Origin: Sphingobacteriales bacterium
GTDB taxonomy: Bacteria; Bacteroidota; Bacteroidia; Chitinophagales; CAIOSU01
Assembly: GCA_027483645.1 (NCBI GenBank)
Contig: JAIXUD010000022.1
Span: 62,001 to 126,000 of the forward strand
Direction: 5' to 3'
DNA: 64,000 nt
Below, piece after piece: positions 1 through 64,000 of this stretch. How positions within the stretch are numbered: the stretch's first letter is position 1; the number at the start of each line of letters is the position of its first letter. The position numbers were made by a program, and so were the translations under genes. The notes beneath the pieces are model-generated. The model did no database searches. It was not told where the DNA came from and was given only the letters and a program-made list of their open reading frames with translations.

Positions 1-998
1 TGAAAAATAATGTCCTGTTTTGGTAAGAAGTAGCCATATCTTATTTGTGCAATAGTAGCATGGGTTTGGCTTTTGGAATCTATGATCGGCAACTTAGATT
101 TATAGTAGATTTCATCGAATTTATAAGTGCTTTCAAAGTATAGTATATGCCTGCTGGGTTTAAGCAAATTTCTAGTTTCAAGTTTTACCAAGCCAAGCCA
201 ATCCGATTGGTTTTGAAAGCTGTTTGCACTTAACATTGTTGGAGGAATCTGCCGATCCGTTTTAGAAACAAAAGACATTATGTTAAAATGTTTGCTGTAC
301 AATTCCGCAATTGCAGCATACTGGACAAAATTGGCATATTGTTGTTTCTGGATTGGTTCACCAAACAGAGTAGTGTTCCTAAATTCAAAATCATTGCGGG
401 CTCTTCTATATAGAAAACCAATTTTACCGGTTAGCTTGTCTGTTCTTGCACTTAGTTTTAATGCAGTATTGTGCGTTCCAAAGCTTCCAACTTCATACCA
501 TGCCAATCCAGATAATCCTTTCGGAGGGGGTATCGGAATGCTGCCAACATTAATCGCTCCGCCAAAACTACCACTGCCAGCTTGTATTGTGTTCCCACCC
601 AGAGAAACTGATGCCCCATCAAAAGCACCCATAGGCAGGTTCGTTAAATCAATAGTACCATTCATGCCCGAATTCATTGGAATGCCATTCCAAAAAACCT
701 TGGTTTGTGAAGCACCCATACCCCGAAGTCCTGTAGTGGCTAATGCCCCAGGTCCATATGATTTGATATATACGCCTGTGTTTTCTTGAAGTAAATTTCC
801 TAACGAACTAGATTGGTAGTAGACCTTATCCGTTGAATCAATAATTTGGATGTTAAAAGGATTACGAAACACTATCAGCTTAACACTATTAGAACTCACC
901 TCCACTGTATCAATCCGTTGAATGCTATCCAACGGCACCTGCCCGAACGCGGTAGTGCAGCACAACATCAATATGATATGGAGCCAAGCGATTCTCAT
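1..998 (-). CDS. btuB: BtuB-like TonB-dependent outer membrane receptor, partial (C-terminus beyond window)
   Basis: About 332 N-terminal residues are visible. An ATG at 998 opens a signal peptide (MRIAWLHIILMLCC then TAFGQ) followed by a TonB plug domain: LGNLLQENTGVYIKSYGPG, the LRGMGASQTKVFWNGIP segment, and a glycine-rich GGN..QAGSGSFGGAINV stretch, then the first barrel strands. This arrangement is typical of the cobalamin receptors of Bacteroidota. The start overlaps the stop of the preceding gene as ATGA (995-998), so the two are translationally coupled. It is the fourth gene downstream of a cobalamin riboswitch, which supports B12 as substrate; the sequence alone only proves a TonB receptor. 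Confidence 0.85.
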   Translation of the reverse strand, partial: MRIAWLHIILMLCCTTAFGQVPLDSIQRIDTVEVSSNSVKLIVFRNPFNIQIIDSTDKVYYQSSSLGNLLQENTGVYIKSYGPGALATTGLRGMGASQTKVFWNGIPMNSGMNGTIDLTNLPMGAFDGASVSLGGNTIQAGSGSFGGAINVGSIPIPPPKGLSGLAWYEVGSFGTHNTALKLSARTDKLTGKIGFLYRRARNDFEFRNTTLFGEPIQKQQYANFVQYAAIAELYSKHFNIMSFVSKTDRQIPPTMLSANSFQNQSDWLGLVKLETRNLLKPSRHILYFESTYKFDEIYYKSKLPIIDSKSQTHATIAQIRYGYFLPKQDIIF

Positions 999-1369
999 TC
1001 AGCCACTATAATCTTTTGGGTAAATGTGCCTTCCACAGTGCGCAAGATACCGATGCATAAACCCAAGTTGGTAACGGGTATAGGTAACTGCTGCGCAGGG
1101 GTTTCAAAGGTTTGGGTGTAAATGATTCGACCTGTTAAATCCACCAGCGTAAACTCACCCGCAACAGGGCTGGTGAGGTAGATGTTTTCGCCAGCTTTGG
1201 CTAGAGATGGGTAGATGTAGTAGCCTTCGTTTGTAGTTAATTCGTTTACGGTTACTTGGCGCAATTGCAACTCGCCCAGCGCATGGCCATCGCCGGGGCC
1301 GCCGGTGTAAGCGGTTTGGGCGGTTGCCAAATAGGAAATGTGAAATAGGAGATAGGAAATCACAAACAC
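995..1369 (-). CDS. Short secreted protein with T9SS type A sorting domain
   Basis: The open frame extends up to 1693, but its first 108 residues are the translation of a dispersed repeat (1385-1651). I place the start at GTG 1369 (or GTG 1363), giving about 124 residues: a signal peptide ending LATAQ, a short mature part with a GGPGDG motif, and a C-terminal sorting domain of about 75 residues (YYIYPS..., GEFTLVDLTGRIIY, ending FTQKIIVAE). The mature part is so short that the protein is little more than a secretion tag plus the GGxGDG motif. It is coupled to the downstream TonB receptor by an ATGA overlap. Function unknown; a surface accessory role in cobalamin uptake is inference from position only. 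Confidence 0.7.
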   Translation of the reverse strand: MFVISYLLFHISYLATAQTAYTGGPGDGHALGELQLRQVTVNELTTNEGYYIYPSLAKAGENIYLTSPVAGEFTLVDLTGRIIYTQTFETPAQQLPIPVTNLGLCIGILRTVEGTFTQKIIVAE

Positions 1370-1384
1370 CTTTCCAAGATACCT

Positions 1385-1651
1385 GTCATTGCGAGGAATG
1401 AAACGTAGCTTTTCGCGAAGTTGAATGACGAAGCAATCCCATGCTTGGCGGTGTGAATTAGTTGATTTGGCGGTTGTTGGTGGGTTGTGCTCCTTGACAG
1501 AGGATGATTGCCAAGGCAGTAATCCCCTGAGTTGAGAGGTGAAACGAACCAACCGCAATGGTTGGCGCACATCATGCTTCGTAGCAGGGGATTGCCGCGG
1601 GGCATTATAGCTAAGTAGGGACTGCAACATTAAGTAGCCCCTCGCAATGAC
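1385..1651. repeat. MITE-like element with GTCATTGCGAG termini (copy 1)
   Basis: The stretch begins GTCATTGCGAGGAATGAAAC and ends CTCGCAATGAC, so its ends are inverted copies. The first ~55 bp resemble, in inverse orientation, the right end of the element at 3238-3428 (shared ATAGCTTTTCGCGAAGT-like and GAAGCAA motifs). No transposase is encoded. It fills most of the gap between the SUMF1-like gene and the short T9SS gene, and on the minus strand it is open in the frame of the latter, which makes that gene look longer than it is. Confidence 0.75.
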
Positions 1652-1729
1652 GGCGTTAGTTAATGCTTTGGTTATTGGTTTATCCTTTCGCATTTTACGT
1701 TTTCATATTTCTCATTACATATCCCATAT

Positions 1730-3217
1730 TCACCTTACCCCTCTCCCCCCGCCAGTATTCCTCCTACCAGTAGGTACCAACCCTATATAAAATCTATCAC
1801 TCACCGCAAGGTCTCTAAAATCGGGTAGGATGCCGCTGTTCCAGCCGCCGCCGCGGTGGCCGGCGCCTAGGGCATCGGTAGCTGGCCAAGTATTGGTATT
1901 TGCATTGCCGTCGGTGGTAAGGTTGCCGTCGCCGGTGGCGCCGTTATAGTTTAATCCTGTAGTGTTGGTGGTGGTTATTACCAGCTCCCAAAGGTTGCCG
2001 CTTAGTTCTAGTGCACCGTAGTAGCCAGCACCGATGGTGAGGCGCGTGCTGGTGTCGTTACCAGCAAAGCCACAACGCAATGCACCCTGCACGCCTGCAT
2101 ACCCGTGGCTGGCCAAGCCATAGCCCGTAGACACGGCATCGGTTACGGTTTCGTTATCCAAGCCATCATGGGCCAGCGTGTTGGCATCAACTATCAAGGG
2201 GGTGCCCCAAGCAAACTCCCCGGCTACGGGCGGTGCCGGGCCGCGGGCGGCTTTTTCAAATTCCAGTTCCGTCATCGGGCGCAGTGCCGCCCAGTCGAGC
2301 CAAGCGGCCACATCGTTCCAGTTCAAGAAGTTGCAGGCACGGGCTTGGCCGTCGTCGGTGCTGTTGGGCGGGTTGGTAGTGTTGGCATCGCAAATATACA
2401 CCGCCGGGGTAAACCCATTGGCCGATTTACCGATGCGGATGCCATTACGGTTCGCATTGAAGTTAGCCAGTGCCAAAGTACCTACTGCAGCCATTGGCGC
2501 GGCGGCGGTACGGGTAGTTTGTTGGGCAACACTCAAGCAATTCAAAAAGTCTACATACTGCTCTTGGCTTATCTCATACTTCATGCAATAGAAACCACCA
2601 TACCCTTTCGGGAAAGCCGCAGGTATATTGCCTGCAGGCGGCTCTTCATTGGTGTTACTTAGTTGGGTAGGGCCAGTGCCAATGATTAGCTCATTTTCGC
2701 TGGTAATCAATAATGGCCCCCGGTCATTGCCTCTACCTAGCGCATCGAAGCTGGTACTATCGCCCAGCGCAAACGGACTTTCGGGCACATATACCATCTC
2801 CACCCCAAGAACCTTGATGGCACAAGCGTCAGCGGGCAAGGGGTTTTGCAGCTTTAGCGTAACGGTGGTGGTGCTTACATTCCCGGCTTGCGCATCGCCA
2901 CGGCGGATAAACACCCCCTTTCCATCCGCTACGGCTTCTATGGCCAAAGGCTGACCAATGGTGTGGTCGATTACTTGGCTACTTACATCGGCATGGCCCC
3001 AGGTGTGGGCGGGGTAGTGCACCTTTACAAACACCCATACCGCATCGTGGTTGTAAGGTTCGGCCACACTATCCAAGTCCCAAGCATTATCCCAAGCAAT
3101 GTCAAACTGTATGGTTTGGTAGTCTACTAGTTGCAGGTTGGTTATGCGCACATTGTTGGCTAGTGCCGCCAATGGCAGCACTAGCAACAATGTGAGTATG
3201 TGGAGGAGTATTTTCAT
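1730..3217 (-). CDS. Secreted SUMF1/formylglycine-generating-enzyme-fold protein
   Basis: 495 residues. Residues 1-20 form a signal peptide (ending AALA). Residues ~21-150 are a beta-rich N-terminal region with DIAWDNAW and VWVFVKVHY segments. From ~185 to the end lies a SUMF1-like domain: YCMKYEISQEQYVDFLN, CNFLNWNDVAAWLDWAALR, RPMTELEFEKAARG, ALELSGNLWE, GHRGGGWNS. The end reads RRNTGGGRGVR, where active FGE enzymes normally carry a GFRC-type segment; I see no equivalent cysteine, so catalytic FGE activity is unlikely. It sits between the BtuG-like gene (227 bp upstream, a MITE-like repeat) and the short T9SS gene. Substrate and role are unknown. Confidence 0.85.
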   Translation of the reverse strand: MKILLHILTLLLVLPLAALANNVRITNLQLVDYQTIQFDIAWDNAWDLDSVAEPYNHDAVWVFVKVHYPAHTWGHADVSSQVIDHTIGQPLAIEAVADGKGVFIRRGDAQAGNVSTTTVTLKLQNPLPADACAIKVLGVEMVYVPESPFALGDSTSFDALGRGNDRGPLLITSENELIIGTGPTQLSNTNEEPPAGNIPAAFPKGYGGFYCMKYEISQEQYVDFLNCLSVAQQTTRTAAAPMAAVGTLALANFNANRNGIRIGKSANGFTPAVYICDANTTNPPNSTDDGQARACNFLNWNDVAAWLDWAALRPMTELEFEKAARGPAPPVAGEFAWGTPLIVDANTLAHDGLDNETVTDAVSTGYGLASHGYAGVQGALRCGFAGNDTSTRLTIGAGYYGALELSGNLWELVITTTNTTGLNYNGATGDGNLTTDGNANTNTWPATDALGAGHRGGGWNSGILPDFRDLAVSDRFYIGLVPTGRRNTGGGRGVR

Positions 3218-3237
3218 AGAGACTAATTAAAAACGAC

Positions 3238-3428
3238 CGTCATTGCGAGGAGAGACTTTGCGAAGCATAGGACCGCCGAAGCAATCCCTTGCAATGAAAA
3301 ATAATGTACGATGACTATTGAACCAATCACACAACACCGATAGCATAGGGATTACTGCCAGGGCAGTGAGAAGAGTTGCTTCGTTATTCCACTTCGCGAA
3401 AAGCTATGTTCCATTCCTCGCAATGACG
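3238..3428. repeat. MITE-like element with CGTCATTGCGAGGA termini (copy 2)
   Basis: Perfect 14-bp terminal inverted repeats, CGTCATTGCGAGGA at 3238 and TCCTCGCAATGACG ending at 3428. Inner parts of both ends are also loosely palindromic. It is a relative of the element at 1385-1651 and occupies nearly the whole gap between the SUMF1-like and BtuG-like genes. No coding capacity. Confidence 0.8.
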
Positions 3429-3444
3429 TTCAATTTTCAAGTTC

Positions 3445-4719
3445 CTACTGCTTCACCACCTTCTGCGTAAACCTACCATCAGCACTTTGCAATAGGTATA
3501 GGCCAGGTGCCAAGGTGCTTACGTCCATAGTGGTTAGCATTCCCGCTTCAACGGTTATGGTTTGCAACGTTCGGCCAGTTAAGTCTCTTATCATCATCGT
3601 TTGGGCGCTGCTACCGGTATGGCGTATGCTTAATAGGTAGTTAACTGGGTTTGGGTATACGCTCACCTGTTGGGTCGCTACTTCGTTTACACCTACGGTT
3701 ACTTCATATAATAGCTTGATGGCTTCTGGCGCGTAGCCTACCAAAAAGGTATCTATAGCACTGCCCGTCCTATCAAACACAATACCACGGGTATAGGTGG
3801 TATAATCGGTTTGGCTTACATAAAAGTTGCCGCTGATGGTATCGTAGGCAAATGCGGTAACTAAGGTGTCAACTATACTAGTATCAATAAAGGTGAGGTT
3901 GAAAAGGTTAAAGCTGGCAATTTTATCATTGAAAACGCCAAACAAGGTATCATCCACTATTTGCAGCAAGGTACCATAACCGCCCTGCACATCCGCAGGA
4001 ATGGGGGATTGTTGCAAGTTGCCGTTTGATGGGGTATACAGCGTAACTACATCAGTTGCACCACCTACACCTAATACGGCATCTTTAAAATAAAACAAAC
4101 GGCCAATGTCCGAAACGTTATCGCCCAGCGCGGTGCCCGCAAATGTACCTGTAGGCAAGTGTACCTTGGCAAGGTAGCCGGCAGAGTCGCTAAAGTTAAC
4201 ATCATCGTAGTTTTGCGATAGATAGGCCGTGTCGCCCACTATTACAATACCTTTTACACCACGCTCAATTTGTGGCACTACATAGTCCAGCGTTAAGTCG
4301 GTTTTGTCAAACACGTATAGGTTGCTGTCTGCTTGGCCATACCAGTTGCCCACCAGTAGTTGGTTTTGGTAGAGCGCCATGGTGTAGGTGCTAGCGCCTG
4401 GGAAGCCAGCCTTGGCAACCTGGCTAAAATCGCTCAGGCGAATTTTTACCAGCGAATCTTCAGCGGCTATGTAGGCAAAATCGCCTTCTATTAACAGGTC
4501 TTGTATGCTTTGGCTGTGGATGGTATCGCTAATGCGGGTAGTGGACAATATTGGGTTGTAGCCAATAAGCGTAATGTCTTCTTGCGGGTTGCCGTATTGG
4601 CCGCCATTAAGTATCAGCACCTCTTTGAGGTAAGGCTTGGTAGTTTGCGCCGTTGCGAAATTGGTCCACAACACAGCTGCCAGCAGTACAAGGGTTAGTT
4701 TGAGATGTTTGGATCCCAT
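3445..4719 (-). CDS. BtuG-like surface beta-propeller with T9SS type A sorting domain
   Basis: 424 residues from ATG 4719; the frame runs further upstream but only by reading into the riboswitch. A signal peptide ends NFATAQ. Residues ~30-340 hold repeated blade-like segments (for example YIAAEDSLVKIRLSDFSQV, LLVGNWYGQADSNLYVFDK, AYLSQNYDD, GYLAKVHLPTG, LFGVFNDKIASFNL), as in YncE/DUF5074-type propellers. Residues ~354-424 are a sorting domain (VYPNPVNYLLSI ... GLYLLQSADGRFTQKVVKQ). It is the first gene after a cobalamin riboswitch. In Bacteroides, BtuG is a propeller lipoprotein that binds B12 with very high affinity on BtuB; here the surface anchor would be supplied by T9SS instead of a lipid. 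The B12-binding role is inference from fold and riboswitch. Confidence 0.75.
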   Translation of the reverse strand: MGSKHLKLTLVLLAAVLWTNFATAQTTKPYLKEVLILNGGQYGNPQEDITLIGYNPILSTTRISDTIHSQSIQDLLIEGDFAYIAAEDSLVKIRLSDFSQVAKAGFPGASTYTMALYQNQLLVGNWYGQADSNLYVFDKTDLTLDYVVPQIERGVKGIVIVGDTAYLSQNYDDVNFSDSAGYLAKVHLPTGTFAGTALGDNVSDIGRLFYFKDAVLGVGGATDVVTLYTPSNGNLQQSPIPADVQGGYGTLLQIVDDTLFGVFNDKIASFNLFNLTFIDTSIVDTLVTAFAYDTISGNFYVSQTDYTTYTRGIVFDRTGSAIDTFLVGYAPEAIKLLYEVTVGVNEVATQQVSVYPNPVNYLLSIRHTGSSAQTMMIRDLTGRTLQTITVEAGMLTTMDVSTLAPGLYLLQSADGRFTQKVVKQ

Positions 4720-4801
4720 TGCTTTTAAATTTTTGAGGTTAAAAGAATGGGGAGTATTAAATACTGGAATAGAACACCCAGGTAGACAGGGGGCCGCTAC
4801 T

Positions 4802-4827
4802 CCGGGCCCTTCTCCCCGAGGGCCCGG
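4802..4827 (-). promoter_or_regulatory. GC-rich hairpin downstream of the riboswitch aptamer (possible expression platform)
   Basis: Arms CCGGGCCC (4802-4809) and GGGCCCGG (4820-4827) with a 10-nt loop lie 7 nt beyond the aptamer and about 80 nt before the ATG at 4719. There is no following T-run, so it is not an intrinsic terminator; a role in translational or pseudoknot control is inference. Confidence 0.45.
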
Positions 4828-4833
4828 GAATAA

Positions 4834-5043
4834 GATGTGGCATAGGCAGGTCTTCTGGCTCGTTCTGCCTTGGCCGCCTTCCCATCGCGCTTTGAAACGC
4901 AAAAGTGGCATATTGGCCAAGGTGTATGGTTGGTTTTTGTCTAGAATATTACCAACCAAATGAACTTACAGCAACGGGGATTGCTCCGGATTTGCACCGG
5001 ATTCCCTATTAAGTCTCGCTGGAGGCGAAACACCTATAACATC
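4834..5043 (-). promoter_or_regulatory. Cobalamin (vitamin B12) riboswitch aptamer
   Basis: On the minus strand the 5' side reads TATAGGTG..., then TTAATAGGGAATCCGGTGCA, AATCCGGAGC, CCCCGTTGCTGTAAG, and near the 3' end the B12 box AGCCAGAAGACCTGCC (4860-4845). A terminal P1 helix can form between GATGT (5043-5039) and ACATC (4838-4834). These are the conserved blocks of cobalamin riboswitches. It lies 115 nt upstream of the BtuG-like gene and would repress the operon when adenosyl- or other cobalamin is bound. Confidence 0.95.
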
Positions 5044-5132
5044 GTAATCCGAGGGTAAAGATAGAAAAAATAGTAACGAGTTAGGTACTTCGATTACGCT
5101 GTCAATGACATAAATAGCGTTGTGAAAAATGT

Positions 5133-5230
5133 AACCACTAAGAACACTAAGAAAAAAAGGCACTATGTTCACTAAGTACATAATACGGGCTTTGTGTTCT
5201 TTGTGATTTCCTTTGTGCACTTTGTGGTTA
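5133..5230. repeat. Dispersed inverted repeat, AACCAC...GTGGTT family (copy 1)
   Basis: Starts AACCACTAAGAACACTAAG and ends CCTTTGTGCACTTTGTGGTT, so the two ends pair. A second copy with about 90% identity by eye lies at 61671-61767, including the shared central TACGGGCTT(T/C)GTGTTCTTTG. An open frame of 94 codons here on the minus strand (4966-5250) is only the repeat plus the riboswitch read through. Confidence 0.8.
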
Positions 5231-5319
5231 AAAAGCACACTTGAACACAAGGAAAATGGAGAAACGAATTTTTATACAGCAAAAACCATGGTCCATCGTC
5301 CTTGGTCCATCGTCCAAAT

Positions 5320-6030
5320 TTATCCCTCGAAGTGCAGAGAGAAAGTAAGCGTACGAGAGAAAAGCTTATCGATGTTACCCGAATAAATAAGGTCTGGGTT
5401 GCGGGCGTGGAGGTTCATTACGCCTTGCGAGAACTTAATTTCGGGGCTGAAAATAAACAGCGGGAAGAAAATCTGTATGCCGAGGCCGTACTCAATAGAA
5501 AGGTCGTTGCGGAATACTTTGATTTGGTCGTCGGCACGGCGAGCTTTGGCGTTCGATGCCAAATCCAAGCTGTACTTCATGCCGGTGAGCACATAGAACT
5601 TCACATCGCGTATAGGCTGTGATTTAAAACGCACCGTTAGTGGAAAATCGAGGATGATGGATTCGATGGTTCGGCTCACCATAGAATCGCGCTGCTGAAA
5701 CTGCAACCGCTTATCGCCAAACACCAAGGCTGGAACAAACCGCAGGTCAAAGTAATCGCCCATGGATAGGTTGCTCACAATACCGAGGTTAAAACCAGGG
5801 CCGCGAGTACTGGTAATCGATTGGATAGTGTCGTTGTATACAAAGCTCTCGTCGTGCACTACCCTAAAGCTCTGCGTGTTGAACCCAAGGCTGATGCCAA
5901 AATAAAGGTTACGGTTGAGGTACCGGGTTTGGTTGCGCTGTGCACTGGCCTCATTCGTGAGCATCAAGAGCAGACACAGGAAAATACTTACTTTACTGAT
6001 ACGAAACGCACTTAATGAAACATGTGGCAT
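5320..6030 (-). CDS. porT: PorT/SprT-like T9SS outer membrane beta-barrel protein
   Basis: 236 residues from ATG 6030. The frame is open to 6078, but the preceding 16 codons lack signal-peptide character and overlap a low-complexity ATATGAAATGACAAATG stretch. A signal peptide ends NEASAQ. The rest is a beta-barrel with alternating strands (LYFGISLGFNTQSFRVV, GPGFNLGIVSNLSMGDYFDLRF, RDVKFYVLTGMKYSLDLAS, LSIEYGLGIQIFFPLFIFSPEIKFSQG) typical of the PorT family, which takes part in type IX secretion and gliding. Position right after ubiE (36-84 bp) is the conserved gene order in many Bacteroidota. Confidence 0.88.
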   Translation of the reverse strand: MPHVSLSAFRISKVSIFLCLLLMLTNEASAQRNQTRYLNRNLYFGISLGFNTQSFRVVHDESFVYNDTIQSITSTRGPGFNLGIVSNLSMGDYFDLRFVPALVFGDKRLQFQQRDSMVSRTIESIILDFPLTVRFKSQPIRDVKFYVLTGMKYSLDLASNAKARRADDQIKVFRNDLSIEYGLGIQIFFPLFIFSPEIKFSQGVMNLHARNPDLIYSGNIDKLFSRTLTFSLHFEG

Positions 6031-6114
6031 CCTCCTAAAGGATGTTTTGTGTTTCTCATTTGTCATTTCATATTTCATATTCAGTCTTGTGTCTTGCGTC
6101 TAAAAATCTTGTGT

Positions 6115-6903
6115 CTACTTAGTGCCGTGATAAATACTGCTAATGCCAAAGCTCAACGGTATTTGCTTGTTGCCACTAAAGCCCGCCTGTTTCAGCAGCT
6201 CTAAAAAAGCATCCCCTTCTGGGAAAGTGCCCACCGACTCTGGCAAATAAGTATATGCCCGGCTATCTTTACTAAACAGCCTCCCTACCACAGGAAGTAC
6301 AAAGTGAAAGTAAAAATAAAACAATTGCTTCACAGGGAAAACTTTCGGTTTGCTAAACTCCAGTACCACCACCGTGCCACCTGGCTTCATTACCCGGTGC
6401 ATCTCGGTTAGGCCTTTTACCGTGTTCTCAAAGTTCCTTACCCCATAAGCAACGGTTATGGCATCAAAAGTATTGTCTTCAAATGGTAATGCTTCGCTAT
6501 CGCCTTTCACCATTGTTATTAGGCCGTCTAATTCGCGCTTCTTTATTTTCACGCGCCCGTAGCTAAGCATTTGCTCGCTTAGGTCAAGCCCCACAATGCG
6601 GTCGGGGTTCAGTTTGCGCAGGGCGATGGCAAAGTCGCCGGTGCCGGTGGCCACATCCAATATCTGCTTAGGTTGTAGTGGGCGAAGCAATTTTACGGCA
6701 CGATTGCGCCATATTTTATCAATGTTTAGCGAGAGTAGGTGGTTCAAGAAATCGTACTGTGGCGCTATGCTGTCAAACATGTCTTCCACTTGGCCTTTCT
6801 TGGTTTTGTCGGCGGCGCCGTACGGGGTTACTTCGCTATGTTGTTTCAATTGGGGTATTTTAAAATTCAGGGCGTATCTTTGGCGGGTAATAAGTAACCT
6901 CAA
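6115..6903 (-). CDS. ubiE: Demethylmenaquinone methyltransferase UbiE/MenG
   Basis: 262 residues, SAM-dependent class I methyltransferase. Visible motifs: QVEDMFDSIAPQYDFLNHLLS near residue 38, motif I ILDVATGTGDFAIAL, GLDLSEQMLSYGRVKIK, ALPFEDNTFDAITVAYGVRNFEN, RVMKPGGTVVVLEFSKP, and YTYLPESVGTFPEG. It catalyses the last C-methylation of menaquinone synthesis. The N-terminal ~20 residues are longer than in most homologues, but no other ATG fits before MFDS. A TAATTTTG -7 box 51 nt upstream fits this start. Followed by porT. Confidence 0.95.
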   Translation of the reverse strand: MRLLITRQRYALNFKIPQLKQHSEVTPYGAADKTKKGQVEDMFDSIAPQYDFLNHLLSLNIDKIWRNRAVKLLRPLQPKQILDVATGTGDFAIALRKLNPDRIVGLDLSEQMLSYGRVKIKKRELDGLITMVKGDSEALPFEDNTFDAITVAYGVRNFENTVKGLTEMHRVMKPGGTVVVLEFSKPKVFPVKQLFYFYFHFVLPVVGRLFSKDSRAYTYLPESVGTFPEGDAFLELLKQAGFSGNKQIPLSFGISSIYHGTK

Positions 6904-6953
6904 AGCACACGAACAGAACGCAAAGGAATTGAATTATGTTCTGCTTCGTGCCA

Positions 6954-6961
6954 CAAAATTA
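6954..6961 (-). promoter_or_regulatory. Probable -7 box (TAATTTTG) for ubiE-porT
   Basis: On the minus strand the sequence reads TAATTTTG, matching the Bacteroidota consensus TAnnTTTG. Transcription would begin near 6947, leaving a leader of about 44 nt before ATG 6903. It lies in the 62-bp divergent gap with engB. Confidence 0.55.
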
Positions 6962-6965
6962 ACCA

Positions 6966-7700
6966 ATGATAATCAAATCGGCGAACTTCGTAGGTAGCTT
7001 CCCCCGTATGGACATGTGCCCAGAGAGCGAACTCCCTGAGTTTGCCTTCATCGGCCGCTCCAATGTGGGCAAAAGCACGCTCATCAACCTGCTTACCAAT
7101 CGCAATAAACTGGCCAAGGTTTCGCAAACGCCGGGCAAAACGCAGTTAATCAACTTCTTCCTCATCAACGAATTTTGGCACTTGGTGGATTTGCCGGGCT
7201 ATGGCTATGCCAAAAGCAGCAAAAGCAATCGCGCCAGTTGGGGAACCATGATACGCAAGTACCTGAGCGCCCGAGAAAACCTGAAGTGCACCTTTGTTTT
7301 GATTGACAGCCGCCTGCCGCCACAAAGGATTGATTTGGAGTTCCTAAATTGGATGGGACAGGAGGGTTTGCCATTTGTATTGGTATTTACCAAAGCCGAC
7401 AAAAATAGCACCAAAATAGTGCAGCAAAACGTTGCCACATTTAGGGAAACCATGCTAAAAACGTGGGAGGAAATACCGCAAAATTTTATAACCAGCTCTA
7501 CACAGCGTACAGGCCACCAGGAGATTTTAAACTTTATTGGCGAAATAGTGATTACCACTGCCGAAGAGCTTGCTCTTTGGAAAGCCCAAGTGGCCGAAGA
7601 AGCCAAGAATGCCCCCTACGTACCCGAAGGCGAGGATGAGCCCGATGATGTGGAAGTAGAAGGGGATTATGATGAGGAAGAAGACGAAGAGGAGCAATAA
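6966..7700 (+). CDS. engB: Ribosome biogenesis GTPase EngB (YihA/YsxC)
   Basis: 244 residues. G1 GRSNVGKST at 30-38, switch II DLPGYG at 75-80, G4 TKAD at 142-145, G5 region SSTQRTG. EngB binds GTP and assists assembly of the large ribosomal subunit. The core ends near residue 205; after that comes a strongly acidic tail (residues ~212-244, runs of E and D ending DEEEDEEEQ) that most EngB proteins lack. Start ATG 6966 places the G domain at the usual distance. Confidence 0.95.
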   Translation: MIIKSANFVGSFPRMDMCPESELPEFAFIGRSNVGKSTLINLLTNRNKLAKVSQTPGKTQLINFFLINEFWHLVDLPGYGYAKSSKSNRASWGTMIRKYLSARENLKCTFVLIDSRLPPQRIDLEFLNWMGQEGLPFVLVFTKADKNSTKIVQQNVATFRETMLKTWEEIPQNFITSSTQRTGHQEILNFIGEIVITTAEELALWKAQVAEEAKNAPYVPEGEDEPDDVEVEGDYDEEEDEEEQ

Positions 7701-7713
7701 ACCGCCCACTTAA

Positions 7714-8691
7714 TCAACCTTTGAAAAAAGCTATCTCCCGCTCAAAGTCCATCTCGGGGTAAGCAGCTTTTAGTTGCATGGCCTTTACCAAGTTGCGTTT
7801 CAAGAAGTTTTTGTGGCCTTCAGTATCTGCATTGAAAGGGCGATGCGTAAGGGCCAGACGTATTTCTTCCACCTGTTGCATAATAGGCAGTACCCGCCTG
7901 TCAATGTAAGCCTTCTGGAATTTATCCCAAATGTAATCGATGGCTATGCCGCTGGGGTGTACCATGTCGGCATCGTAAAAGCGATAGTCGCGCAGGTCGT
8001 CCATCATTATCTCGTAAGCCGGGAAGTAGTGCACAAATTCGCACTGCTGTACAATTTTGTGTGCCGCGGTTATCAGCGTCGCTTTGCTTAGTTGGTTACC
8101 AGCTGCACCATCCTTTAAGTGGCGCACCGGGCTCACGGAGAGCATTACATTCAGCTTTGCGTTGTGCTTGCGCAATTGCATGATGGTGGTACCCAGTGTA
8201 TCGGCAATCTTATCCGCATCCAGCATATATCGGCGGAACTCGCTATCGGGCATTTTGTGGTTGTTGGCCACCACTTGCCCAGTAGCCAAGTGCTCATACA
8301 CCCACGCGCTGCCAAGGGTGATAACCAGCCAGTTGCTGCGCAGAAGGTCTTCGCGAGCAGCTATGAGGGCATCATTGATGCGCTTGGTGGCCATGATAGG
8401 GTCGGGGCCGCTGAAACGCCCGTGGTGCTGGAAGCTGTGCCAAAGGTCTTGATGGTAAAAGAGGTCATCAGCACGAAAAAGCTGGTCCTTGAGCAACAAT
8501 TGTATATGCTGGTGTATGGACAGCGGGTTGAAGACAATGCCGAAAGGGTTGAGGTTGATGCGGAACTTATAATCCCACATGCGGCGGCCCATGTGCTCGG
8601 TAAAGCAGGAGCCCATAAACAGCATCCGTGTATGGTAGCTGAATTTCGCGGATGATTCCGGCATGTTTACTTCAGTCCTAAATTGCTGCAT
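7714..8691 (-). CDS. GSCFA domain protein
   Basis: 325 residues from ATG 8691; the open frame continues to 8982 but would run antisense through the divergent YHS gene. Near the N-terminus the family signature MLFMGSCFTEHMGRRM gives the family its name (GSCFA), followed by NPFGIVFNPLSI, LVITLGSAWVY, LSVSPVRHLKDG, and a late YFPAYEIMMDDLRDYRFYDADMVHPS with D and H as expected for an SGNH-hydrolase-like fold. It probably acts on an ester substrate, but none is known. Shares a 90-bp divergent promoter region with the YHS lipoprotein. Confidence 0.88.
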   Translation of the reverse strand: MQQFRTEVNMPESSAKFSYHTRMLFMGSCFTEHMGRRMWDYKFRINLNPFGIVFNPLSIHQHIQLLLKDQLFRADDLFYHQDLWHSFQHHGRFSGPDPIMATKRINDALIAAREDLLRSNWLVITLGSAWVYEHLATGQVVANNHKMPDSEFRRYMLDADKIADTLGTTIMQLRKHNAKLNVMLSVSPVRHLKDGAAGNQLSKATLITAAHKIVQQCEFVHYFPAYEIMMDDLRDYRFYDADMVHPSGIAIDYIWDKFQKAYIDRRVLPIMQQVEEIRLALTHRPFNADTEGHKNFLKRNLVKAMQLKAAYPEMDFEREIAFFKG

Positions 8692-8721
8692 AGTCGTTCG
8701 TTCTGCTGGCCCTAAATTGGC

Positions 8722-8729
8722 TATCTTTG
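8722..8729 (+). promoter_or_regulatory. Probable -7 box (TATCTTTG) for the YHS lipoprotein
   Basis: Exact TAnnTTTG match between two divergent genes. Expected start of transcription is near 8736, giving a leader of about 44 nt to ATG 8780. A clear -33 element is not visible. Confidence 0.5.
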
Positions 8730-8779
8730 TAGGATGATGGGTACTTGCCCCTTCGATAACAAAGTTAAATAGAATAGCC

Positions 8780-9073
8780 ATGACAATAAAGATGACCCGA
8801 CTTTTTACCGCAGTTTTGTTATTAACATTGGCTTCGTGCGCTGGCACTGCCGAGCAGGAGAGCCCAATGGATACTACTTCGCCTACCGGCGGCCCTGGTA
8901 TTAACATCAGCCCTGATCTGCTGGCTACTACCATCGACCCTATTTGCAATATGGACCTTGCCCAAAGCAAGATTACCGACACCGCCCACTACAACGGCGG
9001 CATCTACGCCTTTTGCTCCAAAGGTTGTAAGGAGGAGTTCCAGAAGGATCCTGCGAAATATGTGAAGCAGTAG
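8780..9073 (+). CDS. YHS-domain lipoprotein
   Basis: 97 residues. Lipoprotein signal with lipobox LASC (cysteine at residue 20), a disordered linker rich in T, S, P and G, then a YHS domain: IDPICNMDL near residue 54 and YNGGIYAFCSKGCKEEFQKDPAKYV. YHS domains are small metal-binding (often copper) modules. Here it would sit in the periplasm or on an outer membrane leaflet. It may start at the second Met (residue 5) without changing the lipobox. Function beyond metal binding is unknown. Confidence 0.85.
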   Translation: MTIKMTRLFTAVLLLTLASCAGTAEQESPMDTTSPTGGPGINISPDLLATTIDPICNMDLAQSKITDTAHYNGGIYAFCSKGCKEEFQKDPAKYVKQ

Positions 9074-9117
9074 GTAAGTATCTTCATTTTTTGAAATGCA
9101 TTTCCTGAAACCCATTG

Positions 9118-9180
9118 CCGTGTGGAGGGCGTTGCCCCCCCGATGCCATTCTGGTGCTCCGCCTGAGGCGGACGTAATGC
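9118..9180. repeat. Divergent REP-like repeat (copy A)
   Basis: GTGGAGGGCGTTGCC...ATTCTGGTGCTCCGCCTGAGGCGGACGTAATGC follows the same plan as the REP-like copies around the transposase at 20202 (GGAGGGCGATGCC...AATTATGGTGCCCCTTTGGGGCGTA), with a changed hairpin (TCCGCCTGAGGCGGA). Confidence 0.5.
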
Positions 9181-9334
9181 TATGTATTATACAAACAACA
9201 CTAAAAGAAAATCTGATACTGCAGTTTAACCGAAGGAGCTATGCTCACCGCTTCTGGAGTGATGGCAGCCGAAAACAGTCAAATTCTCCCAATACAATTG
9301 CCGAAAAGTAAAATTTGTTGCCCATATTTGCTGC

Positions 9335-9778
9335 ATGAAAAATGCGAATCTCCTCTTCCTCTTTGTGGCATTTGGCTGCATTGGCATCACTACCGAGATA
9401 TTCTTTACCGCCATTGTAGATAATATAGTGGCGGTGCAGCAAGGCGCTGCCATTGATTGGCGCTTGATGGGCAAATCGTACATTTGGATGTTTCCTATCT
9501 ATGGGCTTGCCGGGCTGGCTTTCCCCTTGATATGGGGCAAATTGAAACAATGGCCAGCCATAGCCCGATGGGCTTTCTATGGCGTGGCTATACTAGCTGT
9601 AGAATTTGTAACCGGCTGGATATTGCACGTAACTACCGGTAGCTGCCCATGGAATTACACCACAGGCTGGCACATTATGGGCTACATAAGGCTTGATTAT
9701 TACCCACTTTGGGTAGGGTTTGGCATTATGATAGAGCGCATATACCTGCTATTGAGCAAAAAGCTCCATCTGCAATAA
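9335..9778 (+). CDS. Small integral membrane protein, possibly of the PF06541 (ABC-transporter type IV-like) group
   Basis: 147 residues with four hydrophobic segments (residues ~5-25, 47-67, 76-97, 117-138). The motif GWILHVTTGSCPWNYTTGWHIMGYIRLDYYPLW resembles the G-x-x-x-CPWDYS signature of small membrane proteins assigned to PF06541. It starts 154 bp after a REP-like repeat and has no obvious partner. The family assignment is from memory of the motif and is moderate; no transport function can be claimed. Confidence 0.65.
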   Translation: MKNANLLFLFVAFGCIGITTEIFFTAIVDNIVAVQQGAAIDWRLMGKSYIWMFPIYGLAGLAFPLIWGKLKQWPAIARWAFYGVAILAVEFVTGWILHVTTGSCPWNYTTGWHIMGYIRLDYYPLWVGFGIMIERIYLLLSKKLHLQ

Positions 9779-9841
9779 TGATATGCGCTTAGTAAATACC
9801 AATAGATAATTTCACTCGTCCCCAAAACGAAGTGATAGCAT

Positions 9842-10048
9842 CTATGCTTTTACTTTTTTGCCATTCTCGTACATAGCATGCAAGGTTTCCCAGTCCCTTA
9901 CAATGGTATTAGTATCTACGTAGAAAATAGTTTTTGATTGTATTACGCTTAGCTTAGTAGCTAGTTTTGATGATTGCTTTTTAGCATCGCTTACAGCTTC
10001 TTCCAACGTAATAAATTTGGCTTGATAGCCTTCCACCTTAGTTGCCAT
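9842..10048 (-). CDS. Small hypothetical protein
   Basis: 68 residues, soluble, no signal peptide: MATKVEGYQAKFITLEEA then a lysine/serine-rich helix (DAKKQSSKLATKLSVIQS) and KTIFYVDTNTIVRDWETLHAMYENGKKVKA. The codon pattern and the isolated position between two intergenic stretches favour a real gene, but I recognise no family. The 293 bp upstream (10049-10341) are AT-rich and show no other gene. Confidence 0.6.
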   Translation of the reverse strand: MATKVEGYQAKFITLEEAVSDAKKQSSKLATKLSVIQSKTIFYVDTNTIVRDWETLHAMYENGKKVKA

Positions 10049-10341
10049 GTCTGTTAATTAATCGTTAATGAATTTTCCCATTGCGATATTACAATATTCC
10101 CACGAATTATTCCACAATATATGACTAGGTAAAGCCTATTTTTTTTAAAAATAGTGCTTTTTTGGGTATGATATAATTGATATGGATAATATTGTTGCGA
10201 GCATTTTCAAGGTGTTAAGCGAAAAGTACTAAGTGTAAAAACTTAGGATATGATTTCTGTAAATACTTTGGTTATGTTTCTATTTATGGCGCTTTTGACC
10301 AAAAAGCACTCTTAAACAAGAAGAAAAGTGGGAGGAGATAA

Positions 10342-11388
10342 TCAAGCTTTTTTCAACGTAAACCCAAAGGTGGAACCCACGCCTACGGTGCTGCGCACAT
10401 TAATGGTTTGGTGGTGTGCTTCTATAATGTGCTTCACAATGGCTAGCCCAAGCCCTGTGCCGCCTTGGTCTCGTGCGCGACTCTTATCAACCCTATAGAA
10501 ACGCTCAAATAAGCGTGGCAGGTGCTCTTCGGCTATGCCAATACCGTTGTCCGTTAGCTCAATCAATATGTTATCATGCATGTCGTATATCCCAACTGAG
10601 GTGGTGCCGCCCGCCTTGCCGTATTTTATGGAGTTGGTAAGCAGGTTGGTTACTACTTGCCGTATGCGCTCTTTATCGCCCATTACGGCAAGTGTTTTCA
10701 GGGTGTTGTCTTTAAATACCAGCTTAATGTCCCTCAGGTCGGCCTGCATTTCCAAGCTATCCAAAACCTCTTTGGCCATCCGTATAAAATCGAACTTGCG
10801 TATATCCAACATCAGGGCGTTGGTTTCAAGCTGGCTGATGGTTTCCAGGTCTTCTACAATAGCGCCTAGGCGGTCTAGGTTCAGGCTGGCTTTGTACAGG
10901 TAACTTTTGTTTATTTTCTCGTCATATAAGCCACCATCAATAAGGGTATGCAAGTAGCCCTGCATGTTAAAGATGGGCGTTTTCAATTCGTGCGATACAT
11001 CGCCGATAAACTCCTTGCGATAGTTGTCGGAGCTTTTCAGCTTTTCTATCTCTTGGGTTTGGCGTTTGGTCCAGTCTACTACTTCGCGCTCCACATTGCC
11101 CAATATATCGTCGGTAATGTTTACCGCCAGGGGTTGGGCGTTTTTAGGGGCTTTAAGGTTGTTGATGGTTTTGTAGATTACCTTAATGCGGCGGTAGATA
11201 AACTTCTCCAGCAGGGCACTCAGCAAAAAGTAGCCTATAATGAAATTAATCGCTGGTATGCCCAGTATCACCCATATAGGCAGCTCAGTGCCTGCCAAGC
11301 GGGTAAGGGCATACAGCACCACCAGCAACATAAACGATAAAGTGCCGGTAACGATGAATACAAGGTCCTTTGGAGAGAGGTTTTTCAT
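10342..11388 (-). CDS. PhoR-like sensor histidine kinase
   Basis: 348 residues. Two transmembrane helices (~10-31 and ~37-60) with almost no loop between them, so no periplasmic sensor domain. Then HisKA with the phospho-acceptor H133 in FIGDVSHELKTPIF, N box NLLTNSIKYGKAGG, G1 DNGIGIAEEHLPRLFERFYRVDKSRARDQGGTGLGLAIVK. The sequence following the H-box is of the PhoR type. It is transcribed after the response regulator at 11692-12369, across a 303-bp gap holding REP-like repeats. A phosphate-sensing role is likely by family but not proven. Confidence 0.92.
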   Translation of the reverse strand: MKNLSPKDLVFIVTGTLSFMLLVVLYALTRLAGTELPIWVILGIPAINFIIGYFLLSALLEKFIYRRIKVIYKTINNLKAPKNAQPLAVNITDDILGNVEREVVDWTKRQTQEIEKLKSSDNYRKEFIGDVSHELKTPIFNMQGYLHTLIDGGLYDEKINKSYLYKASLNLDRLGAIVEDLETISQLETNALMLDIRKFDFIRMAKEVLDSLEMQADLRDIKLVFKDNTLKTLAVMGDKERIRQVVTNLLTNSIKYGKAGGTTSVGIYDMHDNILIELTDNGIGIAEEHLPRLFERFYRVDKSRARDQGGTGLGLAIVKHIIEAHHQTINVRSTVGVGSTFGFTLKKA

Positions 11389-11515
11389 TTACTAATGACG
11401 TACGATATACGGATTTTGATGCACGAAGTACAATGTACAAAGTACAATGTTTTTTTTATGGTTTTTGGTAGATGGGGATGTTGGCATGTAAGTCATCTTA
11501 TGTTGATATGACATT

Positions 11516-11655
11516 GTGCAAGCCCCAAAGGGGTGTAATAATTCTAGCGTGGGGCACCGCCCTACGTACATAATGCGTTTCCGGAAACTCTTTACGTCCC
11601 GAGGGCGGTGCCCCCGGCTAAAATTATTGTGCCCCCTTGGGGCGTATTATTAGGA
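11516..11655. repeat. Pair of inverted REP-like repeats (copy B1/B2)
   Basis: Left copy 11520-11568 (GCCCCAAAGGGGTGTAATAA...CACCGCCCTACGTA) and right copy 11593-11650 (ACGTCCCGAGGGCGGTGCC...TTATTGTGCCCCCTTGGGGCGTA) are inverted relatives. Both match the repeats flanking the RAYT-type transposase at 20202. The pair fills the gap between the response regulator and the kinase and could form a long hairpin in the shared transcript. Apart from this the gap 11389-11691 holds nothing I recognise. Confidence 0.8.
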
Positions 11656-11691
11656 TGGAAAGCATCTTTCATTTACTTCTTACATCCAGAA

Positions 11692-12369
11692 TCACATATC
11701 AAACTTATACCCGATGCCCTTGATGGTTTTGAACTGCTCGTCGCCAATCTTTTCGCGCAGCTTGCGTATGTGCACGTCAATAGTGCGGTCGCCCACAATA
11801 ATGTCGTTACCCCATATTTTGCTCATGATTTCTTGGCGGCTGAATACTTTACCTGGCTTGGAGGCCAATAGGCTCAGTAGTTCAAATTCTTTTTTGGGCA
11901 GGCTCAGTTTCTCACCGTCCTTATATACTAGGTACTTCTCGCGGTCTATTTCAATAGAGCCAAGGTTCACGCTTTCTTGCTGTACTTCGCTGCCAAAGCG
12001 GCGCATCAAGGCCTTAATGCGGCTTATTAATACACGGGGCTTTATCGGCTTGGTAATATAGTCGTCGGCACCTACATCAAAACCCGCTATTTGGCTGTAG
12101 TCCTCGTTGCGGGCGGTAAGAAACGCGATGAGCGTGTGCTTGAACTCGGGCATGTTGCGCAGCTCTCGGCAGGTTTCTATACCGTCAAGCTCGGGCATCA
12201 TAATGTCAAGCAATATTAACTGTGGGTGGTGTACCTTCGCTTTAGTAATGGCCTCCCGGCCATTCTCGGCCAGTATGGTTTCATAACCCTCGCGCTCCAA
12301 ATTGTATTGCAGAAATTCGAGGATATCCGGCTCATCATCAGCTATCAATATCTTGATCCTTTCCGACAT
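11692..12369 (-). CDS. PhoB/OmpR-family response regulator
   Basis: 225 residues. Receiver domain with acidic pocket DDEPD (11-15), phospho-acceptor D55 in LILLDIMMPELDG, and the K of YITKPIKP; then a winged-helix DNA-binding domain (SLPKKEFELLSLLASKPGKVFSRQEIMSKIWG, TIDVHIRKLREKIG, IKGIGYKFDM). PhoB/OmpR subfamily. Pairs with the kinase gene downstream and is divergent from the lipoprotein gene at 12562. Confidence 0.95.
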   Translation of the reverse strand: MSERIKILIADDEPDILEFLQYNLEREGYETILAENGREAITKAKVHHPQLILLDIMMPELDGIETCRELRNMPEFKHTLIAFLTARNEDYSQIAGFDVGADDYITKPIKPRVLISRIKALMRRFGSEVQQESVNLGSIEIDREKYLVYKDGEKLSLPKKEFELLSLLASKPGKVFSRQEIMSKIWGNDIIVGDRTIDVHIRKLREKIGDEQFKTIKGIGYKFDM

Positions 12370-12459
12370 GGCTGTTAATTTTACGCAAAGGTAAAGTTAC
12401 ACCCTTTGCCCATTGTTTTGTGCATGTTAAGAATAGGTTAATACGAATTTTGTTAACAC

Positions 12460-12467
12460 TACTTTTG
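12460..12467 (+). promoter_or_regulatory. Probable -7 box (TACTTTTG) for the beta-helix lipoprotein gene
   Basis: Exact TAnnTTTG match 95 bp before ATG 12562. The long leader would leave room for regulation; no Pho-box-like direct repeat is evident to me. Confidence 0.4.
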
Positions 12468-12561
12468 GTAAGGTAAACATAACAAGGTTTTCATTTCGGG
12501 GTAAGACAAGATATAGAGTTTTGCATCAAGTAAAAACGAGATAAACTCTAAAACCAAAACA

Positions 12562-13845
12562 ATGTTTAAAAACATTTCCCTTTACCGAATGCTGCTGATG
12601 CTAGTAGCCACTTCTATGGTTGTATCTTCTTGCGACAAAGAAGACGATGATGATGACAATAACAACCCAGGCACCCAAACCGTAGTGCTTGCCGGCGAAA
12701 TCAACTCCGACCGCACCTTGAGCAGCGATACCATCTACAAGCTTGATGGTTACGTAGTAGTAAACAGTGGCGTAACCCTTAATATCGAGGCTGGCACCAT
12801 TATCAAAGCCGAGCTGGGTACTGGTACTGATGCATCGGTATTGGTAATTACCCGTGGCGCGAAAATTAATGCTGTAGGTACTGCCGCCAATCCAATCGTA
12901 TTCACTTCAGTGGAGGACAGCATTACTGTCGGTCAGAAATTCGGCACCAACCTTACTAAAAACGACATTTCTTTGTGGGGTGGTATTATCATCTTGGGCA
13001 ATGCTAAAGTTTCGGCTGCCAACGGTGATACCGAAGCGCAAATCGAAGGCTTGCCAGCTAACTCAACCTTTGGTGTGTATGGTGGCAGCAACGATGCCGA
13101 CGACTCTGGTAACTTCCAATACGTTTCTATCCGCCACACTGGCACCGCCATTGATGACGATAACGAATTGCAAGGTCTTACCTTGGGCGGTGTAGGTACT
13201 GCTACCGACATCAGCAACGTAGAGGTTTACGCTAGCTTCGATGATGGTATTGAAATTTTTGGGGGCGCAGTAAGCCTTAGCAACGTTTTGATTGCCTATG
13301 CTAACGATGATGCTTTGGATTTTGACCAAAACTACTCTGGCACTATTACCAACTTCTACGTAATACACGAAGGTGGTAGCGGTGGAAACGCTGCTTTTGA
13401 ATTTGACGGCCCAGAAGGTACTACCCACACTACTGGTAAATTTACTGTAACCAATGGCACCGTAAAAAGCTTGAACAGTGGCCTTGGCCGTGCAGGTACC
13501 CTAAAGAGTTCTGCGCAAGGCACCATCAACAACACTGAATTTATCGATTTCACTAGCTGGATTAACGTAGAAGGCGGAAGCGCTATCACCAAATTCATCG
13601 CTGGCGATTTGAAAATTACCAACTCACAGTTCGACAAATCTTCTTTGAGCGGTGCCGTTAAGCCTGTAAAAGTTGACGGAACAACAGGCGTAAGCACCCT
13701 TACTCCTGCCGATTCATTGGCTGTAATTGCTGCTTTCGAATTGGTTGCCAACAACAACACTGCCACTACCAGCCCAACCGTTGGTGCCACTATCAACACC
13801 TTCATTGGTTGGACCAAAGCCGACGACGAAGATTTGGTTGACTAA
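12562..13845 (+). CDS. Beta-helix surface lipoprotein
   Basis: 427 residues. Lipoprotein signal with lipobox VVSSC (cysteine at residue 24), followed by an acidic run (DKEDDDDDNNN) that may act as a lipoprotein export signal for surface display. Residues ~45-370 are a series of short beta strands with N-, G- and D-rich turns (VVNSGVTLNIEAGTIIKAE, ISNVEVYASFDDGIEIFGGAVSLSNVLIAYANDDALDFDQN), as in right-handed parallel beta helices. It stands next to the TonB receptor at 14020 and opposite the PhoB/PhoR-like pair, so the two genes probably form a surface uptake unit; the substrate is unknown, with phosphate-related ligands a guess from context. Confidence 0.8.
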   Translation: MFKNISLYRMLLMLVATSMVVSSCDKEDDDDDNNNPGTQTVVLAGEINSDRTLSSDTIYKLDGYVVVNSGVTLNIEAGTIIKAELGTGTDASVLVITRGAKINAVGTAANPIVFTSVEDSITVGQKFGTNLTKNDISLWGGIIILGNAKVSAANGDTEAQIEGLPANSTFGVYGGSNDADDSGNFQYVSIRHTGTAIDDDNELQGLTLGGVGTATDISNVEVYASFDDGIEIFGGAVSLSNVLIAYANDDALDFDQNYSGTITNFYVIHEGGSGGNAAFEFDGPEGTTHTTGKFTVTNGTVKSLNSGLGRAGTLKSSAQGTINNTEFIDFTSWINVEGGSAITKFIAGDLKITNSQFDKSSLSGAVKPVKVDGTTGVSTLTPADSLAVIAAFELVANNNTATTSPTVGATINTFIGWTKADDEDLVD

Positions 13846-13881
13846 AATGTAATACCCGCTATAATAATTTCTGAACAAGCA

Positions 13882-13908
13882 GCCCTCCCGGTCACTACCC
13901 GGGAGGGC
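13882..13908 (+). terminator. GC-rich hairpin after the lipoprotein gene
   Basis: Arms GCCCTCCCGG and CCGGGAGGGC enclose a short loop 37 bp after the stop codon. The following AATTTGCTT has few T residues, so termination may be partial, letting some transcripts continue into the TonB receptor gene. Confidence 0.6.
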
Positions 13909-13945
13909 AATTTGCTTAATAATGCTACTGTAATGAATTACGTGA

Positions 13946-14112
13946 TCCATCAGACACAAGACACAAGACACAAGACTTGCTTCAATTTTAATGTCTTGTC
14001 GCATTCAGCTAAATTCGAAATGCCTTTTCTTGTGTCTTGTGTCTTCTGTCTTGTGTCTATTCCCCGGATAACTTTTCTTATGTCTTGTGTCTTGTGTCTT
14101 GTGTCTATTGCA
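13946..14112. repeat. Inverted clusters of the AGACACAAG simple repeat
   Basis: A run of AGACACAAGACACAAGAC at about 13951-13977 is followed by its complement (CTTGTGTCTTGTGTCTTCTG...) at about 14030-14058 and again at 14080-14106. The complement runs are translated as the N-terminus of the TonB receptor (LVSCVFCLVS, LMSCVLCLVS). Further clusters of the family lie at 16893-16963, 35282-35302 and 49577-49622. Confidence 0.75.
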
Positions 14113-16884
14113 GGCACGGCCCAAAACGGAACCATACGCGGAACCGTGATTGACGACAAAACCGGCGAAACGCTCATAGGCGTGGCCGTAATGCTAGACG
14201 GCACCAGTACCGGTACCAGTACCGACCTGGATGGCAACTATAACCTGACGGTGCCTGCCGGAACTTATACATTGGCGTTCTCCTACATATCCTACACTAC
14301 CAAAAAGGTAAGCGATGTGATAGTGAAAGACGGCGAGGTAACGATAATTGACCTACGCTTGGCCGGCGAAACCGAAGCCATAGGCGAAGTAACCGTAACG
14401 GCCGAGCGTACCAAGAACACCGAAAACTCCCTGCTTACCATACAGAAAAACTCCACCATAGTATTGGATGGGGTATCGGCACAATCCATTAGCAAGGCTG
14501 GCGACAACGATGCCGCAGAGGCATTGAAGCGTGTGCCAGGCGTATCCATTGAAGGTGGAAAGTACATGTATGTGCGAGGCCTTGGCGACCGGTATACCAA
14601 AACCATGCTGAACGGCATGGATATACCGGGGCTTGACCCTGACCGCAACACGGTGCAGATGGATGTGTTCCCCACGAACTTGGTGGATAACCTGATTGTA
14701 TACAAAACCTTTTCGCCCGACTTGCCCGGCGATTTTACGGGCGGCGTGGTGGATATAAGTACCAAAGATTTTCAAGACCGCTTAAGGTTTGATATTGGGG
14801 GTAGTTTCGGGTTCAACACGGCCACTACCTTCAACAAAAACTTCATCTTGTACCCGGGCGGTAAAACCGATTGGTTGGGATTTGACGATGGCACCCGCAA
14901 GTTGCCCTTTGATTTTTCAAAAACCATTGACGAATCATACGAAATAAGGCGAAACCCTGAATTGGAGAATATTGTACGCAGCTTTCCGAACACTTTGGGC
15001 GTAGAGCAGACCTCCAATTTCCTTAACCAGAACTACTTTATCGGTTTTGGCAACCAATACAACCGCAATAAAGGGAGCTTTGGCTTTAATGCCGGCCTTA
15101 CCTATCGAAACACCTATCAATATTATGAGAAGGCTGAATATGGCCGCTACGTGCACGATGTAGACCCTAGCAACTTAGAGTTGGACGAGGAAAATTACAA
15201 GATATCCAACGGCCCCACGGGTATCAACAACGTGACCTGGAGCGGTTTGGTTGCAGGTGCGTACAAAACGCAAAAAAGTAAGATTACCGCCCAACTATTC
15301 CATACCCAAAACGGGGAGAGCGCCGCCAGTTTTAGAGACCAGTTTGATGGCTTTAACGAGGTTACCTCCATTTCGCACATACTTGCTTACACACAACGCT
15401 CCATTACCAACTTTTTGCTTACTGGAAAGCATAAGTTTGGCAAGATGGAAATGGAGTGGAAAAACTCTCTTTCGTATGCCAATATACAAGACCCAGACCT
15501 TCGAATTTTACAATTTAGGGTAATAAATGGCGACACGATACTCGAAACCGGTAGCTCAAGTGCTTACCGCTTATACCGAAAACTAAACGAGATAACGGAG
15601 AACTTCAGGGTGGATTTTACTCTACCGTTTAAACAATGGAACGGTTTGGCTGCCAAATTGAAATTCGGGGTATTTGAAACGTACAAAACCCGCAGTTTTG
15701 ATTCCTATAGGGTGCGGTTGATCAACAATGGTTTCCAAATAGAAGGTGGGCCAAACTCCTTACTAGCAGATGAAAACATCTGGAACCCTGAAGATAGGGG
15801 CGGCACTTATCTAACCGGCACTCAAGATCTTTCTAACACGTTTGATGCCAGTATGAACGTGGCCGCCATATATGTAATGAACGAGTTGCCCCTGCACCAA
15901 AAACTGAACTTGGTGTATGGTGTAAGGGTAGAGAAAGCCGACGTGATTTTTACGGGCCAAAAGCAGCAGGTGTTTAACCCAGAGACTGATAAGTTTGACA
16001 ATGAGCATACATTGAACGAACTGGACTTTCTGCCATCGGTAAACCTGATATACAATGTGGTGGAAAACATGAACATCCGCGCCTCATACTCGCGTACTTT
16101 GGCTCGCCCATCGTTTAAAGAAAAGTCGTTGGCGCAAATTGTTGACCCTATTTCCGACATCACCTTTATTGGCAATATCGACGTACAACAAACCCATATA
16201 GATAATGCGGACTTGCGCTGGGAGTATTTCTTTGCCAGTGGCGAGATGATTTCGGCCAGTGCGTTTTTTAAGAATTTCAGCAACCCGATAGAAGTGGTAA
16301 TATATGCCGACTATGCCCCCAGCGACCTTACCCCACGCAACGTAGACAACGCTAAGGCATTTGGCTTGGAAATAGAAGTACGCAAAAATTTCAAGTTCAT
16401 CCATAGCAAACTTGAAGGCTTGCTACTGAGCCTCAATGCTTCTTGGATAAAATCGACCACGGAACTAAACGCTGCCGAAATTGAAGGCCGCAACAAGTGG
16501 GTTAAGGATGGTTACAATATATCGAACAAGAGGGCGATGTTCGGCCAGTCCCCCTACCTTGTTAATGCCAACTTGAGCTATACCCTGCCCGAGATTGGGC
16601 TTACAGCTACGGTGGCCTACAACGTTCAAGGCAAGCGCCTAGCTGTAGTTGGCGGTGGCCGTGCACCCGATGTTTACGAGATGCCTTTCCACAGCCTCAA
16701 CTTCAAAATATCGGAAGTTTTTGGTAAAAAAGACCAATTTAAACTCAGCTTTCAAGCAGAAAACCTGCTAGGCGATGATTTTGTAAAGCAATATGAAACC
16801 TATTACGATTCCAATCCAGCCATTTTCCAACGCTTGGTACCTGGCAGGGGCTTCTCGGTAGGGTTTGCGTATTCGCTTAATTAG
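14020..16884 (+). CDS. TonB-dependent receptor with N-terminal carboxypeptidase-regulatory-like domain
   Basis: 954 residues from ATG 14020 (a later ATG at 14080 also gives a signal peptide; the frame is open from 13912). Signal region ending SIAGTAQ, then a CarboxypepD_reg-like domain (GTIRGTVIDDKTGETLIGVAV ... YTTKKVSDVIV), a TonB plug (AEALKRVPGVSIEGGKYMYVRGLGDRYTKTMLNGM), and a large barrel ending with an aromatic strand (GFSVGFAYSLN). The RGLGDRYTKTMLNG type of plug is common among Bacteroidota receptors that pair with a surface lipoprotein. Neighbour is the beta-helix lipoprotein. Substrate unknown. The signal peptide is encoded by the dispersed TGTCTTGTG repeat. Confidence 0.93.
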   Translation: MPFLVSCVFCLVSIPRITFLMSCVLCLVSIAGTAQNGTIRGTVIDDKTGETLIGVAVMLDGTSTGTSTDLDGNYNLTVPAGTYTLAFSYISYTTKKVSDVIVKDGEVTIIDLRLAGETEAIGEVTVTAERTKNTENSLLTIQKNSTIVLDGVSAQSISKAGDNDAAEALKRVPGVSIEGGKYMYVRGLGDRYTKTMLNGMDIPGLDPDRNTVQMDVFPTNLVDNLIVYKTFSPDLPGDFTGGVVDISTKDFQDRLRFDIGGSFGFNTATTFNKNFILYPGGKTDWLGFDDGTRKLPFDFSKTIDESYEIRRNPELENIVRSFPNTLGVEQTSNFLNQNYFIGFGNQYNRNKGSFGFNAGLTYRNTYQYYEKAEYGRYVHDVDPSNLELDEENYKISNGPTGINNVTWSGLVAGAYKTQKSKITAQLFHTQNGESAASFRDQFDGFNEVTSISHILAYTQRSITNFLLTGKHKFGKMEMEWKNSLSYANIQDPDLRILQFRVINGDTILETGSSSAYRLYRKLNEITENFRVDFTLPFKQWNGLAAKLKFGVFETYKTRSFDSYRVRLINNGFQIEGGPNSLLADENIWNPEDRGGTYLTGTQDLSNTFDASMNVAAIYVMNELPLHQKLNLVYGVRVEKADVIFTGQKQQVFNPETDKFDNEHTLNELDFLPSVNLIYNVVENMNIRASYSRTLARPSFKEKSLAQIVDPISDITFIGNIDVQQTHIDNADLRWEYFFASGEMISASAFFKNFSNPIEVVIYADYAPSDLTPRNVDNAKAFGLEIEVRKNFKFIHSKLEGLLLSLNASWIKSTTELNAAEIEGRNKWVKDGYNISNKRAMFGQSPYLVNANLSYTLPEIGLTATVAYNVQGKRLAVVGGGRAPDVYEMPFHSLNFKISEVFGKKDQFKLSFQAENLLGDDFVKQYETYYDSNPAIFQRLVPGRGFSVGFAYSLN

Positions 16885-16892
16885 ACACTAGA

Positions 16893-16963
16893 TTATTAGA
16901 CGCAAGACACAAGACTTGCTTCAATGATTTTTTTCTTGTGTCCTCTGTCTTGCGTCTTGTGTC
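16893..16963. repeat. Inverted AGACACAAG repeat behind the TonB receptor gene
   Basis: AGACGCAAGACACAAGACTTGC is followed after ~15 bp by CTTGTGTCCTCTGTCTTGCGTCTTGTGTCT, so a hairpin of about 20 bp with mismatches can form right after the stop at 16884; it may serve as a termination or 3'-end structure. The whole gap 16885-17301 contains only this and the inverted repeat at 17075-17197. Confidence 0.65.
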
Positions 16964-17074
16964 TGACATAAAGAAACAGTAGTAGCATGCTTGGCGCCCA
17001 GTGATGTAGTGATCGCTGGGCGCTATTATTATTTCCATCAGTGGGGATTTCAATCACGAACGAAGCCTGCGGTT

Positions 17075-17197
17075 TGTCATGGTGAGCGGAGCCGAACCAT
17101 CCGTAATATGTACACATAATATGGATACACAATGCGGATATGTGATTAGCATTATGCCACCTACATTGTGGATGGTTCGGCTCCGCTCACCATGACA
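17075..17197. repeat. Perfect 28-bp inverted repeat around a 67-bp core
   Basis: Arms TGTCATGGTGAGCGGAGCCG plus AACCATCC (17075-17102) and their exact complement at 17170-17197. The core is AT-rich with several TGTACACAT/ATATGTG-like dyads. There is no open reading frame. It looks like a non-autonomous repeat unit; the remaining ~100 bp to the TPR gene are featureless. Confidence 0.8.
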
Positions 17198-17301
17198 CGC
17201 TGGGAAGGCTGTGCTACTATCACCTTCACTCCACTTTATTGACTTAACTGAGAAATATTCTTATACCTGTGTGCTAGTCTTGCGTCAAACACCATTTACT
17301 A

Positions 17302-18081
17302 TTACTGTAACCGCGCCAAAAGCTTCTTGCCGGCCACTACGTAATTATGCTCTTCGGGTGCTTTTGGGATGATTGACAGCGCACTTTTTAGCCACGCTAG
17401 CGCTGCTTTTTTGTCGCCTAGGTATTCGTACATCAGGGCGATATCGTAGCGGTATACAATATAGTCGGGGCGGTAAGTTATCAGCTCTTTCATCAGGTTT
17501 ATTGCCTTGTTTATATCGGCCCCTTTGGGGATACCCCCAAACAACATATCGGCCATAGAGCGCTCAAACCAAGTGGGTTTCGATAGCTCATAGTTCCACC
17601 AAGCCAGCATGTGTTTTAGTATGGGGTCTTCTGGGCGCAATTTGGCAGCTATGTCGGCATACTTTTTAATGTCCCAAGCAGTAGTTACTCGCTCTTTGGT
17701 AGTGCCGTACTGTGCTAGGCGCGCAATAGCGCCTGCCATCAATAAGTTCGCCTCAAAGCTTGTAGGGTATAGTTTGTAGGTGCGGTCGGCGTAATACTTG
17801 CTCTTGGTATAGTGGGCCTTGGCTTTTATTTGATCAATATCTTCTGCCATCCAACCCAAGCGCGAGTAGAGGTAACCCGCATTGTAGAGGGCCTCCATGT
17901 TGTTAGGGTCAAGGTTTAATACTTTTTCGAACACTGCTGCAGCCTTTATATCCTCATACTTGTCGCGCATTGCTCTGCCTTGCTCCATAAGCTCAGCAAC
18001 GGTTTGCGACTGGGCGAATAATGGCAGCAAAGAGAGTAATATACTCAATGAAAATAGGGTGATGGAGCGGAAGGGTTTCAT
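17302..18081 (-). CDS. Secreted TPR-repeat protein
   Basis: 259 residues. Signal peptide ending FAQSQ (residues 1-26), then TPR-like helical pairs: AAAVFEKVLNLDPNNMEALYNAGYLYSRLG, SFEANLLMAGAIARLAQYG, AAKLRPEDPILKHMLAWWNYELS, DYIVYRYDIALMYEYLGDKKAALAWLKSALSI. TPRs act as protein-binding scaffolds; in this phylum periplasmic TPR proteins of this size are common and their partners usually unknown. It stands alone, opposite no clear partner, 73 bp from the WDG-repeat gene. Confidence 0.85.
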   Translation of the reverse strand: MKPFRSITLFSLSILLSLLPLFAQSQTVAELMEQGRAMRDKYEDIKAAAVFEKVLNLDPNNMEALYNAGYLYSRLGWMAEDIDQIKAKAHYTKSKYYADRTYKLYPTSFEANLLMAGAIARLAQYGTTKERVTTAWDIKKYADIAAKLRPEDPILKHMLAWWNYELSKPTWFERSMADMLFGGIPKGADINKAINLMKELITYRPDYIVYRYDIALMYEYLGDKKAALAWLKSALSIIPKAPEEHNYVVAGKKLLARLQ

Positions 18082-18154
18082 TCTAGCGGAAATATGTCAC
18101 AAGATACTATACAACCATGACGTTTAATATACTCCAATAGTTGCCAATAGTCAA

Positions 18155-19132
18155 TTATTTTGCAATCAGCCCAAAAACAATCATAGCGATGATGGGTACG
18201 GGCATGTCCCCGGTCAGTTCCCACTCATCATTACCGGCATCCCACATACGCTTTACCACATTGCCCTGTATCACAAACTCATCGTTGCCTGTGTTCCAGC
18301 GGCGGCGCAGCACACGGCCATCCCACTCAAATTCTTCTACGGTATTACAGAAGCGGCACTTTAGTATTTTGCCGTCCCATTCGTATTCGGTGCGGTCTTC
18401 CATCCATACGCGGCGCAGGATGCGCCCATCAAATTCCCACTCCTCTAGGTCCGACGAGTTCCAGCGGCGTTTCAGTACACGGCCGTCCCAGCTAAAATCA
18501 TCTTGCCCCGTGTTCCACATGCGGCGCAGGGTAGCCTCGTTGCCAGTGGTAAGTTTCTTTACGGGTACGTTGCCTCCTACCAAGCTAGTGGCGAGCAATT
18601 CTTGCAGTTGGTGCTGCTCATCAAGCAAATAAAATATTGCCGTCAATTCTGCGGTGCTCCACTCGTCGCCAGTAAGCGTTACAAACGGTGCGGGAGGGTG
18701 GCCAGCTAGTAATACAATATCGCCATTGGTGCCAAGACTATATTTGGCAATCAGGTGGTCTTCGCTCAAGCCGTAACCAGTAAGATAAAAGCCGCCCTTC
18801 CCCATTGCGAAACGCGTACTCTGCAAATCGGAGTTGATGGCATTGGCGCTTTTCTCACTGAACAGGTTATCGGTTCCTATCAACAGCACAATATCGTTCT
18901 TGCTTTCAGATGCGCCTTTAAACACCATATTGCCTTTCACCGTCAACATGGGTTTGCTTTGGGCATCGTATAGCACGCCTTCTTGCAAGGTGTACAGCAC
19001 GTGGCCCGTGGCATCAGTTACCGTTTGCGCCAATAGGGTAGTAGCCATGCAAAGCAAGGCGACGAGGGTAAGCGCAAGTTTGTTTGGCAACAGCATAATG
19101 CCTAAACGATAAATGGTATAGATATCGTTCAT
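18155..19132 (-). CDS. Secreted protein with tandem 18-residue W-x-DG repeats
   Basis: 325 residues; signal peptide ending TTLLAQ (or from Met13). Residues ~40-195 are a beta-rich domain of no family I recognise. Residues 201-311 hold tandem repeats beginning FSWDGRVLKRRWN (213), WEFDGRILRRVW (232), YEWDGKILKCRF (250), FEWDGRVLRRRWN (268), FVIQGNVVKRMWD (286), WELTGD (304): spacing 19, 18, 18, 18, 18. Each unit looks like a beta hairpin with an aromatic-x-[WF]-DG turn and an RRxW strand. A short hydrophobic tail (PVPIIAMIVFGLIAK) ends the protein. The start overlaps the HAD gene stop as ATGA, so the two are co-translated. Confidence 0.8.
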   Translation of the reverse strand: MNDIYTIYRLGIMLLPNKLALTLVALLCMATTLLAQTVTDATGHVLYTLQEGVLYDAQSKPMLTVKGNMVFKGASESKNDIVLLIGTDNLFSEKSANAINSDLQSTRFAMGKGGFYLTGYGLSEDHLIAKYSLGTNGDIVLLAGHPPAPFVTLTGDEWSTAELTAIFYLLDEQHQLQELLATSLVGGNVPVKKLTTGNEATLRRMWNTGQDDFSWDGRVLKRRWNSSDLEEWEFDGRILRRVWMEDRTEYEWDGKILKCRFCNTVEEFEWDGRVLRRRWNTGNDEFVIQGNVVKRMWDAGNDEWELTGDMPVPIIAMIVFGLIAK

Positions 19133-19767
19133 GCAGTAGCTAGTTTGCTAAAAATATGCAGTAAATGGTTTTCATCGCTTACCAATATGGTTTTCAATCC
19201 AGCCGCTCTGGCTCCTTCCAAATGCCCAGCGGTATCATCTAAAAATAACGTTTCTTCGGGTATTAGACCGTTCTCTTCAATGATGCGTTTAAACGATGCC
19301 ACATCGGGCTTGCGCATACGCATGGTGTGGCTGAAGTATATCTTCTCGAAAAGCGGCTCCAACCCAGGCAGGCCATGGGCATCCAGTAGTATTTGGTTGA
19401 AGCCTTCATAATGTATTTGGTTGGTATTGCTGAAGAGGAAGGTGCGGTATTGCTCCTTCAACTGCTTTAGCAATTCCACCCGCTCCATGGGTATATCTAG
19501 CAGCATGGCGTTCCAAGCGGTGATTAACTCCTCATTAGTTGCGTTACCTATCAACACTCGCAGCCCTCGCAGGAATTCAGGACTATCCATGTCGCCTACT
19601 TCAAAGCGCTTGAATATTTCGTGCTGTACGGTGTAGTTAAACACAGGAACCTCGTTTTTGCCCGCCAATTGTTGGAAGGCTAGGTAGGTGCGGTTCATAT
19701 CCAGATTGATGATAACGCCACCGAGGTCGAAAATGATGTTTTTTATTTCTTTTAAAGAGTTTTCCAC
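19129..19767 (-). CDS. HAD-superfamily hydrolase (phosphatase)
   Basis: 212 residues. HAD motif I IIFDLGGVIINLD (nucleophile D14 region; note the second Asp of DxD is replaced by Gly in DLGG, as is usual for the YihX/HAD-IA group), motif II FLFSNTNQIH, motif III K in MRMRKPDVASFKRI, motif IV TLFLDDTAGHLEGARAAG. A small alpha-helical cap lies between motifs I and II. Such enzymes dephosphorylate small sugar phosphates or FMN-like substrates; specificity cannot be read from the sequence. Overlaps the next gene by 4 bp. Confidence 0.9.
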   Translation of the reverse strand: MENSLKEIKNIIFDLGGVIINLDMNRTYLAFQQLAGKNEVPVFNYTVQHEIFKRFEVGDMDSPEFLRGLRVLIGNATNEELITAWNAMLLDIPMERVELLKQLKEQYRTFLFSNTNQIHYEGFNQILLDAHGLPGLEPLFEKIYFSHTMRMRKPDVASFKRIIEENGLIPEETLFLDDTAGHLEGARAAGLKTILVSDENHLLHIFSKLATA

Positions 19768-19836
19768 TTGTAGTTTTTATTCTCCGTGCAAATATCTAGA
19801 TTTGCATTCCATTTCGGAAAGTTATTTTTCGAAAAA

Positions 19837-19910
19837 GGGCCCTTAGCTCAGTTGGTTAGAGCAGTGGACTCATAATCCATTGGTCGTAGGTTCGAGCCCT
19901 ACAGGGCCCA
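19837..19910 (+). tRNA. tRNA with anticodon CAT (tRNA-Ile2 more likely than elongator Met)
   Basis: Cloverleaf of 74 nt: acceptor GGGCCCT/AGGGCCC, D arm GCTCAGTTGGTTAGAGC, anticodon stem GTGGA/TCCAT with loop CTCATAA, T arm GTAGGTTCGAGCCCTAC, discriminator A; CCA is not encoded. Anticodon CAT fits Met or the lysidine-modified Ile isoacceptor. The GGGCCC acceptor and the TTGGTCG variable region resemble E. coli ileX, which favours Ile(AUA). A terminator follows. Confidence 0.95.
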
Positions 19911-19918
19911 CACTCTGA

Positions 19919-19958
19919 AACGGGTCAATGATTCTAGCGAATTGTTGACCCGTTTTTT
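19919..19958 (+). terminator. Intrinsic terminator of the tRNA gene
   Basis: Arms AACGGGTCAA (19919-19928) and TTGACCCGTT (19945-19954) followed by a T-run, 9 bp behind the tRNA. Confidence 0.85.
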
Positions 19959-19975
19959 GTTTTTTGGGGTTACAT

Positions 19976-20146
19976 ACGTGGTTCGTTGGGAGGGCGGTGC
20001 TGCTCCACTAGAATTATTGGGCCCCTTTGGGGCGTAACGCAATACGGGCTTAATATTGTTTAACACGCAATACCTGAAACGCACGGCGTACGGAGGGCGA
20101 TGCCGCTCCGCTAGAATTATGGTGCCCCTTTGGGGCGTACGCAATT
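19976..20146. repeat. Two direct REP-like repeats upstream of the transposase (copies C and D)
   Basis: Copy C ~19982-20038 (GGGAGGGCGGTGCTGCTCC...GAATTATTGGGCCCCTTTGGGGCGTAAC) and copy D ~20075-20142 (CTGAAACGCACGGCGTACGG...GAATTATGGTGCCCCTTTGGGGCGTACG). Each contains two small hairpins (GGAGGGCGATGCC side and GCCCCTTTGGGGC). Copy D is repeated almost perfectly, inverted, at 20669-20750 on the other side of the transposase gene. Confidence 0.9.
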
Positions 20147-20201
20147 AAAGGTTTGCAAATTCGGAATTGCTTGGTTTATTTGTATTTTAAATTAAATCGC
20201 T

Positions 20202-20654
20202 ATGCCGCAATCCTTAACGAAACAATACACGCACATCATTTTTAGCACAAAAAACCGAGAGCCATTGATTGATGAAAGGATAGAGCCCGAATTGCATGCT
20301 TATTTGGGTGGCATCTGCAAAGAGATGGATTCCCATCCGATTATTGTTGGTGGCTACGTTGATCACATCCACATCCTTTGCAACCTCTCCCGTAAGGTTG
20401 CCTTGATGAAACTACTGGAAGAGGTAAAAGGCCATTCAAGCAAATGGATAAAAGGCAAGGGTGATAATTATCTAAATTTTTACTGGCAACAAGGTTATGG
20501 CGCTTTCTCTGTTAGCCCGACACACATCAACTCTGTTTACAATTACATCGCCAACCAACACGAACACCATAAAACACAATCCTTCCAAGACGAGTGCCGT
20601 GGTTTTTATAAAAAATACGGCATTGAATACGACGAACGATATGTATGGGATTGA
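20202..20654 (+). mobile_element. IS200/IS605-type Y1 transposase, RAYT-like, flanked by inverted REP-like repeats
   Basis: 150-residue CDS. HUH nuclease motif in VDHIHILCNLSR (residues ~52-63), basic segment KGHSSKWIKGKG, catalytic Tyr probably in SVYNYIANQHEHH (Y near 125 with helix QHEHH). The family cuts single-stranded DNA next to hairpins. The gene is bracketed by ~70-bp inverted copies of a REP-like repeat whose relatives occur elsewhere in the window (9118, 11516), which is the hallmark of REP-associated tyrosine transposases rather than of a freely moving IS200. The gene is intact and starts at ATG 20202. Confidence 0.9.
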
Positions 20655-20668
20655 AGATGTATACTATG

Positions 20669-20750
20669 TTACGCCCCAAAGGGGCACTATAATTCTAGCG
20701 GAGTGGCATCGCCCTCCGTACGCCGTGCGTTTCAGGCCGTGCGTTTGAGA
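20669..20750. repeat. Inverted REP-like repeat downstream of the transposase (copy E)
   Basis: TTACGCCCCAAAGGGGCACT...TCTAGCGGAGTGGCATCGCCCTCC then GTACGCCGTGCGTTTCAGG is the reverse complement of copy D with only a few changes. It extends almost to the stop codon of the convergent sigma factor gene (20768). Confidence 0.9.
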
Positions 20751-20767
20751 AATTATAGGTAATGGGT

Positions 20768-21373
20768 TTAAATCCTATCCTTCGTCTTATCAAGCATCTT
20801 AAAGAGCAGCTCTTTTGCGCGGAACAATTGGGCTTTTACCGTGCCCAGGGGGATGTTGAGCTCTTGGGCTATTTCCTCATAGCTGAGCTCTTGGTAGTAG
20901 CGCATTTCTATAAGTACTTTATATTTTTCGTCAAGCTTCTCAAGTGTGCCCCGAACGGAGATAGAACGTTGCTTGCGGATGAATTTTTCCTCTGGGTTGA
21001 GCGTATCCGATTTTACGTCGATGGTCATTTCCTCGCCTTCTTCGTTGCCAAATGGCTCATCAATGCTGGTGGTTTCCAAGCGTTTTTTGCGGATAAAGTC
21101 GATGCAGCTATTGGTAGCTATTTTAAAAAGCCAGGTGCTGAAGGCAAATTTAGGGTCGTACTTGTCTAGGCGGTTGAATGCCTTGCCGAACGACTCGATG
21201 GTAATATCCTCGGCATCGTCGCGGTTGTGTACCATTTTCAGCACCATAAAGTAAATAGAATCCTTATAGCGCTGCATTAGCTTAGCGAACGCCTGCTGGT
21301 CTTTCAGCTCAACTGCGAGCCGAACCAGTTCTAAATCTTCTTGTGAGCGTTGTGATGGTGTTGATTGGTCCAT
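20768..21373 (-). CDS. ECF (sigma-70 family) RNA polymerase sigma factor
   Basis: 201 residues. Sigma-70 region 2 (FAKLMQRYKDSIYFMVLKMVHNRDDAEDITIESFGKAFNRLDKYDPKFAFSTWLFKIATNSCIDFIRKKR) and region 4 (LDEKYKVLIEMRYYQELSYEEIAQELNIPLGTVKAQLFRAKELL), with an acidic linker. RpoE-like group. No anti-sigma gene adjoins, so regulation may occur elsewhere. It overlaps the end of the glycosyltransferase gene by 43 bp and is probably transcribed with it. Confidence 0.95.
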   Translation of the reverse strand: MDQSTPSQRSQEDLELVRLAVELKDQQAFAKLMQRYKDSIYFMVLKMVHNRDDAEDITIESFGKAFNRLDKYDPKFAFSTWLFKIATNSCIDFIRKKRLETTSIDEPFGNEEGEEMTIDVKSDTLNPEEKFIRKQRSISVRGTLEKLDEKYKVLIEMRYYQELSYEEIAQELNIPLGTVKAQLFRAKELLFKMLDKTKDRI

Positions 21374-22479
21374 GTATGTACCTTAATAGCCGAAAGACAG
21401 CCCAAGCTAAATAAAAATAACGAAATGAGAAAATCGCATATCAATACAAATGGTAGCAGCGAAGCCTGTTCTAGCACGTTTATGGGGGTAGGCAAACCTA
21501 CCAACAACATCACCAACCTTACAGCCAATAATGCTCCTGTATAGATTAGGAATATCGGGTTAAGAAACACGCCAACCATCAAAGAGGTTATAATCAATGG
21601 GTAAAGCGCAATGATTGGTGAGTATATGATGACTAAGAGCAATTTGGTGGTGGGCTTATAATGCACCCCGGCGCTAGTATGCCGCCTCTTTTGGTGCCAC
21701 CAAGCAGCCCAGGTTGTTTTGGGTTGGCTCCATACAATACCTTCGTTTACTGCGCATATTTTAGTATTGCGGCCATTGGCCATTTCGTTTATCACCAAGT
21801 CATCGTCGCCCGATAGGGTGTCTTGATGTTTTTTGGGAGCTGCGGCTTGGAGGTATATGTGCTTTCGGTAAGCCAAGTTTCTGCCCACGCCCATATATGG
21901 CTGCTTGAGCAGTGCCAACCCACCGTATAGAAAGGCAGTATATAGCGTTTCATACCTGATTACTTTATTCAGCAGCCCCGATGTTTCTTGATAAGGCGAA
22001 AATCCTAGAACTATATCTGTTTCATCATCAAAGCAATTTGCCATAGCCTGTATCCAGTGTGGGCTTTGCGGGCGGCAATCGGCATCGGTAAGCAGTATGG
22101 TGCTGTACTTGGCGGCTTTTATGCCCGCATCCAGTGCTTGCTTTTTGCTGCCTTTTTCTCCTACGATGTTTACCACCCACAGGTTGTCGTGCATGCGTTG
22201 GAACACTTCCAGCACCTTGCCCGTAAGGTCGGTGCTGCGGTCATTTACTACAATTACCTCCCACGCCCCATATTGCTGTGCGAGTATGGTAGGCAGGTTG
22301 TTTTTTAAATTTTCGTCCTCGTTGTGGGCGCAGATGACAACGGATATGGCCGGCCAAGGGGTTTTATCCCGCTTTTCGCGGTAGGGGTAGCGGTATAGCA
22401 TCCACGCACAGGCCATAGCCACAAACAGCACCCCGTGCAGCCCAGCCAAAATGTAAATAATTATAAGCCCAATGTCCAA
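21331..22479 (-). CDS. Membrane-bound family 2 glycosyltransferase
   Basis: 382 residues. N-terminal membrane helix (4-27), GT-A domain with ISVVICAHNEDENLKNNLP, VIVVNDRSTDLT, LLTDADCRPQ (DxD), LSGDDDLVINEM, and QKRRH acceptor-side motif; then three C-terminal membrane helices (~278-375). Similar enzymes build cell-envelope polysaccharides or glycolipids from nucleotide sugars. Overlap with the downstream sigma factor gene suggests co-transcription. Donor and acceptor cannot be told. Confidence 0.9.
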   Translation of the reverse strand: MDIGLIIIYILAGLHGVLFVAMACAWMLYRYPYREKRDKTPWPAISVVICAHNEDENLKNNLPTILAQQYGAWEVIVVNDRSTDLTGKVLEVFQRMHDNLWVVNIVGEKGSKKQALDAGIKAAKYSTILLTDADCRPQSPHWIQAMANCFDDETDIVLGFSPYQETSGLLNKVIRYETLYTAFLYGGLALLKQPYMGVGRNLAYRKHIYLQAAAPKKHQDTLSGDDDLVINEMANGRNTKICAVNEGIVWSQPKTTWAAWWHQKRRHTSAGVHYKPTTKLLLVIIYSPIIALYPLIITSLMVGVFLNPIFLIYTGALLAVRLVMLLVGLPTPINVLEQASLLPFVLICDFLISLFLFSLGCLSAIKVHTWTNQHHHNAHKKI

Positions 22480-22525
22480 ATTGGTGGGGGTTTCGTTACT
22501 TTGCCTAAATTAATCATTTCAGCAC

Positions 22526-23656
22526 GTGAATTTCAACATAGAGGCAAAAGACCCCGGCAGCAAAGCACGGGCAGGAGCGATAACCACGGCTCACGGCACC
22601 ATACAAACCCCCATTTTTATGCCGGTGGGCACAGTGGGCACCGTAAAGGCCGTGCATTTTAGTGAGTTGGAGACGGAGGTAAAGGCCCAGATTATCCTTG
22701 GCAATACCTACCATTTGTACCTACGCCCGGGCTTGGATACGCTTCAAAAAGCCGGTGGATTACATAAGTTCAATACTTGGGATAAACCAATCCTCACGGA
22801 TAGCGGCGGCTACCAAGTATTTTCTTTGGCTGAAAGGAGAAAGATTACCGAAGAGGGCGTTAAATTTCAATCGCATATTGATGGCGGCAAGCACTTGTTT
22901 ACACCAGAAAGCGTGATGGATGTGCAGCGCACCATCGGGGCCGATATTATTATGGCATTTGATGAATGCACGCCTTACCCTTGCGAGCTGAACTACGCCC
23001 ACAACAGCATGCACCTTACCCACCGCTGGTTGGATAGGTGCATTAAGCGCTTCAGCGAAACCGAACCCATATATGGCTATGAGCAGGCATTGTTCCCCAT
23101 TGTGCAAGGCAGCGTGTACCCTGAGTTGCGCAAGCAGTCGGCTGAATATATTGCCAGTAAGGGCATGCCGGGCAATGCCATAGGTGGCTTGAGCGTTGGA
23201 GAGCCAGCCGAAGACATGTATGCAATGACGGAACTGGTATGCGACATATTACCCTATGATAAGCCCCGGTACCTGATGGGTGTGGGTACGCCCGCCAATA
23301 TACTGGAAGGCATTGCCCTGGGTATTGATATGTTTGATTGTGTGATGCCTACCCGAAATGGTAGAAACGGCATGATGTTTACCACACAGGGTATCGTGAA
23401 CATCAAAAACAAGAAGTGGGAGCAGGATTTTAGCCCTATTGATGAGTTTAGCCCAGCCAGCACTAGCCGTAGGCATAGCAAAGCGTACCTTAGGCACTTG
23501 TTTGCTGCTGGCGAACTGCTGGGCTTGCAGATTGCCAGCATCAACAATATTGCCTTTTATCTTTGGATGGTAGGGGAGGCCCGCAAGCAAATATTGGCAG
23601 GTACCTTTGCCAGTTGGAAGGAGGGTGCCATTAAACAATTCATGCAACGATTATAG
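22526..23656 (+). CDS. tgt: Queuine tRNA-ribosyltransferase
   Basis: 376 residues from GTG 22526. TIM-barrel transglycosylase that replaces G34 by a queuosine precursor in GUN tRNAs. Substrate-pocket motifs LTDSGGYQVFSL, GGLSVGEP, and the nucleophile region GIDMFDCVMPTRNGRNG are intact. The C-terminal zinc site is not: where most bacterial enzymes have CxCxxC and a later TIHN histidine, this one reads DEFSPASTSRRHSKAYLRHL and ASINNIAFY, so all four ligands are absent. The start lies in a 46-bp divergent gap with the glycosyltransferase. The downstream permease starts 6 bp later. Confidence 0.95.
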   Translation: MNFNIEAKDPGSKARAGAITTAHGTIQTPIFMPVGTVGTVKAVHFSELETEVKAQIILGNTYHLYLRPGLDTLQKAGGLHKFNTWDKPILTDSGGYQVFSLAERRKITEEGVKFQSHIDGGKHLFTPESVMDVQRTIGADIIMAFDECTPYPCELNYAHNSMHLTHRWLDRCIKRFSETEPIYGYEQALFPIVQGSVYPELRKQSAEYIASKGMPGNAIGGLSVGEPAEDMYAMTELVCDILPYDKPRYLMGVGTPANILEGIALGIDMFDCVMPTRNGRNGMMFTTQGIVNIKNKKWEQDFSPIDEFSPASTSRRHSKAYLRHLFAAGELLGLQIASINNIAFYLWMVGEARKQILAGTFASWKEGAIKQFMQRL

Positions 23657-23661
23657 TATAA

Positions 23662-24738
23662 GTGTTTAAGCAGCTCGACATATATATCTTTCGCAAGTAC
23701 ATAGGCACGTTCTTATTTGCACTGCTGCTATTTACTATGGTTGCCATTGTAATCGATTTGGTAGAGAAGCTTGATGACATCATCGAGAAGCAAGTGCCCA
23801 TAGGCGAGTTAATTGTGCATTACTACTTCAACTTTGTACCATATATTGATGCGCTGCTCACCCCACTGTTCGCATTTATAGCGGTAATATTCTTCACCTC
23901 TAGGCTGGCTTACCGTACCGAGATTGTGGCCATGTTGGCCAGTGGCATAAGCTACTACCGCGTATTGGTGCCGTTTTTCGCTGCGGCTTTTCTTATCGCG
24001 GGGTTATTGTGGTGGGGTAATAACTATGGTGTGCCCAATGCCAACAAAAACCGATTGGCCTTCGAGGCTAAGTACATCAACAACTTTGATAGGTATAGAA
24101 AAAACGTACACCTGCAGATAAGCAAGGATAACTACATTTTTATGGAAAACTACGCCAGCAGAGATAGCACTGGTTATAAATTTTCGTATGAGATTTTTAA
24201 TGCTGGCCAACTGGTATATAAGCTTAGGGCCGACCGCATACAGTGGCAAGGCAGTACCGAAAGCTGGAGCGTAAAAAACTATGTGGTGCGAGAGTTTACC
24301 CGAGAGGGGGAAACTTTCTACAGCGGCAAAGAGCTGGATACGGTATACAACTTTAAACCCACCGACCTTGAAAGGCGCACCAACACCAAGGAGGAGATGA
24401 ATACCACCGAGCTAAAGGAGTACATTGATATCATGCAACTGCGAGGCGAAGAAGGGGTGGAGTATTATTACATTGAGTTGTACCGCCGCACTGCCGATAG
24501 CTTTATGGTGCTTATACTTACTTTAATAGGCGCCACCATAGCCTCTAGGAAGGTGAGGGGCGGTATGGGTTTCCACTTAGCTATGGGGTTTGCCTTGGCA
24601 GGGTTGTACATTGTTTTCGGCCAATTTTCTAAAACATTCTCTACAAATGGGAGTTTACCCCCCATATTGGGTATTTGGATACCCAACTTCGTTTTTGCCG
24701 CATTGGGTGCTTGGTTATTTAAAAAGGCTCAAAAGTGA
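23662..24738 (+). CDS. LptF/LptG-family LPS-export permease
   Basis: 358 residues from GTG 23662, 6 bp after tgt. YjgP/YjgQ fold: membrane helices near residues 13-35, 52-75, 98-122, a periplasmic beta domain (~125-265), and three C-terminal helices. Signature GVPNANKNRLAFEAKYIN and MVLILTLIGATIASRKVRGGMGFHLAMGFALAGLYIV. Part of the ABC transporter that extracts lipopolysaccharide or a related glycolipid from the inner membrane. LptF and LptG cannot be told apart by eye. Coupling with tgt is common in Bacteroidota. Confidence 0.92.
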   Translation: MFKQLDIYIFRKYIGTFLFALLLFTMVAIVIDLVEKLDDIIEKQVPIGELIVHYYFNFVPYIDALLTPLFAFIAVIFFTSRLAYRTEIVAMLASGISYYRVLVPFFAAAFLIAGLLWWGNNYGVPNANKNRLAFEAKYINNFDRYRKNVHLQISKDNYIFMENYASRDSTGYKFSYEIFNAGQLVYKLRADRIQWQGSTESWSVKNYVVREFTREGETFYSGKELDTVYNFKPTDLERRTNTKEEMNTTELKEYIDIMQLRGEEGVEYYYIELYRRTADSFMVLILTLIGATIASRKVRGGMGFHLAMGFALAGLYIVFGQFSKTFSTNGSLPPILGIWIPNFVFAALGAWLFKKAQK

Positions 24739-24909
24739 TATAGGGATGTATTATTCAGTCTTAGGGCGCAAATCGATATCTTCTATTAAGGGTTGCTAGG
24801 TATTTTGGTAACAATATTTAGAATTATTCCCCATTCGGTTTTTGTTTGTGGCAAAGCTTTGATAATATTACATAGGCATTATTAACAAACTAATTTAAAC
24901 TTTAACAAA

Positions 24910-25089
24910 ATGAAAAAGGCTATTTTGCTTTTGGCAGTATTTGCTGCTGTTGGTTTCTCTTCTTGCGAGAAGTGTCTTACTTGTGAATATGGTGGCGGCG
25001 TTGCCGACCAAGAGTTTTGCTCTAAAGATGGTGATGAGCGCGATGCGTTCGAACTTGGCTGCGAGCTAGTAGGTGGTAATATTAAGTAA
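24910..25089 (+). CDS. Small Cys-rich lipoprotein (1 of 3)
   Basis: 59 residues: MKKAILLLAVFAAVGFSSC is a lipoprotein signal (lipobox FSSC), then EKCLTCEYGGGVADQEFCSKD and DAFELGCELVGGNIK. Cysteines follow a C-x2-C-x2-C ... C ... C plan. It ends with a strong terminator (25111-25145). Similar in size, signal and Cys content to the next two genes, though its mature sequence is less close to them than they are to each other. Function unknown. Confidence 0.75.
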   Translation: MKKAILLLAVFAAVGFSSCEKCLTCEYGGGVADQEFCSKDGDERDAFELGCELVGGNIK

Positions 25090-25110
25090 GTTTACCAACT
25101 AAGATTTAAG

Positions 25111-25145
25111 GAAAGGCTACCCCTAGGGTAGCCTTTCTTTTTTTA
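25111..25145 (+). terminator. Intrinsic terminator after the first small lipoprotein gene
   Basis: Perfect 12-bp arms GAAAGGCTACCC and GGGTAGCCTTTC with a 3-nt loop, followed by a T-rich run. Confidence 0.9.
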
Positions 25146-25223
25146 TTCATGTTATTGTGGCACATGCTTTGCCTAACCTCTTCATGAAACTATTTCGGTT
25201 TTCACTATTAAAACCATGAAGTC

Positions 25224-25463
25224 ATGAAGAATTGGATGATGATATTGGGCGTTGCTACTATTATGATAGTAGCCACCTCATGTAACAAAGATGAGAACGG
25301 GGATTATGTATGTACCTGTAAGGATTCTACCGGTGCGGTAGAAAGCACCACACCCTTCGAGAATGCTAATCTTATAGATTCGCAAGATGCTTGCTCGGAT
25401 CAAGAGGATCAACTGAACGATAGGCCCCTTGATACTGAAACATACATTTGCCGCATTGATTAA
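25224..25463 (+). CDS. Small Cys-rich lipoprotein (2 of 3)
   Basis: 79 residues. Lipobox VATSC (Cys20), then NGDYVCTCKDSTGAVES, FENANLIDSQDACSDQEDQLND and DTETYICRID. Pairs with the 25541 gene: both share YxCxC-D-x2-G, NL-x-D(A/S)-x-DAC-x-D-x-E, Q-x-ND and ETYIC-x-(I/L)D. Four mature cysteines suggest two disulfides in the periplasm or on the surface. Own terminator follows. Function unknown. Confidence 0.8.
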   Translation: MKNWMMILGVATIMIVATSCNKDENGDYVCTCKDSTGAVESTTPFENANLIDSQDACSDQEDQLNDRPLDTETYICRID

Positions 25464-25473
25464 AACCAAATAA

Positions 25474-25520
25474 GCGCTGCCGGTTGTTTCACCCCTGAGA
25501 CAATCGGCAGTGCTTTTTTA
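25474..25520 (+). terminator. Intrinsic terminator after the second small lipoprotein gene
   Basis: Arms GCGCTGCCGGTTGT and ACAATCGGCAGTGC (two mismatches) followed by TTTTTT. Confidence 0.85.
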
Positions 25521-25540
25521 TTAAACTACAACAGCCACTC

Positions 25541-25765
25541 ATGAAAACTTTAGCCCTAGTTGTAGGAGTAACCGTAGTCATAGGCTTCAGCTCCTGCAAA
25601 AAAGATTATACCTGCATCTGCCGAGACGCTGATGGCGATGTAGCATCGGCCACCGACTTTAGAGACACCAACCTCCGTGATGCCAAAGATGCATGCGAAG
25701 ACACTGAGGAACAGATGAATGACAATATTTTCGACCCGGAAACATACATCTGTACCTTGGATTGA
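25541..25765 (+). CDS. Small Cys-rich lipoprotein (3 of 3)
   Basis: 74 residues. Lipobox FSSC (Cys19), then KKDYTCICRDADGDVASA, NLRDAKDACEDTEEQMND and DPETYICTLD. Clear paralogue of the 25224 gene with identical cysteine spacing in the mature part; probably a tandem duplication. It lies 80 bp before the next gene, with a weak GCATG...CATGC hairpin and T-run in between. Function unknown. Confidence 0.8.
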   Translation: MKTLALVVGVTVVIGFSSCKKDYTCICRDADGDVASATDFRDTNLRDAKDACEDTEEQMNDNIFDPETYICTLD

Positions 25766-25844
25766 TATAGATTGAACCCTGCATGTTTTAATAGGCATGC
25801 GCCGATGTCTTTTTTTATTGCCACAATTTCCACAGCTTTGGGTT

Positions 25845-26411
25845 ATGTTGAAACGAGTTTCCAATGTAGCCATTGTTATTATCTGCTGTTTGCTAGCGGT
25901 GGGTATAATCGTTACCCGCCAAGCGGATACTGCTATTGAGGTAAACGTAAAACGGCAGAACGAACAGCGGGAGAAAACTCGTGATTATACCATAGATTGT
26001 AATACCATTCGAAATCCATTGGTAGTAGCAGATACAAGCAAATGGGTGCGATTGCAATATACCCTGCCCAGCTTTAGCTCTTACAACGTCGATAAAAAGA
26101 ACGGGGCTTGGTTTATAGAAGAAAAGCAAACCAACACAGAAGCCACAAGCAAGTATCTAGGGAAAATGAGCAATGCCTTCTGGACTTGCGAAGTGCAACA
26201 TAACAAGCCTGATATGCTTAAGGTACCTGATTATGTGCTGGATATAATCACTAGCGATGCCGAGACCCTCACTTACAGCACCTATGTGGTAGATACTAGC
26301 TACTTGATACAGGATAACACCGGTAGAATGTACTACGGCAATGCAGATAGCCTTTTTTGGCAACTATACTTCGGGAAGCACCGCTTTATACCTGAGCTCT
26401 CTCAGCAGTAG
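25845..26411 (+). CDS. Membrane-anchored protein of unknown function (DUF4340-like traits)
   Basis: 188 residues from ATG 25845 (frame open from 25797, where the extra residues add nothing to the anchor). One N-terminal membrane helix (VAIVIICCLLAVGIIV), then a periplasmic domain with NPLVVADTSKWVRLQYTLPS, NGAWFIEEKQTNTEATSKYLGKMSNAF. The order of a W-x-(L/I) strand followed by a helix with ATSKYLGKM recalls DUF4340 units, a weak resemblance. Its last 26 bp overlap the convergent ceramidase gene. Confidence 0.7.
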   Translation: MLKRVSNVAIVIICCLLAVGIIVTRQADTAIEVNVKRQNEQREKTRDYTIDCNTIRNPLVVADTSKWVRLQYTLPSFSSYNVDKKNGAWFIEEKQTNTEATSKYLGKMSNAFWTCEVQHNKPDMLKVPDYVLDIITSDAETLTYSTYVVDTSYLIQDNTGRMYYGNADSLFWQLYFGKHRFIPELSQQ

Positions 26412-27246
26412 GCTGCTCGCTACGCAGCATAAGGTATACAAAGAATCCACCCAGTCCAGTGAGTACATGCCACAGCGCATGGCCCTGCAGGTAGCTCTCA
26501 GGGTCGCACCAATGCTTATACCTATCTTGCCACCAAATAAAGTAAGCCGCTACCATGCTCAGCACTGCTAGCAAGCCAAACAATATTTGATAGCGGGTTT
26601 TGCTAATGGCATGGTACCAAAGCGTACTGAGCAATACGCCCAGTATCAATCCTCCCAAAACGTATTCGGCCTTGAGGTACCATTTGAACGCAAAAATCAG
26701 CACAAATACGGTGAACGAAAACACGATTAAATACGGTACTAGCTTCTTTTCACTGATGCTGGTGTAGTGTCTGTAAGTTCGACCTAAGTTAACCATGAAT
26801 GGAAACGCAACCAGTGCGTAAGTTCCACCCATGTCAAAATGCTGCCCAATGCGGGTAAGCGAGGCATGGTAAAAGAAGCTGCCCAAGCAGAGGTAAACGA
26901 AAGTAAACCCGAATACCCAAGAGATAATGGGATGGCTGGTTACCAAGTTTGCACTCGCAAGATTTTGCTTATCATAAATAGCCAAGCGGACGCACAGCAG
27001 CCCATAAAAGAGGTATGCTAGGTTGCTCCAGGTATTGGCCGGCTGTCTGATGAGCTGGGTCATGCGGTTTTGCTCACAAAATTCTGCAAAGGTGCCACCA
27101 GCGCCCAAGGTCCATCCTTCCCACATGTTCACCTGCCATATAAATGCGAACAATATGGCGAGTATGGCTGTAATGATGATAAACACCACTAACGGCCCAG
27201 TAAACAAACTGCCCCATGAGCCAGTATAGTGGAGGTGGTTGCGCAT
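26386..27246 (-). CDS. Ceramidase-superfamily (CREST) membrane protein
   Basis: 286 residues with seven predicted membrane helices. Family signatures: FCEQNRMTQLIRQPANTWSNLAYLFYG, LGSFFYHASLTRIGQHFDMGGTY and GHALWHVLTGLGG. The His and Asp residues in these motifs form the zinc site of alkaline ceramidases and related hydrolases. Bacteroidota often make sphingolipids, so ceramide cleavage is plausible; related proteins with other lipid substrates exist. Convergent with the gene at 25845. Confidence 0.85.
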   Translation of the reverse strand: MRNHLHYTGSWGSLFTGPLVVFIIITAILAILFAFIWQVNMWEGWTLGAGGTFAEFCEQNRMTQLIRQPANTWSNLAYLFYGLLCVRLAIYDKQNLASANLVTSHPIISWVFGFTFVYLCLGSFFYHASLTRIGQHFDMGGTYALVAFPFMVNLGRTYRHYTSISEKKLVPYLIVFSFTVFVLIFAFKWYLKAEYVLGGLILGVLLSTLWYHAISKTRYQILFGLLAVLSMVAAYFIWWQDRYKHWCDPESYLQGHALWHVLTGLGGFFVYLMLRSEQPTAERAQV

Positions 27247-27249
27247 GGG

Positions 27250-27777
27250 TTAAGACGCTTCTCTTTTAACAAATTTATTTTGTTTGCGCCTTAACTCTTT
27301 ATTTAAGCGAAGCGAGTTTATTTTTTCTTTATCTGCTAGCTGACACCAATATTCGGCAGGAATAAGTTCGTTGCTATGAATTTCTAGTCTAATGCAGATG
27401 TTTTCTGAAGGTCTACGATGCCCATTAATGTATTGGCTTAATACAGTGGGCTTTAGGGATATTTCCTCGGCGAATTGTACTTGAGTTTTTTTGGTAACAG
27501 CTATATACGATTTTAGAAAGCTTCCAAAGGTTTTTTCTTTATCAATTTCCTCTTGGTTGATGTAGCCTTTTATCTGCAAACATATTTGGACTATGCTTCC
27601 TTTTAACCTCCACTCAGGGGTAATTTCTGCACGGCGTTTTTTAAGGTCTTCTGCCCATACTACATCAGCTTCCTTTTTCTCCTCCTCAGATAATTTCACT
27701 GGAAATACAAGATCAGCTAGTTCTTCTGCACCATACTTCTTTAGTAACTTCTCAAATTGTTTATCTGTCATAGCCAT
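27250..27777 (-). CDS. XRE-type HTH protein (probable antitoxin of the downstream pair)
   Basis: 175 residues. N-terminal ~90 residues form a charged helical region (KLSEEEKKEADVVWAEDLKKRRAEITPEW, LKGSIVQICLQIKGYINQEE); residues ~97-132 form an HTH (TQVQFAEEISLKPTVLSQYINGHRRPSENICIRLE). Its start overlaps the end of the GNAT-like gene by 17 bp, a coupled pair. The pair lies behind a 27-nt perfect palindrome that this protein could bind. It is somewhat AT-richer than the surroundings. Antitoxin role is inference. Confidence 0.8.
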   Translation of the reverse strand: MAMTDKQFEKLLKKYGAEELADLVFPVKLSEEEKKEADVVWAEDLKKRRAEITPEWRLKGSIVQICLQIKGYINQEEIDKEKTFGSFLKSYIAVTKKTQVQFAEEISLKPTVLSQYINGHRRPSENICIRLEIHSNELIPAEYWCQLADKEKINSLRLNKELRRKQNKFVKREAS

Positions 27778-28231
27778 ATTTTAGTATTAATTTAAACAAA
27801 TCATTATCACTAAGCATCAACCTAATGCCCAATTGAATAAATCCATACTTGCTTTTGTAATGTTGCTTAAGCATTGTTTTTGGTAACAAAGATATCGCTG
27901 CTAATAACCCATATTTATTTAAAGATAGACTGCAAACATATGCTAGTAAATTTCCCGTAATGCCATCAATCAACTTTTCCGCGCCTTTATGTTCTTGTGC
28001 CACAGCCAGCAGCCTAACCTCTATACGTTCCTCAATATCAAAATACTCGATTGAAACTATCCCGAGAATATCAGAATTATCCTTTAACGTCAGCTTGTAA
28101 ACATGGTATTGTTTCTCTGCTTTCCAGTCAAACCAAAATCGCTGCTCTGTAATAAATTCATAATCCTGCTCAGTCATCTTTTCAATGACTACAGGTAGCT
28201 TTTGCCCGGTTTTTACTTCTACTAAATACAC
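27761..28231 (-). CDS. GNAT-like acetyltransferase-fold protein (possible toxin or effector)
   Basis: 156 residues from GTG 28231 (TTG 28249 or ATG 28177 are alternatives; no ATG lies upstream of the conserved core). WFDWKAEKQYHVYKLTLKDNSDILGIVSIEYFD and IEVRLLAVAQEHKGAEKLIDGITGNLLAYVCSLSL follow the GNAT plan of strands and the pyrophosphate-binding turn, and QHYKSKYGFIQLG matches the usual C-terminal Y-x-K-x-GF. The Q/R-x-x-G-x-G/A motif is degenerate (QEHKGA). Coupled to the XRE gene. AT-rich relative to neighbours. Enzymatic activity is uncertain. Confidence 0.7.
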   Translation of the reverse strand: MYLVEVKTGQKLPVVIEKMTEQDYEFITEQRFWFDWKAEKQYHVYKLTLKDNSDILGIVSIEYFDIEERIEVRLLAVAQEHKGAEKLIDGITGNLLAYVCSLSLNKYGLLAAISLLPKTMLKQHYKSKYGFIQLGIRLMLSDNDLFKLILKYGYDR

Positions 28232-28249
28232 GAACCTAAATCTACGCAA

Positions 28250-28276
28250 AATAGTTTACAAAATTTGTAAACTATT
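28250..28276. promoter_or_regulatory. Perfect 27-nt palindrome, probable operator of the GNAT/XRE pair
   Basis: Arms AATAGTTTACAAA (28250-28262) and TTTGTAAACTATT (28264-28276) around a single A. It ends 18 bp before the chosen start of the GNAT-like gene and overlaps a TATTTTG sequence that could be part of its promoter. The same spot is 97 bp upstream of the divergent hemG-like ATG. Confidence 0.75.
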
Positions 28277-28373
28277 GCACTGTATCCATACCGTTAAAAC
28301 TCATAAGCTTACCTAACCTAGGTCATAACTTCTCGCTTCGGTTTTGGGCAATTTTGTTCAAAACCCAATTACT

Positions 28374-28910
28374 ATGAAATTGCTCGTATTATACGGTACC
28401 ACCGAAGGCCAAACCCGAAAAATTGCCCGTTATATAGAAAGCGAGGCTGAAAAGCTAGGCTGGGCGGCAAGTGTGTGCAACCTTACGGAGGAAGCACCCA
28501 ACCTGCAAGGGTGCGATGCCGTGATTATTGCCAGCTCCATACATATGGGCAGGTATCAAACCGCAGTGGCCGATTATGCGATAAGAAATGCACCAGTATT
28601 AACCAAGATGCCTTCCGCATTTGTATCGGTTAGCCTTACCGCTGCCGGAAACGATGAAGAATCGTGGAAGGAACTGCACGAATTAACAGAGCATTTCCTT
28701 AAGCACTGTGCATGGACCCCTACCCAAACGCTGCAAGTAGCAGGTGCTTTGAAATATACACAGTACGATTGGTTAAGGAAGCAGCTGATGCGTATGATAG
28801 CCAAAAGCGCTGGTGGCAGCGTAGAAACTACCCACGACCATGAGTATACCAATTGGGATGAGCTGAAAATGTTTGTTAAAGACTTTTTGCCGGCTAAGGT
28901 TGTAGCTTAG
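28374..28910 (+). CDS. HemG-like flavodoxin-domain protein
   Basis: 178 residues from ATG 28374. Flavodoxin fold: MKLLVLYGTTEGQTRKIARYIESEAEKLGW (phosphate-binding loop TTEGQT), CDAVIIASSIHMGRYQTAVADYAIRN, AFVSVSLTAAGNDEE, VAGALKYTQYDWLRKQLMRMIAKSAGGSVETTHDHEYTNWDEL. The SIHMGRY and ALKYTQYDWLRK segments match menaquinone-dependent protoporphyrinogen IX oxidase (HemG/PgdH1, Flavodoxin_5). It oxidises protoporphyrinogen to protoporphyrin in haem synthesis in families that lack HemY; related proteins with other roles exist. Confidence 0.85.
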   Translation: MKLLVLYGTTEGQTRKIARYIESEAEKLGWAASVCNLTEEAPNLQGCDAVIIASSIHMGRYQTAVADYAIRNAPVLTKMPSAFVSVSLTAAGNDEESWKELHELTEHFLKHCAWTPTQTLQVAGALKYTQYDWLRKQLMRMIAKSAGGSVETTHDHEYTNWDELKMFVKDFLPAKVVA

Positions 28911-28917
28911 CAAAGCA

Positions 28918-29199
28918 TCACTCCACCACTGTTACCCCTTTCCAAAAGGCAACATAGTTCTTAATGTTTTTGGCGGCCTCTTTGGGCTCTGGGTAGTACC
29001 AAGCGGCACCCTCGTTTAGTTTGCCGTCAACCTCCAGCGTATAGTAGGCGGCAGTGCCTTTCCACGGGCAATTGGTGCTGTTGGTGCAAGGCCTTATATA
29101 GGCTTTGTTTACCGCTTCTATTGGGAAGTAATGGTTGCGCTCCACGATAATGGTAGCATCGCTTTCGGCTATTACTTGGTTGTTCCAGATGGCTTTCAT
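28918..29199 (-). CDS. DUF427 domain protein
   Basis: 93 residues. MKAIWNNQVIAESD, VERNHYFPIEAVNKAYIRPC, TNCPWKGTAAYYTLEVDGK, AAWYYPEPKEAAKNIKNYVAFWKGVTVVE are the family's conserved blocks (CPWKG, WYYPEP). A small beta-tent fold of unknown function. It starts 2 bp after the stop of the EEP gene at 29201, so it is probably in the same transcript. Confidence 0.9.
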   Translation of the reverse strand: MKAIWNNQVIAESDATIIVERNHYFPIEAVNKAYIRPCTNSTNCPWKGTAAYYTLEVDGKLNEGAAWYYPEPKEAAKNIKNYVAFWKGVTVVE

Positions 29200-29200
29200 A

Positions 29201-30256
29201 TTACTTCACTTCTTTTACCACAAAAATATATACCGGAAAGTGATCGCTGTAGCCCCCTTGGTATACACCACCCACATACGTGCGATGTGGGTAGCCCTTA
29301 AAGTTGCCGTCTTGTTGTGTAAGGAAAGGCTTGTTGTATACTTCGTTCCTCATGAAGCTGTAGCCACTCTGCTCTTTATTCAACCAAGCTTGAGAGATGA
29401 TTACTTGGTCGAATAGATTCCAGCTATCGTTCCAAGCCAGGGTACCCAGTCCTTTTTTGTAGAAGGCATAGTAAGGGTTATATAACTCGCCAGGTTGTAG
29501 TTTTTCTATCTTTCCCTTAGCCTTTAATACATTATTTACACTGTTATTGGTTGGGTCGTCGTTTAAGTCGCCCATGGTAACAATTTTAGCGGATGGATCG
29601 GCTACCAATAGGCTATCAATCACTTTTCTACATACGCCAGCAGCCAAATCTCGCCGTGGGGCCGAAGCTGCTTCACCGCCCCTGCGGCTTGGCCAGTGGT
29701 TTACAAATACGTTCACAAGCTCGCCATCTAGCATTCCCCAAACCCATAGTATATCTCTAGTATAGCTAGTATCACCATCAGTTACTGGCAGCTCTACGTA
29801 AAGCGGTTTGCTACCAAGCAGCTTAAAATATTTTGGTTGATAAATTAAAGCCACATCCACGCCCCGTACATCTGGCGAATTGTGGTGTACTACTTTGTAA
29901 CCTCGCTTAGCCAAGAGTGGCTGGCTAACCAAATCTTCTATAACCGCGCTATTTTCTACTTCGCCTAGCCCTAGTATGGCTACGCCATCGGGGGTTACAT
30001 CAGTGGCGAGGCCGGCAATCACACCCGAAAGCTTAGTGAGCTTATCCTGATATACTGCACCTGTATATAAATTGGCACCGCTTGGCAGGAATTCCTCGTC
30101 GTTTTTATTTGGATCGTCGATAGTGTCATAGAGGTTTTCAATATTATAAAACCCTATGGCAGCTACCTTATATTTTTTCTCTTGGGCCTCTGCCGTAATA
30201 AAGAGTACCGATAAGAACAGCACTAGCAGCAAGCGGGAAACGAAATAATGCCTCAT
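29201..30256 (-). CDS. Secreted endonuclease/exonuclease/phosphatase (EEP) family protein
   Basis: 351 residues. Signal peptide ending FITAEAQ. EEP motifs in order: GFYNIENLYDTIDDP (Asn and acidic residue for metal), LGLGEVENSAVIEDL (catalytic Glu), FVNHWPSRRGGE (Asn/His), VTMGDLNDDPTN (Asp, Asn) and GGYSDHFPVYIFV (Asp-His). This architecture, with NHWPSRRGG, is common in Bacteroidota as exported nuclease/phosphatase-like proteins. DNA, RNA or phosphoester substrate cannot be decided. Confidence 0.9.
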   Translation of the reverse strand: MRHYFVSRLLLVLFLSVLFITAEAQEKKYKVAAIGFYNIENLYDTIDDPNKNDEEFLPSGANLYTGAVYQDKLTKLSGVIAGLATDVTPDGVAILGLGEVENSAVIEDLVSQPLLAKRGYKVVHHNSPDVRGVDVALIYQPKYFKLLGSKPLYVELPVTDGDTSYTRDILWVWGMLDGELVNVFVNHWPSRRGGEAASAPRRDLAAGVCRKVIDSLLVADPSAKIVTMGDLNDDPTNNSVNNVLKAKGKIEKLQPGELYNPYYAFYKKGLGTLAWNDSWNLFDQVIISQAWLNKEQSGYSFMRNEVYNKPFLTQQDGNFKGYPHRTYVGGVYQGGYSDHFPVYIFVVKEVK

Positions 30257-30473
30257 GAATGTAAAGGTAAGAGTTATTGGTTGATCAGTTGATTGGTTAA
30301 TCGGTTAATACCGGGATGAGATTGGTAAAAATGAAAGTATTACGCTGGTTTGACGGTAGATTTTCTTCTTCGTTTAAAGAAACTATAAACAAAAACAAAG
30401 ACATGAAAACCAATCAACTGATTAACAGATCAACCTATCACCATTTTGAAGCATCCATAGTCCATCGTCCAGT

Positions 30474-31478
30474 TTAAATCCCAGGTATCAACGTAATTTC
30501 AACAGCATGGTGGTCGCTCAGGTTTTTGCGGCCAATGAACTTCTTGTTGTTCCAGTTGGCAACAAACAAGGTTACTTTTCGGCGGATGGAGCGGAAAATG
30601 AAATTGTTGTTCTTTACCAGGATGTAATCTAATGTGGTAGCCTCTTCATAATCCACCAAGTCGTTGCTGTTGCAATCATAAGTGTGTATATCCTCGGTAA
30701 TGGCAGGATTATCTCCCAGCAAATCGGCAGCGCAAACATTATTTTCGGCAGCAAGTGTTTTTAGCATATGGTTGTAATGCTTCAAGTCGCGCTTGTGTAT
30801 ATTGAAATCACCACAAAGCAGTTGTGGTACGCCATCCACATGGTAGGGGTCAACCAGTTCGGCTTTTATTTGCTCAAGTTGTTTCTCCCGTATCGCTTCT
30901 ATTTTAGGGCTATCGTCGGCCTGCATATGCGTGCCGATAACTTGATAAGTGTGGCCATCTTTTTCCACCTGCACCATTAGGGCACCTTTACGGCTGCCAC
31001 AATCAAACCCTTTGCAATCGTCAAACAAAATCTCGCCCATCTTTTTCAGGGGCAACTTGCTCACTATCCAAACCCCGCCATTGGTTATCGACATGCGCTT
31101 GGTATTGCGCGATTCGTTAACCGGACCTACGGCATAGGGGTAAATCTCTTTAATAATGCTCCAAAGGATTTTGCGCGATTTTTTGTCGAAAGCTTCTTGA
31201 AAAACAATTACATCATAATCAGCGCCAATCAATTTCTCAGCTATAAGCTTTGACCGCTCTAGTTGGCCCACTTGCCTCACTAGGCGCGGTAGCATGTATA
31301 TATTCCACGAAAGTACTTTTAGCTGAGCCTCGGTGATTATGTGGCTAGAGTCTGATTTGGTTACTGGCGTTTCGTCTAGCACCGGTGCTTGCGCTTTGGC
31401 CGAAAAGGAACCTAAGCAAAGCAAAATAGAAAGTGCGACAAGCAGAAGATTTTGCACCATTTGTAAATTTAGTACCAA
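30474..31478 (-). CDS. Secreted EEP-family phosphodiesterase, sphingomyelinase-like
   Basis: 334 residues (Met7 is an alternative start). Signal peptide ending SFSAKAQ. Motifs: LKVLSWNIYMLPR, YDVIVFQEAFDKKSR (catalytic Glu), VIGTHMQADDS, QLLCGDFNIHKRD, TLDYILVKNN, LSDHHAVEITL. The combination WNIYMLP...FQEAFD...GTHMQA...GDFNI...LDYI resembles bacterial neutral sphingomyelinases more than nucleases. Together with the ceramidase-like gene 4 kb away this hints at sphingolipid turnover, but the substrate is inferred. Confidence 0.85.
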   Translation of the reverse strand: MVLNLQMVQNLLLVALSILLCLGSFSAKAQAPVLDETPVTKSDSSHIITEAQLKVLSWNIYMLPRLVRQVGQLERSKLIAEKLIGADYDVIVFQEAFDKKSRKILWSIIKEIYPYAVGPVNESRNTKRMSITNGGVWIVSKLPLKKMGEILFDDCKGFDCGSRKGALMVQVEKDGHTYQVIGTHMQADDSPKIEAIREKQLEQIKAELVDPYHVDGVPQLLCGDFNIHKRDLKHYNHMLKTLAAENNVCAADLLGDNPAITEDIHTYDCNSNDLVDYEEATTLDYILVKNNNFIFRSIRRKVTLFVANWNNKKFIGRKNLSDHHAVEITLIPGI

Positions 31479-31559
31479 ATTAGAGGTTTAGAAGTACTTT
31501 GGTCAAGTTATTTTCTACTCCACATTAATAATTATTCAATTCATAACACTACTTAACAG

Positions 31560-32501
31560 ATGCTTAATCCAAGTACCAAGTTGCATTACTCCAATTTAAT
31601 CAAAAATGAAGCCAAAAGGCTTGGTTTTGAGCAGATTGGGTTTGCACCGGCTGGTTACTTGGAAACCGAAGCACCTAAGTTGGAAAACTGGCTAAAAAAA
31701 GGGTTCCACGGCCAGATGAGCTGGATGGAAAACCATTTTGATATGCGCCTTGACCCCACCAAACTGGTACCAGGGGCAAAGTCGGTAATATCACTGATGT
31801 TCAATTACTTCCCCGCTTTTATACCATACGACCTTACCGCCCCAAAAGTTGCACGGTATGCCTACGGGGAAGACTATCACTTTGTGTTGAAAGACAAATT
31901 GAAAGACTTAATGCATTTTATTAATGCCCAGGTGGGCGAGGTAAACGGCCGGGTGTTTGTGGATTCGGCACCGGTAATGGAGCGCAAATGGGCACAGCAA
32001 GCCGGTTTGGGTTGGATAGGGAAAAACACTTTGCTGCTGAACAAGGGCAAAGGCTCGTATTATTTTTTAGCAGAGATAATCTGCGACCTAGAGCTGGAAT
32101 ATGATGGCCCCGTAACCGACCACTGTGGCACTTGTACCGCATGTGTGGATGCCTGCCCCACCGATGCCATTACCCCTTATGAGGTGGATGCCACCAAATG
32201 CATCTCTTACCTCACCATTGAGTTGCGCGATGCCATACCTACCGAGTTTGCGGGTAAAATGGAGAACTGGGCCTTCGGTTGCGATATTTGCCAGGAGGTA
32301 TGCCCTTGGAACCGCTTCGCCACCCCCCACCACGAACCAGCCTTCAACCCGTCGCCCGAACTGATGGACATGAAAGCCCGAGATTGGCACGAGATAACCG
32401 AGGAGGTATTTAAAAAAGTCTTTAAACACAGCCCCCTAAAGCGCACCAAGTTTGAAGGGCTAAAGCGTAACCTTAGTTTTTTGCGGTTTGGGGAAGTTTG
32501 A
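31560..32501 (+). CDS. queG: Epoxyqueuosine reductase
   Basis: 313 residues. N-terminal cobalamin-binding domain ([75 protein letters not shown]) and two 4Fe-4S motifs, [12 protein letters not shown] and [13 protein letters not shown]. QueG reduces epoxyqueuosine to queuosine in tRNA, the last step of the pathway in which Tgt (22526) inserts the precursor, and requires cobalamin. The common C-terminal HEAT-like extension is absent, as in many Bacteroidota. Confidence 0.97.
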
Positions 32502-32664
32502 TGGGGAATAATGAAATTGATATCCCCCCCAAGCTTAGAGAAGATGTACTAATTTGAAAATTGACCTTATTACTGATCAATAATCCATTTTCATTTCGCC
32601 CAAGGCTAGACAAATCATCACATTTTCAAATTAACCTCGTTTATTTGTACCAAACCCGCTGATT

Positions 32665-34164
32665 TTGGAGCCAGTACAAACCCTTTCCCCTTCGCTTATC
32701 CTCACGTTTGTAGCCGGCTATTTCGGTTTGCTGCTGCTTATGGCGTGGTACACTGGCCGCAAGGGGGACAACCAGAGTTTCTTTATTGGCGATAGAAAAT
32801 CGCACTGGTACTTAATTGCGCTGGGCATGATGGGCGCTTCCATGAGTGGCGTTACTTTTATTTCCGTACCGGGTACCGTGGGCGTGCTTGGAGCGCAGAA
32901 TGGAAGCTTCTCATTTATGCAAATGGTACTAGGCTATGTGGTGGGCTATACGATTATTGGCTTGGTGCTGCTGCCGTTGTATTATCGGCTCAACCTTACC
33001 TCCATTTACACTTACCTCGAGCAGCGGTTGGGCTACTGGTCTCATAAAACGGGTGCGGCGTTCTTCCTGCTATCGCGTACTATTGGCTCCGCGTTCAGGT
33101 TGTTTTTAGTAATTATCGTGCTGCAGAAATTTATGCTCGACCCGTGGGGTGTGCCGTTTTATGTAACCGTAGGCTTGGCGCTACTTTCCATTTGGATATA
33201 TACTTACCAAGGCGGCATCCGCACGGTGGTGTGGACGGATATTTTGCAGACGTTCCTTATGATTTCCTCGGTAATCATTACCGTGTACTACATCAGCCAG
33301 GATATGAACGTGAGCGTGGTGGAGCTGTTTACCCAAGTAAAGGATAGTGCCTATTCCCAAATGTTCTTCTGGGACCCGCTGCTCAAAAACTACTTCTGGA
33401 AGCAGTTTATCGGCGGGGCACTTATCGCCATTGCCATGACGGGCCTCGACCAAGATATGATGCAGAAGAACAACAGTTGTCGCAATATCCGCGAGGCGCA
33501 GCTCAACATGTTCAGCTTTACGTTTGTACAGGTGTTTATCAACTTACTTTTTGTATCGCTGGGTGCGATGCTTTACTTATACTCCAGCGCCAAGTGCCTG
33601 CAAATTCCCGAAAACACCGATTACCTGTTTCCATCCTTGGCATTGCATCATTTTGCACCGGTGGCCGGAATGGTATTTATTATAGGGTTGGTGGCAGCGG
33701 CCTATTCCAGCGCCGATAGTGCGCTAACCGCACTTACCACCTCTGTATGTGTAGACTTCCTTGGCTTTGAAAAGGAGAGCCTTAAAACCGAAGCGCAGCA
33801 AATTAAGAAACGCCAGCAGGTGCACGTTATCGTCACCATCGTTATGTTTATAACCATCCTCATCTTCCGCTATGTGCTCGATCGGGATGTTGTTACGGCC
33901 GTGTTCACAATTGCCAGCTACACCTACGGCCCGCTGTTGGGCTTGTTTATGTTCGGCATCCTCACCAAGCGAGCCGTATACGATAATTTAACCCCCATCG
34001 TTTGTGTCGTGGCGCCCATCATTTGCGTTATCCTCAACTACAATTCTAAGGCTTGGTTTGGCGGATATGAGTTTGGGCTGGAAATGCTACTGGTAAACGG
34101 TGTGCTGACATTTTTGGGGCTGTTGCTGTTGAGTAAGCGGGGGCTGGTTCTTGGTCAGCGATAA
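32665..34164 (+). CDS. Sodium:solute symporter (SSS family)
   Basis: 499 residues from TTG 32665; a stop codon lies shortly upstream and the first ATG would cut into helix 1. About 13 membrane helices. SSS traits: KGDNQSFFIGDRKSHWYLIALGMMGASMSGVTFISVPG, LTSIYTYLEQRLGYWSHKTGAAFFLLSRTIGSAFR, GLDQDMMQKNNSCRNIREAQLNM, GLVAAAYSSADSALTALTTSVCVDFL (sodium-site SSADSALTAL). It imports an unknown small organic solute with sodium. Confidence 0.92.
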   Translation: MEPVQTLSPSLILTFVAGYFGLLLLMAWYTGRKGDNQSFFIGDRKSHWYLIALGMMGASMSGVTFISVPGTVGVLGAQNGSFSFMQMVLGYVVGYTIIGLVLLPLYYRLNLTSIYTYLEQRLGYWSHKTGAAFFLLSRTIGSAFRLFLVIIVLQKFMLDPWGVPFYVTVGLALLSIWIYTYQGGIRTVVWTDILQTFLMISSVIITVYYISQDMNVSVVELFTQVKDSAYSQMFFWDPLLKNYFWKQFIGGALIAIAMTGLDQDMMQKNNSCRNIREAQLNMFSFTFVQVFINLLFVSLGAMLYLYSSAKCLQIPENTDYLFPSLALHHFAPVAGMVFIIGLVAAAYSSADSALTALTTSVCVDFLGFEKESLKTEAQQIKKRQQVHVIVTIVMFITILIFRYVLDRDVVTAVFTIASYTYGPLLGLFMFGILTKRAVYDNLTPIVCVVAPIICVILNYNSKAWFGGYEFGLEMLLVNGVLTFLGLLLLSKRGLVLGQR

Positions 34165-34614
34165 AACTGTATGGCATGAAATGCTTGCCACATAACATTT
34201 CCTTCCTAAAAAGGCTTGCCAATGCACGCCAGTTTTTTAAAGTTAGCCTTGGCTAGGGTTTTAGGGTGAGCGCCGAAGTGCCGGATGTCCTCCTTGGGGG
34301 ACCGATGCGCAACAAACCCTTGACAATCAATGAACGGATTCAACGCGCGTCGAGGTGGGTATTTCGGAGTTAAGTTTTCCAACTTTTCTAGAATTCCAGT
34401 GCGAGATTGTTAATTCACCACCCACAGCACCGACCCACCCCAACACGCTATACTACGGTTGAAAAGTAGTCCTAAAATCGAACAAAAAAACACATTGGGC
34501 ATACCTTGTAGCGTGTTGACCCTCCGAGGAGGGTATCTGCCACTTCCTAGCTCAAAAGGCACTTTACTCCTGATAGCGACAGTACGATCTAAAAGTGTGT
34601 AAGGATTAGCACTA
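34165..34614. other. 450-bp stretch without a recognisable gene
   Basis: No coding frame with family features on either strand. The only structure I see is a hairpin ACCCTCC-GA-GGAGGGT near 34519-34534. An open frame at 34410-34625 on the minus strand has no homology I recognise and an implausible composition. It could be a decayed gene. Confidence 0.5.
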
Positions 34615-35016
34615 TTACCCACCAAATCTCCTCGCCACCCTTATCTCCACCATCGCTAATGACCCAATCAGCAGAATCTCCCCAATAAAATACATGATAC
34701 CCAATAGCGACAATTGCTCATAGAAAACAACCATCAGCACCAAGGTAGCGCAACAGTAAAGCAGGTTGGAGATAGCGATGGCTTTTAGGTAAACACCCCG
34801 CCAGCCGAATACGCCCAAATAGCCCAGCAGCGAGTAAATACCAAAAGCGAATGCCACAGAAGAAAGGATGAAGAGCACGGATGGCGGCATGCCCAGCAAC
34901 GCCTCGAAACGGGGCAGTACCAACCCCAGCAACATAACCGATAGCATAGCCCCGAGGCTATCAAATAGAAACAAGTTCTTCAAACTTAGGCGACCCAACC
35001 ACTCCTGAAAAAGCAT
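34615..35016 (-). CDS. Small four-helix membrane protein of unknown function
   Basis: 133 residues from ATG 35016 (frame open to 35052). Starts MLFQEWLGRLSLKNLFLFDSLGA; hydrophobic helices at ~18-40, 45-68, 75-98 and 100-122; ends with EIRVARRFGG. I recognise no family with certainty. Stands alone between the empty stretch and a repeat-rich gap. Confidence 0.65.
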   Translation of the reverse strand: MLFQEWLGRLSLKNLFLFDSLGAMLSVMLLGLVLPRFEALLGMPPSVLFILSSVAFAFGIYSLLGYLGVFGWRGVYLKAIAISNLLYCCATLVLMVVFYEQLSLLGIMYFIGEILLIGSLAMVEIRVARRFGG

Positions 35017-35052
35017 AATATCTAAGTTACAAACCGATTTCGATGCCAGCAA

Positions 35053-35481
35053 GGGTTGGGTAGCGGGTTGAGGGTTTTGTCGTGTGTAAAGGCTTGATTT
35101 ACAGGGGCTGGCATTTTCACTTAAATTTTTGGATGGTCATTGGCAAGTATACAAACCCAAAACTTATGCGGCCTGCTTAACCATGCCTTGCAACCCATTT
35201 TGCCTCACCGTTTAAAACTCACCCAAAAAACGTAAACCCCCAGCACCATTAACTAAAAGTACACGACAAAACTATTGTTCTAGACACAAGATACTAGACA
35301 CAACCTGCCTACCGGCAGGCAGGGATACAAGTCCTAAAGTGTAGTACATGTAGATAAGTAGTGGGCATAACCTGTGCCCCATGCAATCCACACCCACTAA
35401 AAAAGATGTGTAACTTTGAAACAGCATTTATTACCCAAAATAAACCATGGTCCATCGTCCATGGTCCATCGTCCAAAAACC
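35053..35481. repeat. Repeat-rich gap (TAGACACAAG cluster, CCTGCCT palindrome, GGTCCATCGTCC)
   Basis: Contains the AGACACAAG family at 35282-35302, a dyad CCTGCCTACCGGCAGGCAGG at 35304-35323, and two tandem GGTCCATCGTCCAT units at ~35449-35475 directly before the LOG gene start. Relatives of the last family occur at ~5288-5318, ~30455-30473, ~41383-41412 and 58831-58984. No gene seen. Confidence 0.7.
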
Positions 35482-36177
35482 ATGACTGAAGAAGAAAAAG
35501 AGAGAAAAGACTGGACCCAATACAAAGCCGAATCGTCTTGGGCCATATTCAAGGTGATGAGTGAGTTTGTGGAAGGGTACGAGAAGATGAACAGCATCGG
35601 GCCGTGCGTATCCATATTTGGCTCAGCGCGTACACCTGCCAATAGCCCGTATTACATCATTGCTGAAGAGATTGCCCGCAAGCTGGCTCTGGAAGGTTAT
35701 GGTATCATCAGCGGTGGCGGACCCGGTATTATGGAAGCCGCCAACAGGGGCGCGCACTCCGTAGGTGGGGCATCTGTGGGTTTGGGTATCGACTTGCCGA
35801 TGGAGCAAGGCAACAATCCGTACATTGATTTGGACAAACTGATCAACTTCCGCTACTTCTTTGTTCGGAAGGTGATGTTCGTAAAATACGCCCAAGCGTT
35901 TGTGATGATGCCCGGCGGCTTCGGTACGCTCGATGAAATGTTTGAATGCCTAACACTGGTGCAAACCAAAAAGATAGAGAAAATACCCATTATACTATAC
36001 GGAACGGAGTTTTGGAAAGGTTTGCTAGAGTGGGTTGCCACTACCATGCGCGATAAGGAGCACACCATTGGCCCGAACGACCTGGATTACGTGAAATTAG
36101 TGGACAGCCCCGATGAGGTGGTGCAAATCATCCGCGACTTCTACCGCTCCGAACATGCTTTACGGCCTAATTTTTGA
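35482..36177 (+). CDS. LOG-family (TIGR00730) nucleotide phosphoribohydrolase
   Basis: 231 residues from ATG 35482; the frame is open further upstream only through the GGTCCATCGTCC repeat. Rossmann-type domain with CVSIFGSARTP, ISGGGPGIMEAANRGAHSVGG and the family motif PGGFGTLDEMFECLTLVQT. Enzymes of this group cleave nucleoside 5'-monophosphates (cytokinin-type or general) into base and ribose phosphate. Substrate unknown. 12 bp before the M23 peptidase gene. Confidence 0.92.
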   Translation: MTEEEKERKDWTQYKAESSWAIFKVMSEFVEGYEKMNSIGPCVSIFGSARTPANSPYYIIAEEIARKLALEGYGIISGGGPGIMEAANRGAHSVGGASVGLGIDLPMEQGNNPYIDLDKLINFRYFFVRKVMFVKYAQAFVMMPGGFGTLDEMFECLTLVQTKKIEKIPIILYGTEFWKGLLEWVATTMRDKEHTIGPNDLDYVKLVDSPDEVVQIIRDFYRSEHALRPNF

Positions 36178-36189
36178 TTACACCGCAAT

Positions 36190-37923
36190 ATGCTCACTTA
36201 CCGTTTATTACCTTTCTGGCTGCTGCTTGTTTGTGCTTGCTTTGTTGGCAATAGCTCAAGAGCACAAGTAGTTGATTCAACGCTTAATTTCGGCTCGCCG
36301 CTGGACATCCCTATTTACCTCTCCGGCACCTTCGGCGAACCACGTGGCAACCACTTCCACTCGGGTATGGACATCCGTACCAATAGCCAAGAGGGCTTGT
36401 CCATATATTCTGTAGAGGAAGGGTTTATCAGCCGTATTAAGATTTCGGGCCGCGGCTATGGCAAATCTATTTACATACAGCACCCCAACGGCTATACCAG
36501 CGTGTATGCGCACTTAAGCGACTTCCCGCCCGCTTTGGATAAGTTGATTAAGGCCTACCACTACCAGCGTGAGAACTTTGAGCTGGATGAAGTATTAACG
36601 CCGGATATCTACCCTGTAAAAAAGGGCGACCTAGTAGCTTACAGCGGCAACACCGGCGGCAGCCAAGGTCCGCACCTGCACTTTGAGATTCGCAATACCG
36701 CAACGGAGTATGCCTACAACCCGCAGTTGTATGGCTTTGCGGTGAAAGACGACATTGCCCCAACCATCCACAGCGTAAGCGTATATGCTAAAGACCTGAA
36801 TGTAGTGGGCCCGCTCACGTATGCGGCCAAAAAGGTGGGCAGTACCTATAAGCTGGTAAAAGACACCCTATACTTCAATACCGATACTATTGGCTTTGGA
36901 CTGCATACTACCGATAAGATGCAGAACAGCAACAACACCAATGGCATATACAGCCTGGAGATATGCGTTAAAGACAGTGTTTGCTACCGGTTTAAGATGG
37001 ACAGCATCGACTTTGCCGAAACACGCTACGTACAGTGCCATGTCGACCATTGTGAGAAGATAGAATCGGGCAGCTCGGTATACCGCACGCACCGCCTGCC
37101 GGGCAACGACTTTACCTTCCTATACGATGTGCAGCAGAACGATGGCTATGTGGTGCTGCAGGACAGCGTTTTCCATAAGATTGAGCTTAGCAGCAGGGAT
37201 TACCAAGGCAACGCTTCTACCATTGTTTTCTACGTAAGCCGGAGCAGCAAGAGTGCGGTCTTTAAGCCGCAAAAGATGGACTTTGATACCGTGTTCTATC
37301 ACAACCAAGCCAACACCCTCAGCGAGCCCAACATCAAAGCCTACTTCCCTGAGCAAACGTTTTACAACAAGGTGTTCTTCTATTATAAGGCCGATAGTAT
37401 ACAGCTATTGAGCGGGTACAAGACATTTGGGCCGCTCCACCGCTTGCATAAAGATGTGGAACCGGTGCACAAAGCCTATACGCTATCGTTGCTGGCCAGT
37501 AGTGTGCCGGAGCAGCTAAGGCTTAAGGCAGTGGTAGCAAGGGTTGATCGCAAGGGCCGCATTAAGGCGTATACCACTACCCATGATGGGCCGTGGTTTA
37601 CGGCTAGCCCCAAGGAGTTTGGCGGATTTACGGTATTGCTAGATACAGTGCCGCCCTCCATCCGTCCACAGAACTTTACCAACGGCTCTATTATGACTGG
37701 GAAGGGTAGCCTTCGCCTCACCGCCAGCGACAATCTGTCGGGCATAAAAACTTACCGAGCCACTATTGATGGCAAATGGATATTGCTTGATAATGATGCT
37801 AAGAATAGCCTGTATGTGTACGCATTTGATGACCGCTGCCCACCTGGCGAACATATCTTTGAGATGGTTGTTACTGATGATGCAGGCAATACGGCAACTT
37901 ATAGGTGTACCTTTAGGAATTAG
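36190..37923 (+). CDS. Secreted M23 metallopeptidase with Ig-like C-terminal part
   Basis: 577 residues. Signal peptide ending NSSRAQ. M23 (LytM) domain at ~35-185: HFHSGMDIRTNSQ (Zn-binding H and D), GRGYGKSIYIQHPNGYTSVYAHL, GSQGPHLHFEIRN (HxH). Residues ~190-577 are beta-rich, with Ig-like segments near the end (LTASDNLSGIKTYRATIDGKW, FEMVVTDDAGNTATYRCTF). Likely a peptidoglycan or outer envelope endopeptidase at the periplasm. This long architecture is usual in Bacteroidota. Confidence 0.92.
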   Translation: MLTYRLLPFWLLLVCACFVGNSSRAQVVDSTLNFGSPLDIPIYLSGTFGEPRGNHFHSGMDIRTNSQEGLSIYSVEEGFISRIKISGRGYGKSIYIQHPNGYTSVYAHLSDFPPALDKLIKAYHYQRENFELDEVLTPDIYPVKKGDLVAYSGNTGGSQGPHLHFEIRNTATEYAYNPQLYGFAVKDDIAPTIHSVSVYAKDLNVVGPLTYAAKKVGSTYKLVKDTLYFNTDTIGFGLHTTDKMQNSNNTNGIYSLEICVKDSVCYRFKMDSIDFAETRYVQCHVDHCEKIESGSSVYRTHRLPGNDFTFLYDVQQNDGYVVLQDSVFHKIELSSRDYQGNASTIVFYVSRSSKSAVFKPQKMDFDTVFYHNQANTLSEPNIKAYFPEQTFYNKVFFYYKADSIQLLSGYKTFGPLHRLHKDVEPVHKAYTLSLLASSVPEQLRLKAVVARVDRKGRIKAYTTTHDGPWFTASPKEFGGFTVLLDTVPPSIRPQNFTNGSIMTGKGSLRLTASDNLSGIKTYRATIDGKWILLDNDAKNSLYVYAFDDRCPPGEHIFEMVVTDDAGNTATYRCTFRN

Positions 37924-37985
37924 GTTCTGCCATTTGCCCTTGCTATTTACCAATAACTAATAACCAGTAACCAATAACCCATTTC

Positions 37986-38438
37986 ATGACCACCCTACAA
38001 CCCGGCCAACCCGCCCCCGATTTCAATACTACCGACGAGAATGGCAAGGCTACCAACCTACAGCAGTACCGCGGCAAAAAGGTAGTACTCTACTTTTACC
38101 CTGCCGACGATACACCCACCTGTACCAAAGAGGCATGCAACTTTAGGGACAATTATGCCGCTCTTACTGAAAAGGGCTATGTAGTATTGGGCGTAAGTGC
38201 AGATACTGACAAGAAGCACCAGAAGTTTATAGCCAAGTACAGCCTGCCGTTCCCTTTGCTGATGGATGAGGACCGCACCATACAGAACGCTTACCAAGTA
38301 TATGGCCCCAAGAAGTTTATGGGCAAGGATACCGTTGGCATACACCGCACCACCTTTGTGATTAATGAAAAGGGCATTATTGAGAAGGTAATTGATAAGG
38401 TGGATAGCGCCAATGCCACTGCGCAGGTGCTGGGGTAG
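37986..38438 (+). CDS. bcp: Thioredoxin-dependent thiol peroxidase (Bcp/PrxQ)
   Basis: 150 residues. AhpC/TSA fold: GQPAPDFNTTDENGKATNLQQYRGKKVVLYFYP, peroxidatic and resolving cysteines in DDTPTCTKEACNFRD (C-x4-C), VLGVSADTDKKHQKF, and the arginine in HRTTFVINEKGIIEKV. Reduces peroxides with thioredoxin. Complete. A run of CAATAACC-type repeats lies just upstream (37945-37980). Confidence 0.95.
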   Translation: MTTLQPGQPAPDFNTTDENGKATNLQQYRGKKVVLYFYPADDTPTCTKEACNFRDNYAALTEKGYVVLGVSADTDKKHQKFIAKYSLPFPLLMDEDRTIQNAYQVYGPKKFMGKDTVGIHRTTFVINEKGIIEKVIDKVDSANATAQVLG

Positions 38439-38486
38439 TAGATGTCGCTATAGCATAGTGCAAATTTATCAATACATTTGTTTGCC

Positions 38487-39866
38487 ATGCTATCCAAACC
38501 CGCCCATGCTCCTTTCCCGCTAGCTATCAAGGCTTTGTTTGCTATAGTGCCTGTCGTGTTTTTGGCATATTACCTTATGTCTTTCATTTGGCCGGAGCCG
38601 CGTATATTGGGCGAGGCCTCCAATGACTTATTTAGCTTCTACGCAGGCAAGTTTATAGCCATACCCATGAACCGCTATGCCATAGTGCAGAACAAGATAT
38701 TGCCTTGGCTTCTAAGTATGGTGGGCGCTCCTTTCAAGGTGGTAGTGTATAGTTACCTTATCAATGACTTATTATTCTACCTATTCTTTGTAACGGTGGC
38801 CCTATGGCTCAAGGAGTATTTATTGGCCGTGTTTTTCCTACTGTTCAACCTCTTGCTTTGGAAGCACAACTTCTTCATTCTCTCCAGTGAGCTCTACCTT
38901 ACCCTGCCATGGCTGTTTCTATGGGGGGTTATGCTGCACCGCAACTACCTCAACTACTGGCTGTTGGTGCCCATTATGCTCATTGTACTATGGTCGCACC
39001 CGGTTTGCATTGTCGTTTTTGTAATGCTCAACTTCTTGTTCGGTTATGAACGGAAGCTAAGCAAGTGGTTTATTGCCGTATTTGTAACCATTGTTTTACT
39101 GCGTGTATGGGTGGTTTCAGCGTATGATGTGCAAGTTATTGGCCGGGTCGTTGCTAGCGGTAGCGCGCAACCTACAAATAGTCTATCCCAATATTTTGAC
39201 GATTACTGTGGCGAGTATTTTGTGTATATAGTGTTGGCTTTTTTTTGGCTGCTTAGGGGGCAGGTGGCCTTGTGGCGCAAGCTTGCCCTAGTGTTCGCTT
39301 GGGGGGTATTGTTTGGCTTTGCCTACAAAAGCATGTTTGAGGTGTTGGACATGAATTTTACCAAATGGCTGCTACCGTTACATTTTATAGGCATCTATGC
39401 CTTTTATCTTTACTTGGCCGACAGAGGCTGGCACAAGCGATGGGCCTTACTGATTACCTTTTTCTTTGTGGGCGATGCATTGGTGTCGGATACTATGGAT
39501 GTACATCAGCAGTTTAGCCACTACCGGCAGCAAGCGCGTAATCTGCATTGCTTGGTAAGTACCACACAAAGCATGGGCTACAGCAAAAGCTATGTAATTG
39601 TCAATGAGTTTGAGCAGCCGTTTTCAGATAACAAGTACCAGCAAGAAAGCATCATATTGTCGCAGTTTCCTGATGCTACTACACCCGTACAAGTGGTAAT
39701 GATTGATAAGGCGCTAGAGCCAACTATATTGCAACTTCCCATCGATGAGTATTACATAGGCCCTGAGTGCATCCAACGGCACGAGTGGCTTAAGCCGCCA
39801 TTTGTAATAAAGCCCGATGTGTACCGCAAGTTATCGCCGCAGGATTGTGGGTGCCTGGCCGATTAA
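38487..39866 (+). CDS. Polytopic membrane protein of unknown function
   Basis: 459 residues from ATG 38487. About ten hydrophobic helices up to residue ~335, followed by a soluble C-terminal domain of ~120 residues (QQFSHYRQQARNLHCLVSTTQ ... LSPQDCGCLAD). The plan (membrane helices then a small soluble part, aromatic-rich loops such as WPEPRILGEASNDLFSFYAGKF) is that of a GT-C-like glycosyltransferase or envelope protein, but I see no diagnostic motif. The stop overlaps by 4 bp the convergent gene at 39863. Confidence 0.75.
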   Translation: MLSKPAHAPFPLAIKALFAIVPVVFLAYYLMSFIWPEPRILGEASNDLFSFYAGKFIAIPMNRYAIVQNKILPWLLSMVGAPFKVVVYSYLINDLLFYLFFVTVALWLKEYLLAVFFLLFNLLLWKHNFFILSSELYLTLPWLFLWGVMLHRNYLNYWLLVPIMLIVLWSHPVCIVVFVMLNFLFGYERKLSKWFIAVFVTIVLLRVWVVSAYDVQVIGRVVASGSAQPTNSLSQYFDDYCGEYFVYIVLAFFWLLRGQVALWRKLALVFAWGVLFGFAYKSMFEVLDMNFTKWLLPLHFIGIYAFYLYLADRGWHKRWALLITFFFVGDALVSDTMDVHQQFSHYRQQARNLHCLVSTTQSMGYSKSYVIVNEFEQPFSDNKYQQESIILSQFPDATTPVQVVMIDKALEPTILQLPIDEYYIGPECIQRHEWLKPPFVIKPDVYRKLSPQDCGCLAD

Positions 39867-40498
39867 CGTTTCTTGGCCATTGGTTTCCAGGGGTCTACAT
39901 CAGGGGCGAGGCCGTACATCTGCTCCATAATCATGAGCATATACTCATCTTCGGTGGCGCCTTGGTCTTTTATCATTTTTGCCATCATTACGTTTAGGAT
40001 CGGTATCATCTCGGTGAGGTTCAGCTTCCATTGGTTTTCCTCCAAGTAAAAATGGAAAAAGAGTGGGGTTACTTTCCCTTTGGCAATGTGTTCACCTTTC
40101 GCGAAATCGCCTTTTACAGTCAACTCGCCCACCTCAATATCCGCTACCGAGTTTTTACCTACGAAACCTTTGTTTACGGCATATACAAACATCTTAAAAC
40201 CGTCAAACTCCTTAATTTCTTCTAAAGAAGAGCGGTGGCGAATGCCCAGTACAATTATCCTATCAATCAACGGCAAGCCTTGCACTTCCATCTTCTCGCC
40301 ATAGATGGCCAACTGGCATAGATTGTTGTAATAAGCAATGGTTCGGGTATCTATCAGCATCGCCGCATCGGTGCCGCGGTCTTCCAGCAAAGCTGCTTGG
40401 TAGGCGTAAAACACCTTTTTAATGCTGTCTTCCTGCTGTGCGTGCAGCATTGAAGCCCAAGAAAGGATAATGGAGAAGATAATGATGCGGATGGTCAT
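39863..40498 (-). CDS. Secreted protein of unknown function (NTF2-like traits)
   Basis: 211 residues. Signal peptide ending SMLHAQ. Mature part starts QEDSIKKVFYAYQAALLEDRGTDAAMLIDTRTIAYYNN, and later EVGELTVKGDFAKGEHIAKGKVTPLFFHFYLEENQWKLNLTEM, the usual helix-then-sheet order of NTF2/SnoaL-like domains; ends with a Met-rich helix (DEYMLMIMEQMYG). No catalytic residues recognisable. Transcribed towards the preceding gene. Confidence 0.7.
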   Translation of the reverse strand: MTIRIIIFSIILSWASMLHAQQEDSIKKVFYAYQAALLEDRGTDAAMLIDTRTIAYYNNLCQLAIYGEKMEVQGLPLIDRIIVLGIRHRSSLEEIKEFDGFKMFVYAVNKGFVGKNSVADIEVGELTVKGDFAKGEHIAKGKVTPLFFHFYLEENQWKLNLTEMIPILNVMMAKMIKDQGATEDEYMLMIMEQMYGLAPDVDPWKPMAKKR

Positions 40499-40528
40499 GG
40501 AGGTAAAAATAGGGAAAATGGTGTTAAG

Positions 40529-41317
40529 CTACCTAGGTGGAGGCGGTGGGTTTTCAGGGTCGTAGATATTTGGCGTCTGCTCACTGGGTGCGGTAAAAGC
40601 AATCATACCACTGGTTCCCTTGCTATGATTTCCAGAGGCATCCATGAGGCTGAACTCTACCTCGTATTTAGCACCAAGTTCTAGATTAAACTCCCCTGCG
40701 CACATGCCATGGCCTATGGAAATTACCCTATTGGTTGGGGATAAATAGAACACCCAAGTTTCACCTGTGCTCACCTGCGTGAGTGCTGCTCTTGCCATAT
40801 ATTGGGATTCATCCTTAACCTGAAACCTGAAGTCAACATAAATGGCAGGCCCGCAGCCGTAGTAGGTCAACTCTTTACCTTTCTCGGTAGGTGTTTTCAG
40901 CAGTTCCGGCGGGCTATCATCACTGATGCTTTGAGTAACCCATTTTCTCGTTAAGAAATTCGTGTTAAGGTTGTAAGAATGATCGGTCGGCAAACTATCG
41001 AAGTCTAGGCGGTACTCTTTGTTTGGTATGAGTGTTCTTGAAGGCTTCAGCACGACTTGATGTGACTGAAAACTACCTACAAGGTATTCCACCAAAAGCA
41101 ACGGCACCCTATCGTTGTCACTTTGTAAATATGTTGGATAATTAACCAACGCCTGTTTTACAAACTTAGGATGGAAACCGAGGGCATCGATGACGATAAC
41201 CGGATTGAGGTTGAGGTGTTTTTGATGGGGCCATACGCTTAAAAAGCCGGGTTTGCATTTGGAAAATGCTACTATGGAGTACAGCAGCATTGTTAGAATT
41301 ATCAGCCCACTTTTCAT
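40529..41317 (-). CDS. Secreted protein of unknown function with proline-rich tail
   Basis: 262 residues; signal peptide ending IVAFSK, followed by a Cys. Beta-rich body (VVLKPSRTLIPNKEYRLDFDSLP, GPAIYVDFRFQVKDESQYMARAAL, LELGAKYEVEFSLMDASGNHSKGTSGM) suggesting Ig- or fibronectin-like strands, then PENPPPPPR at the end. I recognise no family. 30 bp upstream of the gene at 39863, so possibly the same transcript. Confidence 0.7.
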   Translation of the reverse strand: MKSGLIILTMLLYSIVAFSKCKPGFLSVWPHQKHLNLNPVIVIDALGFHPKFVKQALVNYPTYLQSDNDRVPLLLVEYLVGSFQSHQVVLKPSRTLIPNKEYRLDFDSLPTDHSYNLNTNFLTRKWVTQSISDDSPPELLKTPTEKGKELTYYGCGPAIYVDFRFQVKDESQYMARAALTQVSTGETWVFYLSPTNRVISIGHGMCAGEFNLELGAKYEVEFSLMDASGNHSKGTSGMIAFTAPSEQTPNIYDPENPPPPPR

Positions 41318-41613
41318 GTTCGCAATTTACTGATAACAACGCAAATCGGTAACTCAACTGTATTTTAATTCCCCCATTTTTTTACTGATGACCATCGACT
41401 ATCGACCATCAACCATAAAATTCTTCCCATTCCTTCCCACCGTCCTTAAAAAGCAACTATCCACCTTGCTATTGCTTGAAAGTGGGTGGTTTTCCCTCGA
41501 TTCGGCGACGTAATTTTACATTGCCGCCAGTCTGCACTGAAAATGGCCAAAATAGGGACTTCTTCGTGATACTTCCCACAGTATCAAACCCTTTGCTATC
41601 CAGCCTTTCCTTA

Positions 41614-41622
41614 TGTGGATAA
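41614..41622 (-). promoter_or_regulatory. Consensus DnaA box in front of mraZ
   Basis: Reverse strand reads TTATCCACA, the perfect DnaA consensus, 53 bp upstream of the mraZ -7 box. A single box can occur by chance, so regulation by DnaA is only a possibility. Confidence 0.3.
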
Positions 41623-41629
41623 ATTTTCC

Positions 41630-41681
41630 GTGGGAAAGATGATAAATTAGTGGGGAAAAGTGGGCGAAAGTGTTATCTTTA
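41630..41681 (+). promoter_or_regulatory. mraZ promoter with 10-bp-phased GTGGG repeats (MraZ operator)
   Basis: GTGGG units start at 41630, 41650 and 41660, with a GTG at 41670: all in 10-bp register, with the 41640 position missing. This is the pattern of MraZ-binding sites, which are direct TGGGN repeats with 5-nt spacers. They overlap a -7 box TATCTTTA (41674-41681), so bound MraZ would block it. ATG follows at 41706. The rest of the 388-bp gap 41318-41705 holds ACCATCGAC-type repeats and no gene. Confidence 0.8.
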
Positions 41682-41705
41682 CCCATATAAGTATCAAATT
41701 CAACC

Positions 41706-42167
41706 ATGGCGGGACTTTTAGGAACATACTTGGTAAGCCTAGACGACAAAGGTCGTTTGAGGATACCTAGTGCCCTGAAGGACCAGTTGCCACCCGATGT
41801 GGATGGCCGATTTGTGCTGAACAGGGGTATGGGCAAATGCATTAGCCTGGTAACCTTGCCAGAGTGGGAAGTGCAAAGCGCTAGGGTTAGGTCGCTAGAT
41901 AAGTATGTGATTCAGAACCAAGAGTTCATCCGGAAGTTTTTTGCCCTTGCCACCAAAGTAACCTTGGATGGCGCTGATAGGATGCTGCTGCCGAAGATTT
42001 TGGCCGACTATGCTGGTATCACCAAGGAAGTGGTGATTACCGCCATGGACGATGTGGTGGAGATATGGAACAAGGATGCCTACTACGGATTGGTAGAATC
42101 CACCCCAGAAGATTTTGCCCAATTGGCACAACGCGTAATGAGCAACCAAAACCCGGGTGAGCTGTGA
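41706..42167 (+). CDS. mraZ: Transcriptional regulator MraZ
   Basis: 153 residues. Two SpoVT/AbrB-like halves: LLGTYLVSLDDKGRLRIPSALKDQLPPD and FFALATKVTLDGADRMLLPKILADYAGITKEVVITAMDDVVEIWNKDAYY. Each half carries the DxKGR/DxxDR-type loop of the family. MraZ forms a ring that binds the repeats in its own promoter and represses the dcw cluster. Its stop overlaps the rsmH start (GTGA). Confidence 0.96.
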   Translation: MAGLLGTYLVSLDDKGRLRIPSALKDQLPPDVDGRFVLNRGMGKCISLVTLPEWEVQSARVRSLDKYVIQNQEFIRKFFALATKVTLDGADRMLLPKILADYAGITKEVVITAMDDVVEIWNKDAYYGLVESTPEDFAQLAQRVMSNQNPGEL

Positions 42168-43060
42168 GCTACCACGTACCCGTAATGCTGAAGGAGTGCC
42201 TGGAAGGGCTGGAAATAAAACCCGACGGCGTGTATGTGGATGTGACTTTTGGCGGCGGCGGACACAGCGGGGCGATACTAGAGCGATTGGGCGAGAAAGG
42301 AAAGCTAGTAGCATTTGACCAGGATACCGATGCGGCCAAGAATGTATGGGGCGACCCGAGGCTGATTTTTATACAACAGAATTTCAAGCACGTGAAACGA
42401 TACCTCAAACTGAACAACCTCCTCCCGGTGGACGGCATCTTGGCCGACCTTGGGGTGTCGTCGTACCAGTTTGATACAGCAGAGCGTGGTTTCAGTACCC
42501 GTTTCAACGCGGCGCTGGATATGCGCATGGACCAAGAAAACGAGGTAACTGCTGCCACCATCCTGAACACATACGATGCGGCCGAGCTGCAACGAGTGTT
42601 TGGCGAGTTTGGCGAGGTGCGCAACGCCCGCACGCTGGCCAATGCCGTGGTAGGTGCCCGCACTGTGGTGCCGATGAATACCACTGCCGACTTGCTGGCC
42701 ATTGCTGACCCGCTGAGCATGGGCAACGTAAACCGCTACATGGCGCAGGTTTTTCAAGCATTGCGCATTGAGGTGAACAAGGAAATGGAAGTGCTAGAGA
42801 CCTTTTTGCAAGATGCCGCGGCTTGCCTAAAGCCCGGCGGACGGTTGGTGGTGATGAGCTACCACAGCTTGGAAGATAGGCTGGTGAAGAACTACATACG
42901 TGCTGGCAATGCCAGCGGTGAGCCAGTAAGGGACTTGTTTGGTAGGAGCGAAATACCTTTTAAGGCAGTGAACAAGAAGCCGATTGAGGCCGATGCGGAC
43001 GAGTTGAAATTGAATCCAAGGTCTCGTAGTGCGCGGTTGCGTGTTGCGGCAAAAGTATAG
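42164..43060 (+). CDS. rsmH: 16S rRNA (cytosine(1402)-N(4))-methyltransferase
   Basis: 298 residues from GTG 42164, overlapping mraZ by 4 bp. SAM-binding motif VYVDVTFGGGGHSGAILERL, VDGILADLGVSSYQFDTAERGFST, ALDMRMDQ, and C-terminal VMSYHSLEDRLVKNYIR and LNPRSRSARLRVAAKV. Methylates C1402 of 16S rRNA; its location in the dcw cluster is general in bacteria. Confidence 0.97.
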   Translation: MSYHVPVMLKECLEGLEIKPDGVYVDVTFGGGGHSGAILERLGEKGKLVAFDQDTDAAKNVWGDPRLIFIQQNFKHVKRYLKLNNLLPVDGILADLGVSSYQFDTAERGFSTRFNAALDMRMDQENEVTAATILNTYDAAELQRVFGEFGEVRNARTLANAVVGARTVVPMNTTADLLAIADPLSMGNVNRYMAQVFQALRIEVNKEMEVLETFLQDAAACLKPGGRLVVMSYHSLEDRLVKNYIRAGNASGEPVRDLFGRSEIPFKAVNKKPIEADADELKLNPRSRSARLRVAAKV

Positions 43061-43062
43061 CC

Positions 43063-43440
43063 ATGGAGATAGAGGACGAGTTGCAAGAGCCGGAAGGCAC
43101 CAAGAGTGGCTACACCAAAATGGTGGAGTGGTTTAAAGGCATCGACATCATGGCGATTTTTTCGCTGGACAACATGCTCAAGAACTCGGCCTACCTGGCG
43201 TTCCTGTTCTTTTTGCTGCTGCTGTACATAGGCAACACGCACGAGCTGGAGAATACCACCCGCAGGATTGATGCGGTGAAGAAGGAGATGAAAGAGTACC
43301 GCTGGAGGTACATGTCGGCAAAAGCTGACTTGATGTTCAACTGTAAAATGACCGAAGTAGCGCATGCAGTAGTGCCCCTGGGCTTGAAAACACTGGATGC
43401 GCCACCACAAAAAATAACCATAGCGAAAGGTGAGTATTAA
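43063..43440 (+). CDS. ftsL: FtsL-like cell division membrane protein
   Basis: 125 residues, low sequence conservation. Cytoplasmic N-terminus of ~42 residues, one membrane helix (AYLAFLFFLLLLYIG), then a periplasmic coiled coil (THELENTTRRIDAVKKEMKEYRWRYMSAKADLMFNC). Position between rsmH and ftsI, size and topology identify it as FtsL, part of the FtsQLB complex that activates septal wall synthesis. Overlaps ftsI by 11 bp. Confidence 0.85.
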   Translation: MEIEDELQEPEGTKSGYTKMVEWFKGIDIMAIFSLDNMLKNSAYLAFLFFLLLLYIGNTHELENTTRRIDAVKKEMKEYRWRYMSAKADLMFNCKMTEVAHAVVPLGLKTLDAPPQKITIAKGEY

Positions 43441-45520
43441 GCGCGACATATTATGGCGGATTTACCTGGCATTCTTCATTGTAGGAGTGGCAGGTTTGGC
43501 CGTTATAGTGCAAGCTGGCCGCATACAAACGGTTGAGGGCGAGTACTGGCGCAACCTTGCGGACAGCACCACGCTTAGCTATGTGCCTATTGATGCCGAG
43601 CGCGGCAACATCTTGAGTAGCGATGGCCGCTTGTTGGCTACCTCTCTGCCTTTCTTCGAAGTGCGTTTCGACATTAACACCGATGCCCTTACCGATGAAA
43701 TTTTTAATGCCAACCGTAAAGAGCTGGCCAAGAAGATGTCGGGCTACTTTGGCGATAAAAGCGTAATCGAGTACGAAAACTTCTTGATTAAGGCGCGCAA
43801 AAGTGGCCAACGCTATGTGTTGATACGCAAAGATGTAACCTACCCACAACTACAGGTAATGAAGACCTGGCCGATTTTTGAATTGGGCCGGTACCAAGGT
43901 GGCTTTATGGCCATACAGCACAACAAGCGCGTAATGCCGTTCCGTATGTTGGCGCACCGCACGATAGGATACACCCGCGATGATATTAAGCCCGTTGGCC
44001 TGGAAGGTTTTTTTGATGATGAGCTGGCTGGTGTACGCGGTAAGCGGTTGATGCAGAAGATTGCCGGCGGCGCTTGGATACCCGTAAACGACGAGAACGA
44101 GATAAGCTCAGAGAACGGTAAGGACATTTTGACCACACTTGATGTGAACCTGCAAGACGTGGTGGAAACATCACTGCTAGATGCCGTAACCAAACATGGC
44201 GCGGCATACGGTACCGCCATATTGATGGAGGTGGAGACCGGCAAAATCAAAGCGATTGCCAACGTAGGCAAAACCAAGGATAGCTACTGGGAGAATTTCA
44301 ACTATGCTATTGGCGAGGCTACCGAGCCAGGTTCTACCATGAAGCTGGCTTCGGCGTTGGCTTTGTTGGAAGATGGCTATGTAAGCCTGAACGATAGTAT
44401 TGATTTGGAGTTGGGCGCAAAAGTATTCCACGACAAAACCATGCGCGATAGCGAGAAGCACAACTTGCGCAACGTAACCGTGAAGCATGCTTTCGAAGTA
44501 TCGAGCAACGTTGCCTTCTCCAAACTGATTGACAAGTACTACGGCCATCAGCCCGAAAAATACATTGAACACTTGCAGAAATTTGGCTTGCATGAGCTGA
44601 CCGGTGTAGAGATTAAAGGCGAAGCGGTACCCTACATCAAAGACCCTAGCAGCAACCATTGGAGCGGCATTTCGTTGCCATGGATGGCGGTAGGGTATGA
44701 GTGGCGCTTGACCCCGTTGCAAATCCTGACCTTCTATAATGCCATTGCCAATGGCGGCTATGTAGTGAAGCCCTATTTGGTGGACCAGATACAGAAGAAC
44801 GGTAAAACTATCACCAAGTTTAAGCCTGAAATAAGCAAGCGCCAAATCTGCTCTGATAAGAGCTTGAAACAAGTGCAGCAGATGCTAGAAGGCGTAGTCC
44901 TAAACGGCACTGGCGACCACTTGGTGAGTAAAAATTATGCTTTTGCTGGCAAAACCGGTACTGCGCAGATTGTGAAAAGCGGCCGCTACGAGAAGGTTTA
45001 CCAAGCGTCTTTCGCGGGTTATTTCCCAGCGGAGAATCCTAAATACTCTTGCATTGTGGTAATCAACTCGCCAAGCAACGGCATTTTTTACGGCGGTTGG
45101 GTAGCTGGCCCAGTGTTCAGGGAAATTGCGGACAAGGTATACGCCATGTCCTTCGATATGCACCCGAACGTGAACACGCTGCACGACTTTATGGCGGAGA
45201 AAATACCCTTCCTAAAGCCTGGCTACAAGCCCGATGCGCTTGAAGTATACAAATCGCTGGGCGTGAAGTGCGAAACAGAGACCGATGCCCTGTGGGTAAG
45301 CTACCAACGCCGCCTTAACGACATAGAGTTGACCGAAAAGCTGATGAACGAGAAGCAAGTACCCGATGTGCAAGGCATGGGCTTGAAGGATGCGCTGTAT
45401 TTGCTGGAGAACTACGGATTGACCGTGCAAGTGAAGGGCAAGGGCCGCGTGAGGCAACAATCATTAACCCCGGGCAGCATTGCCACTAAGGGGCAAACCA
45501 TAACCATAGAACTGAGCTAA
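43430..45520 (+). CDS. ftsI: Septal peptidoglycan transpeptidase PBP3/FtsI with PASTA domain
   Basis: 696 residues from GTG 43430. One N-terminal membrane helix (~10-28), PBP dimerisation domain (RGNILSSDGRLLATS...), transpeptidase domain with SxxK = S302TMK305, SxN = S358SN360, and KTG = 508-510, then a C-terminal PASTA domain (QVPDVQGMGLKDALYLLENYGLTV ... KGQTITIELS, ~640-696). Cross-links peptidoglycan at the division septum with FtsW. Confidence 0.97.
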   Translation: MSIKRDILWRIYLAFFIVGVAGLAVIVQAGRIQTVEGEYWRNLADSTTLSYVPIDAERGNILSSDGRLLATSLPFFEVRFDINTDALTDEIFNANRKELAKKMSGYFGDKSVIEYENFLIKARKSGQRYVLIRKDVTYPQLQVMKTWPIFELGRYQGGFMAIQHNKRVMPFRMLAHRTIGYTRDDIKPVGLEGFFDDELAGVRGKRLMQKIAGGAWIPVNDENEISSENGKDILTTLDVNLQDVVETSLLDAVTKHGAAYGTAILMEVETGKIKAIANVGKTKDSYWENFNYAIGEATEPGSTMKLASALALLEDGYVSLNDSIDLELGAKVFHDKTMRDSEKHNLRNVTVKHAFEVSSNVAFSKLIDKYYGHQPEKYIEHLQKFGLHELTGVEIKGEAVPYIKDPSSNHWSGISLPWMAVGYEWRLTPLQILTFYNAIANGGYVVKPYLVDQIQKNGKTITKFKPEISKRQICSDKSLKQVQQMLEGVVLNGTGDHLVSKNYAFAGKTGTAQIVKSGRYEKVYQASFAGYFPAENPKYSCIVVINSPSNGIFYGGWVAGPVFREIADKVYAMSFDMHPNVNTLHDFMAEKIPFLKPGYKPDALEVYKSLGVKCETETDALWVSYQRRLNDIELTEKLMNEKQVPDVQGMGLKDALYLLENYGLTVQVKGKGRVRQQSLTPGSIATKGQTITIELS

Positions 45521-46987
45521 ATGAAGACGCTACAGGACATATTGAAAGGTGTAACCTTGCTGGAAACCGCAGGAGACCACTCCGTTGCCATTGCGCAACT
45601 GAGCTTGGATTCTCGTGAGGTAGCCGCGGGTACTGCCTTCTTTGCCCTGCGCGGTACGGCGGTTGATGGCCACACATTCATCACCAAGGCGGTGGATTTG
45701 GGTGCTACGGCCATTGTGTGCGAGGAGTTGCCCACCGAGCGCAAAGCAGGTGTGGCTTATGCTCAGGTAAAGGATAGCTCAATCGCCTTGGGTATTGCCG
45801 CAAGCAACTTCTACGATAACCCTTCTGCCACCCTGAAACTGGTGGCGGTAACGGGTACCAATGGCAAAACCAGCACGGTTACCATGTGCTACAACCTCTT
45901 CCGTGAGTTGGGCTACAAGGTGGGTTTGCTTTCTACCGTTCGCAATATTGTTGATACTGCCGAGATACCATCAACCCACACCACCCCCGATGCCATTAAG
46001 CTCAACGCTTTGTTGGCCGATATGGTAGATGCCGGTTGCGAGTTTGCCTTTATGGAAGCCAGCAGCCACGCTATTGTGCAGCACCGCATTGCGGGCCTGC
46101 AATTGACTGGCGCGGTGTTCAGCAACATTACCCACGATCATTTGGATTACCATGGCACGTTTGATAACTACATCGCTGCTAAAAAGAAATTGTTTGATGA
46201 CCTGGCGGCATCGGCTTTCGCGCTCACCAATATTGATGAGAAACGCGGCCGTGTGATGATGCAGAACACCAAAGCCAAAGTATATACCTATAGCCTTAGC
46301 CGCATTGCCGATTACAAAGGACGTATTGTAGAGAATAGTTTCAGTGGCTTGATCATGGACGTGGACGGCGTGGAAATGCACACCCGCTTGATTGGTGAGT
46401 TCAATGCCTATAACCTGATGGCTGTGTACGGCATTGCTATGTTGTTGGGCGTGGATAAGCTAGAAGCTTTGAGCGGCATCAGCAACTTGGCTTCTGCCGA
46501 GGGTAGGTTTGACTACGTGGTTTCTTTCAAAGAGAAAGTGGTAGGCATTGTTGATTACGCCCACACGCCCGATGCTTTGAAGAAAGTGCTTTCTACCATT
46601 CAAGCCATACGCACCGGCAACGAGCAGGTGATTACGGTAGTAGGCTGTGGCGGCAACCGCGACAAAGAGAAGCGCCCTATTATGGCCCGCATCGCTTGTG
46701 AGTTGAGCAACCGCGTTATATTGACCAGCGACAACCCCCGTAACGAAGATCCTGCAGAGATATTACGCGAAATGCAAGCTGGCGTAACGCCTGTGTTTGC
46801 CACCCGTGTACTCACTATACAAGACCGCAGAGAGGCCATCCGCACCGCATGTGCGCTGGCACAGCCGACGGACATTGTGTTGGTGGCTGGTAAAGGACAT
46901 GAGAAATACCAAGACGTAGCGGGTGTAAAACACCCCTTTGATGATAAGAAGATATTGGCTGAAACCCTAAAAGAACTGGACAAGTAA
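45521..46987 (+). CDS. murE: UDP-N-acetylmuramoyl-L-alanyl-D-glutamate--2,6-diaminopimelate ligase
   Basis: 488 residues, ATG immediately after the ftsI stop. P-loop TGTNGKTS at 111-118, central domain with [17 protein letters not shown] and carbamylated-lysine region KKKLFDD, C-terminal domain with [12 protein letters not shown] and the DNPR motif at 404-407, which marks specificity for meso-diaminopimelate. Adds the third residue of the stem peptide. mraY begins within the TAATG at 46985. Confidence 0.97.
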
Positions 46988-48234
46988 TGCTGTACTACCT
47001 GTTCACATATCTCGATAAAGCTTTTGACGTGCCTGGCGCTGGGCTGTTCCAGTTCATTACGTTCAGGGCGGCTATGGCCATCATGGTATCGCTACTGATT
47101 TCATTGGTGTTTGGTGGTCGTTTGGTTAACTACCTGCGTCGCCGTCAAGTGGGCGAAACCGTGCGCGACTTGGGTTTGGAAGGCCAGTTGCAGAAACAAG
47201 GTACCCCAACCATGGGTGGCTTAATCATTCTAGCAGCCATCTTTATCCCAACCGTATTGTTCGCCCGTTTGGATAACATCTACATCCTGCTGATGCTTTT
47301 GGTAACGGTTTGGATGGGCGCGATTGGCTTTATCGATGATTACATCAAAGTATTCAAAAAGGATAAGCGAGGCTTGGCCGGTAGGTTTAAGATTGTTGGC
47401 CAAGTAAGTGTTGGGTTGATTGTGGGCGCGGTATTGTACTTCCACCCAAGCGTAACCGTTAGGGAGCCGGTAACTGCTTCCAACGGACAAGTCCAAGCTG
47501 TTGTAAGCTCACGAGGCTTTCAGGCCGATACTACTACTATTTACCACGATGTAAAGAAAATCACTACCACTATTCCTTTCGTGAAAGGCAATGAGTTTGA
47601 TTACAACAGCTTGTTGAGCTGGCTTGGCCCTAATGCCGCCGACTATGGTTGGTTGGTTTTTATCCCGGTGGTAATTTTCATCATCACTGCGGTAAGCAAC
47701 GGCGCTAACATTACAGATGGCATTGATGGGCTGGCAACAGGTACATCCGCCATAGCTGCATTTACGCTGCTGGTGTTTGCTTATGTAAGCGGCAACATAG
47801 TGTTCTCCAATTACCTGAGCATTATGTACCTGCCCAACACGGGTGAGCTGGTAATCTTCTTGGCCGCCTTTATCGGTGCTTGCGTGGGTTTCCTTTGGTA
47901 CAACTCATACCCGGCCCAGGTTTTCATGGGTGATACGGGCAGCTTGGCACTCGGCGGCATCATTGCCGTGCTGGCCATCATCGTTCGCAAAGAGCTTTTG
48001 ATTCCTATCCTATGTGGCGTATTCCTGGTAGAAAACCTATCGGTAATGCTGCAGGTAGGGTACTTCAAATATACACGCATCAGGTTTGGTGAAGGCCGTC
48101 GCATCCTCAAGATGGCGCCGCTTCATCACCATTTTCAAAAATTGGGCATGCACGAGTCTAAGATTGTTACCCGCTTCTGGATAGTAGGTATCATGCTGGC
48201 CGTGCTAACGATTGTAACACTTAAAATCCGTTAA
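46987..48234 (+). CDS. mraY: Phospho-N-acetylmuramoyl-pentapeptide transferase
   Basis: 415 residues, about ten membrane helices. Signatures: [42 protein letters not shown] (the DDY-K catalytic region), [22 protein letters not shown] and the C-terminal [33 protein letters not shown]. Longer than the E. coli enzyme because of a ~50-residue insertion ([16 protein letters not shown] ... KGNEFDY), usual in this phylum. Makes lipid I. Confidence 0.97.
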
Positions 48235-48237
48235 TCC

Positions 48238-49575
48238 GTGGGCAAAAAACTAGTAATACTGGGTGGTGCGGAAAGTGGGGTAGGAGCAGCAGTGCTCGGC
48301 CTCAAGAAGGGCTATGAAGTATTCTTATCCGATAACGGCCCTATTAAAGACCGCTATCGTCCATTATTACAGCGCTTTAAAATCGACTACGAAGAAAGCG
48401 GCCATACCGAGGCTCGCATCCTAGAGGCTGATTTAATCGTGAAGAGCCCCGGTATACCGGAAAAAGCGCCTATCATCCAAAAAATCCGCGAGAAGGGCAT
48501 CACCATTATCTCGGAGATTGAATTTGCTAGCCGCTATACCAAAGCCAAGGTGATTGCCATTACTGGTAGCAACGGCAAAAGCACCTGTACCAGCCTTACG
48601 TACCACATCCTGAAAAGGGCTGGCTTCAATGTAGGCTTAGCAGGCAACATCGGCCAAAGCTTTGCCCTGCAGGTAGCGTTGGAGAAATTCGACTACTATG
48701 TGGTAGAGGTGAGCAGCTTCCAGTTGGATGATATTGGCTCACATTTCAAGCCACATATCGCAGTGCTGCTCAATATTACGCCCGACCACTTGGACCGCTA
48801 CGAATACAAATTCGAGAACTACGTGGCCAGCAAATTCAAGATTGTACAGAATCAAGACCGTAACGACCACTTCATCTATTGTGCTGATGATACGGTGGTA
48901 ACAGAAGTATTGCGCACCAACGAAATACAAGCCCAGACTTATGCCTTTGGCCTGGAACACCAACCAGAGTATGTGGCTTACACCGAACACGACCAACTCA
49001 TCATTCACCATAAAACCGAATTTAAGATGTCCATCAACGAACTAGCCCTTGTAGGAAAGCACAACGTTTACAATTCAATGGCAGCCGGCATTTCAGCCCG
49101 ATTGTATGACATCCGCAAGGAGGTTATCCGTGAAAGTTTGACCGATTTCCAAAGCCTTGACCACCGGTTGGAATTTGTAGCCAAAATTGGCGGTGTTGAG
49201 TACATCAACGATTCCAAAGCTACCAACGTGAACAGCACTTGGTATGCCTTGGAAAGCATGACTAAGCCGGTTATTTGGATAGTAGGTGGCGTTGACAAAG
49301 GCAACGATTACGAGATATTGAAAGCCATTGTGCAGAAGAAGGTAAAAGCGATTGTGTGCTTGGGTACCAACAACCTGCGCATACACGATGCCTTCAGCCG
49401 CTATGTGGATATTTTGGTAAACACCACTAGCGCGCAAGATGCCGTGCAAGCCGCCCACAACCTAGCCGACAAAGGCGACGTGGTACTGCTGTCACCAGCC
49501 TGCGCCAGCTTCGACATCTTCGAAAACTACGAAGACCGCGGTAACCAGTTTAAGGCAAGCGTACGTGCTCTGTAA
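48238..49575 (+). CDS. murD: UDP-N-acetylmuramoyl-L-alanine--D-glutamate ligase
   Basis: 445 residues from GTG 48238, 3 bp after mraY. Rossmann-like N-domain, P-loop TGSNGKST at 109-116, NITPDHLDRYEYKFENYVASKF, DHRLEFVAKIGGVEYINDSKATN, LLSPACASFDIFENYEDRGNQFKA. Adds D-glutamate to UDP-MurNAc-L-Ala. It is followed by a 230-bp repeat-filled spacer, the only large gap of the cluster. Confidence 0.97.
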   Translation: MGKKLVILGGAESGVGAAVLGLKKGYEVFLSDNGPIKDRYRPLLQRFKIDYEESGHTEARILEADLIVKSPGIPEKAPIIQKIREKGITIISEIEFASRYTKAKVIAITGSNGKSTCTSLTYHILKRAGFNVGLAGNIGQSFALQVALEKFDYYVVEVSSFQLDDIGSHFKPHIAVLLNITPDHLDRYEYKFENYVASKFKIVQNQDRNDHFIYCADDTVVTEVLRTNEIQAQTYAFGLEHQPEYVAYTEHDQLIIHHKTEFKMSINELALVGKHNVYNSMAAGISARLYDIRKEVIRESLTDFQSLDHRLEFVAKIGGVEYINDSKATNVNSTWYALESMTKPVIWIVGGVDKGNDYEILKAIVQKKVKAIVCLGTNNLRIHDAFSRYVDILVNTTSAQDAVQAAHNLADKGDVVLLSPACASFDIFENYEDRGNQFKASVRAL

Positions 49576-49576
49576 T

Positions 49577-49803
49577 AGACACAAGACGCAAGACACAAGA
49601 CACAAGACACAAGACACAAGACTCGAAAATGTCAGGAGTAATGAGATGGTAAATGATTGAATAAGTTGAACACAGCGAGTCTTGATACTTGATACTCGCT
49701 ACTTGATACTAAAAACACAGTGAGTCTTGATACTTGATACTCGCTACTTGATACTAAAAACACAGTGAGTCTTGATACTTGATACTCACTACTTGATACT
49801 AAC
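49577..49803. repeat. AGACACAAG run plus three tandem 45-bp repeats in front of ftsW
   Basis: 49577-49622 is a run of AGACACAAG units. 49669-49803 holds three 45-bp direct copies (starting at 49669, 49714 and 49759), each AACACAG(C/T)GAGTCTTGATAC with TTGATACTCGCTACTTGATA and ACT following; copy 3 has CAC for CGC. Only single-base differences separate copies. There are no spacers, so this is not a CRISPR array. Copy 3 ends 2 bp before the ftsW ATG. Related TATCAAGTA units lie at 61585-61618. Confidence 0.9.
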
Positions 49804-49805
49804 AA

Positions 49806-51023
49806 ATGGAAAGACTGCTTAAAAAACTAGAAGGAGATAAATGGATCTGGTCCATCGTGGTGGCCTTGTCCCTCCTTAGTTTATTGGCAGTATATAGTAG
49901 TACCGGTACTTTGGCTTACAAATACCAAAGCGGCAACACGGAGTATTACCTCTTTAAGCATACCATGTTGCTGGTGTTGGGTTTGTTTTTGATGTACGTG
50001 GCGCATTTAATACCTTACCGTTACTATGCCAAAGTTGCGCAGGTAGCCCTGTATTTGTCTATCCCGCTTTTGGCGTATACACTATTGTTTGGCTCGGATA
50101 TCAACGATGCCAAACGGTGGATTACCTTGCCTATAATCAACTTCAGCTTCCAGACTTCGGATTTGGCCAAGCTGGCTTTGATTATGTTCTTGGCCCGCAC
50201 GCTTACCGTTAAGCAGGCCAACATTAAAGACTTCGGCTCGGCATTCGTGCCATTGATATTGCCGGTGTTTATTGTGTGCGCTTTGATATTGCCAGCCAAC
50301 CTTTCTACTGCGGCGGTGCTCTTTGCTACCTGTGTAATCGTGATGTTCATCGGCAGGGTAAGTTGGAAACACATCTTTGGTTTGATAGGCTTGAGCTTGA
50401 TTTCGGGTGCATTGTTTGTTACCCTGTTGTTCGCTTTGCCACAAGAAACCTTGGAGAAAATCGGACGTGCCGAAACTTGGAAATCGCGCTTGGAAGCCCA
50501 GTTTACCGATAACCAAGAAGTATCATACCAAGTACAGCAGTCCAACATCGCCATTGCTAAGGGAGGTATTATTGGCCAAGGCCCGGGCAAGAGTATGCAG
50601 CGCAACTTTCTGCCGCATCCATATTCCGATTTTATCTATGCCATTATCATTGAAGAATACGGCCTCATTGGCGGCGCATTTGTGCTGTTCTTGTACTTGG
50701 CTTTTTTATATAGATGTATCAAAATAGTAGCTAAGAGCCCCAAGGCTTTTGGTGCATTCTTGGCCGTGGGTTTGGGGTTGAGCTTGGTGTTCCAAGCCAT
50801 CATCCACATGGCCGTATCAGTAAACTTGCTGCCTGTAACGGGGCTGACCCTCCCGTTTGTAAGCATGGGCGGCACCAGCATGTTTTTTACCAGCATTGCG
50901 GTTGGCATCATACTAAGTGTGAGCCGCAGTGTGGAACAAGAAACAGCAGCCGATATTAACCCAGAAGAAACAGAAGAAAAGCAAACCAAAACCAAAGCGG
51001 AACCTAAACTTGCAACAGCCTAA
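49806..51023 (+). CDS. ftsW: Septal peptidoglycan polymerase FtsW
   Basis: 405 residues, SEDS family, ten membrane helices. Signatures: YQSGNTEYYLFKHTML, FQTSDLAKLALIMFLART, QVQQSNIAIAKGGIIGQGPGKSMQRNFLPHPYSDFIYAIIIEEYGLIGG, and NLLPVTGLTLPFVSMGGTSM. Polymerises lipid II at the septum together with FtsI. The C-terminal cytoplasmic tail is lysine/glutamate rich. The murG start lies inside its last 14 bp. A tandem repeat directly before the ATG occupies the usual place of the translation initiation region. Confidence 0.97.
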   Translation: MERLLKKLEGDKWIWSIVVALSLLSLLAVYSSTGTLAYKYQSGNTEYYLFKHTMLLVLGLFLMYVAHLIPYRYYAKVAQVALYLSIPLLAYTLLFGSDINDAKRWITLPIINFSFQTSDLAKLALIMFLARTLTVKQANIKDFGSAFVPLILPVFIVCALILPANLSTAAVLFATCVIVMFIGRVSWKHIFGLIGLSLISGALFVTLLFALPQETLEKIGRAETWKSRLEAQFTDNQEVSYQVQQSNIAIAKGGIIGQGPGKSMQRNFLPHPYSDFIYAIIIEEYGLIGGAFVLFLYLAFLYRCIKIVAKSPKAFGAFLAVGLGLSLVFQAIIHMAVSVNLLPVTGLTLPFVSMGGTSMFFTSIAVGIILSVSRSVEQETAADINPEETEEKQTKTKAEPKLATA

Positions 51024-52116
51024 ACCATATCGTATCCTTATTAGCGGTGGCGGCACTGGCGGGCATATATTCCCGGCCATTGCCATTGCCAACGCTTTAA
51101 AGGCCCGCCATCCAGAAACAGCCATTCTGTTTGTGGGTGCTGAGGGACGTATGGAAATGCAGAAGGTACCAGAAGCCGGTTACAAAATTGAAGGGCTGAA
51201 TATTACCGGTTTTCAACGCGTCAACCTGTTAAAGAATATCGGCCTGCCATTCAAAGTGATGGGCAGCTTGATGAAGGCTAATAGCATCATCAGCAGCTTT
51301 AAGCCTGATGTGGTAGTAGGCGTTGGCGGCTATGCCAGCGGCCCTACTATGTGGGTAGCGGCCAAAAGGGGCATCCCTGTTTTGGTACAAGAGCAAAACC
51401 AATTTGCAGGTATGACCAACAAATTGGTGGCCGGTTCTGCCAGTAAGTTCTGTGTGGCTTACGATGGTATGGAGCGCTTCTTCCCGAAGGATAAGATAGT
51501 TAAAACCGGAAACCCCGTACGTGCGGAGATATCCATTGGTGAAGTAGCCCATGGCGAAGCGGTGAACCATTTTAAACTCAACATCGGCAAAAAGACCATT
51601 TTGGTTATTGGTGGCAGTTTGGGTGCGCGTACCATCAACAACAGTGTAAAGAGTGCTTTGGATACCTTGCACCAAAGCGGCTACCAAGTGCTATGGCAAA
51701 CGGGCAAAACCAACTTCGATGAAATGAACGCCGCTGCCAAAGGATATGGCGATGTGCATGTACACGAGTTTATTAAGCGTATGGATTTGGCCTACGAGGC
51801 GGCGGATGTAATTATCTCCCGTGCGGGTGCTATCTCCATTTCTGAGCTGAGCATTGTAGGCAAACCAGTGGTATTGGTACCCAGCCCGAACGTAACCGAA
51901 GACCATCAAACACACAACGCCCAAGCCTTGGTAACCAAAGGTGCAGCTGTGATGATTAAGGATGCCGTTGCTGCCAAGGAGTTGATACCGGCCATTTTGG
52001 AACTATTGAATAATGATGCCCACCAACAAACACTGGCAGAAAACATAAAAGGCTTGGCCATACCGAATGCGGCCGAGCGTATTGCTGACGAAGTAATTGG
52101 ACTGATAAGGAAATGA
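51010..52116 (+). CDS. murG: UDP-GlcNAc:lipid I N-acetylglucosaminyltransferase MurG
   Basis: 368 residues from TTG 51010 (QQPKPYRILISGGGTGGH); the frame is open from 50929, but that would add a lysine-rich stretch overlapping ftsW by 95 bp. G-loop GGGTGGH at ~13-19, VVGVGGYASGP, VLVQEQNQFAGMTNK, IGGSLGARTINN, DLAYEAADVIISRAGAISISE, LVPSPNVTEDHQTHNAQ. Converts lipid I to lipid II on the cytoplasmic face. Overlaps ftsW and murC. Confidence 0.96.
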   Translation: MQQPKPYRILISGGGTGGHIFPAIAIANALKARHPETAILFVGAEGRMEMQKVPEAGYKIEGLNITGFQRVNLLKNIGLPFKVMGSLMKANSIISSFKPDVVVGVGGYASGPTMWVAAKRGIPVLVQEQNQFAGMTNKLVAGSASKFCVAYDGMERFFPKDKIVKTGNPVRAEISIGEVAHGEAVNHFKLNIGKKTILVIGGSLGARTINNSVKSALDTLHQSGYQVLWQTGKTNFDEMNAAAKGYGDVHVHEFIKRMDLAYEAADVIISRAGAISISELSIVGKPVVLVPSPNVTEDHQTHNAQALVTKGAAVMIKDAVAAKELIPAILELLNNDAHQQTLAENIKGLAIPNAAERIADEVIGLIRK

Positions 52117-53510
52117 ACTTAGGAAAGGTACATAGCGTGTTTTTCATCGGCATTGGCGGCATCGGCATGAGCGCCCTGGCCCGCTACTTCCGCCACAATG
52201 GCGCGAAGGTGGTAGGCTATGACCGCACTGAGACCGCGCTCACCAAGCAGTTGGTTGCCGAGGGCATGGAGGTTCATTATGAAGATAACATTGCCCTGAT
52301 ACCTGCGGATGCCGAGTTGGTGATTTACACGCCGGCCATCCCTAAAGGTCACCTGCAATTCAACCACCTACGCGATGCGGCCAAAGTACCCGTACTGAAG
52401 CGTTCGGAGGTGTTGGAGATATTGACGAAGGATAAATTTACCATTGCCATAGGTGGCAGCCATGGCAAAACCACCGTAACCAGCATGACGGCCCACGTGC
52501 TTACGCACAGCGGCTACGGTTGCACGGCTTTCTTGGGCGGCATTGCTACCAACTACCACAGTAACTTTATCCCAGGCAACCCAGATGTAGTGGTGGTAGA
52601 GGCTGATGAGTTTGACCGCTCGTTCCTGCGCCTGCACCCTAACATCGCGGTAATCACTGCGGTGGATACCGACCACCTAGATATTTACGGTAGCCGCGAG
52701 GCGATTGAAGATACGTTTGTAGAGTTTGTAGGCAAAGTGCAGCCCGACGGTATGGTTATCGCCCAACAGGACGTAACCATTTTGCCAAGGATTCAGGATA
52801 AGAGGATTCTTACTTACGGCATTAATAATGGGGCTGATTATCAAGTAAAAAATATCAACGTTGCTGACGGGCAGTTCCAGTTTAATGTGGAGCGCCCAGT
52901 GTTGGAGGCAGGCGAAATGCGCCGCAAAACAAGTAATGAAACCGCCAGCCTAGCAATGGGCGGCCGTCATAACGTGCTAAACGCAACCGCCGCCACCGCT
53001 GTAGCCCTACAATTGGGCATCAGCATGGAGAAAATTGCGGCTGCTATCAGCAGCTTCCAAGGCATACAGCGCAGGTTTGAGTATATCATCAACACGCCTT
53101 CATTGGTTTATATTGATGATTACGCCCACCACCCAGAAGAGATTCGTGCATGCATCAGCGCCGCTAGGGAGTTGTATCCTGATAAACGTATTACTGCCGT
53201 GTTCCAGCCGCATTTGTTTAGCCGTACCAACGACCTGTACCCAGGTTTTGCGGAGAGCTTGCAATTGGCGGATGAGGTAATACTGATGAACATATACCCA
53301 GCCCGCGAACTACCTATGGAAGGGGTAACCAGCGGCTTGATATTGGATGCCATACAAGGCACCGATAAAGCCTTGGTTGCCGATGCCGATTTGGTAGCGG
53401 AGTTGGTTCGTCGTAAGCCCGAGGTTTTGTTGACTATCGGTGCGGGCGATATAGATAAGCAAGTGGATAAAATCAAACATGCCTTCACCCTAAAAAACCA
53501 TCAACAATAA
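52113..53510 (+). CDS. murC: UDP-N-acetylmuramate--L-alanine ligase
   Basis: 465 residues, ATGA overlap with murG. N-domain FFIGIGGIGMSALARYF, P-loop GSHGKTT at 115-121, EADEFDRSFLRLHPNIAVITAVDTDHLDIYG, DDYAHHPEEI, FQPHLFSRT. First amino-acid ligase of the stem peptide. The order murG-murC-ftsQ is the standard one in Bacteroidota. Confidence 0.97.
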   Translation: MNLGKVHSVFFIGIGGIGMSALARYFRHNGAKVVGYDRTETALTKQLVAEGMEVHYEDNIALIPADAELVIYTPAIPKGHLQFNHLRDAAKVPVLKRSEVLEILTKDKFTIAIGGSHGKTTVTSMTAHVLTHSGYGCTAFLGGIATNYHSNFIPGNPDVVVVEADEFDRSFLRLHPNIAVITAVDTDHLDIYGSREAIEDTFVEFVGKVQPDGMVIAQQDVTILPRIQDKRILTYGINNGADYQVKNINVADGQFQFNVERPVLEAGEMRRKTSNETASLAMGGRHNVLNATAATAVALQLGISMEKIAAAISSFQGIQRRFEYIINTPSLVYIDDYAHHPEEIRACISAARELYPDKRITAVFQPHLFSRTNDLYPGFAESLQLADEVILMNIYPARELPMEGVTSGLILDAIQGTDKALVADADLVAELVRRKPEVLLTIGAGDIDKQVDKIKHAFTLKNHQQ

Positions 53511-53511
53511 G

Positions 53512-54297
53512 ATGAAAAAGTTCTTTAGGATAGCGAAGAAAATCTTGACTTTGCTGCTGTGGATTGGTGGTTCGGTGGGCTTTGTAGTGCTTGCAAGTGC
53601 TGCTATTACTAAGCAGGGCGACATAGCTTGCAAACGACTGCACATTCAATTGGACAATGACCAAGGGCTGTTCTTTGTAGATGAGGATGATGTGCGCTTG
53701 GCGTTTACCAAACAAAACGGTTCGCAACCAGAGGGTAAACCCATCAAAACCCTTGACCTGGCTATGCTTGAGCAAGAATTGGAGCGCAATCCATACATCG
53801 CAAATGCCGACCTGTATGCCGACATAAAAGGCGACTTGCACGTGAGCATTAAACAGAAGGAACCGTTGGTGCGCATTATTAACAACAATGGTGTTAGCTT
53901 CTATATAGATAAAAAGGGGTATAAAATCCCAGTGTCCAGTAAATTTACTTCGCGAATTACTGTAGCGACGGGTTTTATCAATCCTACGCAGGTAAAAGAC
54001 GGGAAGGTTGCTGACAGCACGGTGCTGAACGATCTGTATCAACTAGCCTTGTTCCTTGAAAATGACCCTTTCCATAAAGCCCTTGTAGAACAAATCTATG
54101 TGGACGAACGTGGTGAGTTTGAGATTGTCCCCATGATAGGCAGCCACACGGTGCTTATCGGCCGGGCCGACGACTTGGAAGGGAAATTTAAGAGGCTGAT
54201 GATATTCTACAAAGAAGTATTGACCAATGTAGATGAAGCACAGTACCGAACAGTGAACGTAAAGTATAAAGACCAGATAATCTGCACAAAATTTTGA
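53512..54297 (+). CDS. ftsQ: Cell division protein FtsQ
   Basis: 261 residues. Short basic N-terminus, one membrane helix (ILTLLLWIGGSVGFVVLASA), then a POTRA-like and beta domain: LFFVDEDDVRLAFTKQNG, LDLAMLEQELERNPYIANADLYADIKGDLHVSIKQKEPLVRI, FYIDKKGYKIPVS, HTVLIGRADDLEGKFKRLMIFYKEVL. Fits FtsQ/DivIB by position and by the N-P-Y-I-x-x-A-D-L-Y motif. Works with FtsL in divisome activation. Confidence 0.92.
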   Translation: MKKFFRIAKKILTLLLWIGGSVGFVVLASAAITKQGDIACKRLHIQLDNDQGLFFVDEDDVRLAFTKQNGSQPEGKPIKTLDLAMLEQELERNPYIANADLYADIKGDLHVSIKQKEPLVRIINNNGVSFYIDKKGYKIPVSSKFTSRITVATGFINPTQVKDGKVADSTVLNDLYQLALFLENDPFHKALVEQIYVDERGEFEIVPMIGSHTVLIGRADDLEGKFKRLMIFYKEVLTNVDEAQYRTVNVKYKDQIICTKF

Positions 54298-54299
54298 CC

Positions 54300-55625
54300 A
54301 TGGACAACCAATCTGACATCATCGTAGGCCTAGACATAGGAACCACCAAAATCTGCGCTATTGTGGGCCGCATTACCGAGCACGGTAAAGTGGAGGTGTT
54401 GGGCATGGGCAAGGCCGACTCGCTGGGCGTAATGCGCGGTGTAGTGGCCAACATCGATAAAACCGTGGAGGCTATCGAGCAGGCCGTGGCACAAGCCGAA
54501 GCCCAATCTGGTCAAAAGATAACCAAGGTATACGTAGGTATTGCCGGCCAGCACATTAAGAGCCTGCAGCACCGCGGCATTATTATGCGCGAAAATGGAG
54601 AAGAGGAAATCAGCCGCAAGGATATCGACCGTTTGGTGAACGATATGTACAAGTTGGCCCTGAATCCTGGCGATCGCATTATACACGTATTGCCACAGGA
54701 GTTTATCATCGACAACGAGCAAGGTATCAAAGAGCCTATCGGTATGTCGGGTATCCGTTTGGAAGCCAACTTCCACATCATTACCGGACAGATTACCGCT
54801 GCACAGAACATTAATAAATGTGTTGAGAAAGCTGGCCTTAAAGTAGCCGACTTAGTGCTGGAGCCTTTGGCATCCTCAGCATCGGTATTGAGCGACGAGG
54901 AGAAGGAAGCCGGTGTGGCCCTAGTGGATATTGGTGGCGGTACTACCGACCTGGCTATTTTCCAAGACGGTATCATTCGCCACACGGCGGTTATTCCGTT
55001 GGGCGGCAACATCATTACCGAAGACATTAAAGAAGGTTGCTTAATCATGAAGAACCAAGCCGAAGCGCTGAAAGTACGCTTTGGTTCTGCATTCGCAACC
55101 GAGACTCAAGAAAACGAAATCGTTTCTATACCAGGCCTTCGTGGCCGCGACCCAAAGGAAATCTCTATCCGCAACTTGGCTAGCATCATCCAAGCCCGTA
55201 TGGAAGAGATTATGGAGCAGGTGTATTTCGAGATTCGTAGCAGCGGTTTCGAGAAGCGCATGATTGGCGGTATTGTAATCACTGGTGGTGGCTCTCAGTT
55301 GAAGAACATCAAGCAACTGGCGGAGTACATTAGTGGCATGGATACCCGCATTGGCAAACCAACCGAGCATATGGTGAAGAGCCAAGTGAAAGACATTGAT
55401 AACCCTATGTACGCCACTGCAATCGGCCTAGTGCTGAAAGGTTATGAAGACCAGATGCGCTACATGCCGGCCAAGAAAAAGAAGAGAGTGAACCAACAAC
55501 AGCAAGAGCAGCGCGAACCAGAAATGGCCGGCGAGGAAAATCTGGACCAAAGCCCGCGCTGGTGGGAAAAGATGTTCCAGAAAGGCCGTGAGTGGCTGGA
55601 AGAAGGCGACGTAAAAGATTTTTGA
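54300..55625 (+). CDS. ftsA: Cell division protein FtsA
   Basis: 441 residues from ATG 54300, 2 bp after ftsQ. Actin-like fold: phosphate 1 IIVGLDIGTTKICAIVG, 1C domain NIDKTVEAIEQAVAQAEAQSG, phosphate 2 VALVDIGGGTTDLAIFQDG, adenosine motif IGGIVITGGGSQLKNI. A glutamine-rich linker precedes the C-terminal amphipathic helix (WWEKMFQKGREWLEE) that tethers FtsZ to the membrane. Confidence 0.97.
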   Translation: MDNQSDIIVGLDIGTTKICAIVGRITEHGKVEVLGMGKADSLGVMRGVVANIDKTVEAIEQAVAQAEAQSGQKITKVYVGIAGQHIKSLQHRGIIMRENGEEEISRKDIDRLVNDMYKLALNPGDRIIHVLPQEFIIDNEQGIKEPIGMSGIRLEANFHIITGQITAAQNINKCVEKAGLKVADLVLEPLASSASVLSDEEKEAGVALVDIGGGTTDLAIFQDGIIRHTAVIPLGGNIITEDIKEGCLIMKNQAEALKVRFGSAFATETQENEIVSIPGLRGRDPKEISIRNLASIIQARMEEIMEQVYFEIRSSGFEKRMIGGIVITGGGSQLKNIKQLAEYISGMDTRIGKPTEHMVKSQVKDIDNPMYATAIGLVLKGYEDQMRYMPAKKKKRVNQQQQEQREPEMAGEENLDQSPRWWEKMFQKGREWLEEGDVKDF

Positions 55626-55713
55626 TAACCCCGAGATACTAACAAGCAAGCATAAAGATTACCCCGAGTACGAGTAAAAAACCCTATTGACAACCCCATT
55701 AAAACGTAAGGAT

Positions 55714-57408
55714 ATGTTGGAATTCGATCTGCCAAAAGAACAATCCTCTATCATCAAGGTCATTGGCATTGGTGGTGGCGGTAGCAACGCTGTAAATTAT
55801 ATGTTTAACCAAGGCATCCGAGGCGTCAATTTCGTTATTGGCAATACTGATGAACAGGCATTGGAGCTGAGCCCAATCCCTAATAAAATACAACTAGGCC
55901 CAGCCTGCACACGCGGTTTGGGAGCTGGTTCAAATCCTGACATAGGTCGTTTGGCTACAGAAGAATCTTTGGAAGAGCTGCGCACTTTGCTGGAGAAAAA
56001 CACCCGTATGGTGTTTATTACTGCCGGTATGGGCGGTGGTACCGGTACCGGTGGTGCCCCTGTAGTGGCCGAGTTGGCCCGTAGCATGGGTATCCTTACC
56101 GTGGGTATCGTTACCAGTCCGTTCTTCTTCGAAGGCCGCCGCAAAATCAAACAAGCGGAAGCCGGTATTGAAGAGATGCGCAATGCGGTGGATAGCTTGA
56201 TTGTAATCTCAAACGATAACATCCGCGAGATTTACGGCAACCTTACCCGCAGCGAAGCCTTCGCACATGCTGATGACATCTTGGCGATTGCTGCCCGCAG
56301 TATCTCTGAAATTATCACCGTTCCAGGACAAATCAACGTCGATTTTGCTGACGTAGAATATATCATGAAGAACAGCGGTGTAGCCATTATGGGTAGCGCA
56401 ACTGCCGAAGGCGAAGGCCGCGCGGCTAAAGCGATCCAAAATGCGTTAAACTCACCATTGTTGAACGATAACGACATCCGTGGTGCACAGAAAGTGTTGT
56501 TGAACATCACTTCTGGTACTGACCAAATGCGTATCGACGAGATTACCGAGATACACGAGTATGTATTGGAGGCCGTTGGCGCCGATACCGATGTAATCTT
56601 CGGTACTTGCGATGATGACAGCTTGGGTGATAAAATCTGCGTAACCATCATCGCTACCGGCTTCGACAAGAAGAGCATTATGGGTGGCTGGGAAGCAGCT
56701 AACAACAATCGTGTGGTGCACACACTTGACCGCCCCACTGCTGTAGTAACACCTAAAGTTGAAGTAGCTACTCCGCCAGTTGCAAAGTTTGAAGAAGAGA
56801 TTGTAAAGCCTAAGTTGGAAGACCAAATGTTCGTTTTCCGCAGGGATGAGGTTGTTGAAGAAGCTGTGGTGGAAACACCAGTAGTAGACGAAAGCAACGC
56901 CATCACTTTCTCTTTCGACCTAGGTAACGAGGTTGTGGAAAACGTGAAAGAAGAGAGCACGTTTGAAATGGCCAACGAGGATAACTTCTTCTTTGCCAAT
57001 GAGGAGTCGATTGTAAACGAAGTTGAGGAAACCCAACCAGTTGAAGACCCGGCTTTGAACTTTACCTTGCATAAGGTAGAAGAAAAAGTGGTTGCTGAAG
57101 AGCAGGGTTTTGTGTTCCGCCAGCGCGAGCGCGAGGTGGAGCAACCTAAGGCAGCCGCCAAGCAAGAAGACGACTTGTTGAACGAGCGCTTGCGCCGCCT
57201 GCGCAGCCTGAACATGAAGCTGAACAACCCGAACAGCCTCACTGAACTAGAAGCCGAGCCTGCGTTCAAACGCCGCAACATACAGTTGCACAACACGCAA
57301 TATTCATCTGAATCAAGCTACTCCCGCTACAGCCTTTTCGAAGGTGACGACAAACAAGGCGGTGAGTTGCGTAAAAATAACTCGTTCCTACATGGTAATG
57401 TAGACTGA
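55714..57408 (+). CDS. ftsZ: Cell division protein FtsZ
   Basis: 564 residues from ATG 55714, preceded by AAGGAT, one of the few Shine-Dalgarno-like sequences here (frame open from 55687). Tubulin-like GTPase: IGIGGGGSNAVNYM, signature GGGTGTG at 107-113, synergy loop NVDFADVEYIM. The globular core ends near residue 325; a ~210-residue acidic linker follows, then LRRLRSLNMKL and the C-terminal peptide RKNNSFLHGNVD characteristic of this phylum. Forms the Z ring. A terminator follows. Confidence 0.97.
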   Translation: MLEFDLPKEQSSIIKVIGIGGGGSNAVNYMFNQGIRGVNFVIGNTDEQALELSPIPNKIQLGPACTRGLGAGSNPDIGRLATEESLEELRTLLEKNTRMVFITAGMGGGTGTGGAPVVAELARSMGILTVGIVTSPFFFEGRRKIKQAEAGIEEMRNAVDSLIVISNDNIREIYGNLTRSEAFAHADDILAIAARSISEIITVPGQINVDFADVEYIMKNSGVAIMGSATAEGEGRAAKAIQNALNSPLLNDNDIRGAQKVLLNITSGTDQMRIDEITEIHEYVLEAVGADTDVIFGTCDDDSLGDKICVTIIATGFDKKSIMGGWEAANNNRVVHTLDRPTAVVTPKVEVATPPVAKFEEEIVKPKLEDQMFVFRRDEVVEEAVVETPVVDESNAITFSFDLGNEVVENVKEESTFEMANEDNFFFANEESIVNEVEETQPVEDPALNFTLHKVEEKVVAEEQGFVFRQREREVEQPKAAAKQEDDLLNERLRRLRSLNMKLNNPNSLTELEAEPAFKRRNIQLHNTQYSSESSYSRYSLFEGDDKQGGELRKNNSFLHGNVD

Positions 57409-57449
57409 GTAAAGACGCTGTTAGTATCAATTATTGTGCAGATCACGGA

Positions 57450-57484
57450 GCGCAACCTTTTCAGCGAGGTTGCGCTTTTTTTTG
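57450..57484 (+). terminator. Intrinsic terminator of the dcw cluster
   Basis: Arms GCGCAACC (57450-57457) and GGTTGCGC (57468-57475), 10-nt loop, followed by nine T residues, 42 bp after the ftsZ stop. Confidence 0.92.
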
Positions 57485-57583
57485 GTTATTTGTTACGGGT
57501 TGCGAGTTACGGGTTATGAGTTGAAATTGCGCAACCTTTTTAATAAACGTTAATCAGTGTTGGCTACAAGTTTTGTAGTAACA

Positions 57584-57748
57584 TCACTCCGTTTTCGAAG
57601 GATCACTTTTCTTGCTATCAGGGTCAATTTGTTTTTTCGGGGAATCTGCTTCACCAGAACCGGCTGGGGTTTTGTAACCCGGCGTACGCGGGAATTCTTT
57701 CTCTTCCCTAACTTTCTGTGGGTTTTGCTTTTCTTTTGGGGTTTTCAT
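57584..57748 (-). CDS. Small Lys/Pro-rich hypothetical protein
   Basis: 54 residues from ATG 57748: MKTPKEKQNPQKVREEKEFPRT then PGYKTPAGSGEADSPKKQIDPDSKKSDPSKTE. Highly charged and likely disordered, without signal or domain. The composition is consistent (K, P, E, S, D), as in the small PGYKTPAGS-type proteins I recall from this phylum, but I cannot confirm homology. The opposite-strand frame at 57557-57814 is aromatic-rich and unlikely. Confidence 0.5.
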   Translation of the reverse strand: MKTPKEKQNPQKVREEKEFPRTPGYKTPAGSGEADSPKKQIDPDSKKSDPSKTE

Positions 57749-57849
57749 GGCAGGTTGGTTTGGTTGCCAGATGGTGGGGCAAATATCCTGCCAATGCATG
57801 ATGGTTCGGGGTAAATCGTTAAAACGGTTGGTCTTTTAACGTGCTTATA

Positions 57850-57869
57850 CCCACGGTTAAAACCGTGGG
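57850..57869. repeat. CCCACGGTT/AACCGTGGG dyad
   Basis: Nine-bp arms separated by AA. Lies in the 57749-58013 gap, which otherwise shows no gene; could be a terminator-like structure or a repeat. Confidence 0.6.
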
Positions 57870-58013
57870 CTTGGTTTGAATTTAGCTAGAATACTCCATT
57901 CCTTCAGTAGTTTAACTTCTAACCAAGGAGAACACTGAAAATGTACGGAATTAATTGCACGTTCTGAATTCTGCAATTCTTAAATTCTGAAAATTCTGCT
58001 TCTGACACTCACC

Positions 58014-58793
58014 TTAAAAAAACCGCTTCACCACCTTCAACCTATGCGTATACTTCTTCTTATCCTTATTGTAAATGCCGTAATGGTCTAACATATCAAT
58101 GCGCACGCGGCCGGCAGCGTGGATGATTTTGCCATCGTTCAGCACGATGCCTACGTGGGTAATGCGGCCCTCGTCGTTCTCAAAGAAAGCCAAATCCCCT
58201 TCATGGGCTTGGGCAACAAAATCTATAAGTTGGCCACCTTCGGCTTGTTGGTAAGCATCGCGGGGAATTGGGATACACAGCAGCTTATACACCACTTGCG
58301 TAAACCCACTGCAATCAATACCGAAGAGGCTGCGGCCGCCCCATAGATAAGGGGCGTTCATAAAGCGCAAGGCTACCTTTTCTATAAACTTATCTACTTG
58401 GGCGCGGTTATGGTCGGGCTGTATGGCTTGGCCGTTGTAAACGAACTTCTCTTTGCCGATGCGGAAGTTCATGCCATCAAAACCTGGCAGGCTGCTTCCA
58501 ATAAGGATAGGTATATGCCGCTCAGAGCTCACTGCCGATTGCACCACATCCAACGCTACTGGCATAAACTTGCTATTCATTTGATCGAACTGATCTTTCG
58601 GCAATGCCATAAACTGCTTCCCGTCAATCCAGCCCTCGTAGTGGTCGTATGCCGACTCAATCTTTACCCACTTCTCATCGCGCACAATAATGGTAAACGT
58701 CTCACCAAACAGCAACTGGCTCACCATCTCGCTCTTGTCAGAAGCTTCCGCTCTTATCGGTACTACACTCAGGTCGCAAATGCCATATTCCAT
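58014..58793 (-). CDS. NlpC/P60 (C40) cell-wall hydrolase with SH3-like domain
   Basis: 259 residues. N-terminal SH3-like segment (VVPIRAEASDKSEMVSQLLFGETFTIIVRDEKWVKIES, YEGWIDGKQF), then a C40 peptidase: FMNAPYLWGGRSLFGIDCSGFTQVVYK (catalytic Cys), EGDLAFFENDEGRITHVGIVLNDGKIIHAAG (catalytic His pair). No classical signal peptide is visible, although its substrate would be stem peptides of peptidoglycan; perhaps it acts on recycled muropeptides in the cytoplasm. Confidence 0.92.
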   Translation of the reverse strand: MEYGICDLSVVPIRAEASDKSEMVSQLLFGETFTIIVRDEKWVKIESAYDHYEGWIDGKQFMALPKDQFDQMNSKFMPVALDVVQSAVSSERHIPILIGSSLPGFDGMNFRIGKEKFVYNGQAIQPDHNRAQVDKFIEKVALRFMNAPYLWGGRSLFGIDCSGFTQVVYKLLCIPIPRDAYQQAEGGQLIDFVAQAHEGDLAFFENDEGRITHVGIVLNDGKIIHAAGRVRIDMLDHYGIYNKDKKKYTHRLKVVKRFF

Positions 58794-58838
58794 GGGTGGT
58801 GGTTATTGGTTATTAGTTGATGGTTAGGGTTGGTCCAC

Positions 58839-58982
58839 GGTCGATGGTCCACAGTCCACGGATGCTTCATTAAGTACGGTAATTGGCACAATTCTTTACA
58901 AACAACTAGCCAATTATATTGGTTTAGGCTATTTTTCCGTTAAATCCTTTTACCATGGACCGTGGACTGTGGACCGTCGACC
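58839..58982. repeat. 23-bp inverted repeat (GGTCGATGGTCCACAG type) around ~98 bp
   Basis: Arms at 58839-58861 and 58960-58982 are complementary with a single mismatch (T/C). The family is related to the GGTCCATCGTCC repeats found elsewhere. The gap between the NlpC gene and the T9SS type B cargo gene contains only this. Confidence 0.8.
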
Positions 58983-59065
58983 GACATCAAAATTACATTT
59001 TTCGGTAATAGTCATGGCAGTTCACGTATGGGTTGGTACACTTTTCTTAATTTTACCGTCTTAGT

Positions 59066-60550
59066 ATGATGGATTTAGGTAAACGATTCGGGTTAATGAT
59101 TTGTTTGGCGGTGCTGGCGTTTCTGCCCGTGCAAGCTCAAATACGGCTGAACGAGGTGTTTATCAACCCTGCCCAAGATGCTACTGCCCCGCTCTACCAA
59201 TCTTTGGTGGACTGCAACAACACCAACTTCGGCTACGAGTGGGTGGAGATATACAACGCCAGCCGTTGCGATACGGTGGATATCGGTTGCTATGTGCTGG
59301 CTTCTAATACTGGTGCGGCAAACATTGGCTCCTTCACCTTTCCAGCAGGTACTATCTTGGCACCGCTGGAGCATCTAGTTATCGGTGGTCCGAATGTAGC
59401 TGGGGTAGATATTGACCTTTCTACCTTTTGCGGTAGTGGCAATCTATGCACTTCAGGCAACTGGGCTTTGGAGAACGGCTATGGGTGGATTGGCTTGTAC
59501 TTGGCTGATGGCACTGTTGCCGATGCCGTATACTGGACCTTAAACACCGGCGAACCGAACGCTCGCAGCACGCAAGCGGCTTACGATGGCGTACCGTGCA
59601 CACCCACTACTGCCAACTGTACCTTCCCGAATGCTTTTAAGGCTGCCGACCAAATGAGCGCCGGCTTAGAGATAAACTATGCCAGCCGCTTCCCTGGGCC
59701 TGGCCTTACCGTGTTCCGTACTATCGATGGCACGGGCAACTGGCAAACTGCCGGTACGCCTACCACTGGTACCTGCAACGGCCCTTGCAATCCAAGTACC
59801 GATCTTACCGTCGTGTTCGATACGGTAGCGCCGGAACGCTGTCGCGCAGCGGATGGGTTCCTGTCAGTAGCACCTGCGGGTGGATTAGGGCCTTACCAAT
59901 ATATTTGGAACAATGACGACCGTGACCCGGAGATAGAAGAGTTGGTTGAAGGGCCTTATGCAATCACAGTAACCGATGCTGAGAACTGTACTTTCTTGTT
60001 GGATACCTTGTTGCCCAACATTGGCGAACCTGTGGTAATATCCATTGACCCAGGCGAGGCTACCATCTTTAATGGCGACCAGATTCAGTTGGAGGCGGTG
60101 AGCCCCAACCCAATCATCAGTTACTTCTGGGAGCCTATTACGGGCCTCTCATGCGGTACCTGTGCCAACCCACGTGCGGACCCAAGGGTAACCACTACTT
60201 ACACCTTGCAAGTAGAAGATTTGGATGGTTGCTTAGGCGATACTACCCTTACCATCACAGTAATTAAAGATGAGAACTCTTCTTTTGTGCCCACGGCCTT
60301 TTCGCCTGATGGTGACGGCAAGAACGATATACTCTACATTCGCAGCCCAAGGGTAACCAGCTTGGAGTTCCGCATATTCGATCGTTGGGGGCAAGAAATG
60401 TTTGTTACCACCGATCAAGGCATTGGCTGGGATGGCACCGATAAAAATGGTAAAGCTGTAAATGTAGGCGTGTATGTCTACTATGCGGTATTGACGTTTG
60501 CCAACGAGAAAGAACGGACTATAAAAGGTAACATAACCTTGTTGAAATGA
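59066..60550 (+). CDS. Secreted lamin-tail-domain protein with T9SS type B (gliding-motility-associated) sorting domain
   Basis: 494 residues. Signal peptide ending PVQAQ. Residues ~25-180 resemble a lamin-tail domain (IRLNEVFINPAQDAT, GYEWVEIYNAS, NIGSFTFPAGTILAPLEHLVI). Residues ~245-400 contain Ig-like strands with paired cysteines (ERCRAADGFLSVAPAGGLGPYQYIWNN, SCGTCANPRADPRVTTTYTLQVEDLDGC). The last ~85 residues are the type B sorting domain (FVPTAFSPDGDGKNDILYI ... FRIFDRWGQEMF ... DGTDKNGKAVNVGVYVYYAVL). Coupled by ATGA to a PorP/SprF gene, as is typical for type B cargo. Confidence 0.92.
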   Translation: MMDLGKRFGLMICLAVLAFLPVQAQIRLNEVFINPAQDATAPLYQSLVDCNNTNFGYEWVEIYNASRCDTVDIGCYVLASNTGAANIGSFTFPAGTILAPLEHLVIGGPNVAGVDIDLSTFCGSGNLCTSGNWALENGYGWIGLYLADGTVADAVYWTLNTGEPNARSTQAAYDGVPCTPTTANCTFPNAFKAADQMSAGLEINYASRFPGPGLTVFRTIDGTGNWQTAGTPTTGTCNGPCNPSTDLTVVFDTVAPERCRAADGFLSVAPAGGLGPYQYIWNNDDRDPEIEELVEGPYAITVTDAENCTFLLDTLLPNIGEPVVISIDPGEATIFNGDQIQLEAVSPNPIISYFWEPITGLSCGTCANPRADPRVTTTYTLQVEDLDGCLGDTTLTITVIKDENSSFVPTAFSPDGDGKNDILYIRSPRVTSLEFRIFDRWGQEMFVTTDQGIGWDGTDKNGKAVNVGVYVYYAVLTFANEKERTIKGNITLLK

Positions 60551-61581
60551 GGATAGTAGTAGCGATAATGTTGGCGATAATGATGTCTTTGGCAACGGTG
60601 CTGAAGGCGCAGGATCCGCAGTTTTCGCAATTCAACTCCTCACCGCTGTTCCTAAACCCGGCCCTTACTGGTTTCTTTACCGGCGATTATCGATTAGGAG
60701 CCAATTACCGCAGCCAGTGGGGCAGCTTTACCAATACCTATCGTACAGCGGCTGTTTCTGCTGAAATTTCTTTGTTTAAAAGTAAATTGAAGGATGATAA
60801 CTTCGCGGTGGGGTTGCACTTTTATAATGATGTAGCCGGTACTGCTGCCTTCGGCACCAACCAACTATCTGTATCGTTTGGCTACCGAAAGCAATTAGGC
60901 CGAAGGGTGAAGCATACCTTGGGTATCGGTGCGCAGTTCAATATGATTGGCCAAAACATCGATACTGAAGAGCTTATTTTCGACAACCAATACAATGGTA
61001 TCGAGGTTGACCCAGATTTACTTTCTGGCGAAAACGTTGCGGGTGGCTCAGGCCTTAAGCCTGATGCTACGGTGGGTCTTTTGTATCAAGTAATGCCAAG
61101 CAAGTATGCCAATATGTACTTTGGCGCCGCCTATGCGCATGTACTGCAACCTACCATTTCTCTACTATCTAGTGCTAGATACCGTTTGGAGCCTAAGTAC
61201 ACCGCTCACTTCGGTGGCTGGTTTCAAGCTACCCGAACCATTAACTTCTTACCCAGTGTAATGTACGCCCAGCAAGGCACTGCCAAACAGATAAACGCTG
61301 GTACGTATTTGCAATTTGTGATGGAGTACCGTGATGATGGAGACGTGGCTTTTGCCATTGGCGCATGGGGCCGCGTAAGTAACACTACCCCCGATGCTGT
61401 AATTGTTGGTGCCAGGCTCGATTTTATACGGTTTGCGCTAGGCTTGTCTTATGACGTAAACGTATCCAAGCTAAACACTGTAAGCAACTCCCGTGGTGCT
61501 TATGAAGTATCCCTGATTTATACAGGGGCGTATACTACAGTAGGTAAGCGCAAGTTGAGCATCCCCTGCCCACAATTGTAA
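60547..61581 (+). CDS. PorP/SprF-family T9SS outer membrane protein
   Basis: 344 residues; signal peptide ending TVLKAQ. Start of the mature protein QDPQFSQFNSSPLFLNPALTGFFTGDYRLGANYRSQWGSFTNTYRT is the family signature; further strands (YRKQLGRRVKHTLGIGAQFNM, TAHFGGWFQATRTINFLPSVMYAQQG, AFAIGAWGRVSNTTPDAVIVGARLDFIRFALGLSYDVNVS) form a beta-barrel. PorP/SprF proteins assist secretion or attachment of type B CTD cargo; this copy is dedicated to the gene immediately upstream. Confidence 0.95.
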   Translation: MRIVVAIMLAIMMSLATVLKAQDPQFSQFNSSPLFLNPALTGFFTGDYRLGANYRSQWGSFTNTYRTAAVSAEISLFKSKLKDDNFAVGLHFYNDVAGTAAFGTNQLSVSFGYRKQLGRRVKHTLGIGAQFNMIGQNIDTEELIFDNQYNGIEVDPDLLSGENVAGGSGLKPDATVGLLYQVMPSKYANMYFGAAYAHVLQPTISLLSSARYRLEPKYTAHFGGWFQATRTINFLPSVMYAQQGTAKQINAGTYLQFVMEYRDDGDVAFAIGAWGRVSNTTPDAVIVGARLDFIRFALGLSYDVNVSKLNTVSNSRGAYEVSLIYTGAYTTVGKRKLSIPCPQL

Positions 61582-61584
61582 ATT

Positions 61585-61767
61585 TTGGTATCAAGTATCA
61601 AGTAGTGAGAATCAAGTACCTCCTATTTGACTATGCTGCCAATGATAGAATTTGTGTTGCTAGAATGTTAAACCACTAAGGACACTAGGAAAAAAGACAC
61701 TAAGTTCACCAAGTACATATTACGGGCTTCGTGTTCTTTGTTATTTCCTTTGTGCACTTCGTGGTTA
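61585..61767. repeat. TATCAAGTA units and second copy of the AACCAC...GTGGTT repeat
   Basis: 61585-61618 has TATCAAGTATCAAGTAGTGA, the inverse of the ftsW-upstream repeat. 61671-61767 is copy 2 of the repeat at 5133-5230, again with inverted ends (AACCACTAAGGACACTAG ... TTGTGCACTTCGTGGTT). No gene in 61582-61820. Confidence 0.8.
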
Positions 61768-61820
61768 AAAGCATATCAGTACAAATGCACTTCTGAGGTG
61801 TTCCGTCAATATAGCAGAAT

Positions 61821-62312
61821 TTACTCCAGCTTAATCGAGAATGTCCCCATGCACTTCTTTAAGTCGCCACCGCTGTTGAGTGTTACCTCCAGCGAGCCGC
61901 GCAAGTAGCCATCAGCTAGCGTAGTGTTAACCCAGCCGTTGTTTTCTGAGTAGGGGGCGAGATAAGTGGGCCCTTTGCCGGGTGCTTTGCTGTAGGTTAC
62001 ACTTACGGGTCCGCCCTGCGAAACAGTGTGTGCTGCAGTAGCGAGCGGGTCAGGCAACATGATGCTGAAAGCGGAATTGTCGGCACCCAAACCTTTCACT
62101 ACCCAGAAGATGCCCATCCGTTGTATTTCGTAGCTGGCCGCATGCCATAGTGCGCCGTCAATATTGATGGCAATACCTACGGTTGGTGCACCCTTGTCAT
62201 TGCTTACTGCAACTGGCTGAAGGTATGCGGTATTGCTTGCCGATGTGTTGGTAGTAGATTTACAACCCAATACAGTTATCATTATCATGATTGCTAGGCT
62301 AGCCATTTTCAT
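61821..62312 (-). CDS. Lipoprotein of unknown function
   Basis: 163 residues. Lipobox VLGC (Cys17), then a short Thr/Ser/Asn linker and a beta-rich domain (AINIDGALWHAASYEIQRMGIFWVVKGLGADNSAFSIMLPDP, VSVTYSKAPGKGPTYLAPYSENNGWVNTTLADGYLRGSLEVTLN ... KCMGTFSIKLE). The order ALW-HA-S...I-G...S-G-F-I is typical of the DUF6252-like small secreted proteins of this phylum, a moderate guess. It stands alone, just downstream of an independent terminator. Confidence 0.75.
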   Translation of the reverse strand: MKMASLAIMIMITVLGCKSTTNTSASNTAYLQPVAVSNDKGAPTVGIAINIDGALWHAASYEIQRMGIFWVVKGLGADNSAFSIMLPDPLATAAHTVSQGGPVSVTYSKAPGKGPTYLAPYSENNGWVNTTLADGYLRGSLEVTLNSGGDLKKCMGTFSIKLE

Positions 62313-62370
62313 AATAGGATATTTATCTTCTAAAGTTAGAAACCGGAATGGTATTAGCTACGATTTAGCC

Positions 62371-62400
62371 AAAAAAAACCGTCACCCCAAAGGGTGACGG
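62371..62400 (-). terminator. Strong minus-strand intrinsic terminator
   Basis: Arms CCGTCACCC and GGGTGACGG (9 bp, loop of 4) followed on the minus strand by eight T residues. On the plus strand no T-run follows. Confidence 0.92.
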
Positions 62401-62640
62401 CCGCACACTAACTACTACCTATATTTTGAGTTCCTGAAAGTCCACAAATAAGTTCCTTTCAGGGAACGATTGATCAAGTTGATGGTTGCGGGAAAAGGGC
62501 GTAACCCACAACCATCGTTTATAAAGATGCTTCATTACGAGACGCTGAAGCTGGTATGCTTTTTACCAGTAAATCGTCATAGTTATATCGTTCGCTGCTT
62601 AGTCTTCCTTCTCTATAACTGGTGCAACCTGTTCGTTGCG
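62371..62640 (-). ncRNA. Candidate structured non-coding RNA ending in an intrinsic terminator
   Basis: Read on the minus strand, hairpins follow one another: 62624-62639 (GCAAC/GTTGC), 62551-62569 (CTGGTA/TACCAG), 62529-62551 (GCTTCA/TGAAGC), 62481-62516 (12-bp GATGGTTGCGGG/CCCACAACCATC with one G-U), 62430-62467 (GTTCCTGAAAG/CTTTCAGGGAAC with one bulge), then a terminator (62379-62400) with an eight-T run. No gene on the minus strand lies upstream within reach, so the terminator must belong to a transcript from this gap. A 38-codon frame (62419-62535) exists but is spanned by the hairpins. It has none of the conserved blocks of RNase P, tmRNA or SRP RNA that I know. Confidence 0.45.
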
Positions 62641-62884
62641 TCTCTGGTTTACATAAGGCAGTAATTGTGCCAAGGATTGGGCTGATCGTAAGTCAATTGA
62701 CTATCAACATATTAAGTGGGAGGGTCTGCAATCATGCAATCTTGTTGTGTATTTATTTCTACAAATTGGTGTAGAAATAGTGTAGATAATGAAGCATTAA
62801 GTAAAAACCTTAAAGAGTGTTAACGATATACTACTTTAACCCTTGCATGCGTTTCTTTAGCTCACAGCTTTCAACTAACTATTT

Positions 62885-63583
62885 ATGATTACCGCAATCC
62901 GTCAATTGTTCTCCCATCGATTTGGAGTTTTGTATGCCTCCATAGCATTTACGGTGTTCATGCTCACAGTAAGGGTTACCCTAACAGGAAGCATTTTCGG
63001 GGGATTCTTAGTTTGGAACCTTTTCCTGGCCGGATTGCCCTTGTTCTTTGCACTTTGGCTGCAAAATGTGAGAGATGGTAAAGGAAATTCGCTATTTCAG
63101 TTGGCATTGTTCAGCGCTTGGCTACTGTTTTTCCCCAATGCCATGTACATCGTTACCGATTTGTTTCATCTTAAAACCCGCGTGCCGGTGCCTCAATGGT
63201 TTGATATGATATTGCTATTTTCTGGCGCTTGGAATGGTCTGTTGCTGGGCTTTAACTCCCTTGCCATTGTGCAGCGCATCTTCAATGAAATGTTCAACAG
63301 CCTTGTGGGCAATCTATTGGCGGTGGGCTGCATGTTTCTGGCTGGCTATGGTATCTTTTTAGGCCGATACTTGCGTTGGAACAGTTGGGATGTAGTGAGC
63401 AATCCGTTTAGCCTAGTGGCCGATATTGCGCACCATGTACTGCGCCCTCACCACCATCTATTTATGTATGGTTTTGTGTTTCTCTTCAGCAGCTTTATGT
63501 GTTTGGCTTACTTCGCGATTCAGCAGCGCACAATAGTAGGTCAACCAAGTAACAATTTATTTAGCAAAACTCGCAACCCGTAA
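62885..63583 (+). CDS. DUF1361 membrane protein
   Basis: 232 residues with six to seven membrane helices. Family blocks: LVWNLFLAGLPLFFALWLQ, FSAWLLFFPNAMYIVTDLFHL, PQWFDMILLFSGAWNGLLLGFNSL, LAGYGIFLGRYLRWNSWDVVSNP and HHLFMYGFVFLFSSFMCLAYF. These match DUF1361 (PF07099), whose function is unknown. A run of ACCCGTAACTGGTAACC repeat units follows the stop. Confidence 0.92.
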   Translation: MITAIRQLFSHRFGVLYASIAFTVFMLTVRVTLTGSIFGGFLVWNLFLAGLPLFFALWLQNVRDGKGNSLFQLALFSAWLLFFPNAMYIVTDLFHLKTRVPVPQWFDMILLFSGAWNGLLLGFNSLAIVQRIFNEMFNSLVGNLLAVGCMFLAGYGIFLGRYLRWNSWDVVSNPFSLVADIAHHVLRPHHHLFMYGFVFLFSSFMCLAYFAIQQRTIVGQPSNNLFSKTRNP

Positions 63584-63603
63584 CTGGTAACCCTCGGGTA
63601 ATT

Positions 63604-64000
63604 TTACAAAGCCAAAGTCACTATCGACTTCTCGGCATAGAAAGGATCTTTGAAAAACTTCGATAGTGGAACCACTTTCGCCCGTTTGCCATAAGGCTCC
63701 AATTCCAATTTCAAGTCGCCGCCTTTAAGGGCTATAAGGCCGTTGGCAAGGGTATGGTTGCTGCGCTTTTTTATTTTACCGCGGGTCCATTGTACTAGGT
63801 CGGGCATCGGGGCCACGGCGCGGGTGATGGCAAAATCCACGTGGCCATCATGCCTTTCAGAGCGGATGTTTTCGGCAAAAGCATTATCCAATCCCAGCGC
63901 GTCCTTAATCGCCTTTACTACTAGTATCTTCTTGCCGATAGAGTCGGTAAGGTAAAACAAAGTATCAGGAAACAGAATGGCTAAAGGAATGCCAGGAAAG
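63604..64000 (-). CDS. rsmG: 16S rRNA (guanine(527)-N(7))-methyltransferase RsmG, 5' part missing
   Basis: The visible 132 residues cover the SAM-binding core and C-terminus: GIPLAILFPDT at the window edge, then FYLTDSIGKKILVVKAIKDALGLDNAFAENIRSE, HVDFAITRAVAPMPDLVQWTRGKI, LANGLIALKGGDLKLELEPYG, FFKDPFYAEKSIVTLAL. These match RsmG/GidB. The frame continues past the window end, so an internal TTG at 63960 is not the start. Lies convergent to the DUF1361 gene. Confidence 0.95.
   Translation of the reverse strand, partial: FPGIPLAILFPDTLFYLTDSIGKKILVVKAIKDALGLDNAFAENIRSERHDGHVDFAITRAVAPMPDLVQWTRGKIKKRSNHTLANGLIALKGGDLKLELEPYGKRAKVVPLSKFFKDPFYAEKSIVTLAL

Follow-up and report, generated by a model that had tools for sequence, protein, structure and literature searches.

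Organization of the locus

Near its start, the window (the whole stretch of 64,000 nucleotides that was analysed) carries a minus-strand operon that is preceded by a cobalamin riboswitch, as the preliminary description had claimed. A cmscan search placed a complete RF00174 aptamer at positions 4828–5050 (minus strand; model positions 1–189 of 189), with a score of 90.8 bits (gathering score 31.5, E 3.5e-21). In a genome-wide scan of the 4.27-Mb genome, this copy, located upstream of the propeller gene described below, was the sole cobalamin riboswitch. Directly 3′ of the aptamer lies a predicted hairpin (4802–4827, minus strand), which may serve as the expression platform; a stem was predicted at the same position of the leader in three of the five sisters compared (G001, G003 and G004), with a different sequence but preserved pairing. 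The upstream neighbor (5320–6078, minus strand), which is outside the operon as defined here, encodes the T9SS component PorT/SprT (NF052311, 193.5 bits; cut-off 125).

The first gene behind the riboswitch (3445–4719, minus strand) encodes a 424-residue protein, T9PROP, and extends from an ATG at 4719 to a stop at 3445. The list of open reading frames gives a TTG start at 4959, within the aptamer, but the sister genes begin at the homologous MG(S/Y), which makes the ATG the credible start. The N-terminus is a predicted Sec signal peptide (4645–4719, minus strand; MGSKHLKLTLVLLAAVLWTNFATAQ) that ends in FATAQ and forms a helix at residues 4–24 in the AlphaFold2 model. It has no lipobox, and the lipobox cysteine that characterizes BtuG as a surface lipoprotein is absent: T9PROP contains no cysteine at all, and the alignment column of the BtuG lipid-bearing cysteine is occupied by alanine in 81% of T9PROP sequences. 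The model (mean pLDDT 80.9) shows seven blades at approximately residues 29–340 (3700–4635, minus strand; model range 28–340 in VIA-align comparisons with BtuG chains), followed by a separate beta domain at approximately residues 352–424 (3448–3666, minus strand), which matches the T9SS type A C-terminal sorting domain (Por_Secre_tail PF18962, 34.7 bits, cut-off 27; TIGR04183, 40.2 bits, cut-off 23). The Pfam scan returned Por_Secre_tail alone, and thus no DUF4465 domain. A PorU sortase is encoded in the same genome (1330 bits). Judged by its sequence, T9PROP has the features of a T9SS type A cargo, with a Sec signal and a sorting domain in a genome that encodes the T9SS, and it would be secreted and anchored by this route. 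The earlier view of the first gene product as a signal-peptide propeller with a T9SS sorting domain, rather than a lipoprotein, is therefore retained.

Two genes between the propeller and receptor genes had been left out of the preliminary description. The first (1730–3217, minus strand) encodes a secreted FGE/SUMF1-like protein of 495 residues (PF03781, 33.5 bits), and a counterpart is present in the riboswitch operon of eight order-level genomes. There is no cysteine where the FGE catalytic motif is expected (RGGGWNSGILPDF), which makes a structural role probable. Since the mean pLDDT of its model is 41.7, its identity is taken from PF03781 and weak FGE profile matches, and no further claim is made about its fold. 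The second gene (about 995–1372, minus strand) encodes a small secreted protein of about 125 residues with a GGxGDGxA motif, no Pfam match, and a weak local match to the tail HMM that indicates a weak likeness to T9SS tails. A longer open reading frame that reaches upstream of 1372 was rejected as repeat read-through, the orthologues in L028 and L108 being short. Repeats occupy intergenic stretches of this run of genes.

The last gene of the operon (1–998, minus strand) encodes a BtuB-type TonB-dependent receptor with a plug domain (PF07715). Its N-terminal 332 residues are in the window, and the full protein, which runs past the window edge, has 646 residues (L002:11059–12999). The full receptor matched solved Bacteroides BtuB structures (8bmx/8p98/8p97, E about 1e-46 in two stretches; 8blw, 3.6e-25), in agreement with its earlier description as BtuB-like.

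T9PROP is a remote homologue of BtuG

When the single T9PROP sequence was compared with solved structures, only the T9SS tail of 5jvk was matched, and BtuG became visible only with a profile. Across the entire propeller, the T9PROP profile aligned with nine distinct BtuG sequences (E 1e-8 to 4e-10), and profile-profile comparison of T9PROP with BtuG (hhalign) gave a probability of 99.5 and an E of 1.6e-22. Comparison of the predicted structure with BtuG, which had been proposed as a check, gave a concordant result: BtuG chains were the top natural matches in Foldseek (E 9e-13, TM by target length 0.70–0.75) and also led the VIA-align results (Z 27.2–29.4), followed by phosphogluconolactonase (27.0) and B12-binding BtuK1 (26.1). 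By both profile and fold, T9PROP is remotely homologous to BtuG. The fold itself is a common one, and phosphogluconolactonase lies only about 2 Z units below BtuG.

BtuG itself (BtuG1/2/3 of Bacteroides thetaiotaomicron and relatives; BT1954, 3dsm, 8bai, 8bmx, 8p97) shares with T9PROP a seven-bladed propeller of about 300 residues, remote sequence homology, and a B12-riboswitch operon that contains the BtuB receptor. However, BtuG has a lipobox, whereas T9PROP has a Sec signal, a T9SS sorting domain and no cysteine. The two also separate in the tree, in which a 100/99 branch divides 43 T9SS propellers from the BtuG lipoproteins. One unrelated T9SS-tailed protein, an independent DUF5074 protein (G040, L116), fell on the BtuG side; the idea that it bridges the two clades was set aside, its branch being very long and its placement unsure. 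Most residues conserved among BtuG lipoproteins (N78, N100, Q109, N123, N124, K127, P148, T189, E190 and A336 in the numbering of the BtuG from the same genome) have been lost from the T9SS clade, which conserves residues of its own (N38, G40, A85, A86, G108, G181, D305 and others). The residue comparison covers positions conserved in BtuG rather than mapped corrinoid contacts; because most of these residues are lost, T9PROP is unlikely to bind corrinoids through the same contacts as BtuG. The well-supported separate clade and the lost residues rule out T9PROP as a BtuG with an exchanged anchor, and these comparisons identify it as a separate paralogue.

The genome of the window also encodes a canonical BtuG lipoprotein on another contig (C7:131110–132231; lipobox LAMTAC), which the BtuG profile matches with 442 bits; an absence of BtuG from this organism is thereby refuted. 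In the sister species, the BtuG lipoprotein gene directly follows btuB within the riboswitch operon. The preliminary description had proposed that the propeller stands in for BtuG, as an alternative way of forming the same surface complex; with a canonical BtuG in the same genome, and with the tree and residues pointing to a separate paralogue, this proposal is not supported here. In the genome of the window, T9PROP is an extra component beside BtuG, not its replacement.

Distribution and linkage to the riboswitch

T9PROP relatives were found across the class, in 60 class-level genomes. This number is restricted to matches that cover the propeller; the alignment used in the class-wide search included the T9SS tail, so many of the 385 positive genomes are tail-only matches. 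A same-strand cobalamin riboswitch was present upstream of the propeller in 53 of the 60 homologues (within 500 nt in 50). The seven counted as lacking one include the propellers of G105 and G127, which are located at contig ends and have no upstream sequence, and those of G222, G120, G156, G187 and G235, for which no riboswitch was seen in the searched upstream region or in the genome. The preliminary description had considered that homologues might be found outside riboswitch control with another ligand, and these five gave no sign of one. A pattern search of named assemblies yielded nine loci, each of which was likewise riboswitch-linked, and all 42 complete riboswitch-linked propeller genes inspected carried the T9SS tail.

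In several families, the order riboswitch, T9PROP, T9SS-tailed 'CSP' (or an FGE-like and a small protein), BtuB, and BtuG lipoprotein recurs, and in other genomes T9PROP precedes BtuF-BtuC-BtuD. The 'CSP' of neighboring operons had no PDB or Pfam match besides its tail. Riboswitch operons of this order also contain T9SS-tailed proteins of the DUF4465 family, members of which have been proven to bind B12 (PMC12751083, PMC13398666), so there is a parallel for the delivery of B12 binders by the T9SS. Several such BtuJ/DUF4465 proteins of this order have T9SS tails, and they resemble T9PROP as candidate accessory B12 binders beside BtuB and BtuG; their fold, however, is a jelly-roll, and T9PROP does not match DUF4465.

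In G006, G022, G060, G035, G047, G059 and G053, the BtuG profile found no BtuG lipoprotein, only the T9SS propeller and weak propeller-repeat matches. The same picture was seen in G012, although this genome is 80% complete. In these genomes of the sister clade, replacement of BtuG by the T9SS propeller is plausible.

Proposed function of T9PROP

Surface B12 capture in Bacteroidota is known from Bacteroides, which is not known to possess a T9SS and whose B12 operons encode accessory binders that have been described as lipoproteins. Most known cargos of the T9SS are enzymes, adhesins or virulence factors. Among open-licence papers, we found no description of a T9SS cargo for vitamin uptake, or of B12 uptake tied to the T9SS, type IX secretion or a sorting domain.

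T9PROP looks like a second, undescribed B12-capture protein. By analogy with BtuJ, BtuH and BtuK in Bacteroides, it is best read as a B12 binder, either tethered to the cell surface or released, from which BtuB/BtuG would be supplied. We consider it somewhat more probable than its alternatives taken together that T9PROP is a B12-repressed, T9SS-exported BtuG paralogue that assists the BtuB-BtuG uptake complex by capturing extracellular corrinoids. Under B12 limitation, the riboswitch would permit expression; T9PROP would be exported by Sec, and the T9SS would then recognize its C-terminal domain and carry it across the outer membrane. PorU would cleave off the sorting domain and link the propeller to A-LPS, or T9PROP would be released. 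The propeller may then trap a corrinoid and hand it to BtuB, either directly or through the BtuG lipoprotein, for TonB-driven import, with the FGE-like and small secreted proteins as possible further surface partners from the same operon.

The fate of the exported protein could differ from this scheme if T9PROP, instead of being tethered near BtuB, left the cell in the medium or in vesicles and acted as a diffusible trap for corrinoids, to be docked or taken up later. T9SS cargos can be A-LPS-anchored or released, and in one clade T9PROP is the sole recognizable surface protein of its operon. In B. thetaiotaomicron, moreover, vesicles carry BtuJ-type binders, which deliver B12 (PMC12751083). 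However, type A sorting domains are usually processed by PorU and linked to A-LPS, a diffusible binder would be at risk of theft, and btuB in the T9PROP operon of the window's clade favors a function at the cell surface, so we regard release as unlikely, if worth keeping in mind. Takeover by the T9SS propeller of the lid role of BtuG on a TonB-dependent receptor would fit the genomes without a detectable BtuG lipoprotein, but these also lack a detectable Bacteroides-type BtuB (best match below 80 bits), which leaves the propeller no obvious barrel to cap. With BtuG retained by the window's genome and its sisters, and the BtuG-specific conserved loops lost from T9PROP, we give this takeover very little weight.

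Loss of the same residues would be expected if the diverged propeller were B12-regulated without binding B12, acting as a scaffold, a protease-resistant spacer or a binder of another ligand (e.g. foreign B12-binding proteins), and there are precedents in BtuK2 and BtuL, operon members of B. thetaiotaomicron that did not bind cobalamin (PMC12751083). This explanation appears improbable, as the T9SS clade keeps its own conserved residues and an almost exclusive link to the riboswitch, which together suggest that a B12-linked function has been conserved. BtuK1 (9s6c) provides the opposite precedent, a propeller other than BtuG that binds B12; like T9PROP, it is a non-BtuG propeller of a B12 operon, but it is a lipoprotein and was not matched by the T9PROP profile at E 1.

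We suggest, with less than even confidence, that T9PROP represents an ancient, class-wide family of T9SS-secreted B12-capture propellers in T9SS-bearing Bacteroidia. In the clade of the window, these propellers would act beside the BtuG lipoprotein; in a second clade (riboswitch, T9SS propeller, then DUF6580 or BtuFCD), in which no BtuG lipoprotein or Bacteroides-type BtuB was found in the genomes checked, they would be the main surface B12 binder and feed another receptor. The family is readily testable, as it offers a small soluble domain, clear riboswitch control and a colored ligand. If T9SS propellers do capture B12 in environmental Bacteroidia, the T9SS, which is usually tied to enzymes, adhesins, gliding and virulence, would also serve vitamin acquisition, and this would help to explain competition for a scarce cofactor among a large proportion of the Bacteroidia in water and soil.

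Organization of the cobalamin riboswitch operon

The cobalamin riboswitch at 5050–4828 (minus strand) is complete (90.8 bits) and is the sole copy found in a scan of the 4.27-Mb genome. The gene of the 424-aa propeller protein (4719–3445, minus strand) begins with an ATG 108 nt after the riboswitch and is followed on the same strand by an FGE/SUMF1-like gene (3217–1730), a gene for a small secreted protein (about 1372–995), and, with a 4-nt overlap, a receptor gene that leaves the window at base 1. The adjoining sequence (L002) completes the receptor at 646 aa; among solved structures, it is closest to 8bmx, 8p97, and 8p98 (E about 1e-46) and to 8blw, all BtuB proteins of Bacteroides. The T9SS component PorT/SprT is encoded upstream of the riboswitch, and the T9SS sortase PorU is also encoded in the genome (1330 bits).

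The run of putatively co-transcribed genes is interrupted before btuB by two related, inverted repeat elements (1385–1651 and 3239–3427), which lie in the gaps flanking the FGE-like gene, have inverted GTCATTGCGAGGA ends, and are 92% complementary across 52 nt. In sister genomes, the gap behind the propeller gene is only 88 nt. Both have the appearance of short non-coding mobile elements of the MITE type within the B12 operon. Short CACAAAGNACACNAAG repeats in both orientations are located immediately upstream of the riboswitch (5136–5226; four matches in the window versus a chance mean of 0.03).

Relationship between the T9SS propeller and BtuG

The propeller protein carries a Sec signal, contains no cysteines, and ends in a type A T9SS sorting domain that scores above curated cut-offs; the riboswitch, signal peptide, T9SS-tailed first gene, and BtuB-like receptor of the preliminary description are all present. 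The AlphaFold2 model, built from ten sequences (mean pLDDT 80.9), shows a propeller of seven blades, with a distinct beta domain at the C-terminus. Among solved structures, BtuG proteins rank first in both Foldseek (E 9e-13, TM 0.70–0.75 by target length) and VIA-align (Z 27.2–29.4), in agreement with the BtuG-type fold originally expected. Fold alone would not prove kinship, because a phosphogluconolactonase (Z 27.0) and BtuK1 (Z 26.1) score close behind in VIA-align. The proof of relatedness comes from sequence rather than fold: the family profile matches nine distinct BtuG sequences over the propeller, and a profile-profile alignment against the order's lipoprotein BtuGs gave 99.5% probability at 16% identity.

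The possibility that the T9SS propeller is an anchor-swapped BtuG is ruled out by its separate clade and changed residues. In a phylogeny that included 27 lipoprotein propellers and 44 with T9SS tails, a 100/99 branch sets 43 T9SS propellers apart from all others, the lone T9SS-tailed exception being a long-branched DUF5074 protein of G040. At the lipid-cysteine column (96% Cys in BtuGs), the T9SS clade has 81% alanine, followed by 93% glutamine, a pattern consistent with cleavage by signal peptidase I. Most of the positions that at least 80% of the BtuGs share are altered (including N78, N100, Q109, N123, N124, K127, P148, T189, E190, and A336), and the clade retains its own set of conserved residues. 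Replacement of BtuG, as first proposed, fails for this genome: a DUF5074 search located a canonical BtuG lipoprotein on contig C7 (G000:C7:131110–132231, equivalent to L044:7110–8231; LAMTAC lipobox; 442 bits against the BtuG profile). Furthermore, the riboswitch operons of the sister genomes (G002, G003, and G004) and those of G005, G056, and G057 encode a BtuG lipoprotein after btuB. With BtuG present in its own genome and in sister operons, the T9SS propeller is therefore an additional component.

The C7 BtuG gene stands outside the riboswitch operon, and the genome scan found no second cobalamin riboswitch that could control it. It sits upstream of, and beside, a gene whose N-terminus looks like that of a methylmalonyl-CoA mutase small subunit. 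The riboswitch-controlled DUF5074 (BtuG-side) propeller of G040 (L116:9528–11294, minus strand) has a T9SS tail as well as an HYR-like domain; here, a BtuG-type protein appears to have been redirected to type IX secretion independently, although its branch is long.

Operon types and distribution

Two operon types were observed. In type one, which comprises the clade of the window and has an NGG motif, the riboswitch is followed by the propeller, a T9SS-tailed CSP protein (or FGE and the small protein), BtuB, and the BtuG lipoprotein (for example, in G256, G197, G091, G375, and the sister genomes). In type two, mostly with an NEG-xDY motif, the riboswitch precedes the propeller alone, the propeller and BtuF-BtuC-BtuD (G035, G047, and G059), or the propeller and DUF6580, in some cases with a diphthamide synthase-like protein (G371, G084, G245, and G234). 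Searches of seven near-complete type-two genomes yielded no BtuG lipoprotein and no Bacteroides-type BtuB; in these genomes, the T9SS propeller may act as the principal binder at the surface. The DUF6580 membrane protein encoded directly behind the propeller (L248:2997–3524; similar genes in L254, L255, and L260) is possibly a B12 transport component. The unnamed CSP family (L030:3661–4680, plus strand; L034 8560–9519, reverse-complement numbering; L257:2698–3663, plus strand) recurs in B12-riboswitch operons, shares an NDFAVFENGF motif, and has no Pfam match outside the T9SS tail and no PDB match. Locus L034 contains two back-to-back cobalamin riboswitches (1195–1399, minus strand, and 1530–1732, plus strand), one preceding the T9SS propeller and the other the CSP gene.

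At E < 0.001, the T9SS propeller occurs in 20 of 61 genomes of the order, nearly always directly behind a riboswitch. A riboswitch is also upstream in all nine loci from a search of named assemblies (labelled Chitinophagales, Sphingobacteriales, Flavobacteriales, and other Bacteroidota). Across the class, about 60 of 395 genomes contain a match to the propeller part; a riboswitch precedes the gene in 53 of these (same strand and contig, at most 500 nt upstream in 50) but not in five: the upstream sequences of G222, G120, and G235 lacked a riboswitch even with a relaxed threshold, and genome scans found none for G156 and G187. The matches of G105 and G127 start at contig ends. A T9SS tail terminates all 42 complete riboswitch-linked genes inspected.

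Proposed role in corrinoid capture

The T9SS propeller combines riboswitch linkage, a T9SS tag, a BtuG-type fold, and BtuG kinship with operon partners and conservation. We propose that B12 represses its expression and that the T9SS exports it to the cell surface, where it would be anchored, trap corrinoid, and hand it to BtuB, directly or via BtuG. The lost BtuG-conserved residues are the chief reason for caution. We found no earlier description of a T9SS-tagged propeller of this kind in the open-licence literature, to which the search was confined.

T9SS-tailed DUF4465 (BtuJ-type) proteins are encoded in cobalamin-riboswitch operons of the order (L105, L110, L118, L120, L123, L133, and L140), in several of which they occur beside BtuB. 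DUF4465 proteins bind B12 (PMC12751083, PMC13398666); the T9SS-tailed forms are a candidate second T9SS-delivered B12 binder. A locally built T9SS tail model detects one or more proteins with this type of tail in 36 of the order's 57 riboswitch operons. Bacteroides is not known to possess a T9SS. The accessory proteins that bind B12 in the corresponding B. thetaiotaomicron operons are lipoproteins (PMC12751083). The simplest reading would be that T9SS-bearing relatives send part of the same B12-binder kit out by type IX secretion.

Follow-up and report, generated by a model that had tools for sequence, protein, structure and literature searches.

Transposase Locus and Its Repeats

At this locus lies tnpA, an open reading frame at 20202-20654 on the plus strand of the 64-kb window (the whole stretch of DNA that was analysed), which encodes a 150-aa Y1/HUH transposase of the subclass 1.2 type carrying the motifs DHIH, WQQ and YIANQHEHH. 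The protein scores 81.7 bits with the Pfam model Y1_Tnp (cut-off 23) and 60.5 bits with the NCBIfam IS200/IS605 model (cut-off 55), thus passing both. A tRNA gene with CAT anticodon (19837-19911) precedes tnpA, and the gene is enclosed by inverted arms at 20053-20139 and 20670-20756, each 87 nt long and 89% complementary. The first-pass annotation had described a Y1 transposase gene between inverted repeats with further copies at 9118, 11516-11655 and 19982; both the arrangement and the copies are real. A covariance model built on 26 repeat copies of the own genome (R1) found six repeat units in the window (Table 1), while the Rfam models gave nothing relevant across the repeat region. Four of the units, beginning at 11510, 19966, 20069 and 20661, belong to the training set of the model and their scores are therefore favoured by construction; the units at 11577-11655 and 9100-9181 do not.

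Table 1. Repeat units and their parts in the window.
Feature	Position	Strand	Evidence and remarks
Repeat unit upstream of tnpA	20069-20148	-	Model score 89.6 bits, training copy; runs A to B on the minus strand
Hairpin A, upstream unit	20124-20136	-	Sequence and structure analysis
TAG, 5′ foot of hairpin B, upstream unit	20111-20113	-	Sequence and conservation
Hairpin B, upstream unit	20091-20110	-	Sequence and structure analysis
Repeat unit downstream of tnpA, inverted relative to upstream unit	20661-20740	+	87.7 bits, training copy
Hairpin A, downstream unit	20673-20685	+	Sequence and structure analysis
TAG, 5′ foot of hairpin B, downstream unit	20696-20698	+	Sequence and conservation
Hairpin B, downstream unit	20699-20718	+	Sequence and structure analysis
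Extra repeat unit between tRNA gene and tnpA	19966-20045	-	67.6 bits, training copy
Inverted doublet, REPIN-like	11510-11655		Units 11510-11588 (+) and 11577-11655 (-); central GTTTCCGGAAAC common to both
Second unit of the doublet	11577-11655	-	83.5 bits, not a training copy
Divergent single unit with a different hairpin A	9100-9181	-	33 bits, E 6.8e-9, not a training copy

The window also holds other elements. Inverted repeats of the GTCATTGCGAGGAATGAA and TGTCATGGTGAGCGGAGCCGAACCATC types (1385-1436 with 3376-3427, and 17075-17107 with 17165-17197) are unrelated to the tnpA repeat family. Dispersed simple repeats of the TTGTGTCT and ATGGTCCATCGTCC types are numerous and also adjoin units of the tnpA family. 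There are further three tandem 45-nt units at 49669-49803, an 84-nt repeat present at 5150-5233 and 61687-61770 (90% identity, 56 kb apart) and a cobalamin riboswitch on the minus strand at 4828-5050 (90.8 bits).

Architecture of the Repeat Unit

Read in A-to-B order, the unit of about 79 nt consists of hairpin A, a linker of about 9-10 nt, the trinucleotide TAG and hairpin B; in the unit upstream of tnpA hairpin A is GCCCC AAA GGGGC and is followed by a linker of 10 nt. The edges of the unit are sharp, with conservation dropping to background directly beyond either end of the 79 model positions (54 copies; a 55th was listed without flank and left aside). That each repeat carries two hairpins, as proposed from the sequence at first sight, is borne out by the 26 genome copies, in which pairing is kept in 97.9% of the paired cells and both sides have changed in 11 cells. 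The covariation score of 0.166 compares with a shuffled mean of 0.085 and was reached by none of 500 shuffles, and the signal is lost when the pairing partners are slid. The one-sided changes form G-T pairs on the A-to-B strand (14 cells) where the other strand would have A-C mismatches, which points to the A-to-B strand as the one likely to fold, either as DNA or as RNA.

TAG is invariant or nearly so among the 26 copies, and the base before it varies. A simple script read it in 36 of 54 own copies, having halted at an earlier TAA in the other 18, and returned CTAG in 21, TTAG in nine and ATAG in six, some of the latter lying in the linker; GTAG was not seen among these 36. The unit therefore has NTAG and two hairpins where a canonical REP has GT[AG]G at the 5′ foot of one hairpin. 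A link to the CGTC repeats was suggested by CGTCC before hairpin B, in the other orientation, in some own copies; it was dropped because the CGTC stems, as described in PMC3733652, begin with AT pairs, and the tag here is not constant.

Copy Number, Placement and Doublets

The repeat is not confined to the window. In the own genome (4.27 Mb in 23 contigs) blastn gave 26 matches and the model at least 75, a lower bound from the scoring of 78 candidates. TnpA itself has three matches in this genome, namely the protein itself (100% identity) and proteins on contigs C10 (68%) and C2 (36%), so that the gene is single-copy at high identity and the many identical copies expected of an ordinary IS200 were not seen. 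Since the repeats outnumber the tnpA genes and no gene has a near copy, this is not an insertion sequence that proliferates. Around the C10 transposase lie several units of a related variant with 16 matches, partly shared with the first family, and the C2 transposase has a third, small family of four matches beside its gene. Four more PF01797 proteins of the same genome are of class-2 type, with YIHQNP or similar (L062-L065, on contigs C9, C5, C21 and C22), and two of them are related to each other and have open frames of some 216 codons.

Open reading frames of at least 100 aa are avoided by 44 of 54 copies against 12% of random window places, where an overlap means more than 25 nt shared with a frame called by a simple script. 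The orientation of the neighbouring genes is near baseline (14 of 44 copies between convergent genes; baseline 12 of 56). Among the 150 listed model hits in five congeneric genomes we found 39 neighbour pairs with starts within 400 nt, of which 19 are “+-”, 11 “-+” and nine tandem, and the start distance is 66-68 nt in 14 of the 19 “+-” pairs. A central GTTTCCGGAAAC, exact or nearly so, is common to most of the doublets listed. The repeats thus often form inverted doublets at fixed spacing, as REPINs do.

Class of the Transposase

Subclass 1.2 of the Y1 transposases has been characterised by Y...Q..HH, DH[IV]H and WQ in a protein of about 148 aa, by low copy number and by the lack of insertion sequence properties; it is marked “no” for REP and is said to occur mostly in Cyanobacteria and Bacteroidetes, whereas the class-2 RAYT/TnpAREP proteins carry Y...NP (all as described in PMC6006769). 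TnpA shows the signature motifs, the length of about 150 aa and the low genomic copy number of subclass 1.2. The two HUH histidines, WQ and Y...Q..HH are kept in all 26 aligned relatives, and Y...Q..HH occurs in 99 of 102 candidates compared with none of six IS200/IS605 and none of four class-2 proteins.

A quick tree built from 112 rows sets close group, distant group, IS200/IS605 proteins (SH-aLRT 100) and class 2 (87) apart with the minimum number of changes, although 55 of its 109 inner branches are weak. TnpA falls apart from the class-2 proteins of its own genome, and its nearest named relatives are from Bacteroidota. Besides L033 (see below), the tree leaves out L046, L054-L058 (partial), L082, L108, L127, L143 (stop or broken frame) and L263. 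A TnpA profile found eight sequences in the PDB, all of IS200/IS605 type, and the AlphaFold2 model (pLDDT 91) retrieved IS608- and ISDra2-like chains first, with 29 IS200/IS605-type chains ahead of E. coli TnpAREP (4er8, rank 30). The first-pass annotation had called the transposase RAYT-type and proposed a phylogeny against the RAYT groups; with YIANQHEHH in place of Y...NP, and standing outside class 2 in the tree, TnpA does not carry that label, and judged by its sequence it belongs with the IS200-like subclass 1.2.

Related Genes Beyond the Genus

For the scan of species genomes the best 80 of 587 TnpA relatives were taken. By their record titles these come from Bacteroidota, Verrucomicrobiota, Planctomycetota, Lentisphaerae, Acidobacteria, Fibrobacteres, Ignavibacteria and others, many of them metagenome bins. 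Inverted repeats flank 66 of 83 close and 11 of 21 distant members (the C2 protein being counted as distant) compared with none of 296 pseudo-genes placed in the same loci (blastn score of at least 30, 300 nt on each side of the gene); at the other 17 close genes none was found at this score. None of six plasmid IS200/IS605 genes has such flanks, while the Persicobacter plasmid member does. An earlier control, in which the upstream side of one locus was compared with the downstream side of another, gave 154 of 1200 at the same score against 63 of 77 true pairs; it was high because the loci share similar hairpins, and was therefore replaced by the pseudo-genes. At 17 of 70 loci the flank has further copies in other parts of that locus, compared with 1 of 70 in the foreign-flank control and 2 of 70 in the random-segment control, and the genome of the planctomycete Pan216 contains 44 repeat matches (40 scored) with four TnpAs. 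Locus L033 was left out of the pooled tests since it shares a contig with L067.

A hairpin of at least seven pairs with TAG directly at its 5′ foot was found at 34 of 86 close-group loci versus 1 of 74 control loci, and at this strict setting not at the remaining 52; counted singly, 62 of 241 hairpins near close-group genes are TAG-footed versus 1 of 48 in the control. A second hairpin ends 6-10 nt before the TAG at 50 of 64 TAG-tagged hairpins (exactly 9 nt in 30), lies further away in two and was not found in 12. Where another hairpin was found on the 3′ side, it is 17-40 nt away. The layout is constant between genomes of the close group under several phylum labels, and the stem sequences vary freely. 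The distant group has hairpin repeats as well, but these are TAG-tagged at just 1 of 25 loci, which makes the TAG design a trait of the close group. Distant flanks at L042-L055 are simpler single palindromes such as TTGCTCCATCGGAGCAA, without TAG and differing between genomes. Upstream of tnpA in Bacteroides xylanisolvens XB1A (L105) hairpin A and TATATAGCGTAG are repeated in tandem, with hairpin B truncated in every unit but the last.

Presence and Turnover in Other Genomes

TnpA homologues occur in 30 of the 60 genomes searched, the own included. Four congeners hold 29, 25, 28 and 42 model matches; the last of these, G004 (78% complete), gave no TnpA match, and G001 has only a fragment of the close TnpA and a 41% relative, yet carries repeats. 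The repeats can therefore outlive or lack the enzyme. Outside the genus 55 genomes were covered: G017, G041 and G045, the only ones in which a close TnpA is present at full length, have two, two and seven model matches, five others have one each and 47 have none; both matches of G017 and one of the two in G041 lie on the tnpA contig.

Most compared repeat sites are shared among G001, G002 and G003, which are about 94% identical, and change there is by tandem units, so that movement appears rare on this time scale. Of nine G002/G003 pairs in which both stretches include the repeat, eight are free of gains or losses of at least 18 nt and the ninth differs by a 151-nt tandem unit (a tenth, L211/L195, has no overlap there and was left out); one G001/G003 pair differs by a 97-nt unit. 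Presence and absence differences do occur between congeneric species. When eight own-genome sites were searched in the genus, one was syntenic on both sides, and repeats were absent in G002, G003 and G004; of four G003 sites searched two aligned, with repeats missing in G002 or G001. These comparisons gave no clean empty site; the edges of the absent states have diverged and no breakpoints are readable.

Comparison with Known Systems and Rival Explanations

REPs, REPINs and their RAYT/TnpAREP transposases of class 2 are known from E. coli, Pseudomonas and Stenotrophomonas. The locus resembles these systems in its low-copy Y1 gene between inverted repeats with a dispersed intergenic palindromic family of its own, in the TAG that stands at a hairpin's 5′ foot, where REPs have GTAG, and in inverted doublets of fixed spacing, at 67 nt here compared with 71 bp reported for GI REPINs (PMC3116915). 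It differs in that the protein is of class 1 with Y...Q..HH, each unit has two hairpins, and the first base of the tag varies (C, T or A in own copies, also G in other genomes). The partnership of gene and dispersed family in the REP/RAYT concept proposed at first pass is supported, and the repeat departs from the canonical form. Compared with subclass 1.2 as described in PMC6006769, residues, length and copy number agree, but repeats flank most members tested here, and relatives occur under further phylum labels by record title. In open-licence papers we found no description of a subclass 1.2 enzyme paired with bipartite repeats.

We consider it fairly probable that the locus is REPtron-like and belongs to the IS200 side of the Y1 family, with a resident subclass 1.2 TnpA that acts in trans on the bipartite repeats. 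That it is an ordinary IS200/IS605 insertion sequence accompanied by non-autonomous derivatives of its ends is, in our judgement, quite unlikely. The NCBIfam model passes (60.5 vs. 55), IS608 and ISDra2 are the closest structures with the same fold and HUH/Y1 catalytic residues, hairpin recognition is a known theme of these enzymes, and hairpins near the ends are a feature of the family (as described in PMC8266576). Yet near-identical copies are lacking, the own-genome TnpAs being only 100, 68 and 36% identical; ten other genomes have 1-9 TnpA matches each by simple count; the long inverted repeats around tnpA are absent at all six IS200/IS605 loci; and repeats greatly outnumber genes. A class-2 RAYT in the strict sense, or a TIRYT with its long terminal repeats, has the same arrangement of a low-copy Y1 gene, inverted flanks and a moderate dispersed family with doublets, the TIRs being called “double palindromic” in a figure legend (PMC3733652). 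This reading is very improbable in view of Y...Q..HH in place of Y...NP and of the tree, which parts TnpA from the class-2 proteins of its own genome; moreover, PMC6006769 assigns all 26 TIRYTs so far described to subclasses 2.1, 2.2 and 2.5 and none to 1.2.

The repeats might instead be host regulatory or RNA elements (terminators, mRNA stabilisers or nucleoid sites) for which the transposase, now inactive, was only a past source. Intergenic placement, sites held between species about 94% identical, the copies in G004 and G-T wobbles that also fit an RNA structure would all agree with such elements. We regard this as rather unlikely nonetheless, as the gene has flanking repeats under many phylum labels and the stems of these repeats are unrelated in sequence, each TnpA has its own variant beside the gene, the doublets have a fixed geometry, and gene orientation around the copies is near baseline (14/44 convergent vs. 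12/56). A REP/RAYT-like system that combines an IS200-like subclass 1.2 enzyme and a bipartite repeat is thus well supported, and TnpA probably spreads the two-hairpin family.

Possible Mechanism and Implications

For binding, strand choice, dimer formation, TAG-guided cleavage and movement we infer the following by analogy. The tnpA gene would stay in place and its product act in trans on repeats dispersed mainly between genes, often as inverted doublets. In single-stranded DNA the A-to-B strand would fold into two hairpins, and a TnpA dimer may bind hairpins A and B as in IS608. TAG at the foot of hairpin B would help to choose the cleavage site, as GTAG does in TnpAREP. Tyr115 would then cut and rejoin, so that doublets or single units may be excised, copied or inserted, and tandem arrays may grow by recombination. 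In one group-3 REPtron, as described in PMC8266576, mainly the last two bases of GTAG are selected, cleavage is at CT, and an altered motif leads to an altered cleavage site; NTAG fits such a selection.

Extending this beyond the genus, we think it only slightly likelier to be right than wrong that this is a second, separately evolved partnership of the REP/RAYT type, in which subclass 1.2 transposases of Bacteroidota, the PVC group, Acidobacteria and others maintain one bipartite design (hairpin A, about 9 nt, NTAG, hairpin B) that accounts for many GC-rich intergenic palindromes in these phyla, with both enzyme classes following the rule of a TAG guide at the hairpin foot. Domesticated bacterial transposases with a lasting population of non-autonomous repeats are known mainly from REP/RAYT pairs, which have been linked to class-2 enzymes. 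An enzyme of the IS200 side that maintains repeats would point to more than one origin of the partnership. It would also give a role to subclass 1.2, described without insertion sequence properties and REPs (PMC6006769), and would offer a simple comparison of how a hairpin-adjacent guide directs cleavage of single-stranded DNA.
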